From: Parcubacteria group bacterium Gr01-1014_29
GTDB taxonomy: Bacteria > Patescibacteriota > Minisyncoccia > Ryanbacterales > 2-02-FULL-48-12
Direction: 5' to 3'
Length of the DNA stretch: 37,423 bases
Assembly: GCA_007376195.1 (NCBI GenBank)
Contig: VMFT01000006.1
Location: forward strand, 1 to 37,423
How positions within the stretch are numbered: position 1 is the stretch's first letter; every line of letters begins with the position of its first letter. Positions 1-37,423 of the stretch are shown here, piece after piece. The position numbers were made by a program, and so were the translations under genes. The notes below the pieces were generated by a model, which was given only the letters and a program-made list of their open reading frames with translations, did not search any database and was not told where the DNA came from.

Positions 1-447
1 ATCTTGTATGGGTATCGTAATCCACCATTTGCTGTAGAACTTGCCCCAGCCGAGCTTGTGGGCGTCTATAACGGCGTTAGAAATGCCTCTGTTATTCAAA
101 TACTGGCGGATATGGGCTGGAAGTGCCAAATGATAGGTCTCAACCAGTTCTGTGTCAAACTTCATGGATTTTCGTGTATTTCTGGCGTGTGTTATTGGAT
201 TAAGAGCAATCTCCTGTATGCTATCTCCAAAGTGCTTGGCGAGCGTTATAAGGTTGCCTTTCTCGCCACACTTTTTACACTCGTATTGCCCCGTCTCTGC
301 GTCAAAGTAGAGATGGGCTTCTGTATCTCTGCTATCACTATCACAGCCATTAAAAAGGCAGTGGATAATGAGTTCTTTTCCGTTTTCTCGGAACTCAATG
401 CCTTTGCGTGTGAGATATTCTTTTATGGTAATTGTTTGCAATGCCAT
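1..447 (-). CDS. CHC2 zinc-finger primase, partial (C-terminus beyond window edge)
   Basis: This minus-strand frame is open from an ATG at 447 to the window edge, giving 149 residues with no stop. A DnaG/phage-type CHC2 zinc-binding domain spans about residues 25-75, with putative zinc ligands C30, C35, C57 and C60 and a CKKCGEKGNLI segment typical of the family. From about residue 95 the text resembles the start of the primase/TOPRIM region (YLNNRGISNAVIDAHKLGW). Such proteins make RNA primers for phage, plasmid or integrative-element replication, often fused to a helicase; the helicase part, if present, lies outside the window. It is the last visible gene of a minus-strand series with 626-1115. 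The long plus-strand frame at 4-465 is its antisense shadow. No clear ribosome binding site was seen. Confidence 0.8.
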   Translation of the reverse strand, partial: MALQTITIKEYLTRKGIEFRENGKELIIHCLFNGCDSDSRDTEAHLYFDAETGQYECKKCGEKGNLITLAKHFGDSIQEIALNPITHARNTRKSMKFDTELVETYHLALPAHIRQYLNNRGISNAVIDAHKLGWGKFYSKWWITIPIQD

Positions 448-488
448 AATTTTGTAAATTCATAGCCCAATTTTCTTAATTCTATACT

Positions 489-602
489 CTACATAGGGTA
501 TTTTCTGTTGAGTGCAGTATCAAAAACCCCCTTGGATATTTCCGAAACATACTCTTTGTTTATGACCATTAAAATCTCGTCTTGTTCTAAATTGTGTTGC
601 AT
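489..602 (-). CDS. short hypothetical ORF (37 aa)
   Basis: An ATG at 602 opens a 37-codon frame ending in TAG at 489-491, lying between the primase (start 447) and the 63-residue gene (stop 626) on the same strand. The peptide begins MQHNLEQDEILMVINKEYVS and is acidic then mixed, without a recognisable domain. The upstream sequence is A/T-rich with no Shine-Dalgarno match. Its position inside a co-directional series is the only support, and it may be non-coding. Confidence 0.25.
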   Translation of the reverse strand: MQHNLEQDEILMVINKEYVSEISKGVFDTALNRKYPM

Positions 603-625
603 ATTTTTTTGTTTATTGTAATTTT

Positions 626-817
626 TTATAAATCACCAGTTTCTCGGCGGCGTTCCTGCAATTGCTGGTATTCTGTCTCGGTCATTGGCTTGTAAATCAA
701 TTCAACAAATCGGATGAGTTTCGCACCATGCTCATACGCTTCCTCTTGGCTTATGTCTTTGCCGAAGCGGTTTTTATAAAGCGTCTGATATTTTGTTATC
801 TGTTCATCCGACAACAT
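626..817 (-). CDS. small conserved hypothetical protein (63 aa)
   Basis: The frame is open further upstream, but the ATG at 817 is preferred: it lies 4 bases after the stop of the upstream gene (822-1115), and the protein then begins MLSDEQITKYQTLYKNRFGK. The protein is helical and charged, with an EEAYEHGAKLIRFVELIYKP segment and no catalytic motif. From memory, similar small proteins occur repeatedly in Parcubacteria genomes and elements, but I cannot name a function. The 4-base spacing indicates co-transcription and likely translational coupling with the DUF5659-like gene. A small regulatory or DNA-associated role on the mobile element is a guess from context. Confidence 0.65.
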   Translation of the reverse strand: MLSDEQITKYQTLYKNRFGKDISQEEAYEHGAKLIRFVELIYKPMTETEYQQLQERRRETGDL

Positions 818-821
818 GGTT

Positions 822-1115
822 TTACTCGTCCGAATACAGTCTGTTCTTGAGATTTTTAATGTTGTCCCAGAATGAGCGGGATTTCTGCTCAAGACGGTCA
901 GACCAAAAATCGTCTGCAACTTTTTCTATTCCCGCCTCACGGCGGAAAATAAATCTCACTTTACGGGGATTTGCCCTTTCCAAAGTGAGTAACGCAAAAT
1001 ACGCCGTTACTAAAGCGGCGGCACAACCCAAATCATAGGTTGCATATACTTCGTCTCCTTCAAGAGGAATGTATTGCAATTCCTCGGACGAATTGTTTTG
1101 TAATTTTTTGCTCAT
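822..1115 (-). CDS. DUF5659-like small protein (97 aa)
   Basis: A 97-residue protein with ATG at 1115. The core (about residues 22-95) reads YATYDLGCAAALVTAYFALL, then an ERANPRKVRFIFRREAG segment and an FWSDRLEQKSRSFWDNIKNL tail. This pattern of a strand, a small-residue helix, an RNPRKV-F-F strand and a W-containing helix matches my memory of DUF5659 proteins, whose function is unknown. The family assignment is from memory. It heads the minus-strand group that continues into the 63-residue protein and the primase, so it probably belongs to the maintenance or replication block of the mobile element. No ribosome binding site is evident. Confidence 0.6.
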   Translation of the reverse strand: MSKKLQNNSSEELQYIPLEGDEVYATYDLGCAAALVTAYFALLTLERANPRKVRFIFRREAGIEKVADDFWSDRLEQKSRSFWDNIKNLKNRLYSDE

Positions 1116-1164
1116 AGTTTTGGTAATGGTTAATGTGTTAAGCGACCTCGTGGCTCTGGTGAAA

Positions 1165-1192
1165 TAAAAAAGCCAAAGCGTATTCTGCTTTG
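1165..1192 (-). terminator. rho-independent terminator after the 1320-2075 gene
   Basis: Read on the minus strand, CAAAGC pairs with GCTTTG (1187-1192 with 1174-1179) around a 7-base loop, followed by GC and six T (1171-1166). It lies about 130 bases past the stop of the 251-residue gene and before the DUF5659-like gene. The stem is short, so strength is uncertain. Nothing else was recognised in the 1116-1319 gap. Confidence 0.5.
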
Positions 1193-1319
1193 ACTTTATC
1201 AGTCGTATGTTGAGGCGATTTTTATGACATGAGTTACTTTGTCCTAATGTCTATAGATTTCTTTTTATTTATCTTGATTTAACGAAAAACTTGTGTCCGA
1301 GAAATAGCCGAGACAGTGT

Positions 1320-2075
1320 CTATGCCTTGTTTATGATTAAGCGATATTTTTCATTTTCGCCCGCAATCTCAATTGCCACACTCTCATTCTTAAATCGTTT
1401 GTTTAATCTTTGAATGTGTTTATAGGCGGCTTCTGTACTTTCACTGCCGCTTCCCCTCACCAGATTATCCAGTGAAGTAAAATCACCCTTTTTAAGAACT
1501 TTGCCGTCTTTTAATTCCCACCGAAACTCCCACAGATGATATAGAATTTTGAATTGCTTTGTTTCCTTTTCCAAACCTTCGCCTTTCTTTTTTGATTTGA
1601 AAGATATGATTTTCTCTCCATTATTTATCTCCAAAAGATAATTCTGTTCATCAAGTCGTGCGTCTTTTATTTTTATTGAAATGGTATCTGAAACAGCTTT
1701 TTTATTTTCCAAGTAGCTATTACCATATGCGTAGAGGTGATAGAGTTCATCAAATTTCGGTTGAAGAATATCTATGTCATAACCAATTGGTTTTACACCA
1801 TATACCTGTGCGCCAATACTGCCGCCAGCAAATTTATTAAAAGGCGCAGGATAGTTGTTACTCCCAATTCGTATTACTTTCTTGGTGGTTAAAAATTTTA
1901 GTGCCCGTCGCTGGTCTTCTGGGGATGGATTACCTCCACCCTTATTTTGGTATTCAAAATTGATAGCTTGCCCAGACGGCGACGAAAGGTATTCTTTTCT
2001 CAACTCCTGCAAAACCCACCAAATCGCTTGGTTGAGTTGTTTGTCAGGAGTCATAGTAATTGTTTTATTGGTCAT
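1320..2075 (-). CDS. conserved hypothetical protein (251 aa), possible C-terminal winged helix
   Basis: A complete frame starts at an ATG at 2075 with AAGGGG 7 bases upstream. The first 60 residues are helical (LNQAIWWVLQELRKEYL), the middle is strand-rich and charged, and the last 60 (SLDNLVRGSGSESTEAAYKH, then IQRLNKRFKN and a short strand pair) look like a winged-helix DNA-binding fold such as those ending response regulators. No catalytic motif was found. It is transcribed divergently from the SNase-lamin-tail gene across the structured interval 2177-2312, so a regulator acting on that interval is conceivable, but this is inference from position. It is followed by a putative terminator. 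Family not recognised with confidence. Confidence 0.6.
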   Translation of the reverse strand: MTNKTITMTPDKQLNQAIWWVLQELRKEYLSSPSGQAINFEYQNKGGGNPSPEDQRRALKFLTTKKVIRIGSNNYPAPFNKFAGGSIGAQVYGVKPIGYDIDILQPKFDELYHLYAYGNSYLENKKAVSDTISIKIKDARLDEQNYLLEINNGEKIISFKSKKKGEGLEKETKQFKILYHLWEFRWELKDGKVLKKGDFTSLDNLVRGSGSESTEAAYKHIQRLNKRFKNESVAIEIAGENEKYRLIINKA

Positions 2076-2088
2076 AGTAATTCCCCTT

Positions 2089-2117
2089 AAATTATCACCA
2101 ATTCGCTACTTTATCAA
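2089..2117 (-). promoter_or_regulatory. promoter for the 1320-2075 gene
   Basis: On the minus strand TTGATA (2117-2112) is followed after 17 bases by TAATTT (2094-2089), with TG one base before the -10 hexamer. The -10 ends only 13 bases before the ATG at 2075, so the AAGGGG between them (2088-2083) may lie at or before the transcription start; the leader would be very short. Confidence 0.5.
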
Positions 2118-2176
2118 GGGTTTTTGTGTTAAACTAGAAAGTAACAACCAAATATCAGTTGCCTAACCCTTATGGC

Positions 2177-2312
2177 TCTGCCGTAAGGTATGGCAGAAAA
2201 ACCAACAACGGTATTAAGCTCCTCGTCCAGAGCACCGTTGTTGGTCATACAGGGAAACCTGTATGGGTGGCGCAAGTCATCGCTGGCGGGGAGCTTTGTG
2301 TTTCCACCCGCC
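2177..2312. ncRNA. candidate structured RNA or DNA element with four consecutive hairpins
   Basis: Four inverted repeats stand almost back to back in a gene-less interval. First, TCTGCC/GGCAGA (2177-2182 with 2192-2197). Second, a 12-bp stem ACCAACAACGGT/ACCGTTGTTGGT (2201-2212 with 2234-2245) with an inner GCTC/GAGC extension. Third, CATACAGG-GAAA-CCTGTATG (2246-2265), a perfect 8-bp stem with a GNRA tetraloop. Fourth, GGCGGG/CCCGCC (2285-2290 with 2307-2312), which competes with GGGTGG/CCACCC (2265-2270 with 2304-2309). The stretch is visibly richer in G+C than the coding DNA around it. It lies between divergent genes, so either strand could be transcribed. I could not match it to tmRNA, SRP RNA, RNase P RNA, 6S RNA or a riboswitch. 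A replication, transfer or attachment site is an alternative. Confidence 0.4.
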
Positions 2313-2326
2313 AAAAGTAGAAAATT

Positions 2327-3451
2327 ATGGACATCCTATTTCTTATACTATTTTTCTTATCAATTGTCGGTTTGATAGTTGGCTTGATTAAGCCAAGATT
2401 GATTTTGCGGTGGGACAGCGAAAAGCTAACTAAACTTGGATACAGAAAAACAATTGGCATTTTGTTCGGGTTCTTAATAATTCTATTTTTTGTTTTACTT
2501 GGTACAACGGCAGAAACATCAAAGCCGAGAGAGCAAGTACAACAACAAATCACGCCCGATGAGGTTCAACGGAAAATAGAAGAATCAAAAATCATAGAAC
2601 AACAGCAGATTGAGCAAACAAAAGAACCAACTACCGAGGAAAATCCGTTCGTTCAAAAACAGAAAACAAGACCCGTGCCCACCTCTCTAGTGCCAACACC
2701 AACAACAACACTCCAAACGACACCAATTCAACCATCACAAGAAGCAACTTCCAAAGTCGTTTATGTAGTTGATGGCGATACTATTGAAATAGAGAGTAGC
2801 AAAAGAGTTCGGCTAATAGGTATCAATACACCCGAAAGCGGACAGCCATATTTTTCAGAAGCTCGTAACAAACTTATTGAGTTAGTGCTGAATAAAAATG
2901 TGCGATTAGAAAAAGACGTTACTGACACAGACAAATATGGCAGATTATTACGCTACATCTACACAGGTGATTTATTTGTTAATTTAGAGATGGTGCGGTT
3001 AGGTTATGCAAACTCTTATACCTATCCACCTGACGTGAAATATCAAGACCAACTTTTAACTGCCGAAAAAGAAGCGAGAAGTCAGCAATTAGGTTTATGG
3101 AAACCAGCAAAAACTACCGAGTCTACGCAAATTACTCTTATTACAATGCACGCCGACGCCGCAGGCAATGACAACCAAAACCTAAACGATGAATACTTCG
3201 CATTAAAAAATAACAACTCAACAGCGATAGATATGGCTGGGTGGACAGTAAAAGATGCAGGAACGCATATTTTTACCTTTCCCAGTTTTACCCTGAACAG
3301 TGGCACAACTGTAACCATCTATACTGGTAGCGGCAACAACACAAATGACAAGCTATATTGGGGCAATAATGGTGCAGTGTGGAACAACGACGGAGATACA
3401 CTTTATTTGAGAAACACTAATGGAGATTTAGTGTTGGAATATAGTTATTAA
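2327..3451 (+). CDS. membrane-anchored thermonuclease (SNase) with C-terminal lamin-tail domain
   Basis: The 374-residue protein has two hydrophobic segments (about residues 1-23 and 42-62), a Gln/Pro/Thr-rich linker to about 138, a staphylococcal-nuclease-like domain (about 140-260) and a lamin-tail-like beta domain (about 268-374). Nuclease features are DGDT at 149-152, R162 in RVRLIGINTPE, and KYGRLL further on, matching the calcium-binding acids and catalytic Arg/Glu/Arg of the family. The C-terminal part shows the NDEYFALKNNN and MAGWTVKDAG strands typical of LTD domains. It probably degrades nucleic acid at the cell surface, for nutrient nucleotides or DNA uptake; localisation is inferred from the membrane segments. 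It starts 14 bases after the structured element and ends before a terminator. No Shine-Dalgarno is seen. Confidence 0.88.
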   Translation: MDILFLILFFLSIVGLIVGLIKPRLILRWDSEKLTKLGYRKTIGILFGFLIILFFVLLGTTAETSKPREQVQQQITPDEVQRKIEESKIIEQQQIEQTKEPTTEENPFVQKQKTRPVPTSLVPTPTTTLQTTPIQPSQEATSKVVYVVDGDTIEIESSKRVRLIGINTPESGQPYFSEARNKLIELVLNKNVRLEKDVTDTDKYGRLLRYIYTGDLFVNLEMVRLGYANSYTYPPDVKYQDQLLTAEKEARSQQLGLWKPAKTTESTQITLITMHADAAGNDNQNLNDEYFALKNNNSTAIDMAGWTVKDAGTHIFTFPSFTLNSGTTVTIYTGSGNNTNDKLYWGNNGAVWNNDGDTLYLRNTNGDLVLEYSY

Positions 3452-3470
3452 ATTGCTACTTCCACAAAGA

Positions 3471-3493
3471 ATTCCCAACACGGGAGTTTTTTT
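3471..3493 (+). terminator. rho-independent terminator after the SNase gene
   Basis: ATTCCC (3471-3476) pairs with GGGAGT (3482-3487, one G-T pair) around a 5-base loop and runs into seven T (3487-3493). It lies 20 bases after the TAA of the SNase gene and separates it from the type III R-M operon. Confidence 0.75.
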
Positions 3494-3531
3494 GTTTCAA
3501 ACAGTAGTGAGTTGATGGGTAGGATAAATTA

Positions 3532-3540
3532 TGCTATTTT
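3532..3540 (+). promoter_or_regulatory. extended -10 element of the type III R-M operon
   Basis: TG-C-TATTTT ends 6 bases before the ATG at 3547, the same layout as at 8775, 14266 and 15279. Transcription would begin near the ATG, giving an essentially leaderless message for the operon. No convincing -35 box was found. Confidence 0.45.
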
Positions 3541-3546
3541 CAATTT

Positions 3547-3642
3547 ATGAAAATCTACTTTGCCGTTCGTTTTGGCGAACGGAAAGACAGGCGTTATCGT
3601 AAAGAGGATATTTTGAAGTTTATGCAATATGCCAAAAAATAA
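3547..3642 (+). CDS. putative 31-aa leader ORF of the R-M operon
   Basis: An ATG at 3547 opens a 31-codon frame ending in TAA at 3640-3642, overlapping the start of mod by 14 bases in another frame. The peptide begins MKIYFAVRFGERKDRRYRKE and is strongly basic. A perfect 7-bp inverted repeat (CCGTTCG 3563-3569, CGAACGG 3576-3582) sits in its first third and could form a hairpin in the message. An extended -10 box lies 6 bases before the ATG. It may couple translation into mod, which lacks a good ribosome binding site, or encode a small basic accessory protein. Its short length leaves the call uncertain. Confidence 0.4.
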   Translation: MKIYFAVRFGERKDRRYRKEDILKFMQYAKK

Positions 3643-5476
3643 CAATTACAATCACACCGAGCTTATTTGGGATGGTAAGTTTGAGGAGTCAGTAAAACTA
3701 CCTCAAAAAAGAGCTATTGAGAAAATAGTCCTGCCGTTCCAAACGATTGAGGTTATCAATGAACCGAGAGAGGGCACTTTTACCCCAGATACTACTGGCA
3801 GTAAAACTTCTCAACTTTTCGGAGGAGCTAAACGAAAAGATGGATGGATGAATAAATTGATTTGGGGAGACAACAAGTTAGTGATGTCTTCTCTGCTCAA
3901 AGAATACGCTGGGAAAATAAATCTTATCTATATTGACCCGCCCTTTGATGTTGGTGCGGATTTTTCGATTAAAGTTAAAATTGGCGATGAAGAAATCACA
4001 AAAGAACCATCAATGATAGAGGAAAAGGCATATCGGGATACTTGGGGTAAGGGCACAAATAGTTATTTGCAGATGATATATGAGCGATTGCTTCTTATGC
4101 GAGAACTATTAGCCGAGAACGGAAGTATTTATGTGCATTTGGATTGGCATATAGGACATTATGTAAAAGTTATAATGGATGAAGTTTTTGGAAAGGAGAA
4201 CTTTAGGAATGAAATTGTATGGCATTATGACCAAGGAGCAAGACCTAAAACAAGTTTTGGCAAAAAACACGATACTATTTTTTGGTATTCAAAATCAGAG
4301 AGCTATATCTTTAACAGCAAAGATATTTTAGTGCCTTTTGAAAGTGGAATGACAGAGTGGCGTTATACAAAAGGTGGGCAAAAGGGGAAGGAAATGCCAG
4401 AGGGTAAAATACCGTCTGATGTTTGGGATATAAAACTAAACGCAATGGCGTTAGAACATTTGGGATTTTCTACACAAAAACCAGAGGCACTACTTGAACG
4501 CATAATTAACGCTTCTTCAAACGAGAATGATGTTGTGGCGGATTTCTTCTGTGGTTCTGGCACAATAGGAGCAGTAGCGGAAAGGATTGGCAGGCGTTGG
4601 CTTATGAGTGATTTAGGAAGGTTCGCCATTCATACATCTCGCAAACGCTTAATGGAAATCCAAAGAAAACTTAAGGAAGACAGCAAAGATTACTACCCGT
4701 TTGAGATTTTGAATCTCGGCAAGTATGAGCGACAACATTGGCAAGTGGCTTTAAGTGGGAAAGAAACTACGAGCGAAAGTAAGAAAATCTCTCAATACAT
4801 AAAATTTATCATTGAGTTATATCGTGGCGAGACCATAAGTGGTTTCAAACATATTCACGGCAAGAAAGACAATAGATTTATTCATATAGGTGCTGTGGAT
4901 GCTCCCGTTACTATCAACGAGATGAAAGAAGCACTCCAAGAGTGCGAAAAAAATAAATTCAGCCATCTTGATGTTCTTGGCTGGGAATGGGAAATGAGTT
5001 TGTATGAGGAAATGGTTGATTGGGCAAAAAAGAAAGGAGTGCGGCTTAAACTTTACCAAATCCCACGAGAGGTTATGGACAAGCGAGCCGCAGAAGACGG
5101 GGATGTGAAGTTTTTTGAGCTTAATTATCTTGAGGTTAATGTTGAAAAGAAGGGGCAGGAAGTGAAAGTTGCACTCAAAAACTTTGCTATTCCAAGCGAG
5201 GATTTAATACCCAACGACTTAAGAGGGAAAATAGAAAAGTGGTCGGATTACATTGACTATTGGTCTGTGGATTGGGACTACGAGAGCTTAAAGTCCCCCG
5301 AAGGAGAATCAATTTTTCAAAATGATTGGCAAGCGTTCCGCACAAAGAAAAATCAAAAATTGGAGTTAGAAACTCCATCTCATAAATACTCCAAGAAAGG
5401 CAAATACCAGATTTTAGTTAAGGTTATTGATATTTTTGGTAATGACACCTCAAAAGTTGTTGAGGTAAAGATTTAA
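3629..5476 (+). CDS. mod: type III restriction-modification DNA methyltransferase (Mod)
   Basis: The 615-residue protein carries the N6/N4 amino-methyltransferase motifs in beta-class order: catalytic DPPF at 103-106, then AdoMet-binding FCGSGT at 307-312. The sequence before DPPF (LIWGDNKLVMSSLL) and the length (EcoP15I-type Mod is about 650 residues) fit type III Mod. It would methylate adenine in an asymmetric site on one strand and supply target recognition for Res. The region between the two motifs is the likely recognition domain; the C-terminal 200 residues are divergent. It starts inside the 31-residue ORF and is followed 2 bases later by the 57-residue ORF, PIN and Res genes, forming one operon. 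Target sequence cannot be read from the protein. Confidence 0.9.
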   Translation: MPKNNNYNHTELIWDGKFEESVKLPQKRAIEKIVLPFQTIEVINEPREGTFTPDTTGSKTSQLFGGAKRKDGWMNKLIWGDNKLVMSSLLKEYAGKINLIYIDPPFDVGADFSIKVKIGDEEITKEPSMIEEKAYRDTWGKGTNSYLQMIYERLLLMRELLAENGSIYVHLDWHIGHYVKVIMDEVFGKENFRNEIVWHYDQGARPKTSFGKKHDTIFWYSKSESYIFNSKDILVPFESGMTEWRYTKGGQKGKEMPEGKIPSDVWDIKLNAMALEHLGFSTQKPEALLERIINASSNENDVVADFFCGSGTIGAVAERIGRRWLMSDLGRFAIHTSRKRLMEIQRKLKEDSKDYYPFEILNLGKYERQHWQVALSGKETTSESKKISQYIKFIIELYRGETISGFKHIHGKKDNRFIHIGAVDAPVTINEMKEALQECEKNKFSHLDVLGWEWEMSLYEEMVDWAKKKGVRLKLYQIPREVMDKRAAEDGDVKFFELNYLEVNVEKKGQEVKVALKNFAIPSEDLIPNDLRGKIEKWSDYIDYWSVDWDYESLKSPEGESIFQNDWQAFRTKKNQKLELETPSHKYSKKGKYQILVKVIDIFGNDTSKVVEVKI

Positions 5477-5478
5477 TT

Positions 5479-5652
5479 ATGACGAACCAACGCAGACAAA
5501 AAATAGAATTTACTGCCGAGAAAAAGGTCTCCAAGCCTGTTAAGGTTGAATTTTATACGAAAGAAGGCGAGAAAGTTTCTTTTAAGGGACACCAACAGGT
5601 AACAAAACCAGTTAAGGTTGAATTTTATGCCGAAAGAGATAAGAAAAAGTAA
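5479..5652 (+). CDS. 57-aa lysine-rich two-repeat protein of the R-M operon
   Basis: ATG at 5479, two bases after the mod stop, opens a 57-codon frame ending in TAA at 5650-5652. The product is basic and carries an imperfect internal duplication: KPVKVEFYTKEGEKVSFKG followed by KPVKVEFYAERDKKK, each predicted as alternating strands. The DNA encoding the repeat is nearly identical in the two copies (AAGGTTGAATTTTAT), suggesting recent duplication or selection. The 3' end overlaps the PIN gene by 26 bases, so the two are probably translationally coupled. Family not named. Possible roles are an antitoxin-like partner of the PIN nuclease, a nucleic-acid-binding accessory of Mod/Res, or a coupling peptide; the first two are inference. 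Confidence 0.65.
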   Translation: MTNQRRQKIEFTAEKKVSKPVKVEFYTKEGEKVSFKGHQQVTKPVKVEFYAERDKKK

Positions 5653-6235
5653 AGCGTTTTATATTGATACCAATGTTGTGTTGGATTACATTACTGGAAG
5701 AAATACCCAGACGATTTCTGTTCTCGAAAAAATTAAGAGTAAGGATTGGAAATGTGTGAGTTCATCGTTTCTGACGATGGAAGTTGCTGATTACAAAAAG
5801 GACAGTTTGTTTTTTGTTGACAAAGCCATTGATAAAAAATGGGAGATGCGAAAAATCATAAGAGAAACATACAACAAAGACCTTGAACGAGGTGATTTTG
5901 AAAAAGTCTTTAATTGGTTTGCTGAATTTCTGGACAAATATAAATGTCTCTCGCTCTATGACTTTTTAACAACAAACGAAGATTGGTTTTTAGCTCAAAA
6001 CATAGCTTTTAATTCAAACCTTAATGCCCCAGACGTTATACACTTGAGTTCGGCAGTTCTTGGGGCGGTAAGGGGCTATTGCCAAGTTTTTGTAACAAAT
6101 GACAAATTTTTTACGGTAGAAGCAAAGAGAGTCATTGAAAGCAGAAAATTGAAAGGGAAACTGAAAATTATGACCGTAGCCGAAGTTGAGAAAAATTATT
6201 TTAATAAATACAATGTCAAACCCATTTCAAATTAA
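5627..6235 (+). CDS. PIN-domain nuclease embedded in the type III R-M operon
   Basis: The 202-residue protein shows the acidic tetrad of PIN metal-dependent RNases: D14 in FYIDTN, E52 in TMEVADY, D136 in NAPDVIHL and D159 in VTNDKFF, with the TNVVLDYI context of VapC-like proteins. It is longer than typical VapC toxins (about 130 residues) because of a central helical region at about 60-125. The ATG at 5627 is preferred over the in-frame TTG at 5618. It overlaps the 57-residue ORF upstream by 26 bases and res downstream by 23 bases, so it is an integral part of the operon. A PIN enzyme is not a standard type III R-M subunit; it may act as an RNA-cleaving second effector or a toxin. Substrate unknown. 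Confidence 0.85.
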   Translation: MPKEIRKSKAFYIDTNVVLDYITGRNTQTISVLEKIKSKDWKCVSSSFLTMEVADYKKDSLFFVDKAIDKKWEMRKIIRETYNKDLERGDFEKVFNWFAEFLDKYKCLSLYDFLTTNEDWFLAQNIAFNSNLNAPDVIHLSSAVLGAVRGYCQVFVTNDKFFTVEAKRVIESRKLKGKLKIMTVAEVEKNYFNKYNVKPISN

Positions 6236-8750
6236 AGAGAAAGCAGGCAGACGGATTTCTGTCTCACCCATTGTGAACTCTCTCCGAGAGGCGGTTTATG
6301 AGTGGAGAAAAAAAGACTATGATAGTGCTTCGGAAACCACAAAATCATTGCTTCATTTCTGGTTTGAAGAAGAACACAAGGATTTTCAATACTATTTCGC
6401 TCAACGGGAAGCGATTGAAACGCTGATTTATCTTTACGAGGTTGAAGGATTAAGAAACTTTTTTGATATTTGGCGGAAATTTGATACCGCACAGAAAATT
6501 GACCCACGAGCCGCAGAGGAGGTATGCTCTCGGTATGTTTTCAAGATGGCTACTGGTTCTGGAAAAACAAAAGTAATGAGCTTGGCAATCGTCTGGTCTT
6601 ATTTTCACAAGCTCCGTGAGCCAGATTCACCACTTGCCAAAAACTTTGTTCTTATAGCCCCAAACATCATCGTCTTTGAACGACTCAAAGAAGATTTTGC
6701 TGATAACAAGATATTTAATTCAGACCCCTTAATCCCGCCTTCTTGGATAAGCGATTGGAATGTAAAAGTTCTGCTTCAAGAAGAATTTGCCACGGCTAAC
6801 CCAGATGGAAATATCTACCTGACCAATATCCATCGGCTTTACGAGAAGAAAGAAGACGAAGAAGAAAACCCTATTATTGACTTGATTGGCAAAAAGCCGA
6901 GCGGGGCTATTGAAGTATCAAATAAGGGGCTTATCCATCAAATCTTATCTCATAGGGACTTAATGGTTTTGAATGACGAAGCTCATCACATTCACGATGA
7001 GCAGTTGGCTTGGTATCAGACAATTGTTAATCTTCAGAGTCAGATGAAAGAGAACAACAAAGTCGGCGTTGCGGCTCAACTGGATTTTACCGCTACTCCT
7101 AAACGACAGACTGGCAGTATGTTTCCGCAAGTCGTAGTTGATTATTCTTTAGCCGAAGCCATAGAAGATGCAATTGTCAAAAGACCGATTTTACCAGATG
7201 AAAAATCAACTAAAGATTTTAGAGAAACCCCTACCGATAATGCGGCGATGAGATATAAGCCGTGGATAGACCTCGGAGTTTCTCGTTGGCAGAAGTATTA
7301 CTCCCTGCTTTCAAAAACAGGCAAAAAGCCAATTTTATTTGTTATGGCAGACGACACCACTTCGGCAAAGCAGATACAAGAGTATTTGGAAGACCATTTT
7401 AAGGACTTAAAGGGTAAAATTTTAGAGTTACACATCAAAGTTAATAGGAGTGGGGACATTTCCGAAGTAAAAAGTAATCTGGAATATCTTAAACAGTTGC
7501 GTGAAGCCGCACGAAAGATTGATTCAAATGAAAACCCCTACCGAGCGATTGTTTCGGTTTTGATGTTACGTGAGGGATGGGATGTTCGGAATGTTACTGT
7601 CATTGTAGGCTTGCGACCCTATACTGCAGACGCAAACATTTTGCCAGAGCAAACCATTGGTCGTGGTCTGCGTAGAATGGATGCTCGAAATCTTAATTGG
7701 TGTGAGGAGGTTGATATTATCGGCACTCCAGCATTTGAGGAGTTTATCCGTCAGTTAGAAAAGGAACAGGTTGAATTTGAGACAGGTACAATGACCGAGC
7801 CGCCAGCGTATAAAGTCGTCTATATTGAGGAGCGAAAAGTTGACCAGTTTGATATTGCGATACCGATTTTGACACCAGCCATAGTGCGGGAATCCAGAAA
7901 CATCGGCAACCTAACGATTAACAAGTTAGAGAAGAAAATAATCAAGCGTAAGAAGTATAAAGATGATGAGATAAGAAACATTATCTTTATTGACGCTCTT
8001 ACCAAAGAAAAAGTTGATGAACATACTTATAGAATGGAGTATCCTAAAAACCCAGAGAGCGTCATTTCTTTCTACACTAAAATTGTCTTGCAACAAACCA
8101 AAAATACAGGGCAATTTGCTACGCTCTATCCGCTAATGCGAGATTACATACAGGATGTTTTGTTTGATGAGAAAGTTGATTTGGGCGACAAGCAGATTCT
8201 AAAGCAACTTTCCGAGCCAGAGACACAGCAGACCGTCTATGATGTTTTCAGTGATGCCATTAACAAATTAACGCTCGTTGAGCAAAGTGTTGAGAGTGGC
8301 GGCGAATATCTAAAAGTATCGCAGGCAAACGGTTTTGAGTGGTCTGGTGATGTTTATGATGGCGAGAAACAAGTTTTTAATTTAGTTGCTTGCGACAACA
8401 ATTATGAAGTGCGTTTCGCAGATTTTCTGGAGAAATCCGATGATGTTATTGCTTATGCTAAAAACAACCGCTATGTACATTTTCAAGTTGAGTATTTAAG
8501 CTATAAAGGCGGAATGCGATATTACTACCCCGATTTTCTCGTAAAAACAAGAGGCGGGATGTTTGTAGTAGAGACAAAGGGGTTAGAAGATTTAGAAGTA
8601 GCACGAAAAGATGAACGAATGAAGTGGTGGTGCAAAGATGCCTCAAAGCTCACTGGTCAGAACTGGCGATACCTTAAAGTCCTTGAGGATGACTTTAAGA
8701 AATATCAATTTAAGGATTTTGAGAACATTGTTAGCTTTCTTGGGAAGTAG
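6213..8750 (+). CDS. res: type III restriction enzyme Res subunit (SF2 helicase-endonuclease)
   Basis: The 845-residue protein has superfamily 2 helicase motifs: Walker A ATGSGKT at 113-119, DEAH at 255-258 (VLNDEAHH), DFTATP shortly after, and motif VI QTIGRGLRRM near residue 480. The C-terminus carries a PD-(D/E)xK nuclease signature, with D774 (YYPDFLV) and ETK at 787-789. It translocates or switches on DNA using ATP and cleaves near unmodified Mod sites in complex with Mod. All visible motifs are intact, so it is likely active. The ATG at 6213 is preferred over the in-frame TTG at 6186; it overlaps the PIN gene by 23 bases. No ribosome binding site is obvious, consistent with translational coupling. 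Confidence 0.9.
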   Translation: MSNPFQIKEKAGRRISVSPIVNSLREAVYEWRKKDYDSASETTKSLLHFWFEEEHKDFQYYFAQREAIETLIYLYEVEGLRNFFDIWRKFDTAQKIDPRAAEEVCSRYVFKMATGSGKTKVMSLAIVWSYFHKLREPDSPLAKNFVLIAPNIIVFERLKEDFADNKIFNSDPLIPPSWISDWNVKVLLQEEFATANPDGNIYLTNIHRLYEKKEDEEENPIIDLIGKKPSGAIEVSNKGLIHQILSHRDLMVLNDEAHHIHDEQLAWYQTIVNLQSQMKENNKVGVAAQLDFTATPKRQTGSMFPQVVVDYSLAEAIEDAIVKRPILPDEKSTKDFRETPTDNAAMRYKPWIDLGVSRWQKYYSLLSKTGKKPILFVMADDTTSAKQIQEYLEDHFKDLKGKILELHIKVNRSGDISEVKSNLEYLKQLREAARKIDSNENPYRAIVSVLMLREGWDVRNVTVIVGLRPYTADANILPEQTIGRGLRRMDARNLNWCEEVDIIGTPAFEEFIRQLEKEQVEFETGTMTEPPAYKVVYIEERKVDQFDIAIPILTPAIVRESRNIGNLTINKLEKKIIKRKKYKDDEIRNIIFIDALTKEKVDEHTYRMEYPKNPESVISFYTKIVLQQTKNTGQFATLYPLMRDYIQDVLFDEKVDLGDKQILKQLSEPETQQTVYDVFSDAINKLTLVEQSVESGGEYLKVSQANGFEWSGDVYDGEKQVFNLVACDNNYEVRFADFLEKSDDVIAYAKNNRYVHFQVEYLSYKGGMRYYYPDFLVKTRGGMFVVETKGLEDLEVARKDERMKWWCKDASKLTGQNWRYLKVLEDDFKKYQFKDFENIVSFLGK

Positions 8751-8774
8751 TGAGTGGTAGGGTGGGGTAAAAAT

Positions 8775-8783
8775 TGTTATATT
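8775..8783 (+). promoter_or_regulatory. extended -10 element of the 119-aa membrane protein gene
   Basis: TG-T-TATATT ends 6 bases before the ATG at 8790, suggesting a promoter separate from the res operon and a leaderless message. Confidence 0.5.
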
Positions 8784-8789
8784 AGTAAA

Positions 8790-9149
8790 ATGATTTGGTT
8801 TTACCGAGTTTTAATAGTTTTCGGTTCAATGATGTCTTTCTTTTACGGTTTACGAGCCGTTCGTATTTTTGGCTTTCCAGAAAAAAAACAATCTCTACCA
8901 CAATATAATAAAAGCTGGTATATTCATCAATTTTGGTTCAATTTTGTCGGCTCTGCTACTGGTTGGTTTTTACTTCTTTTATTTTTTCTTATCTTAAAAG
9001 ATATAAAATTGGAAAATCTGTCTTTTGCACACATTTCAATTTTTCTAACAGGGATTTTAGGTATTATAGGTCTTTTACCTACAATTTTAGCTGGTGTTGC
9101 TACTTCTTTTGCTAATTTAGTAGGAAAAATTATTGAGAAGCTAAAATAG
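8790..9149 (+). CDS. small integral membrane protein (119 aa)
   Basis: The ATG at 8790 is preferred over the in-frame GTG at 8754 because an extended -10 box sits 6 bases before it and the sequence 8754-8789 overlaps that box. The protein has a hydrophobic N-terminus (about 1-20), a second strong segment with FVGSATGWFLLLLFFLILKD, and a third with ISIFLTGILGIIGLLPTILA, so about three membrane helices. No family was recognised. It lies just after res with its own promoter and converges with the serine recombinase, overlapping it by 20 bases at the 3' ends. A membrane-acting partner in element defence is possible, but the sequence gives no direct evidence. Confidence 0.65.
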   Translation: MIWFYRVLIVFGSMMSFFYGLRAVRIFGFPEKKQSLPQYNKSWYIHQFWFNFVGSATGWFLLLLFFLILKDIKLENLSFAHISIFLTGILGIIGLLPTILAGVATSFANLVGKIIEKLK

Positions 9150-10689
9150 CTGGTCTCAAATCAGGGATGTAAATATACTCATTTTGCCGTTGTATAATGG
9201 TTCTAACATTGTCCACGATGGTCAGCCATTGAGAACGGCTTGCGTAAAACGCGAGCGTATCAAAGGGTTTTACCCAATCAAATACTAGCTTTTTTTCGTC
9301 TAGCCGCAAGTTCTGAAGTGTAAGTTTCAAAAGTAAGCGTTTTTCTTCAGGTTCAGAACTTTCAAACAAATCTGCCGCGTGATTTGCGAGTTTTAGTAAG
9401 TAATCAGCAGTCATATAATACTCTTCATCAGCTTGGCCAAGTCGGTCAATCTTGGCTTTGATTTCTGCTTGTTTTGCGCGGTACTCTTCTCGCTTTTGGT
9501 TATAGAAGCTCTCAGTAATACTCCCATCTAATTTGTCCTCGTACATCTTTTCAATGCGATCCTCATATTTCTGGTACTCATTCGCGTAATTTTCCAGCAT
9601 AGACTTGTGGAATTTTGATTTTGCTTCGTGAGATTCTTTTAAGGTAGTAACAATGTCATCTGCTATTTCTTGCGGTATCTGTAGGCTTGTATAAGCTCGC
9701 TTGAATTGATGCGTGAGTTCCTCTTCGCGGAGCCATGCCGCACTGTGTTTGCCTTTATATTGTGTACAGTGATAAAAAACATATTTTCCTTTCTTTTTCT
9801 CGGGAGTAATCATACAGCTGCATGTTTGCTCAAAGCAACGTATCAGTCCGCGGTAGAGAAAGGGAAGTCCCGCGAATTTGAAGTGCTTTTTCTTGTAACT
9901 TGCTTTTACATGTTGGACGGCATCAAATTTTTCTTTTGAGATGAGCTGTTCATAGAAATGGGGAGTTGGAGGATAATTGTTATACAGCATAATCCCGTAA
10001 TAAAACTGGTTTTTGAGAATACGGTCTATGTTACCTTTTGAAAGATGAATGCCGAATGTTTCTTTAACCTTATGGATGATTTCCAGCATTGAGTAGGCGC
10101 CTGTTGCATACCATTCATACATCATTTGAACTGCTTTTGATTTTATCTCGTCGGGTTCAACCCATTTCTTTTTAGTACCTTCCCGTACGGTGTTGCGGTA
10201 TCCATAGGGCGCAGGTGCTGGCCACTCGTTGTTTCGCAGCTTTGATTGTGCCGAGAACACAGCATCTTCTTTTAGGCAGTTGAGATATTGTTTTGCAAGG
10301 AACACCTTTGTATCCCAATCCTGTATATCGCGGCCTACTGTATTTTTGGTAATGACGAGTCTATCATGCACAAAGTGAATTTCTTTGTCATATTCCAGCC
10401 GTAATTCGTCAATCAGCACGGCGTCACGGTAATTTCTGGTCATGCGGTCTACGCGGTAGGCAATGATGATTTTAATGTCCTTGTTTTGTTTAACGTACTG
10501 AATCATCTCATCAAACTTTTTGCGTATTTTATTGTCAGCGCTTTCACTGAAAACAAATTCCGTATCTATGGGGTACTCCTTATTTTTTGCGTAGTCACGT
10601 AGTTCTGGTAGTTGAATATCCTTAAGGGATAAACCCTCTTTTTCTTGCTTTGCGGTAGAAACGCGAGCTAGGATAACGGCCTTGTTCAT
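9130..10689 (-). CDS. large serine recombinase (site-specific integrase)
   Basis: The 519-residue protein begins with a resolvase catalytic domain (about 1-140) with nucleophile S11 in ILARVSTAKQ and the IIAYRVDRMTRN segment typical of the family. A recombinase domain follows (about 160-260, with PAPAPYGYRN and a helix-turn-helix-like LSKGNIDRILKNQFYYG), then a zinc ribbon with Cys pairs in RCFEQTCSC and HC, then a long charged coiled coil (about 340-420). Such enzymes integrate and excise phages and integrative elements at short att sites. It is the probable mover of the AT-rich region to its left. Its ATG shares one base with the TAA of the Bro-like gene (TAATG), so translation is coupled. 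All catalytic-domain landmarks appear intact. Confidence 0.93.
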   Translation of the reverse strand: MNKAVILARVSTAKQEKEGLSLKDIQLPELRDYAKNKEYPIDTEFVFSESADNKIRKKFDEMIQYVKQNKDIKIIIAYRVDRMTRNYRDAVLIDELRLEYDKEIHFVHDRLVITKNTVGRDIQDWDTKVFLAKQYLNCLKEDAVFSAQSKLRNNEWPAPAPYGYRNTVREGTKKKWVEPDEIKSKAVQMMYEWYATGAYSMLEIIHKVKETFGIHLSKGNIDRILKNQFYYGIMLYNNYPPTPHFYEQLISKEKFDAVQHVKASYKKKHFKFAGLPFLYRGLIRCFEQTCSCMITPEKKKGKYVFYHCTQYKGKHSAAWLREEELTHQFKRAYTSLQIPQEIADDIVTTLKESHEAKSKFHKSMLENYANEYQKYEDRIEKMYEDKLDGSITESFYNQKREEYRAKQAEIKAKIDRLGQADEEYYMTADYLLKLANHAADLFESSEPEEKRLLLKLTLQNLRLDEKKLVFDWVKPFDTLAFYASRSQWLTIVDNVRTIIQRQNEYIYIPDLRPAILASQ

Positions 10690-11327
10690 TATCCGTTGGA
10701 TAGTTTTTTATGTCCCTTATTTGGTGGAAGAAAATTCTCTGGGCTTACAATTTTCTTGCCCGTCTGTTCTTCAAGTTCATGCCTTGCATTACGCGCTATG
10801 CGGCCGCCTTTTTGTGCAGGTGGTTTATTACTTTCAAATCCTTTAGCATTTTCAGTCTTGGCAATCTGGGTCGTGGAAAGTTCTGCTAATGCGGTAAAGA
10901 TTAACTCGGCTTCTGTCATGTTATCCCTCAAATTTTGATTTTTAAGGTTCTTGAAGTGTTTATGCTGTTTTGTGCTCAAACCACTCCATTCTTGGTGGAT
11001 AATATCAGTAAGAATTGCATACTCGTTGCGTTCCGTTACGCCACTGTCTTTCCAGTGATCTGTGAGCTTGTTGCGCGTTTCTTGACCCAGCATGCGCTGT
11101 TGTATCCATTTCTCGGACATACCATGTTGCTTCCAATGCCCACGTGCGCGGTTTACCGCTAATTCAGGGTCTGTCATCTCTTGTACGCGCTCGTAGCCAA
11201 CTTTTGCAAGCCAGAGCTTGAATGGCTCAGCTTTGGGGGATGGGATGCTTTGGATTATACGGAACATGGTTTCTGTACTGGCAACGTCCGTTTGCCTCAT
11301 TTTCCCATCCGCAGCCCTCATTTTCAA
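10689..11327 (-). pseudogene. Bro/DinD-like antirepressor, N-terminal Bro-N half missing
   Basis: The 212-residue frame matches the central and C-terminal parts of Bro/DinD-type phage antirepressors as I remember them: LKMRAADGKMRQTDVA, IIQSIPSPKAEPFKLWLAKV, NEYAILTDII, an NLRDNMTEAELIF segment and a QTGKKIVSPENFL tail. Full-length relatives have about 60-80 more residues forming a Bro-N domain. Here the frame stays open upstream only to a TGA at 11364-11366, still family-like (NETVTNCNTL), and none of the upstream frames shows Bro-N features. Start would be the TTG at 11327 or the ATG at 11321. The 3' end is intact and coupled to the recombinase by TAATG. It may be a relic, a functional shortened form, or a gene split by integration. 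Confidence 0.75.
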
Positions 11328-11330
11328 AGT

Positions 11331-11345
11331 GTTACAATTTGTAAC
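11331..11345. repeat. 15-bp perfect palindrome near the bro truncation
   Basis: GTTACAA-T-TTGTAAC lies just upstream of the TTG start of the truncated Bro-like gene and in its extended frame (codons for V-T-N-C-N). It is a plausible operator or part of a recombination site of the adjacent serine recombinase, but a single copy cannot show which. Confidence 0.4.
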
Positions 11346-11510
11346 GGTTTCATTTGAAGCTGTTCACCTAATCCTATGGTACGGGATTGTTTGGGATGGC
11401 ACGTTTATGCACAGGTTTGGGAGTTTCGTAATTCAAAGTAATAAAGGACGAATTATAATTAAAAGATGGTTTGAACGGTGAATGTGATTCCTCGGTGATT
11501 AAGATAAAAG

Positions 11511-12806
11511 ATGAGTCGCGTTTTCGATCAAGCTCCGCATAATTCTATGAATGGTCCAGATAATAAAAATCAAAATCTAGCTAACCGCTATACCGAGCAT
11601 GTTCTTGCAACGTTTAATAAAGAATACGTCGTGGTCGGTAAAACTCGCGTCCGCTCCTGGCACGCCTGGCTTATTATCGGACTTGCCGTAGGAATTACGT
11701 CGGGGGTTGCTTTAGTAGCAAACAGGAGCGGAGAGTTTGATTACGCCGGAGCAACGGAAAGCGGAAGAAAAAAGATTTCTGTGGAAGGAGATTATATTGT
11801 TGATACCCCCGGTTCTGTCATTACGCATGTAGATTTTAATATCACCGGAAGCGTTATGGTTCAAGCTGAAAATGTTACTTTCGATGATGTAAAGATTATC
11901 TGTAAGGGTACCTTGGCCAGTCCTCATTCCACTGATGGACTCAAAGCTTTGGGAGTAAACCGCTTGAAACTTAAAAATATGCTGATCAGGGGAGGATGTG
12001 GGGGTGCTGGAATTTTCATTCAGGGGGGCGCAGAACATGATCTTGCCGAGGGCGAGATTATTGGAAGCGAAGGTCCCGCGATAGTGCTAGACAATGTAAG
12101 TTACAGTTTTATTTCAGGCTGGCGCACAAACGAAAATAGGGGTGGCATCGAGTTGCGGAACGGCAGTCATCATAACCAGCTGGTTGCTTCAAATGTTCTG
12201 CGAACAAGACTGACGAGTAAGATGAACCCGTTTTTCATCTCTGCCGATTCATATGAAAATCAAATAGTACGGAATCGTAATCGGTATCCACAGCCCGACG
12301 TTAAAAGTATGGTTGACTATAATCCGAACAACTTATGGTATCATAATGTCTGTACTTCAGCTGGTGGTTTCGCAGCCTGCGCGGGAAATAAAGATAAAAA
12401 AGCTCCGAAAAATCGCGGTAACCCCGATGATTTTAAGCCCAGAATTCGCACGGTGTGCACTGGGCACAGTTTCCAGGGCTATCGCTGTGAATTTAACGAC
12501 ATCCATATAGCGCTTGCCAAGGCAAACACCGGTGACGTTCTCATTGTAGATACAAAACCTGGCTTACCTCCTAGCTGGCCGGCAATCACCATTGATAAAC
12601 CGATATGGCTTATTGGCAACACTCGTTCGCAAAAGGGCACCTATGGGTTTACCGTATTTTTCGAGGACATCATAGTTAAGAGTTCCGGTGTCAGGCTACA
12701 AAATCTTGTTGTAAAAGGTCTTTTTTCTATTCTTGCCGATACTACACTGGTTGCAGTTCGTACGAGCGGTTTGAAAACTGAAACCGAAACAGAAGTTGAA
12801 GACTAG
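11511..12806 (+). CDS. membrane-anchored right-handed beta-helix protein
   Basis: The 431-residue protein has about 48 cytoplasmic residues, one membrane helix at about 52-70 (AWLIIGLAVGITSGVALVA) and an external domain of short repeating strands with conserved Asn, Gly and Val positions (for example SVMVQAENVTFDDVKI, NRLKLKNMLIRGGCGGAGIF, GPAIVLDNVSYSFISG), typical of pectate-lyase-like parallel beta-helices. A second strand-rich block follows about residue 300 (HIALAKANTGDVLIVDTKPG). Such folds bind or cleave polysaccharide, or serve as surface adhesins; no catalytic residues could be assigned. Three to four Cys at about 280-330 could form disulfides outside the cell. It is the first gene to the right of the mobile element. 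A weak TAAGAT lies 5 bases before the ATG. Confidence 0.75.
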   Translation: MSRVFDQAPHNSMNGPDNKNQNLANRYTEHVLATFNKEYVVVGKTRVRSWHAWLIIGLAVGITSGVALVANRSGEFDYAGATESGRKKISVEGDYIVDTPGSVITHVDFNITGSVMVQAENVTFDDVKIICKGTLASPHSTDGLKALGVNRLKLKNMLIRGGCGGAGIFIQGGAEHDLAEGEIIGSEGPAIVLDNVSYSFISGWRTNENRGGIELRNGSHHNQLVASNVLRTRLTSKMNPFFISADSYENQIVRNRNRYPQPDVKSMVDYNPNNLWYHNVCTSAGGFAACAGNKDKKAPKNRGNPDDFKPRIRTVCTGHSFQGYRCEFNDIHIALAKANTGDVLIVDTKPGLPPSWPAITIDKPIWLIGNTRSQKGTYGFTVFFEDIIVKSSGVRLQNLVVKGLFSILADTTLVAVRTSGLKTETETEVED

Positions 12807-12817
12807 AACTGCGAATT

Positions 12818-12834
12818 GCGGGGTCTGACCCCGC
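12818..12834. repeat. GGGGTC-type palindrome (REP-like)
   Basis: GCGGGGTC-T-GACCCCGC is a perfect 8-bp stem with a one-base centre, 11 bases after the beta-helix gene. It has no T run, so it is a poor rho-independent terminator. Its GGGGTC/GACCCC core resembles repetitive extragenic palindromes mobilised by REP-associated tyrosine transposases; no such transposase is in the window. Confidence 0.5.
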
Positions 12835-12873
12835 TATAAATGCTTAAACATCGTGTCTATATCAGATCTCGCA

Positions 12874-12929
12874 ACAACTTTGACAGAGGGGTTTTTAATA
12901 ACTCCCGATTCCATTTTCGTCAAAGTTGT
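12874..12929. repeat. 11-bp inverted repeat in a gene-less stretch
   Basis: ACAACTTTGAC (12874-12884) and GTCAAAGTTGT (12919-12929) are perfect inverted copies separated by 34 bases. They lie in the 12,807-13,219 stretch, where no gene was found. They could be a long hairpin or the ends of a degraded small mobile element. CGCAAC (12870-12875) and GTTGCG (12956-12961) might extend or compete with the structure. Confidence 0.4.
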
Positions 12930-13072
12930 ATAAGACTGTGAAAAATTCAATCGAGGTTGCGCCCGATACTGTTCTCGCGACGGTGACAACTAAGTAAGGC
13001 ACAGAAAATCAAAAGCCGGTACAAAAATTGAATCTTCATTAAACTTTGTTCACATATAGGCGATGGGGGCCA

Positions 13073-13101
13073 CAGCACCAGAAGCTATCGCTTCGGTGCT
13101 G
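13073..13101. repeat. 12-bp hairpin with single bulge
   Basis: CAGCACC-A-GAAGC pairs with GCTTC-GGTGCTG across a TATC loop: 12 pairs and one bulged A. It is followed by GGTAAAAATT, not a strong T run. It may be a structured repeat unit next to the 13129 element. Confidence 0.45.
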
Positions 13102-13128
13102 GGTAAAAATTCCGCCGCGCCCGACCTG

Positions 13129-13154
13129 TCCGCCGAAGTTTTAACGTAGGCGGA
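13129..13154. repeat. TCCGCC/GGCGGA palindromic repeat element
   Basis: TCCGCCGAAG...AGGCGGA forms an imperfect stem (TCCGCC 13129-13134 with GGCGGA 13149-13154). A related TTCCGCCGGA follows at about 13,159. From memory, TCCGCC-gaag-like palindromes are repeated in intergenic regions of Parcubacteria genomes. The nearby AT tract at about 13,186-13,205 has no assigned role. Confidence 0.45.
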
Positions 13155-13219
13155 GCGTTCCGCCGGAGCGACTTGTGGTGAGCGAAAAATAAAAATTTTT
13201 TATAGTTTAACCAGAATGT

Positions 13220-13317
13220 ATGAATCAAATTAGTTGGAATGATTTTGAAAAGGTGGATATCCGATTCTGATTCAGCCCAAACACAACTCGGTAGGTCTTG
13301 GGAGCAAGCTTAGTTAG
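13220..13317 (+). pseudogene. relic of a CsaA-like tRNA-binding-domain gene with a large internal deletion
   Basis: From the ATG at 13220, 16 codons give MNQISWNDFEKVDIRF and then TGA. The first 15 match the N-terminus of CsaA-type tRNA-binding-domain proteins, which usually continue VGTI. A few bases later, in another frame, ILIQPKHNSVGLGSKLS ends in TAG at 13315-13317, which resembles the family's C-terminal end (LIQPEHxVPLGSK type). Full-length CsaA is about 110 residues, so roughly 230 bases of the middle are gone and the two ends are fused out of frame. CsaA-like proteins bind tRNA or act as small chaperones. The remnant abuts the FAM173 gene (start 13323) by 5 bases, so its old promoter and leader may now serve that gene. 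The match is from memory of the family. Confidence 0.7.
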
Positions 13318-13322
13318 AAAAT

Positions 13323-13898
13323 ATGAGTTCGCAAACAATCATAATGGCGTTTCTGCTTCTCTGCTTGCTCGCTGTGCTGGTAAGCGCTTTTGTCTTTTTG
13401 ATGTTTTCACTGGCTTTCTTCTTGTCCTCTCGCCTGGAGCGCGGGGCACCGTTCGTGCCGAGCAATAAAAAGAAGATCAAGAACATGTTGGCGCTTCTTG
13501 GCGTTCTTCAGGGGATAAGGGCTGTTGACTTGGGTTCCGGTGACGGGCGCCTAGTGGTGGCACTCGCGCGAGCTGGCGCCCAAGCCCATGGATATGAACG
13601 GAACCCGATACTGGTCTTCTTGGCGCGCTCACGTATCTGGTTCGCGGGACTTGCTGAGAAAGCCTTCATCCACCATGGGAGTTTTTGGGGGGCGGATCTT
13701 TCCTCATTTGACGTTGTCGTTGTCTACGGCATATCCGGCATCATGAGAGAACTTGAAGAAAAATTAGAGCGAGAATTGCAACCGGGAGCGAGGATTGTCT
13801 CGAATACCTTTCCGTTCCCTTCCTGGCAGCCGAAGCGCGAAGCAGAGAAGGTGTATCTTTATGAGCGGCCCCCTCACCGAAGAGCGCAATTAAAGTAA
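13323..13898 (+). CDS. membrane-anchored FAM173/ATPSCKMT-like methyltransferase
   Basis: The 191-residue protein has an N-terminal membrane helix (about 6-34), the family motif PFVPSNKKKIKNML (43-56), AdoMet-binding VDLGSGDGRLV (68-78), a GYERNPILVFLARSR segment that matches the family's GYELNPWLV, and a C-terminal GARIVSNTFPFPSW. This order is diagnostic of FAM173 proteins; animal members trimethylate a lysine of ATP synthase subunit c. The bacterial substrate is not known, but a membrane-associated lysine such as on an ATP synthase subunit is a reasonable inference. It starts 5 bases after the csaA-like relic and is followed after one base by the MazG-like gene, forming an operon. No ribosome binding site was identified. 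Confidence 0.82.
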   Translation: MSSQTIIMAFLLLCLLAVLVSAFVFLMFSLAFFLSSRLERGAPFVPSNKKKIKNMLALLGVLQGIRAVDLGSGDGRLVVALARAGAQAHGYERNPILVFLARSRIWFAGLAEKAFIHHGSFWGADLSSFDVVVVYGISGIMRELEEKLERELQPGARIVSNTFPFPSWQPKREAEKVYLYERPPHRRAQLK

Positions 13899-13899
13899 T

Positions 13900-14247
13900 A
13901 TGACTCTCGAAGAATTTCAAAAATTTATAGATGAACAGGATGCGTTTTTTCGTTCTCTGGGAAAAAGCGCGTCTGAACGTGAACGAGTGCTTGCACGCAC
14001 AGTAAAGCTTTCCGAGGAGTTGGGGGAGCTTTGTGATGAAGTTCTTGCATCACAGGGGTTTCAGCGTGCTGGAAAAATGGAAACGCGCGATCAGAACGGC
14101 CTCGGGGATGAGTTTGCCGACGTTGCCATTGTGACATTTCTTCTTGCCAAGAGCATGAATGTGGACATAATGGCAGCACTCGATAGGAAAGTGAAAAAAA
14201 TTAAAGAAAAGCATAATAAACAACTAGAAAGCGGTTCTGTTGCGTAA
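13900..14247 (+). CDS. MazG-like nucleotide pyrophosphohydrolase
   Basis: The 115-residue all-helical protein has the MazG metal-binding pattern: E39, E40 and E43 in KLSEELGELCDE, and E71 and D74 in GLGDEFADVAIV. Such enzymes hydrolyse (d)NTPs to monophosphates and pyrophosphate, which removes damaged nucleotides or lowers alarmone-related pools. The single-domain size fits the short MazG/dUTPase-like family rather than the 260-residue E. coli MazG. It starts 2 bases after the TAA of the methyltransferase gene and is thus co-transcribed. Preferred substrate cannot be told from sequence. Confidence 0.8.
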   Translation: MTLEEFQKFIDEQDAFFRSLGKSASERERVLARTVKLSEELGELCDEVLASQGFQRAGKMETRDQNGLGDEFADVAIVTFLLAKSMNVDIMAALDRKVKKIKEKHNKQLESGSVA

Positions 14248-14265
14248 AATTGTCAACATTGTCTA

Positions 14266-14274
14266 TGTTATAAT
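14266..14274 (+). promoter_or_regulatory. extended -10 element of the 67-aa gene
   Basis: TG-T-TATAAT, a perfect extended -10, ends 8 bases before the ATG at 14283. TTGTCA at 14250-14255 is too close (13 bases) to be a standard -35. Transcription would start at or beside the ATG. Confidence 0.6.
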
Positions 14275-14282
14275 AAACTTCT

Positions 14283-14486
14283 ATGGAAAACGAAGTGCTT
14301 GAGAAAATAAAAGAACAGGACGCGAAGCTTGATGCTATATGGAAGTCGGTGGAGAAGATGCGTAAGCGCTCTCTTATAGTCTTCTGGGTTACGGTAGTCC
14401 TGCTTATTCTTCCTCTTATTGGGTTTGTGTTTGTTATACCGCGTTTTTTGGATGTATATCTTGGCACATTCAATGGTTTATTGTAG
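14283..14486 (+). CDS. small single-pass membrane protein (67 aa)
   Basis: It has a charged helical N-terminus (MENEVLEKIKEQDAKLDAIW, then KSVEKMRKR) and one long hydrophobic stretch (about 30-53, LIVFWVTVVLLILPLIGFVF). The heptad-like spacing before the membrane helix suggests a short coiled coil. From memory, small proteins of this layout recur in Parcubacteria genomes; function is unknown. It has a near-consensus extended -10 immediately before its start and precedes the P-loop kinase by 14 bases, so both are probably co-transcribed. Confidence 0.7.
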   Translation: MENEVLEKIKEQDAKLDAIWKSVEKMRKRSLIVFWVTVVLLILPLIGFVFVIPRFLDVYLGTFNGLL

Positions 14487-14500
14487 GTAGGTATGCAACC

Positions 14501-15130
14501 ATGTCTGACTGGACCAACACACAACACAACCCCGATGCTCCAGACGATAAACTCCGGGAAATCTACGCGGAATACAAACAATCACTTGATCTGCCGGCGG
14601 AAAAATCGACAACGCAGTTTTTGTTGTGTCCCGTTGGGTTAATGGGCGCCGGAAAAACCACTGTGGTAAAACCACTTTCTGAAAAGTTAGGCATCCCCCG
14701 AGTGTCTACGGATGAAATACGGGAACGCTTGAAACATCGAGGATACAATTATAATAGTGCGCATAAACTCGCATACCAAATTATTGAGGAGTTACTGCAA
14801 AATGGTTTCAGTATGGTGATTGACGAAAATTGTGGAAGTATAGAAACGCGAGAGAAATTGTTGGAATTACAGAAACGATACAAGACTAAACTCATTTGGA
14901 TACGCGTACATCCGCCCGAGCAGTTTATTATCGATAAATTACGAAATTACCCGCATACATGGCTTTTTAAAGATAGCGACGAAGCGATCGCGTCCTATTT
15001 TAGGTACAAAGAAACGTACGGCGATTTTTCTGATTTAGATGTACCGTATGTCTACACATTTGACACGTCAAAACAAAATCTCAACCAGCAGCTAGAAGAA
15101 GCTTTTGTGCGTATACAGGAAGCGATCTAA
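14501..15130 (+). CDS. AAA_33-type P-loop kinase (209 aa)
   Basis: A Walker A motif GLMGAGKTT lies at 46-54 with K52 as the phosphate-binding lysine. It is followed by VSTDEIRERL, the aspartate-containing second motif of polynucleotide/zeta-toxin-like kinases, and by VIDEN. A basic stretch (about 125-150) may form the lid. This superfamily phosphorylates small metabolites, nucleic-acid ends or UDP-sugars; the substrate here is unknown. No antitoxin-like gene adjoins it, which argues against a zeta toxin. It is preceded by GTAGGTAGG, a weak ribosome binding site. The 163-base gap that follows holds no supported gene and only the promoter of the next gene. Confidence 0.7.
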   Translation: MSDWTNTQHNPDAPDDKLREIYAEYKQSLDLPAEKSTTQFLLCPVGLMGAGKTTVVKPLSEKLGIPRVSTDEIRERLKHRGYNYNSAHKLAYQIIEELLQNGFSMVIDENCGSIETREKLLELQKRYKTKLIWIRVHPPEQFIIDKLRNYPHTWLFKDSDEAIASYFRYKETYGDFSDLDVPYVYTFDTSKQNLNQQLEEAFVRIQEAI

Positions 15131-15278
15131 TCTATTTTCTGTTAGGATATGCATATGAATTTCTTGCATGTGCTGATCCATACCGCTCCATTCGTAAGCA
15201 CTGAATATTATTATGCTCTTGTACCCGTTTGAAGCGATTTTAGAGTGGCAGAGAGGGGGTGATATATAAAAGTAATTG

Positions 15279-15287
15279 TGTTAAAAT
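15279..15287 (+). promoter_or_regulatory. extended -10 element of the alpha-2-macroglobulin gene
   Basis: TG-T-TAAAAT ends 6 bases before the ATG at 15294, suggesting a leaderless message for the largest gene of the window. Confidence 0.5.
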
Positions 15288-15293
15288 TAGCGT

Positions 15294-18200
15294 ATGGATG
15301 AACCTACCGGAAGCGATCTTGTAGAGAAGGAGAATGGACCTGACCTTGGAGCTCGCATCAAATCTCTACAGTTTTCTTATTTCTCTCTCAAAGCATGGGG
15401 AGTTGTTTTGGGTGTAGTTGCCGTTATCGCGATTGGCGGCTTTTTTGTATATCGAGAGTTTGGTCACCCCCTCGTAAAACCCGCGTATGAAGAGATGTAC
15501 CTGTTGGTGCCTGATAAAATCTCTCATAGTGCGGCCGTCTTGGTGCGTTTACCTGAAGGGATACAGGTACTCGTTGCCCAAGCGAGTGAGAAAATATCAT
15601 TTAATCCCGAAATTCGGGGAGAGTGGTCTCAAGGAAAAAATGAGGAGTATCTAGTGTTTATGCCCAGTAAAAAACTTGAATTGGGCAAGTATTATTCCGT
15701 AACTCTTGTCGCAGCGGATATCAAAATTCAAAAAGATTTCCTTGCCGATGAAGATCCGAAGATTGTCTCGGTATTCCCAAATAATGATTCAGAGACGTCG
15801 GAGTATTCTAAGATTACCATTGTGTTTAATAGGCCAATGGTTCCTCTTACTATGCTTGATGAGCTTAAGGATAAAGATATTCCGGTGGAAATTATACCTC
15901 TGACACCCGGGAAGTTTAAATGGATCACCACCCGCAATCTTCAATTTATACCTGAAAAACGCCTTCAACGCTCATCTCACTATGCAGTGAGGATTAAGCC
16001 AGGGTTTGTTTCAATGGACGGCCTTCCCGTAGAACCCTTTGAGCACAAGTTTGATACGCGCCCTCTTCGATACGAGGGAGATAATTATTACAGCTGGGAG
16101 ACAGGAAATTTTTTGTATAACCAGCCGATACGCATAGTCTTTAATCAACCGATAGATATCGAGCGTACTGCGAGAGAGATAACCGTAAAAAATGCCTCCG
16201 GTGAGAGCATTCAATTTATCGCGCAGTACGGCGTGCGTTCAGTGTACGATGGGGAGAGTAAAAAGTATGTACAGTATCTCGATAAATCTATTCTTGAGAT
16301 TTACAACAAGGCCGATCGTCATGGGAGAGAGAAGTTTTGGGATTTTGATACGTCCTATAGTTTTACGCTTGTGCAGGCATATCCCCAAGAAGGGGACATT
16401 CATCTCGCGCAAATTCGGAGCGGGAGTGTTGCCATCGGGAATATCATAAGCAGCATGACTGCAGAGTCGGAGCGAAGCGGATTTGTGGAGCCAGATTTGT
16501 TTGATCCGGAAGGGAAGCTGTGGGTGGAATTTCATGAAGATATAGATAAGGATTCAAGTAAAATTTCCGGCACCAATATAAAAGAAATCGGCTACGGCGA
16601 GAAATGCAGGGAGCCAGCCGAAGGAGAAGAGGTTCAGTATGGGGAAGACTGCGAAAAAGTATCTGACTTTAAGCGGATTTTTATACTATTTAATCCAAAA
16701 GGACTTAAGCTTGGGCAGGAAATCCCAATTCATTTTAAAAAGATATACAACAAGTCCGGTCTTCAAATAAGCGCGGAAGAAATTACGAAGAGCATTAGGG
16801 TATTCCCTGAACTTGTTATTTATAAAACAGTGCCAGGGGAAGGAGCAGGAGGCGCCAATCTTACCGAAATGAAGGTTTGTACCTCCAACCCTCTTCAGGT
16901 TCCGGGTGAGAAAGAGTTTTACGAGCGCGTAAAAAGTAATGTTACCGTTGGCTTGTGGAACTGGCACCCTCCATACCGCGTTCGCTTGGGAGACAACCAA
17001 TCGCCGTGCGCGATAGGGCAGTTTGAAAATACCATCCTCTACGGCCTTGTGCCGGAATTCAACTATGAAATAACACTCTCTGTAGTTGATGACTTTAGCC
17101 AAAAGGTGAATAAAACCATTCGTTTTAGAAGTGGTAAGCTCTCCGAGTTCTCGCGCCGGTTCTCGCATCTTCAAAAAGAATATAACGTGACTTCTCCCGA
17201 GCGAACCAAGTTTGTGTATGCGGCTGACAATTTGGAATACGTGAATCTCCATATTTGCAAAGTTTCTGCCGAGACAATGCTTCGCTATATTGAGGACCGC
17301 CCTGATTCGAAAACCTCGCCCGAGAACCTTGCCTGCGATCAAGTAATCCAGAAACGTATTGACCTTCCGAAGAAGTACTGGTCTCGCGTATATTTCGAGA
17401 CGAACTTGAAGGATTATGTGGTGTCCCCGCTCGGACATTACATTCTTACCTTTGGCCACCCTGACTATAGGAGAGTCCAGAGAGAGTGGGATCAAAAATC
17501 TCAACGTTCTGTTGATCGGGTAGGAGAGAGGATTTATGAACGGACATACGTGACTGTGACCAATCTTGCCGTCCAGGAGAAAAAGGTGGAGTGGGGCAAG
17601 GGAGAGCAGGAGACGCATCGAGAGCTGGTGCGAAATGAGCTCGGTAAAGCTCCGAGAAATTTGTATTGGGTTACGCGATTTGGGAGCCTTGCTCCTGTAG
17701 AAGATGCGCGTGTACAGCTCTATCAATATACATCTCCTGCAGGTTACGATGGACCCTCGCGCGGTGTGCAGGTGGTCGGCGCAGTCATTATTACGGGAGC
17801 TGACGGTGTGGCTCTCGCGAACGCTGTGCCTGATCTCGCGGCAGCTATTGTGAAAAGCGGCAATGATTCCGCGATTGTCGCGGAACGTGTGGACAGGCTT
17901 CAATGGGCTTCGTCCGCGGAGGCGGTTCAGAGAACATATCTTTATACGGATAGGCCAATATATCGCCCCGGCCATCAAGTATTTATAAAAGGTATTTATC
18001 GCCTCGGGTATGACGCAAACTATGAAATTTTCCGTGATAAAAAGATGGAAGTCGAAATCCGCAACAGTAAGTATGAGGTCGTCTCCAAAAAATCTCTGGA
18101 TGTAAGTGAATATGGCACATTCACTACAGATATAACGCTTGACGCAAATGCTCCTCTCGGCACCTATTCGGTTTCGGCTCCGGGCGGCATGGTATACTTC

Positions 18201-21200
18201 GATGTGGAAGAATATGTGCCTGCCGCATTTAAAGTGGAAACGAGGAGCGATAAAGAAGAATACATCGCTGGTGATACCTTAAAGCTTGGGGTAAGCGCCG
18301 ATTATTATTTCGGCGTGCCAGTGGACGAGGGGACAGTGGAATACTCAATGACCGCGCAGGATTATTACTTTGATCGCTACCAAGATGGCTACTTCCATTT
18401 TGGGAGGGGTTGGTATTACTCATTTGATGGAGCCTACGGGGATAAGTTTATCTTGCGCGGTAAGACGTTGTTAGATAGGCACGGCAAGGCAGAAATCAGC
18501 CAAGCTCTCGATTTTGACAAACTATTTAAAGGGGATGAAGGCGCTAAAAGTAAGATTTTCACTGTATATATCACGGCAAAAAACAAAAATGGCCAATCTA
18601 TCTCAACGCAAAAATCTTTCATTATTCACCGCGGAGAAGTATATGTGGGTGTGAGCATGGATAAAAATTTCGTCGGCAAAAACGAAAATATGACCGCACG
18701 CATGAAGACGGTGGACACAAAGGGGCATCCAGTAGCTACAGGTGATATTTCCGTTGAAATTAAAAAAATAACCTGGGAGTCATTTAAGCGAAGAGAGGTT
18801 GATGGAAATTATTACTATCGGACTGAAGAAAAGAAAGAGACGGTCAAAAAGGCCACGGTACGGTCCGATGGGAATGGTAACGCAGGCTACGAGTTTAGCC
18901 TCGGCGCAGAAGGGGAGTACGAGGTCTTAGTAAGCACGCGCGATTCGAGAGGAAATACCGTCTCCGCGACGCAGGATGTGTATGTCTATGGTTCCGGCTC
19001 GGTTACGGTAAGGCCTGCTAATAATGAAACCCTGGATCTCGCGACCGATAAAGGTGAAGCAAGCGTAGGAGAGAATATTAAAATCATTATCAAGTCTCCG
19101 TTTCCCAAAGCGAAGGCTCTCGTGAGCATCGAGCGCGGCAAAATATTTACGTATGACATTATTAACATTGACCGCAACCTCACCGATTACAATTTCCAGG
19201 TGAGAGACGAGTATATACCTAATGTCTATGTTTCGGTGCTTCTTTTATCGCCGCGCCCAGAGATTAAATTCGGTCAAATTGCCTACCAAATTAATACCAG
19301 AGAGCGCGCGCTTGATATACATGTTCAGTCAAACAAGAATAATTATCTTCCGGGCGAGAAGGTTGATTTGGATGTGAGCGTCAAGGATAAAAACGGGAAC
19401 CCAGTGTCAGGAGAAATCTCTCTTGCGGTTGTGGACATGAGCGTCCTTGCGCTTAAAGGTAACCCCAAGAAAAATCCGGTACTTTTCTTCTACAACGGAA
19501 GCCCGCTTACGGTAAGCACCGAGTCTAACATCAAAAATATTCTTTTCGAAGCTGATATTCCGCTGGGCACAAAGGGTGGTTCTGGCTCCGGCTCGGAAGA
19601 GCTCGCAAAGAAAAAGAGAGGCGTCTTTAAAGACACCGCCTTGTGGGAGGGAATTGTGCATACAGATGTGAGTGGTAAGGCCCATGTTTCTTTCACGCTT
19701 CCCGATAACTTAACCACATGGCAAGTAGAATCAGTGGGTGTTACCAAAGACACGAAGGTGGGCGTGGGATATAAAGAATTCCAGACACAAAAAGATCTAA
19801 TGGCAGTTCCGTTAAAGCCGCGCTTTATTGTGCCAGGCGACACCTTCTCCCTCGGAGGTCAGATTTTTAACAACACTGATGCGAAAAAACGTGTTGAGGT
19901 ATCCGTAACCTCGGGCACACTGCATTTTACTAAGGATACTAAGGACTCACTTACCCTCCAGCCGCGGAGTAACAAAACCGTGTACTTCCCGGTGAGTGTT
20001 CCTGAACGTATGCAAGAGGGGAAGCACATGTTTGTGCTCTCCGCAAAAGCTGACGACTTGGAGGACACCGTAGAGGACTTTATATCTATTACGCGCAACG
20101 ATACCTACGAATCGGTCGCAACCGCCCACTACACGGGAGATGCGGAGAGCCGCGAATATCTCTATCTCCCGCCCAATATTACCGTGGACCGAGGCGGTCT
20201 CACCGTTAAAAGCAGCGCCACACTTGCCGTATTTCTCTCGGACGCTCTTAACTATCTTGTTGAATATCCGTATGGCTGTAGTGAGCAGATCGCCAGCAAA
20301 TTGAGCTCCCTTGCGATCTTGAAGCGAGGCTTACAGATTAAAAATATTGGTGACGCCTTCACCTTGAAAGAGATTACGTTTGAAGGTACTACCTATTCCT
20401 TGGATGATGTAGCGCGCATCGGGCTTGCGCGTCTCTACGAAAACCAAACTCCGGAAGGCGGGTTTACCTACTACAAAGGCATGCAACCCAATTTCCACCT
20501 TACCTTGCATGTGCTAAATGCTTTGGTGGATCTTAAAAATGGAGGGTATTCTATTGAAGCCGTGCGGATCCAAAATGCAGCCGCATATCTGGAGCGCGAA
20601 CTCTCGCAAAGGCCCGAACTCTTGCGTAGCAAGGACAGCGTAATTCTCACTACCTACGCCCTTTCCCGCGTAGAGGGATTTTTGGTAAGTTCAAATCTCC
20701 CGAACCGCGTTGTTGCCATTGCAGAGGACACAAAATACATCAATGAAGATATTTCCAATCAAACTCTTGCCTATCTTGCTATCCTTCTTACCGAGAATTA
20801 TCCGGAGACCTTGAAAGAGCGCGTATTTAAGCAATTGGAAAACCGGATTGTGATCGACTCTAGAGGAGCCTATCTCTCGCTTCAGGGTCGTGTGCCTATG
20901 TATGAGTATTACGAAACCCCGATTAAAGACACGGCCCTTATGCTCAAAGCTTTCGCGCGCGACGAGCGAGAGAATAACGTGCTGGATAAAGTTTTGCGCT
21001 GGATTTTGGCGAGCCGTTCTAAAGATGGGGCATGGGGTTCTACCAACAACACCGTAACCGTCATAGACGCCCTTACTGATTTCCTCCAGTGGAAGAAGGA
21101 AACCGAATCTGAGTTTAATTTAACGGTCTCATTGGACCAAAAACCTGTGGGTGAGTTTATATTTAACAAGGGCAGTATCTTAAAGACGTTTGAGAAGTTT

Positions 21201-21968
21201 ATTCCGGTTGCTGATATCGGCTTGGGGAGTATTCGCAAGGTCTTATTCTCGAAGACTAATAAAAATGCGAACCAGAATAATTACTACTACGATATGTCGC
21301 TTAAGTATTATCTTCCGGTAGACAAAATTCCTCCCCGAGACGAAGGGTTCTCTATCTCTCGAGAATTTTACCGAGTGGATGACACGAAAAATACCGCCCC
21401 GGTATTAGAGGCGAAGCAGGGCGATGTCTTGCGAGGGCATCTTACGATCACCGTTCCCGAAGCTAGAAACCTTATTTCTATCGAGGACTTTATTCCTGCA
21501 GGGATGGAAATTGTGAATTTAAGGCTCGCCACAGAGGATCAGTCTTTGGGGCAACCGGAAGATTCGAATGAATACCGTCCACCCATTCGATATCCGGGAG
21601 ATGGGGGTGAGGGTCCCTATGGTTGGTTTAGAAAAGTTGGCCTGGGCGGATTTGCCTCTATTCTCGACAATATATTCCCCGGGTCCGTCGGATCTGTAGC
21701 AGGTCTTAAAGAGCTTGATGACGATATCTATGGCAAAGATGTAAAATCAACCGCTCGTTTCTATCCCGACTCATCTGAATCGCACGATGACCGGCTGTTC
21801 CTATTTAAAGAGCGCCTACAGCCCGGCGTTTATGAATATGACTATTATGTCCGCGCTCTTGTCCCCGGATCATTCCATCACCTCCCTGCGGTGGTAAGTG
21901 AAATGTACTTCCCCGAAAACTTTGGCCGTACCCGAGGAGAATCATTCTCCATCATCGAAAACAAATGA
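15294..21968 (+). CDS. bacterial alpha-2-macroglobulin (thioester protease trap)
   Basis: The 2224-residue protein has an N-terminal cytoplasmic stretch, one membrane helix (about 35-57) and a giant outer part. Ig-like macroglobulin domains fill residues 60-1440; the MG2 hallmark YTDRPIYRPG lies near 885 and the A2M core (LWEGIVHTD, LPDNLTTWQVES) near 1445-1480. The thioester motif CSEQ is at 1662-1665 (YGCSEQ), with an alpha-helical TED around it (about 1650-1960). The thioester Cys/Gln pair is intact, so it should trap attacking proteases covalently. Length exceeds E. coli YfhM (about 1650) because of extra N-terminal domains. It faces pbpC with one base between stops. A2M-PBP1C pairing is known from many bacteria and is read as an envelope-defence and repair unit. 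Confidence 0.95.
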   Translation: MDEPTGSDLVEKENGPDLGARIKSLQFSYFSLKAWGVVLGVVAVIAIGGFFVYREFGHPLVKPAYEEMYLLVPDKISHSAAVLVRLPEGIQVLVAQASEKISFNPEIRGEWSQGKNEEYLVFMPSKKLELGKYYSVTLVAADIKIQKDFLADEDPKIVSVFPNNDSETSEYSKITIVFNRPMVPLTMLDELKDKDIPVEIIPLTPGKFKWITTRNLQFIPEKRLQRSSHYAVRIKPGFVSMDGLPVEPFEHKFDTRPLRYEGDNYYSWETGNFLYNQPIRIVFNQPIDIERTAREITVKNASGESIQFIAQYGVRSVYDGESKKYVQYLDKSILEIYNKADRHGREKFWDFDTSYSFTLVQAYPQEGDIHLAQIRSGSVAIGNIISSMTAESERSGFVEPDLFDPEGKLWVEFHEDIDKDSSKISGTNIKEIGYGEKCREPAEGEEVQYGEDCEKVSDFKRIFILFNPKGLKLGQEIPIHFKKIYNKSGLQISAEEITKSIRVFPELVIYKTVPGEGAGGANLTEMKVCTSNPLQVPGEKEFYERVKSNVTVGLWNWHPPYRVRLGDNQSPCAIGQFENTILYGLVPEFNYEITLSVVDDFSQKVNKTIRFRSGKLSEFSRRFSHLQKEYNVTSPERTKFVYAADNLEYVNLHICKVSAETMLRYIEDRPDSKTSPENLACDQVIQKRIDLPKKYWSRVYFETNLKDYVVSPLGHYILTFGHPDYRRVQREWDQKSQRSVDRVGERIYERTYVTVTNLAVQEKKVEWGKGEQETHRELVRNELGKAPRNLYWVTRFGSLAPVEDARVQLYQYTSPAGYDGPSRGVQVVGAVIITGADGVALANAVPDLAAAIVKSGNDSAIVAERVDRLQWASSAEAVQRTYLYTDRPIYRPGHQVFIKGIYRLGYDANYEIFRDKKMEVEIRNSKYEVVSKKSLDVSEYGTFTTDITLDANAPLGTYSVSAPGGMVYFDVEEYVPAAFKVETRSDKEEYIAGDTLKLGVSADYYFGVPVDEGTVEYSMTAQDYYFDRYQDGYFHFGRGWYYSFDGAYGDKFILRGKTLLDRHGKAEISQALDFDKLFKGDEGAKSKIFTVYITAKNKNGQSISTQKSFIIHRGEVYVGVSMDKNFVGKNENMTARMKTVDTKGHPVATGDISVEIKKITWESFKRREVDGNYYYRTEEKKETVKKATVRSDGNGNAGYEFSLGAEGEYEVLVSTRDSRGNTVSATQDVYVYGSGSVTVRPANNETLDLATDKGEASVGENIKIIIKSPFPKAKALVSIERGKIFTYDIINIDRNLTDYNFQVRDEYIPNVYVSVLLLSPRPEIKFGQIAYQINTRERALDIHVQSNKNNYLPGEKVDLDVSVKDKNGNPVSGEISLAVVDMSVLALKGNPKKNPVLFFYNGSPLTVSTESNIKNILFEADIPLGTKGGSGSGSEELAKKKRGVFKDTALWEGIVHTDVSGKAHVSFTLPDNLTTWQVESVGVTKDTKVGVGYKEFQTQKDLMAVPLKPRFIVPGDTFSLGGQIFNNTDAKKRVEVSVTSGTLHFTKDTKDSLTLQPRSNKTVYFPVSVPERMQEGKHMFVLSAKADDLEDTVEDFISITRNDTYESVATAHYTGDAESREYLYLPPNITVDRGGLTVKSSATLAVFLSDALNYLVEYPYGCSEQIASKLSSLAILKRGLQIKNIGDAFTLKEITFEGTTYSLDDVARIGLARLYENQTPEGGFTYYKGMQPNFHLTLHVLNALVDLKNGGYSIEAVRIQNAAAYLERELSQRPELLRSKDSVILTTYALSRVEGFLVSSNLPNRVVAIAEDTKYINEDISNQTLAYLAILLTENYPETLKERVFKQLENRIVIDSRGAYLSLQGRVPMYEYYETPIKDTALMLKAFARDERENNVLDKVLRWILASRSKDGAWGSTNNTVTVIDALTDFLQWKKETESEFNLTVSLDQKPVGEFIFNKGSILKTFEKFIPVADIGLGSIRKVLFSKTNKNANQNNYYYDMSLKYYLPVDKIPPRDEGFSISREFYRVDDTKNTAPVLEAKQGDVLRGHLTITVPEARNLISIEDFIPAGMEIVNLRLATEDQSLGQPEDSNEYRPPIRYPGDGGEGPYGWFRKVGLGGFASILDNIFPGSVGSVAGLKELDDDIYGKDVKSTARFYPDSSESHDDRLFLFKERLQPGVYEYDYYVRALVPGSFHHLPAVVSEMYFPENFGRTRGESFSIIENK

Positions 21969-21969
21969 A

Positions 21970-24093
21970 CTATTCCTCGTTTTTAATTATCACCCGCGCT
22001 TCCTGCGTCTCTCCGTTCTCGGCTCTCGCTGAAACAATGTAATCTCCCGGCCCTGCTGGCCGCCAGGTGGCGCTCGTACCCTCACCGACATACGCGTCTT
22101 CCACGTACCAAGTCGAAGGCTTATTGGCCACGAGTGGCACACTCATCCCTTCGGTAAATTCGAGAGTGTCATAGTTATGGGGCTGGAGCATAAGATTTTT
22201 TAAGTCCATCAAACCCCGTGCCACTTGGTAGTTGTCACCTACGAGTCCATATTCAATGCTGCCAGAGTCGGTATACTCTTTTACTTCGCTAAAATCAAAA
22301 GGAGTTTTTTTGTTGTAGGGGGAGTTAAGTATAGTTTCCATAACTTCGTGCCAGATCTTGCCTGCGCCCACCGAGCCGGAGACGCGCTGCATGGGTTTGT
22401 TATCGGAGTTTCCCAGCCACACGCCCACAATAAAATCAGGGGTGTAGCCAATAGTCCAACTGTCGTGGTAATCGTATGAAGTTCCTGTTTTAACCGCGTA
22501 ATTGTTTGCTGGCAAATTTAAATTGCTTCGTAAGCCAAATTGATTAATGCTTGTCTCACGGTCAGAAAGGATCTTGGTGGTGAGCTGGGCAAATTTTTTA
22601 TCAATGACAGCGTGCGTACCATACGGGTCTGCCATGGGGAGTTCTGCGATATCATTGGTGCTTGCTCTTAGTGGTTTTAGGGTGCCTTGTGTAGGGAAGA
22701 GGCCGAAATAATTAGTAAGGGTGAGTAAATCCATCTCCAGTCCGCCTAGAGCTATAGAGAGTTGGTAGGTCTCTAATGGCTGCAATGGTTCAAAGCGAAG
22801 GTCGTCTATGAGAAACTTATAAAATGTATCCAAGCCCACATACTCGAGGGTTCGCACCGCAGGGACATTGAGACTATTCGATAGCGCTTCATGGAGAGTT
22901 ACGGTACCCCGGTATTTGCCGTCGTAATTTTTAGGATAAAAAGCAAACCCTGTCCCAATATCATACTTATATTCGGTGTCCTCCACTTGTGTGTATGGGC
23001 GAGCGCCTTTTTCGAAGGCTTTTGCATAGATGAATGGTTTTGCGGTGGATCCAATAGCTCGCGGACGTACAGCCATATTGATCTGGCGCCCATGCGTGGA
23101 TGATTTAGGATGTGGAGACCCGATAATTGCCAAGAGGTCATTTTCACCAGAGTCTTTATTGATCCCTATAACCACTACCGCTCCATTATCTACACTTGCG
23201 AAGGATGGGCTATCCAAGTTCGTGCGCAAAATTTTCCGAATAGTATCGGTGAGTTCTTGGTCAATGGTAAGCGAGCAGGGGGAGACACATTTTTCTGCCC
23301 ACGCACTAAGCTCAAACATGCTTACATTTTTTCTTTGGTACGGTCCATCATCTTGCGGCCGCACCTCCATGCCCACATCTGTTTCTTCAATAGAAATTTC
23401 TAATTGTTGCGCGAGAGCGATGGCTTTTCTTTTATTGCGCGGGGTTCCGGGGTAATCACTGGGGCTATTTAGGGTCGCTAAGAGTTGTAAAGTTTCTGCA
23501 GTAGTAAGCGCTTCGGGGGGAATGCTGAAATACGTCTTACTGGCTTCTACAATTCCTTGGGTCTGGCTTCCTAAATATGCAGTATCCGCGTACATAGCGA
23601 GAATTTCTTTTTTACTCGCATGGAGTTCCAGACTCACCGTGTACAAACTCTCCACTATTTTATTACCGAGGGTGCGCTCATTTTCATTGCCGAGAAGGGT
23701 CTTTACTAATTGTTGCGTGAGCGTACTTGATCCGCCAAATCTGCGGGTAAAAGGGTATCTAACGATACTTCTCATGATGCTCAAGGGATTAATCCCTAGA
23801 TGGTAGTAAAAAAACCGATCCTCTTTTTTAACTAGTAAGTTTATAAATTCCTCCGGTACTCCGCCAGCTGGTGGATCGGCTGGCCGCATGTAATGGCCTT
23901 TGATGTTGGGATGTATGGTAATCTCCAGACCGTTCCGGTCCCGGGTAATTGCCGAGATTTGCCCGGCATACAGTTTCCTCATCTCCCGAGCGCCGACAAA
24001 CGAGCTAATATATATGAGGGTAATGACACTCAGTAAAATCTTGGTTCCCGTTTTCCAACTAATATGAGGTAAGCGATTCTTTACCCTTTTCAC
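21970..24093 (-). CDS. pbpC: penicillin-binding protein 1C (bifunctional peptidoglycan synthase)
   Basis: The 707-residue protein starts at GTG 24093 and has one membrane helix (about 17-34), a glycosyltransferase family 51 domain (about 60-230; E91 in KKEDRFFYYHLG and GGSSTLTQQLVK), a transpeptidase domain with S349-T-A-K352, S407-L-N409 and K535-T-G-T538, and a C-terminal strand-rich domain of the PBP1C type (last 90 residues). All catalytic motifs are present. It polymerises and cross-links peptidoglycan at the cytoplasmic membrane. Its partner alpha-2-macroglobulin lies tail to tail, with stops one base apart, so neither has room for a separate terminator; in E. coli the two genes are adjacent and co-directional. 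The start is preceded at 6 bases by a -10 box, suggesting a leaderless message. Confidence 0.95.
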   Translation of the reverse strand: MKRVKNRLPHISWKTGTKILLSVITLIYISSFVGAREMRKLYAGQISAITRDRNGLEITIHPNIKGHYMRPADPPAGGVPEEFINLLVKKEDRFFYYHLGINPLSIMRSIVRYPFTRRFGGSSTLTQQLVKTLLGNENERTLGNKIVESLYTVSLELHASKKEILAMYADTAYLGSQTQGIVEASKTYFSIPPEALTTAETLQLLATLNSPSDYPGTPRNKRKAIALAQQLEISIEETDVGMEVRPQDDGPYQRKNVSMFELSAWAEKCVSPCSLTIDQELTDTIRKILRTNLDSPSFASVDNGAVVVIGINKDSGENDLLAIIGSPHPKSSTHGRQINMAVRPRAIGSTAKPFIYAKAFEKGARPYTQVEDTEYKYDIGTGFAFYPKNYDGKYRGTVTLHEALSNSLNVPAVRTLEYVGLDTFYKFLIDDLRFEPLQPLETYQLSIALGGLEMDLLTLTNYFGLFPTQGTLKPLRASTNDIAELPMADPYGTHAVIDKKFAQLTTKILSDRETSINQFGLRSNLNLPANNYAVKTGTSYDYHDSWTIGYTPDFIVGVWLGNSDNKPMQRVSGSVGAGKIWHEVMETILNSPYNKKTPFDFSEVKEYTDSGSIEYGLVGDNYQVARGLMDLKNLMLQPHNYDTLEFTEGMSVPLVANKPSTWYVEDAYVGEGTSATWRPAGPGDYIVSARAENGETQEARVIIKNEE

Positions 24094-24099
24094 TCTTAT

Positions 24100-24105
24100 A
24101 GTATA
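24100..24105 (-). promoter_or_regulatory. -10 element of pbpC
   Basis: TATACT on the minus strand ends 6 bases before the GTG start at 24093, so transcription would start near the first codon. The 107-base gap to lipB must also contain the divergent lipB promoter, which was not pinned down. Confidence 0.5.
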
Positions 24106-24200
24106 GTCGAAATCAGGATCGTCCCGATAGTGATTTACTAAACAGAGATGCTATGGTAGTTTGGTAAAGAATACATCTACACCGAGAGGATACAGAGCGT

Positions 24201-24950
24201 ATGATTGACACTTACTGGTTGGGATTTCTGGATATGGAACGAAAGCTTCTTTTTCAGGAAGAGTTGTTTCAAAATCTTATTACAAGCGCCCGATCGGGTG
24301 CTCCCGCAAACGATTCTCTTATTTTTGCCGAACACCCACCTTGTTTCTCGATACAAAAAGACACTAACCTGCAATTTGTAAAAAATCGTTCTCTTTTTGA
24401 AAGAGTTACAAAGGATGGGAGAGTACCCATTATAAAAATGCATCGTGGTGGTTCTATCACATACCATGGTCCCGGCCAACTTGTTGTCTCTTCTGTTTTG
24501 AACCTCACCGCGTGCGGTTTGAAAAGTGTGGAAGAATATTTTCTACTTCTTGAGCGTATTTGTATCGCGATCCTGCAAGAGTATGGAGTAACGGGTATCA
24601 CGGGACGAGAAGGACATGCGAGGGGTGTGTGGGTAGAAGATCCTCGGTGGGATACGGAACCTGAACGGAAAATAGTCTCTTTGGGAACACGCTGCCGTGC
24701 CATACTGACACCAGAGACTTCTATTGTATCAGCCTATATTGTATCGGGAGGTTTTTCTCTCAACATAGCAACCGATCTCTCCTATTTTTCTCTTATCCAC
24801 CCGTGTGGACTTATTGGTAGAAAAGCAACCAGTATAAAAGAAGTGTTGGGATATATACCGCCCTCGAAAGATATACGGGAACTGATTTGCAAACTGCTCG
24901 CGAATGCTCTCGATATGCCAATAGCATTGCCGATGTGGAGAACTATATGA
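24201..24950 (+). CDS. lipB: octanoyltransferase LipB
   Basis: The 249-residue protein shows family motifs: HRGGSITYHGPGQLV near residues 80-94, GREGHARGVWV, K157 in RKIVSLGTR and C202 in HPCGLIGRKATSI. K157 and C202 correspond to the Lys/Cys dyad of E. coli LipB (K135/C169). It transfers octanoyl from acyl-carrier protein to lipoyl domains, the first step of lipoate attachment. The enzyme is longer than usual (213 in E. coli), with an insertion after the K157 motif. It is divergent from pbpC and convergent with E2, whose lipoyl domain is its likely acceptor. lipA, which inserts sulfur, is not in the window, nor are fatty-acid synthesis genes that would supply octanoyl-ACP. Confidence 0.88.
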   Translation: MIDTYWLGFLDMERKLLFQEELFQNLITSARSGAPANDSLIFAEHPPCFSIQKDTNLQFVKNRSLFERVTKDGRVPIIKMHRGGSITYHGPGQLVVSSVLNLTACGLKSVEEYFLLLERICIAILQEYGVTGITGREGHARGVWVEDPRWDTEPERKIVSLGTRCRAILTPETSIVSAYIVSGGFSLNIATDLSYFSLIHPCGLIGRKATSIKEVLGYIPPSKDIRELICKLLANALDMPIALPMWRTI

Positions 24951-24969
24951 CAACTCATCAAAATTAAAA

Positions 24970-25000
24970 GTCCTCACAACAATGTGAGGACGTTTTTTTA
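24970..25000. terminator. bidirectional terminator between lipB and E2
   Basis: GTCCTCACA and TGTGAGGAC (24970-24978 with 24983-24991) form a 9-bp stem with an ACAA loop. Seven T follow on the plus strand (24993-24999), and TTTTAATTTT follows on the minus strand. It sits between the convergent lipB and E2 genes and overlaps the E2 stop codon (24998-25000). Confidence 0.85.
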
Positions 25001-26416
25001 ATAGAGACTTTCTGCAAGTTTTTGCAGAACATTATCCATGAGTTCGCGATAGACTGCTTGCCGAAAAGAACTGGCTAGTTTTCCGTCAAACGGGCGGTGA
25101 TCAAAAAAGAGTTGCATGGTTGCCTTACCCGTATCTTTATCAATAGCGCCGATGTTAAGCTCGGCGGTTATTGCGTTGATGGTTAGTTCGGGGGTTACCT
25201 CGCCTGTCAAAATGGAATGACCCTCATGATCATTGATACCGCCGACGTTATTCAATATGAACGTCCAGTCAGACAGAAATTCCGATTTCCCTTTTTCTGC
25301 TCCTGTCATTGCGTTATGCAATGCCACAGCTATTTCTTTGAGCGATTTACCTTGCAGGGATTTTGCGGTCGCAATTTTGAGATTACTCTCGCCATTGCGG
25401 CTCTCATCATTAAACGAGATGCCGAGATTAATATCCTTTCGGCACTTAATTCCTGTATATACTAAACAGGGGAATCCCGGTATCAGTTCTTGAACAGTTG
25501 AAACCGTATGGGCGTTTAGTTTTCTAAACTGGGGTTTTCCCAGCACGCGCACTATTGCCGAGGCAATGGGGAAGGTTATGGCGTACGGCATGCCGTAGAG
25601 TTCTTGAAAACGCTTGCCATGCCGCTTCTTAAATGTGAGGAGCTCTCCCATACCAGAAACCAACTCTTTGCTTGCGGCTGTAGGAATAGCATACCCAAGC
25701 GTTAAATTCCAGGCGATGGTTTTCCGAATGACACTTGCGGGCTCAAACTCCAAATCCAGGGGCGCGGGTTCTTTTTTTTCTTCAAGATGCACGGGTTCCT
25801 TAATTACATCATCTACTGTTATAATTCCTTCGGGTCCCGTACCTTTCACCAAGGAAAGATCAACACCTTTTTGGGCGGCGATGGTTCGCGCGGCATATAC
25901 CGCGGGGATTTTATCTGTATCGCTACTGATGTTGCTTGCCCGTGATGTTTTCAGAGTCGCATCATACGCCCTAACCATTTCCTTGGTAATTTTCTCAACA
26001 GAGCCCCCTTTTGTAATCCCTGCGAAAATATCCTCGGGGCTTATTCCCTCGTTCCGACTAAGAAGCAATATTTCCTCTCGAGCTGCCGAGGGCACGTTGA
26101 CCTTTCTTTTAGGAGGAACAGAAATCGTGCTCTTCTCCACAACTTCGGTTTCAATCACCGCAATTATGGTAGTAAGGAAATTTCCGTCTGCCGTAAGTTC
26201 TTTTGCGCGAATTTCCTGAGAAAGATTGTGCCAGATAATCTCAATGGTGCCGGATGCGGGAGTTTCCACCTCCAGTAATCCTTTACTCGTATCAACCTCA
26301 CATACTACCTGTCCTATTGTCACATTCTCGCCATTTTGTACTAACCATTGTGAAATAGTCACTTCTTGTACGCTGTATTCAATCCCTTGCCGCGGGATTC
26401 TCGTTTCTACACGCAT
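24998..26416 (-). CDS. dihydrolipoamide acyltransferase (E2) of a 2-oxoacid dehydrogenase complex
   Basis: The 472-residue protein has an N-terminal lipoyl domain with acceptor lysine K45 (CEVDTSKGLLEVETPASG), a linker, a peripheral subunit-binding domain (about 165-205, IPAVYAARTIAAQKGVDLSL) and a C-terminal catalytic domain with the active-site motif FFDHRPFDGK (HRxxDG) near its end. It carries acyl groups from E1 to CoA. The ATG at 26416 is chosen over the in-frame GTG at 26422 because GGGAG lies 7 bases before it. It begins 23 bases after the E1 gene and so is in the same operon. Whether the acyl donor is pyruvate, a branched-chain oxoacid or acetoin cannot be told. No E3 gene is visible. 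Confidence 0.92.
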   Translation of the reverse strand: MRVETRIPRQGIEYSVQEVTISQWLVQNGENVTIGQVVCEVDTSKGLLEVETPASGTIEIIWHNLSQEIRAKELTADGNFLTTIIAVIETEVVEKSTISVPPKRKVNVPSAAREEILLLSRNEGISPEDIFAGITKGGSVEKITKEMVRAYDATLKTSRASNISSDTDKIPAVYAARTIAAQKGVDLSLVKGTGPEGIITVDDVIKEPVHLEEKKEPAPLDLEFEPASVIRKTIAWNLTLGYAIPTAASKELVSGMGELLTFKKRHGKRFQELYGMPYAITFPIASAIVRVLGKPQFRKLNAHTVSTVQELIPGFPCLVYTGIKCRKDINLGISFNDESRNGESNLKIATAKSLQGKSLKEIAVALHNAMTGAEKGKSEFLSDWTFILNNVGGINDHEGHSILTGEVTPELTINAITAELNIGAIDKDTGKATMQLFFDHRPFDGKLASSFRQAVYRELMDNVLQKLAESLY

Positions 26417-26439
26417 TGGCACACTCCCTTTAACAGTTT

Positions 26440-28707
26440 CTAGAACTTCATGAGAAAACGGATCGCTTGTTCAAGTTTTGGGGAAATAATACGCTGGGTG
26501 TTTGTTTTTGGATCACTCTCAAACGCATAGGGGAGCCGATCCATTTCCAAAGCCTTTGCGCTTGGAACAGGCATGTTCATGGAGCAAACACGCATTATGG
26601 GTCCGTAGAGAGATTCGTAACAAGTTTCCTGCACACGCGCGGCGATATCCGAACTCACACTGCCCTGTGTGTATGCTTCGTGGAATACAACAACCCGGTG
26701 GTTCCGGCGCGCGGAATCGAATACTGTATCCCAATCAAGCGGGACAATTGTCCGCAGGTCCACTACTTCTACCGCCATCTGTTCTTTTTGTTCGATATCC
26801 GTCGCGGTGTTCAAAGTTGCTTCCACACACGCCGCTCCATAGGTAATAACACTTACCGTTTTTCCCTTGAAACCGTTCGCGACTGGTTTTTTTATATCAG
26901 CCATTCCGAATGGAATCACAAATGGTTCCAACGGAACTTCTCGTTTGAATGCCGCCATGGAATAGGCAATTATCTGCAAGTACATAATTACTGGATTCGG
27001 GTCTTCCTGTGCGGCCCACAATAGTCCCGCCGCATCATACGCATTTGCCGGAAACGCGATCTTCCACCCTAGCCGATTATACGCCAAAGCTTCGTTCGAG
27101 TCAGAATGTTCGTTTCCTGATCCATCACCGAAACCAAATGGCATCAATACCACCATTCCTACCGGAATACTCATATGGTTGTAAGAAGTTGGAATTGCAT
27201 ACAGAAGCTGGGTCCCTGCCGAGCTTACAAACGGAGCAAACTGGATTCCGGCAAATGATTTTATGCCCGTAAACGAGAGTCCGTGAGCGAGGCCTAAAAT
27301 TCCCTCCTCCGAAATAGGAGTGTTCCACACGCGGTGAGCGCCGAATGTTTTGGAAAGGTCGCGCGTAAGCCCAAATACATCTCCTTTGGGGGAGGCATAA
27401 TCTTCCCCAAACACAACCACATTGTGATTTAACTCCAGCGACTTACCAAGCGCATACCGAACAGCTTCCAGATAGCTCATCCGCTTACGCTTTTCTTCTG
27501 CTTTGACAATGGTGGGAATGGAATAGGTGTGGGGTTTAAAAAGCAGAGATGCTTTATTGTCTTCGGATGTCGGATCCGGTTCTTGTAAAGCTCGCTCTAC
27601 CAACGCCTCGAGCTCACGCGTATTGGTTTCGTGTTCTGCCGCTGCTGCATCTGCCGTTAAAAGTCCCTCTTCTATCAACAATTTTGCGAAACGTCCCACG
27701 CGGAATTCACCTCTGCGATATTCGTGCTTCAGCTTTGGACTCATATACCGATAGCCGCCGATACTATCATTTTCCCACCCTTTTACCAAACGGTCTGCAT
27801 CCATATACTGAATGGTTTCGGTTTGGTTGTGTCCCATCAGACGGTCTGTGGAGACAATGATAAGAGATGAGCGGAGGTTTTGGGCATTTCGAATACCCTC
27901 TTCGAACGTTTCTACTAATGCATCAGTGTCATGGCTGTCCACGTCCATTCCGATCATGGTATAGCCGAGCGCTCGCAGTGAAAGATCGGCTTTCCCGTAC
28001 GACTCACGAGCATTTGCTGAAAGAGAATATCCGTTGTCGTTCAGCACAAACATAATAGGCGCTCCGTGCGGCCGACTTGTTTCTTTGAATATGCCGGAGG
28101 CAAATTTCTGGAATTCGCGCCACTCTGTCTCGTCAAGGTGGGCATTCAGAGCGGCAGTCATGTTACATGCTTCGTGCACACACCCTTGCGCAAAAGCGCC
28201 GTCCCCGAAAGATGAAATTACTATCGGGCGCTTGTCGGGAGAAGGCACTGTCTGCCATTCTTTTAGATACAAACCGAGCGCGGTACCTACCGCAACGGGA
28301 ACATATGCTCCCATATGGGACACGCCGAAAGGAATAGTCCTGTGCCGGAGAGATCCGCAATGAATATTTGCATCTCTACCCTTCGTGGGGCTTGTTTTTT
28401 TGGTAAGGTGATTTAACAGAAGCAACCACTCAAGGTCATCCTCGCTCATAGTATTGGGCGCGGTGTTATGCGCCACATACCAGGATTGATCGCGATGAGA
28501 TATTTGAAAGTATGATTGGTGTTCAATGTTGTATCTCTGCAAAGCTATTTTTGCCGCTACGGCGATTATTTCTGCGCCGTAACCCAACAATAAGGGGCCG
28601 TACATTACACCTTTGTTTTTAAGTTCAATCAGAATGTCATTAAACGCCCGTGCACGGGACAAATAATGCCACATGACAAGTCGTTCATCATGAGAAAGTT
28701 TTGCCAT
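26440..28707 (-). CDS. fused E1 alpha-beta thiamine-diphosphate dehydrogenase of a 2-oxoacid complex
   Basis: The 755-residue protein joins an alpha-like half (about 1-400) and a beta-like half (about 410-755). The alpha half has SSFGDGAFAQG, the GDG of the thiamine-diphosphate motif, and NDNGYSLS as the matching N; the spacer between them carries an insertion. The beta half shows VFGEDYASPKGDVFGLT and the TPISEEGILGLAHGLSF motif of E1-beta. It decarboxylates a 2-oxoacid and reductively acylates the lipoyl group of E2. Fused alpha-beta E1 is known for several branched-chain and related complexes. A strong GGAGGT lies 4 bases before the ATG, with a promoter upstream. It heads the E1-E2 operon. 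Substrate not determinable by eye. Confidence 0.87.
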   Translation of the reverse strand: MAKLSHDERLVMWHYLSRARAFNDILIELKNKGVMYGPLLLGYGAEIIAVAAKIALQRYNIEHQSYFQISHRDQSWYVAHNTAPNTMSEDDLEWLLLLNHLTKKTSPTKGRDANIHCGSLRHRTIPFGVSHMGAYVPVAVGTALGLYLKEWQTVPSPDKRPIVISSFGDGAFAQGCVHEACNMTAALNAHLDETEWREFQKFASGIFKETSRPHGAPIMFVLNDNGYSLSANARESYGKADLSLRALGYTMIGMDVDSHDTDALVETFEEGIRNAQNLRSSLIIVSTDRLMGHNQTETIQYMDADRLVKGWENDSIGGYRYMSPKLKHEYRRGEFRVGRFAKLLIEEGLLTADAAAAEHETNTRELEALVERALQEPDPTSEDNKASLLFKPHTYSIPTIVKAEEKRKRMSYLEAVRYALGKSLELNHNVVVFGEDYASPKGDVFGLTRDLSKTFGAHRVWNTPISEEGILGLAHGLSFTGIKSFAGIQFAPFVSSAGTQLLYAIPTSYNHMSIPVGMVVLMPFGFGDGSGNEHSDSNEALAYNRLGWKIAFPANAYDAAGLLWAAQEDPNPVIMYLQIIAYSMAAFKREVPLEPFVIPFGMADIKKPVANGFKGKTVSVITYGAACVEATLNTATDIEQKEQMAVEVVDLRTIVPLDWDTVFDSARRNHRVVVFHEAYTQGSVSSDIAARVQETCYESLYGPIMRVCSMNMPVPSAKALEMDRLPYAFESDPKTNTQRIISPKLEQAIRFLMKF

Positions 28708-28762
28708 AGAACCTCCATTTTCTTTTTTTCAATGTAAAAGGAATTGCGTCCCTTTCCAGCTT

Positions 28763-28790
28763 GTTATAGCGTTTTATGAGAATAAAACAA
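28763..28790 (-). promoter_or_regulatory. promoter of the E1-E2 operon
   Basis: On the minus strand TTGTTT (28790-28785) is followed after 16 bases by TATAAC (28768-28763). The transcript would have a leader of about 50 bases that contains GGAGGT just before the ATG at 28707. Confidence 0.5.
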
Positions 28791-28795
28791 GAGTG

Positions 28796-28804
28796 TGGTA
28801 TGAT
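28796..28804 (+). promoter_or_regulatory. extended -10 of the type II R-M cassette
   Basis: TG-G-TATGAT lies about 80 bases before the methyltransferase ATG at 28886 and is divergent from the E1 promoter. Confidence 0.45.
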
Positions 28805-28826
28805 AGCAAGTATTCATAAATAGCAT

Positions 28827-28839
28827 GTCATCGGATGAC
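28827..28839. promoter_or_regulatory. operator-like palindrome in the R-M leader
   Basis: GTCATC-G-GATGAC is a perfect 6-bp dyad 47 bases before the methyltransferase start and downstream of its -10 box. R-M cassettes are often autoregulated at such sites, either by a C protein or by the methyltransferase. No C gene is visible here, so the role is a guess. Confidence 0.3.
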
Positions 28840-28885
28840 GTACTGTTGCATATCAGTTTGCCGAACGCGCAAGTCCTAAGTAATT

Positions 28886-29899
28886 ATGAAAGAGGCAATA
28901 CATAAACAAAGAGCGCCACGCAATCGCACCATAACTTTAAGTGATGCTGATATGTTGCGTCTCAAAAAGAATCTGATTCAACTGGATAAACCAGTGTCTT
29001 TGAACGAAATTGAAAACAAGACAATACATCAGGATATTTTTGAAGCATTAGAATATTTGCCGGACAAGTTTGTTGATCTTGTTTTCGTTGACCCTCCATA
29101 CAATCTGAACAAAACATTCAATCTGACTTCGTTTAAGTCAATGGAGTCCGAAAAATACGAGGAATGGCTTGATTCTTGGGTTCAAAAAATTATTCGTTTA
29201 TTGAAACCAAACGCCTCGGTTTATATTTGTGGTGATTGGAAATCGTCCGGAGCAATTTTTAATGTTGCAAAAAAGTATTTTCAAATTCAAAATCGTATTA
29301 CTTTTGAGCGAGAAAAAGGACGTGGCGCAAAATCAAATTGGAAAAATTGCTCCGAAGATATTTGGTTCTGTACTTTATCGGACGATTATCATTTTAATGT
29401 TGAAGCGGTAAAAATGAAGCGCAAAGTTATTGCGCCTTACAAGGACGAGAATGGAAAGCCGAAGGATTGGGAAGATACTGGCGACGGAAAATATAGAGTT
29501 ACTTATCCGTCGAATATTTGGACCGACATTACAATTCCATTTTGGTCTATGCCTGAAAATACAGACCACCCGACGCAAAAACCGGAAAAACTTGTAGCAA
29601 AAATAATCTTGGCAAGTTCAAAGCCAAATGATGTTGTTTTTGATCCGTTTTTGGGTTCGGGGACAACTTCCGTTGTGGCACAAAAATTAGGGCGTAGATA
29701 TGTTGGTATAGATATTGACGAGTTATATTGTTGTTTGGCAGAAAAGCGTTTAGAAAACGCGCGACAAAACAAAACAGTACAAGGGTATTTAGATAGCGTT
29801 TTTTGGGAAAGAAACACATTAAACGAGCAGACAAACGGAAATGGAAAGAAGCAGAAAGTTGAGCTATCGGAAAATCTATTTAGCAAAATTCTAGTATGA
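28886..29899 (+). CDS. type II beta-class DNA amino-methyltransferase
   Basis: The 337-residue protein has catalytic DPPY at 69-72 followed by AdoMet-binding FLGSGTT at 255-261, the beta-class order seen in M.RsrI-like enzymes. HPTQKPEKL, which is common just before the AdoMet motif, is also present. It would methylate adenine N6 or cytosine N4 in a short, probably palindromic site and protect DNA against the adjoining endonuclease. The stop overlaps the endonuclease start (ATGA, 4 bases). The two-gene block is more AT-rich than the flanking E1 and purD regions, which suggests recent transfer. The region between the two motifs is the likely recognition domain; the target is unknown. Confidence 0.88.
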   Translation: MKEAIHKQRAPRNRTITLSDADMLRLKKNLIQLDKPVSLNEIENKTIHQDIFEALEYLPDKFVDLVFVDPPYNLNKTFNLTSFKSMESEKYEEWLDSWVQKIIRLLKPNASVYICGDWKSSGAIFNVAKKYFQIQNRITFEREKGRGAKSNWKNCSEDIWFCTLSDDYHFNVEAVKMKRKVIAPYKDENGKPKDWEDTGDGKYRVTYPSNIWTDITIPFWSMPENTDHPTQKPEKLVAKIILASSKPNDVVFDPFLGSGTTSVVAQKLGRRYVGIDIDELYCCLAEKRLENARQNKTVQGYLDSVFWERNTLNEQTNGNGKKQKVELSENLFSKILV

Positions 29900-30561
29900 A
29901 AAAGAGCAAAATTTTTTATGGAAATTCACATAGAGAAGGAATAGAGCGAAGGCTCAAAAAGTTTTTGAATGAGCAAACAGATTTTCTTTCCGCACGGACA
30001 ATAAACAGCCCGCGTGCCGTTGGCGACGCAATTGAGAATATCATCGCTGAAAAATTCAAAACTATTCTCGGGGACATAGTTGGTGAATACTCGTCATCTT
30101 TTGCGCGGCGAGCTATGGCAGATTTGGCTTTCACAGACAAAGATGGATTTTATTATATTGTTGATGTAAAAACGCACCGACTTGATACAAAATTCAATAT
30201 GCCAAACCTGACATCTGTCGAAAGATTATCGCGTTTCTACAAGGAAGACGTAAATTATTTTACGCTTTTGAAAATTGATTACAAAATAAATGGCACGCGG
30301 GCAGAAATAGCTAAAGTAACTTTTGCCCCGATTGAATTTTTTGATTGGGATTGTCTAACTATCGGTGCGCTTGGCTGGGGTCAAATCCAAATCGCGAACG
30401 CGAATGTTGTAAAAATAGTCCCAAAGAACAGCCGAAAAAAATGGATGTTGAAGTTGTGCGATACAATGCTTGAATTTTATCCAAAAGAAATAGGGAAAAT
30501 TGGCGAGCGCATTGATCGCTTTAAGAAAATCAGAAAAGTTTGGGAAAAGAAGAGTGAATAA
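29896..30561 (+). CDS. type II restriction endonuclease (PD-(D/E)xK fold)
   Basis: The 221-residue protein lies immediately after the methyltransferase and has MADLAFTDKDGFYYIVDVKT, giving D76, then D90-V-K92, the pattern of a PD-(D/E)xK nuclease core; E47 in the preceding helix is the usual fourth residue. It would cut unmodified copies of the methyltransferase's site. A 4-base overlap with the methyltransferase ensures coupled translation. I could not name the specificity family. The assignment rests on the nuclease core and on context; no other enzyme class fits better. Confidence 0.75.
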   Translation: MKKSKIFYGNSHREGIERRLKKFLNEQTDFLSARTINSPRAVGDAIENIIAEKFKTILGDIVGEYSSSFARRAMADLAFTDKDGFYYIVDVKTHRLDTKFNMPNLTSVERLSRFYKEDVNYFTLLKIDYKINGTRAEIAKVTFAPIEFFDWDCLTIGALGWGQIQIANANVVKIVPKNSRKKWMLKLCDTMLEFYPKEIGKIGERIDRFKKIRKVWEKKSE

Positions 30562-30580
30562 AAATTATCGATGCGATAAA

Positions 30581-31210
30581 ATGGAACACAAAAAATATAT
30601 CGCAGTTGCGGGAGTTTCAGTTATTGTTCTTCTGTTTTTTCTTTTTCTGGATACAGCGTCAAAGGAAATTAAAAATTACCCATTGTCCGGAGATACGGTC
30701 GTAGCGTTCGGCGATAGTTTGGTGATGGGAGTTGGCTCTTTGCGGGAAGGTGGTTTTGTAACGCTTCTCTCGGAGCGTATACAAAAACCTATTATTAATT
30801 TGGGAAAAGCCGGGGACACTACGAAGGATGCACTCGGTCGTATTGGCGAAGTAGTGGCAGAAGATCCCGATGTGGTGATCATACTTCTGGGAGGGAACGA
30901 TGCGTTGCAGCGGATACCGCTGGAAGAGACGGTACAAAATCTTGAGACTATCATCATAACGTTACAAGAACAGGGTGCGGCGGTACTGTTGTTAGGGGTG
31001 CAAGGAGCGCTCATCCGTGATAGGTTTGGCGATGATTTCTATAAACTTGCGCGTGAACAGGGCGCTCTCTATGTGCCAAATGTGTTAGAAGATGTATTCC
31101 GTAATCCGCAGCGTATGTTTGACGCTATTCATCCCAACGACGAAGGATATCGTATTATTGCTGAGGGCGTGTATCCGGTTCTTGTTAATGTTCTCGGCGG
31201 AGCTCTGTGA
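30581..31210 (+). CDS. membrane-anchored SGNH/GDSL hydrolase
   Basis: The 209-residue protein starts at ATG 30581, after a TGCGATAAA stretch, and has a signal anchor (about 6-24). Catalytic SGNH blocks are present: AFGDSLVMG with nucleophile S46, the LGGND block with N106, and DAIHPNDEGY with D181 and H184. It resembles TesA-like arylesterases/lysophospholipases. It acts on the outer face of the membrane, cleaving ester bonds in lipids or acylated glycans; the substrate is unknown. An in-frame upstream start was rejected because it would overlap the endonuclease and lie before the membrane segment. Confidence 0.83.
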   Translation: MEHKKYIAVAGVSVIVLLFFLFLDTASKEIKNYPLSGDTVVAFGDSLVMGVGSLREGGFVTLLSERIQKPIINLGKAGDTTKDALGRIGEVVAEDPDVVIILLGGNDALQRIPLEETVQNLETIIITLQEQGAAVLLLGVQGALIRDRFGDDFYKLAREQGALYVPNVLEDVFRNPQRMFDAIHPNDEGYRIIAEGVYPVLVNVLGGAL

Positions 31211-31270
31211 ATTTCTTATTTTTTCCATCTGTGCTACGGATGATATGAGGTTTGAAAGTCCACTGAGTGA

Positions 31271-31276
31271 AAGGAG
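31271..31276 (+). promoter_or_regulatory. Shine-Dalgarno of purD
   Basis: AAGGAG lies 9 bases before the ATG at 31286. It stands out because most other genes here lack one. Confidence 0.7.
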
Positions 31277-31285
31277 AGCTATATT

Positions 31286-32539
31286 ATGAAAGTGTTGCTT
31301 ATCGGAGATGGCGGACGCGAGCGCGCGCTGGAGTGGATGCTTCGTAAGAGCGTCTTTGTAACAGATGTTATTTCTGTGCCAGGCGATCTTGGCAGAGCGG
31401 AATGTGCATGGTGTGGGTCGGATATGTTTACTGGTATGGGACGTCTTACTCCCTATGCCAGCAGAAAAGATATTGATTTTGTTATTGTGGGGCCAGAAGC
31501 GCCATTGGTTGCCGGTATTGCAGACATATTTCGTTTGAATGGTAAGCCAGTGTTTGGACCTTCAAAACGAGCGGCAGAACTTGAAGGAAGCAAAGTAGCG
31601 TGCAAGCTCTTTTGCAAGGCGTACGATATTCCTACTGCTGATTTTGATATTGCCCAGACGCCAGAGCAAGCAAAGATGTATGTACGAAGGCGTCAGGTTC
31701 CGATTGTGGTAAAAGCAGATGGGCTTGCGGGTGGTAAGGGAGTGAAGGTTGCCTGGACGCGAGAGGAAGCATATAAAGCAATTGACGATTTTTCATTGTT
31801 GCCTGCTGGCACGCGATTTGTAATTGAAGAGAAACTCACAGGTTGGGAGTGTTCATATATCGTACTTACCGACGGCACCTATACTCTTCGGTTTCCACCT
31901 GTACAAGATTATAAAACGACGCAGGCAGGGAGTACGGTGAATACGGGCGGCATGGGATGTGTAACAGTATCTCCCCATGAGTTCACTCCTGCTCTTGAGC
32001 GAAAAATTCAGGAAACAATTATCAAACCAACGCTTGCTGCATTGCGGAATGAAGAGAGACCGTTTACCGGTGCGTTGTATGCGGGGCTTATGATTGTCGG
32101 CGCGTTACCGTATGTGTTGGAGTTCAATTGTCGGTTAGGGGATAAGGAAACGCAGACGATAGCACCGCTATTGCGGGATGGATATGATATAGTTCCGTAT
32201 TTGTATGGGACAACAAATAATACGATGAATTATCGCGTGTCCCCGTGGAAAGAAGAATATTCTGTCTGTGTTGGTCTTGCAGCGGCTGGCTATCCAGGGA
32301 GACCAAGGACGGGCGACATAATAACGGGCATTGAGGAGGCAGAAAAACTTGATGGCGTGTATGTTTTTAGCGGAGGCGTTACACATATGCCAGACGGGTC
32401 AGTCATCACCTTTCGCGGCCGCGTGTTGGATGTTGTGGGTACAGGAAGGACAGTTAAGATAGCGCGGAAGCGCGCGTACGAAGCCGTGAGTAAAATTCAT
32501 TTCGACGGCATGTGGTACCGGAAAGATATTGGAGAATAA
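31286..32539 (+). CDS. purD: phosphoribosylamine-glycine ligase (GARS)
   Basis: The 417-residue protein matches PurD: N-terminal MKVLLIGDGGRERALEWML, ATP-grasp domain with VVKADGLAGGKGVKVAW near residues 146-162, and TGGMGCVTVSPHEFTP near 224-239. It ligates glycine to phosphoribosylamine with ATP, the second step of purine synthesis. The usual length is 420-430. A strong Shine-Dalgarno precedes it and a terminator follows. No other purine gene is in the window. If the rest of the pathway is absent, as in many such small genomes, it may work with an imported intermediate or serve another ligase role; that is speculation. Confidence 0.95.
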   Translation: MKVLLIGDGGRERALEWMLRKSVFVTDVISVPGDLGRAECAWCGSDMFTGMGRLTPYASRKDIDFVIVGPEAPLVAGIADIFRLNGKPVFGPSKRAAELEGSKVACKLFCKAYDIPTADFDIAQTPEQAKMYVRRRQVPIVVKADGLAGGKGVKVAWTREEAYKAIDDFSLLPAGTRFVIEEKLTGWECSYIVLTDGTYTLRFPPVQDYKTTQAGSTVNTGGMGCVTVSPHEFTPALERKIQETIIKPTLAALRNEERPFTGALYAGLMIVGALPYVLEFNCRLGDKETQTIAPLLRDGYDIVPYLYGTTNNTMNYRVSPWKEEYSVCVGLAAAGYPGRPRTGDIITGIEEAEKLDGVYVFSGGVTHMPDGSVITFRGRVLDVVGTGRTVKIARKRAYEAVSKIHFDGMWYRKDIGE

Positions 32540-32551
32540 ATTGAATGTGTT

Positions 32552-32593
32552 GTCCTCGTATTCGACATTGAGTATGAGGACTTTTCTTTTTCT
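32552..32593 (+). terminator. rho-independent terminator after purD
   Basis: GTCCTCGTATTC pairs with GAGTATGAGGAC (32552-32563 with 32570-32581, two G-T pairs) around GACATT, followed by TTTTCTTTTTC. The outer stem GTCCTC/GAGGAC is the same as in the terminator at 24970. Confidence 0.85.
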
Positions 32594-32617
32594 TGAGAAC
32601 GCGTTACGAATACCTCT

Positions 32618-33475
32618 ATGTCTTGGCGGAAAAAAGTTGTAATTTTCGTGCTGGCGGTTTCGGTGTTTTTTGTATGGTATGCGGTATTTGCCGAAAGCCG
32701 CGACGGGCTTATGGTGTATTTTTTTGATGTCGGGCAGGGAGATAGTATTTTTATACAGGTGGAAAACGGAACGCAGATTTTAATTGATGGCGGCCCCGAC
32801 GATGCGGTGCTCGCGGAGCTTGGGCGCGTGATGCCGTTTTACGACCGCACTATTGATATGGTAGTGCTTACACATCCCGATGCCGATCACCTAAACGGCC
32901 TTGTGGAAGTATTGGAGAGGTATCGTGTAAAAACGGTGTTGGAAACGGGCGTCAAACACGAAACAGCGCAATACGCGGAATGGAACAAGCGCCTTTCCGA
33001 GCGGGGTATACCCATTGTGCATGCGGTGCGGGGCCAGGTATTTAGAATAGACGACGGGCTTATGCTTTCCGTGCTCGCCCCGTTTTCTTCACAGAACGAA
33101 AAAGAGGCAAAAAAAATAAATAACACCGGCGTTGTGGCGCGTCTTGACTATTATGACACCTCGTTGCTGTTTACTGCTGATATCGAAAAGGATATAGAAG
33201 AAATACTTGCGGCGGTGTTTGCAGATAGCATAGACGCGGATGTTTTAAAAGTCGCGCATCATGGTTCAAAAACTTCAAGCGTGGCGGATTTTCTTGCTGC
33301 GGTAACGCCGGAAGCCGCGGTGATATCGGTTGGGAAGTCCAACAGATACGGCCATCCCGCGCCGGAGGTGCTTAATCGCTTTGAAAATATAAAGGCGAGA
33401 ATATTTCGTACAGATATTGATGGCGCTGTTGTTTTGCGCGCGGATGAAAACGGGTATGCATTTATCCGGCAATGA
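32618..33475 (+). CDS. ComEC-like metallo-beta-lactamase-fold hydrolase, membrane-anchored
   Basis: The 285-residue protein has an N-terminal membrane helix (about 6-24) and then a metallo-beta-lactamase domain: YFFDVGQGDS, DGGPDD, the metal motif H86-P-D-A-D90-H91, KKINNTGVV, KVAHHGSKTSS and GHPAPEVL. These are features of the C-terminal domain of ComEC, but the channel-forming domain is absent. In ComEC the domain is thought to hydrolyse or bind incoming DNA at the outer face. A free-standing version next to surface nucleases would fit DNA scavenging. The stop overlaps an in-frame upstream extension of the next gene. No ribosome binding site is seen. Confidence 0.85.
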   Translation: MSWRKKVVIFVLAVSVFFVWYAVFAESRDGLMVYFFDVGQGDSIFIQVENGTQILIDGGPDDAVLAELGRVMPFYDRTIDMVVLTHPDADHLNGLVEVLERYRVKTVLETGVKHETAQYAEWNKRLSERGIPIVHAVRGQVFRIDDGLMLSVLAPFSSQNEKEAKKINNTGVVARLDYYDTSLLFTADIEKDIEEILAAVFADSIDADVLKVAHHGSKTSSVADFLAAVTPEAAVISVGKSNRYGHPAPEVLNRFENIKARIFRTDIDGAVVLRADENGYAFIRQ

Positions 33476-33516
33476 TATTCTTGCCCATTTTCCTATGGTT
33501 CTGTATGATGGGAAAT

Positions 33517-34593
33517 ATGGCAAAAAGCTTTGATTTCCCTATTTTTAAAACAAAAATTGATGGAGAGGAGCGGAAATTTTCCCTGGAAGATCCCGCAAGT
33601 CGGCGGAAGTATTTTGATGCGAAGGCCGGGCCGGAGATAGAAAAAATACGTGGGTACCTGCAAAACAATACGTTTGTCGGGTTTCTTCTTGGTAAGAAGA
33701 ATTCTGGAAAGGGAACGTATTCGAAGCTTTTTATGGAGGCAGTGGGAAAAGAACACATGGCTCATATTTCGGTGGGAGACATTGTGCGTTCGGTGCATGA
33801 TGATCTTGCGGATAGCACAAAAAAAGAGGAGCTTATCGTATTTCTCCGCCGTCGGTATCGGGGTTTTATTGCCGTGGAGCAGGCGCTAGACGTGATAACA
33901 GGGCGTGACACAAAAACATTGCTTCCTACGGAGGTAATACTTGCGCTTGTAGAACGGGAAATTGGTAAACTCGAGCACAAGGCAATTTTTGTGGATGGGT
34001 TTCCACGGAACTTGGATCAGGTTTCATACGCGCTCTTTTTCCGCGCCATTATCGGGTATCGCGACGACCCTGACTTTTTCGTTTTTATAGATGTTCCTGA
34101 AACGGTAATAGACGAGCGCATGAAGTACCGCGTTGTGTGCCCCATCTGCCATGTTCCTCGCAGCACAAAACTTCTTCGGACGAAAGATATTGAGTACGAT
34201 GCTGAAAGTAAGGAATTCCATCTTTTGTGTGATAACCCGGAATGTAAAGGAACGCGCATGGTTGCCAAAGAAGGAGATGAGTTGGGGATTGAGGCCATTC
34301 GCGATAGAATTGAAGTCGACGGTGAAATTATGGGTATGTTGAGCGGTTTGAACGGAGTGCCAAAAGTGCATTTGCGCAATGCCATACCGGTTACTGCGGC
34401 TAAAGAATACGTAGATGATTATGAAATAACGCCAAGCTACCGTTACGAATGGGATGAACAAACACGTCAGGTCCGCGTTATAGAAGAACCATGGATTGTG
34501 AAAGATGAGAAAGGGGTTGAGTCATATAGCTTGCTTCCTGCTGCAGTTGTAGTTTCGCTTATTAAACAAATAGTAGCGGCATTAGGGTTGTAA
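33517..34593 (+). CDS. adenylate-kinase-like nucleoside monophosphate kinase with zinc motif (358 aa)
   Basis: An ATG at 33517 (GGGA four bases upstream) is preferred over an in-frame start at 33472 that would overlap the previous gene. The protein has a P-loop variant GKKNSGKGT (59-67) with K65, a DGFPRNLDQ segment as in adenylate kinase, and a cysteine pair CPIC plus a second Cys pair in CDNPECKG, forming a zinc-finger LID. It is longer than canonical adenylate kinase (about 215) at both ends, with a roughly 50-residue N-terminal extension. It likely phosphorylates AMP or another NMP. The divergent P-loop and extra length leave substrate and activity unproven. Confidence 0.7.
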   Translation: MAKSFDFPIFKTKIDGEERKFSLEDPASRRKYFDAKAGPEIEKIRGYLQNNTFVGFLLGKKNSGKGTYSKLFMEAVGKEHMAHISVGDIVRSVHDDLADSTKKEELIVFLRRRYRGFIAVEQALDVITGRDTKTLLPTEVILALVEREIGKLEHKAIFVDGFPRNLDQVSYALFFRAIIGYRDDPDFFVFIDVPETVIDERMKYRVVCPICHVPRSTKLLRTKDIEYDAESKEFHLLCDNPECKGTRMVAKEGDELGIEAIRDRIEVDGEIMGMLSGLNGVPKVHLRNAIPVTAAKEYVDDYEITPSYRYEWDEQTRQVRVIEEPWIVKDEKGVESYSLLPAAVVVSLIKQIVAALGL

Positions 34594-34600
34594 TGATCAT

Positions 34601-35005
34601 ATGCGTCGCATAGGAGCAAAAACAATTATTATTTTCTTGCTTGTGATACTTGCCATTCATATTCTTTCCACTGTATATGGCTGGTATCACACATCCTGGT
34701 GGATAGATATCACACTTCATTTTCTTGGCGGCGCATGGGTGGCAACGCTCTTTTTTTACGTTCAAGAGCGGCACGTGCCTTCTTTTAGCGTGACACCATG
34801 GTGGTTTTCGATAGTCGTTGCGGTGAGTTTTGTCATGCTCGTCGGCGTAGGGTGGGAATGGCTTGAATTTTGTTTTGATTATTTTTTCGCAAAAGACGAT
34901 TTTATGTTGCGCGCGCAACTTGGTCTTGCCGATACGATGGGAGATTTGCTGATGGATTTTATTGGTGGGCTTATTGTTGGGGCTTATTTTATTTTTAAGC
35001 GTTAG
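34601..35005 (+). CDS. small YjdF/DUF2238-like membrane protein (134 aa)
   Basis: Four hydrophobic segments (about 7-25, 35-52, 67-83 and 113-131) are separated by WWIDITLHFLGGAW, VGVGWEWLEF and DTMGDLLMDFIGG. The conserved D-x-x-x-H-F-x-G, W-E-W-x-E and D-x-x-x-D-x-x-x-D-F-x-G pattern resembles YjdF/DUF2238 inner-membrane proteins of unknown function; the assignment is from memory. It starts 7 bases after the kinase and ends 3 bases before the beta-CASP gene, so it is within an operon. Confidence 0.65.
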   Translation: MRRIGAKTIIIFLLVILAIHILSTVYGWYHTSWWIDITLHFLGGAWVATLFFYVQERHVPSFSVTPWWFSIVVAVSFVMLVGVGWEWLEFCFDYFFAKDDFMLRAQLGLADTMGDLLMDFIGGLIVGAYFIFKR

Positions 35006-35008
35006 CGT

Positions 35009-36370
35009 ATGATACGATTATTTTTTTACGGCGGCGCGCAGGAGGTGACCGGCGCTTGCTATCTTCTTGAGACGGATCACGCGCGGATTCTTATAGACTG
35101 TGGCATGTTCCAGTGTCCCCGTTTTTGTGAGAAAAAAAACGTGGAGGATTTTCCGTTTGACCCCGCTTCTATCGATGCGTTGATAGTCACGCATGCTCAT
35201 ATTGACCACATAGGCCGCGTGCCGAAACTCGCGCGGCACGGGTTTCGCGGCCGCATATATTCAACCCACCCAACCAAAGATTTTGCCGACCTCATGCTCC
35301 GCGACAGTCTTGGTATTTTGGAAAAAGAAGCGCGGTCGGAGAATGAGAGTGTATTCTACGATGAGAAAAATATTGATACGGCGCTTTCGCTGTGGGAAGG
35401 AAAGAAATATGGCGAAGATTTTTTTATAAAGAGCACGCGCGTCCGTTTAAAGAACGCGGCTCATATTTTAGGCTCTGCCATTGTGGAACTCACGATTGGC
35501 AGCGGTACGGACGCAAAGTCCATCGTGTTTACGGGCGATCTGGGAAACTCTCCCACGCCCCTGCTCGACCCGCTTGAGTATAGTACTGGCGCGCAGTTTT
35601 TGGTTATAGAATCGGCCTATGGCGACCGCGTGCACGAAGATCGAACACAACGAAAGACCAAACTTGAACGCGTGATTGAAGATACGTTTCGGCGGGGCGG
35701 TACGCTTATAATTCCCGCGTTCAGTCTTGAGCGCACGCAGGAACTTCTCTACGAATTCAATGAGCTTGCGGAAAACCGTCGCATTCCGCGCGTTCCGGTG
35801 TTTTTGGATTCACCCCTTGCCATCAAGGCAACCCGCATTTACCGGAAGTACCCCCTGTACTTTAATGAGGAGGCCGAAGCGCTGTTACGAAGCGGGGACG
35901 ATCTTTTTCGCTTTCCGGGCCTTCAGATGACCGAACATACGGAAGAATCAAAAAGTATCAACGAGGTGCCTTCTCCAAAAATTATCATCGCGGGCGCGGG
36001 AATGATGCAGGGCGGCCGGATTTTGCATCACGCGAAGCGGTATTTGCCCGATCCAAAAAACACCTTGCTGTTTATCGGCTATCAGGCAGCCGGTTCTATC
36101 GGCAGGCGTTTGTATGATGGAGCCGACAGTGTGGTGATTCATGGGGAGACCGTGCCGGTTCGCGCCACCATAAAAGCGATCGGCGGGTACTCTGCGCATG
36201 CGGATTCCGACGCGTTGTTTGATTTTGTGGAACACACGGCCGATACTCTCCAAAAAATATTTGTGGTACAGGGAGAGCCTGTCGCCGCGCTGTATCTGGT
36301 ACAACGCGTGCGCGACAATTTGGGCGTGGACGCGGTAGCGCCGAAGTATGGGGAGAGTTTTGCCTTGTAG
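35009..36370 (+). CDS. beta-CASP metallo-beta-lactamase ribonuclease (CPSF73/YSH1-like)
   Basis: The 453-residue protein begins MIRLFFYGGAQEVTGACYLL and has the metal motif H62-A-H64-I-D66-H67 (VTHAHIDHIG), later AAHILGSAIVEL, FTGDLGN and a C-terminal GYSAHADSDALFDF. The middle holds a beta-CASP domain with LIIPAFSLERTQELL and IAGAGMMQGGRILHH. This order defines RNA-processing exo/endonucleases related to archaeal/eukaryotic CPSF73. It would trim or cleave RNA. It starts 3 bases after the membrane protein gene and ends before the promoter of the LOG-like gene. Confidence 0.92.
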   Translation: MIRLFFYGGAQEVTGACYLLETDHARILIDCGMFQCPRFCEKKNVEDFPFDPASIDALIVTHAHIDHIGRVPKLARHGFRGRIYSTHPTKDFADLMLRDSLGILEKEARSENESVFYDEKNIDTALSLWEGKKYGEDFFIKSTRVRLKNAAHILGSAIVELTIGSGTDAKSIVFTGDLGNSPTPLLDPLEYSTGAQFLVIESAYGDRVHEDRTQRKTKLERVIEDTFRRGGTLIIPAFSLERTQELLYEFNELAENRRIPRVPVFLDSPLAIKATRIYRKYPLYFNEEAEALLRSGDDLFRFPGLQMTEHTEESKSINEVPSPKIIIAGAGMMQGGRILHHAKRYLPDPKNTLLFIGYQAAGSIGRRLYDGADSVVIHGETVPVRATIKAIGGYSAHADSDALFDFVEHTADTLQKIFVVQGEPVAALYLVQRVRDNLGVDAVAPKYGESFAL

Positions 36371-36411
36371 GTATGAGCGTTGTTTATAATAATTAGGTTA
36401 ATTAGAGCAAT

Positions 36412-36417
36412 TAGAAT
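36412..36417 (+). promoter_or_regulatory. -10 element of the LOG-like gene
   Basis: TAGAAT ends 7 bases before the ATG at 36425. A perfect TATAAT at 36385-36390 is an alternative that would give a leader of about 28 bases. The stretch contains repeated AATTAG units. Confidence 0.4.
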
Positions 36418-36424
36418 AATTTTC

Positions 36425-37015
36425 ATGGAGTCTTCTCCTCACTATCATCAAAAATACAAAATCTGCGTCTCGGGGGCGGCCGAAACAGAGCACTGTTCCA
36501 AAGATGCTTTAGATAAGGCAAAAGAGCTTGGGCGTGAAATAGCGCTACGCGGCGCAATTCTGGTAACGGGCGCAACCACGGGGTTTCCCTACTGGGCGGC
36601 GCGGGGAGCGAAAGAGGCCGGAGGTATTTCTATCGGCCTTTCGCCGGCCTCCACGGAGAAAGAGCATGTAGAAATGTTCAACCTGCCGCTTGATTTTATG
36701 GACATGATTATTTACACGGGTTTCGGATACCCGGGGCGCAATCTGATGCTTACCCGCGCGTCGGACGCAGTCATTATCGGATGCGGCCGGATAGGAACAC
36801 TCAACGAATTTACCATTGCGTTCGAGGACCGAAAACCCATCGGAGTACTCCTTGATTCCGGCGGAACAACCGAGTGGGTTGATGAGATTATTCGCGACTC
36901 TCACCGCGGCGAGGAAACATTGGTTGTATATGATGCAGATCCAAAAACTCTTGTAGAGAAAGTGATTGAGGCACTTATCCCGCGCGTGGACTCAAAAGAA
37001 GGTAAGGGTAATTAA
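36425..37015 (+). CDS. LOG/SLOG-family protein (Rossmann nucleotide-binding)
   Basis: The ATG at 36425 is preferred over an upstream in-frame TTG because a -10 box lies between. The 196-residue product has KICVSGAAE and LVTGATTGFPYWAARGA, like the GATTG/PY-AA segment of the TIGR00725-type SLOG group, and the nucleotide-binding GCGRIGTLNEFTIAFE, a variant of PGGxGTxxE. Relatives include cytokinin-activating phosphoribohydrolases and sensors of nucleotide ligands. The PGG is replaced by GCGR, so catalytic nucleosidase activity is uncertain; it may bind a nucleotide instead. It precedes the permease by one base. Confidence 0.72.
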   Translation: MESSPHYHQKYKICVSGAAETEHCSKDALDKAKELGREIALRGAILVTGATTGFPYWAARGAKEAGGISIGLSPASTEKEHVEMFNLPLDFMDMIIYTGFGYPGRNLMLTRASDAVIIGCGRIGTLNEFTIAFEDRKPIGVLLDSGGTTEWVDEIIRDSHRGEETLVVYDADPKTLVEKVIEALIPRVDSKEGKGN

Positions 37016-37016
37016 T

Positions 37017-37423
37017 ATGGCAGAACGCACTCGTTCCGCACTCTCCGGCCTAGGGCTCTTAGTAGGCGTTATTATCGGCGCGGGCATGTTTGTGCTCCCG
37101 TACACGATAGCGCGCGCAGGCATTGTGTGGGGGAGCGTGCATGCGGGGATTGCATTCGCGGTTCTAACGTTTATTCATCTTCTCTACGGCGGGATTGTTT
37201 TTTCAACGCCGGGTACGCACCGGCTTCCCGGATATGCAAAGATATATCTTGGCAAATGGGCCAAGAATGTATCGTTCCTTTCGGCGCTTATCGGGTTTTA
37301 TGGAGCGCTTCTCGTGTATGGGCTTTTGGGAGGCGTGTTTCTTGCTGGGCTTGCCGGAGGAGATAGTTCTTTATGGAGTTTGCTGTTTTTTGCTGTGGGA
37401 GGATGCATTCTCTTTTTTGATCT
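37017..37423 (+). CDS. amino-acid permease, partial (C-terminus beyond window edge)
   Basis: An ATG at 37017, one base after the LOG-like stop, opens a frame that runs to the window edge (135 full codons). It begins MAERTRSALSGLGLLVGVII, with GAGMFVLPYTIARAG next, the first helix of aromatic amino-acid/HAAAP or APC permeases, and has at least three more hydrophobic segments. It would import amino acids across the cytoplasmic membrane. AAGG about 10 bases upstream may serve as ribosome binding site. The family is clear, but the substrate cannot be told. Confidence 0.8.
   Translation, partial: MAERTRSALSGLGLLVGVIIGAGMFVLPYTIARAGIVWGSVHAGIAFAVLTFIHLLYGGIVFSTPGTHRLPGYAKIYLGKWAKNVSFLSALIGFYGALLVYGLLGGVFLAGLAGGDSSLWSLLFFAVGGCILFFD

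Follow-up and report, generated by a model that had tools for sequence, protein, structure and literature searches.

A small repeat protein and a probable PIN nuclease docked behind restriction-modification genes in Patescibacteria

Some restriction-modification (RM) loci of types I and III harbour toxin-like RNases, among them PrrC, which is held by its RM complex (available parts of PMC3506569 and PMC3710099), and a survey of HEPN proteins extended the toxin-like RNases of RM loci to at least 16 HEPN clades (PMC3710099, same part). A coupling between restriction and suicide by RNases has been proposed since 2012, and the puzzle stated in the accessible text of that proposal is that immune loci come without dedicated antitoxins (PMC3506569). 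For BREX, PIN endoRNases are listed among the backup effectors that occur less commonly (PMC12839542).

Studying a window of 37,423 nucleotides from a member of the Patescibacteria with a genome of 1.08 Mb reveals a type III RM operon in which two further genes, coding for a basic protein of 57 aa and for a PIN-like nuclease, lie between mod and res. The locus resembles PrrC/PrrI, a type Ic RM operon that includes the anticodon nuclease PrrC: here too the gene of a predicted RNase is enclosed by RM genes, and a second-line role is proposed for both. While PrrC combines HEPN and ABC-ATPase in a single gene of a type I system and is inhibited by the RM complex, the pair described here consists of a PIN-like protein and a dedicated small partner and is docked to several RM types; unlike PrrC, the locus yields no HEPN or ABC-ATPase match in Pfam, NCBIfam or PADLOC. 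VapBC modules share with the pair a small upstream gene overlapping the PIN gene, four conserved acidic residues and co-inheritance, the small gene being here a candidate antitoxin. However, the 57-aa protein lacks a known antitoxin DNA-binding domain, its family mostly precedes RusA genes and the pair is linked to RM genes.

Surveys of type I and III RM loci also describe one toxin-like gene being repeatedly swapped for another, and AIPR proteins in type III loci, but they report immune loci to be without dedicated antitoxins, and neither this PIN pair nor its exact docking is among the cases described in their available parts (PMC3506569, PMC3710099). In BREX, too, a methylation-based defence is assisted by a PIN RNase, which has the role of an auxiliary effector, although the core system there is a different one and a partner like the 57-aa protein is not described in the accessible portion of that source (PMC12839542). 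In the literature searched, which left most subscription journals outside its scope, we found no previous description of the 57-aa/PIN pair or of a mod-res slot in Patescibacteria.

The restriction genes and the two genes between them

Mod, the DNA methyltransferase of the type III system (615 aa, 3629..5476, plus strand), matches the PADLOC profile MTase_III (4.6e-137) over residues 8-612 and Pfam N6_N4_Mtase (3.8e-45). The restriction subunit Res (845 aa, plus strand, ATG at 6213 and stop at 8750) matches Pfam ResIII (5.4e-19) and RE_endonuc (3.5e-5); the profile of the BPTD_3080-family REases gives 5.5e-93 with Res, yet this is under its curated cut-off. Mod has the N6 MTase motifs I and IV, Res an SF2 helicase and a PD-(D/E)xK nuclease, and the motifs DPPF and CGSG (both in Mod), GSGKT, DEAH, TATP, GRGLRR and PDF...ETK are all intact. 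By their sequences Mod and Res are therefore a real and complete type III pair, as the initial annotation had assigned them, and exactly two genes, the 57-aa ORF and the PIN-like ORF, separate them.

The first of these genes (5479..5652, plus strand) begins after a gap of 2 bp behind the mod stop codon, without overlap. Its product was proposed to be a lysine-rich protein of two repeats, which is borne out by 12 identities at an offset of 24 residues, against at most five at every other offset tested, by 13 lysines and by a pI of 9.9. It belongs to a family of nine sequences in Patescibacteria with the motif FYTKxGE.V. No match above chance was found for it in Pfam, NCBIfam or PADLOC, where DNA-binding domains of the VapBC type (AbrB, RHH, HTH, Phd) were likewise not found, nor was the family found among phages or viral contigs. 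The AF2 model (pLDDT 58, pTM 0.28) is mostly without secondary structure, holds only a short hairpin and was set aside.

The second gene (5627..6235, plus strand; ATG at 5627, stop at 6235) codes for a basic protein of 202 aa (pI 9.1). The acidic residues D14, E52, D136 and D159 occur in the order typical of PIN domains and are invariant in the three homologues. Pfam PIN gives E-values of 0.048 for the window protein and 0.012 for its homologue in locus L086, both below the cut-off, and a sequence search of the PDB with the PIN profile gave no match. The AF2 model is of low confidence (pLDDT 57.7, pTM 0.57); compared with PDB structures, VapC PIN domains have the highest probability among the matches listed (up to 0.84), and compared with viral structures the top two matches are PIN proteins (probability 0.80), all of these matches having E-values of 0.1 or more. 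Of the intact PIN nuclease claimed at the outset the acidic residues stand; that the ORF codes for a PIN nuclease is probable, as suggested by this tetrad together with HMM scores under the threshold and a model of low confidence. Searching phages, plasmids and viral contigs gave no usable relative, a single match on a Streptomyces plasmid (E 0.1) being disregarded, and fragments at E 0.003-0.009, which were all that a single-sequence search of 380 genomes of the phylum returned, were dismissed as chance.

Judged from substitution ratios (NG86), the 57-aa gene and the PIN gene are under purifying selection and are real, maintained genes. When the window is compared with L086, the 57-aa gene has a dN/dS of about 0.05 and the PIN gene one of about 0.16, values that are rough because dS is near saturation; between the PIN genes of L086 and L087 it is about 0.014. 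One could regard the pair as neutral debris or as chance genes caught between mod and res, and the overlap of 23 bp between PIN and res, which has the appearance of a scar, would suit such an origin. These ratios, the invariant acidic residues and the presence of the same pair in three lineages speak against it, and we have rejected this explanation as very improbable, the selection signal largely refuting it.

Relatives of the pair and their restriction-modification neighbours

Scanning genome contigs with the 57-aa family identified two close relatives, L086 from Ca. Zambryskibacteria and L087 from Ca. Taylorbacteria, whose 57-aa proteins are 84-86% identical to that of the window. In both loci a PIN homologue follows (65-66% identical), with the same overlap of 26 bp. 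Neither pair lies in a type III system. In L086 it is found 16 bp after a fused HSDR_N/N6_Mtase/Methylase_S enzyme (type I/IIG-like), in L087 2 bp after the end of a REase, a homologue of the HincII-like REase that the window harbours elsewhere (29896-30561). A profile search added L106 (genome G707), where a remnant lies 4 bp after an Eco57I-like MTase, which itself follows an AccI-like REase (type II); here the 57-aa gene is reduced to its first ten codons, which are fused to the last 24 of the PIN gene, so that by its sequence this is a pair collapsed by internal deletion. In all four contexts that show the 57-aa gene and the PIN gene or remnants of both, an RM gene lies upstream at a spacing of 2-16 bp.

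A fifth copy (L088) is truncated at the contig end with the PIN gene outside the view, and follows a probable tyrosine recombinase identified by eye. In addition, genome G620 holds a PIN fragment of 37 residues on a 3.3-kb contig without RM genes nearby. The decay in G707, and perhaps in G620, indicates that the module is dispensable, and it is rare in the genomes surveyed. Weak matches of the 57-aa protein in L070-L078 were left aside; of these L071/L082 was checked and lacks a matching ORF.

Because the relatives lie behind differing RM enzymes, the pair is better described, as far as gene order and homology go, as a portable module docking behind the RM genes of at least four different systems than as a component of type III systems. 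A wiring specific to type III RM, as claimed at the outset, is not supported.

The limits of the module are sharp. By DNA homology (blastn against L086 and L087, and an alignment of the junctions) the portable unit comprises 5478..6210 on the plus strand, from 1 bp before the 57-aa ATG to the would-be ancestral stop of the PIN gene. Homology sets in 1 bp 5' of the 57-aa start between L086 and L087 (93%) and between the window and L086 (74%), and within a few bp 5' of it when the window is compared with L087 or L088, while the DNA upstream of this onset differs in every pairing. On the 3' side homology ends in the window at 6210, where the window has TAC and the other copies have the PIN stop TAG. 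Joining the flanks without the pair, as an exercise on paper, brings TTTAATT directly before CAATG, which is similar to most cargo-less relatives, where mod and res are 1 to 5 bp apart or overlap by a few bp.

The annotated overlaps of 26 and 23 bases were confirmed, at 5627-5652 between the 57-aa gene and PIN and at 6213-6235 between PIN and res, but their meaning differs. The former is conserved; the change from TAG to TAC, the end of homology at 6210 and the restored mod-res spacing let the latter be read as an insertion scar, and at the sequence level it looks like one rather than like evolved coupling. That all four genes form one translational unit, as had been deduced from the overlaps, is still plausible, although 2 bp separate mod from the 57-aa gene, with no overlap, and the PIN/res overlap is scar-like. 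Promoter-like sites inside the operon are fewer than in shuffled sequences, a count that speaks neither for nor against internal promoters.

Besides occupied sites an empty one can be seen. The second RM system of the window (28886..30561, plus strand) consists, according to Pfam, of an N6/N4 MTase and the HincII-like REase; positions 30273-30565 are 76% identical to positions 1-293 of L087 (blastn) and homology stops at the REase stop codon. No remnant of the pair was found downstream of this system, and HincII-like RM thus occurs both with the pair (L087) and without it (window).

Such a distribution could also reflect a selfish addiction cassette of the TA-like kind, for which the 3' ends of RM operons are simply safe and expressed places to land in defence islands; it would stabilise itself and its neighbourhood and take no part in restriction. 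The occurrence behind four unrelated RM types, the free decay seen in the L106 deletion remnant, the second RM system of the window without the pair and the VapBC-like gene order with the small partner before the PIN gene are all in its favour. However, in each of the four contexts the pair docks within 2-16 bp of an RM stop codon, closer than mere hitchhiking in an island would require, and the 57-aa protein is without a DNA-binding antitoxin domain; on balance we regard such a cassette as rather unlikely.

A stretch of about 110-150 bp 3' of the PIN gene is also conserved (L086:7734-7847, L087:1025-1138, L106 from 7104). It holds an antisense reading frame ending in ...EWFETPKPKSNKGKNELTYTIS before its stop codon and is likely the end of a convergent gene travelling with the pair.

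A possible second-line role of the pair

The best explanation in our opinion, with about an even chance of being right as a whole, treats the 57-aa gene and its PIN neighbour as a portable nuclease module of two genes, which docks directly after RM genes, here precisely between mod and res, and would serve as a second-line effector. The module would be co-expressed with the RM genes by transcriptional read-through and by short-distance or overlapping translation. By analogy with VapC, the PIN protein may cleave RNA (tRNA, rRNA or mRNA). In a healthy host this presumably toxic activity would be kept in check; once the RM system, or the cell itself, can no longer cope, the PIN protein would be released and cause dormancy or abortive infection. 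The 57-aa protein would be its obligate partner, either as an inhibitor or as a nucleic-acid-binding cofactor.

The second-line role is supported by the identical overlap of 26 bp, the RM gene upstream in every one of the four contexts, the sharp boundaries, the states with and without the pair, the purifying selection and the precedents of PrrC and BREX. Points against it are the sub-threshold support for the PIN domain, the basic nature of the 57-aa protein, shared by the PIN protein, the lack of a known DNA-binding antitoxin domain in the 57-aa protein, its distant relatives paired with RusA, which is a DNA nuclease, the rarity and the decay. The initial annotation had suggested either a second effector or a toxin-antitoxin-like unit; a pair that is co-inherited, selected and tied to RM genes fits both, and the antitoxin part is only a candidate. 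A small partner gene which travels with a nuclease among RM types, with precise boundaries and with occupied and empty states, makes the idea of coupling directly testable.

Distant relatives of the 57-aa protein (33-43% identical, with FYTK.GE.V invariant) directly precede genes of the RusA type instead of PIN genes in six other Patescibacteria loci (L089:6430-7116, L090:6995-7597, L091:3850-4469, L092:1980-2653, L093:565-1247 and L081:5108-5424). The hosts are Andersen-, Doudna-, Kerfeld-, Zambryski- and Jorgensenbacteria and genome G120, in which only a truncated RusA-like start is left (L081). Pfam RusA gives 2e-11 to 4e-8 in the three genes tested. RM genes clearly adjoin only one of these six loci, L092, which comes after a type ISP enzyme gene (specificity region). 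This pairing of a small protein with RusA in Patescibacteria is an undescribed one.

Because of these relatives, and because both the 57-aa protein and the PIN protein are basic, a role as nucleic-acid-binding partner is as open as that of an antitoxin. Carried further, the 57-aa protein could be an adaptor for nucleases, PIN here and RusA elsewhere, and the PIN protein would attack phage nucleic acid exposed by restriction, for example by trimming DNA ends or degrading transcripts, with no TA logic involved. The RusA loci, the strongly basic nature of the 57-aa protein and the neighbourhood of the ISP gene fit this explanation; a binding mode common to the PIN and RusA folds, which are unrelated, is left unexplained by it, and we consider it improbable.

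Combining the second-line reading with the RusA loci, we suggest, with more doubt than confidence, that two-repeat proteins of 50-60 aa, a family so far undescribed, are a common partner of unrelated nucleases (PIN, RusA), and that together with PIN they form a self-contained plug-in which moves between RM operons and docks at the stop codon of the RM gene before it. Restriction systems would in this way acquire and shed a dedicated second effector under the control of its partner, and the mod-res gap of type III systems in Patescibacteria would be an evolved exchange slot.

The mod-res gap in related loci

For comparison we used 29 Patescibacteria loci, 28 relatives and the window, in which mod and the downstream res are both visible. 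In 18 of them the gap contains between one and three additional genes, always on the same strand, and in eleven it contains none, numbers which give no rate for type III systems overall, the loci having been picked by Mod similarity within one phylum. Cargo gaps were examined in L039-L065 and L100; the proteins include AIPR, an AAA_21/SMC-like ATPase, DUF3800 (twice), a Clp-like protease, Schlafen AlbA_2 (twice), Bro-N, KTSC with NYN and Trypsin_2, and several have no Pfam match.

Mods that are 70-78% identical are accompanied by differing cargo: a protein without Pfam match in L045, AIPR in L046, DUF3800 in L047 and nothing in L099 and L101. The same holds for L047 (DUF3800) versus L063 (none) and for L048 (AlbA_2) versus L050 (Bro-N). 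This indicates that the cargo turns over faster than Mod, and in terms of gene content the mod-res gap of these related type III systems is a swap slot with a gene set that varies in most genomes. It offers a compact place for mining new defence effectors in ultrasmall and poorly studied bacteria. The 57-aa/PIN pair is absent from all 28 relative loci; its recurrence in other type III mod-res loci, which the initial annotation had proposed to look for, was not found, its link to RM being broader than type III. For type III systems specifically, the outcome that the annotation had named as refuting has thus come about, while the tie to RM genes in general is stronger than it had supposed. Two close plasmid relatives of mod outside the Patescibacteria are without cargo.

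In L044 (658-831, minus strand) a PIN_12 gene begins 4 bp inside the end of mod and is broken by a stop codon and a frame change, res lying past the contig end.

Several further genes can be seen around the operon; no tRNA was found in the window. The gene just 5' of mod (2327-3451) codes for a predicted nuclease that combines an SNase domain with a Lamin Tail Domain. Directly 3' of res a small hydrophobic ORF without family match (8754-9149), probably a membrane protein, may belong to the RM operon as one more accessory gene. Downstream of the operon and in opposite orientation, a large serine recombinase (Resolvase/Recombinase/zinc ribbon) and a partial Bro-N ORF (9130-11327) suggest a mobile island.
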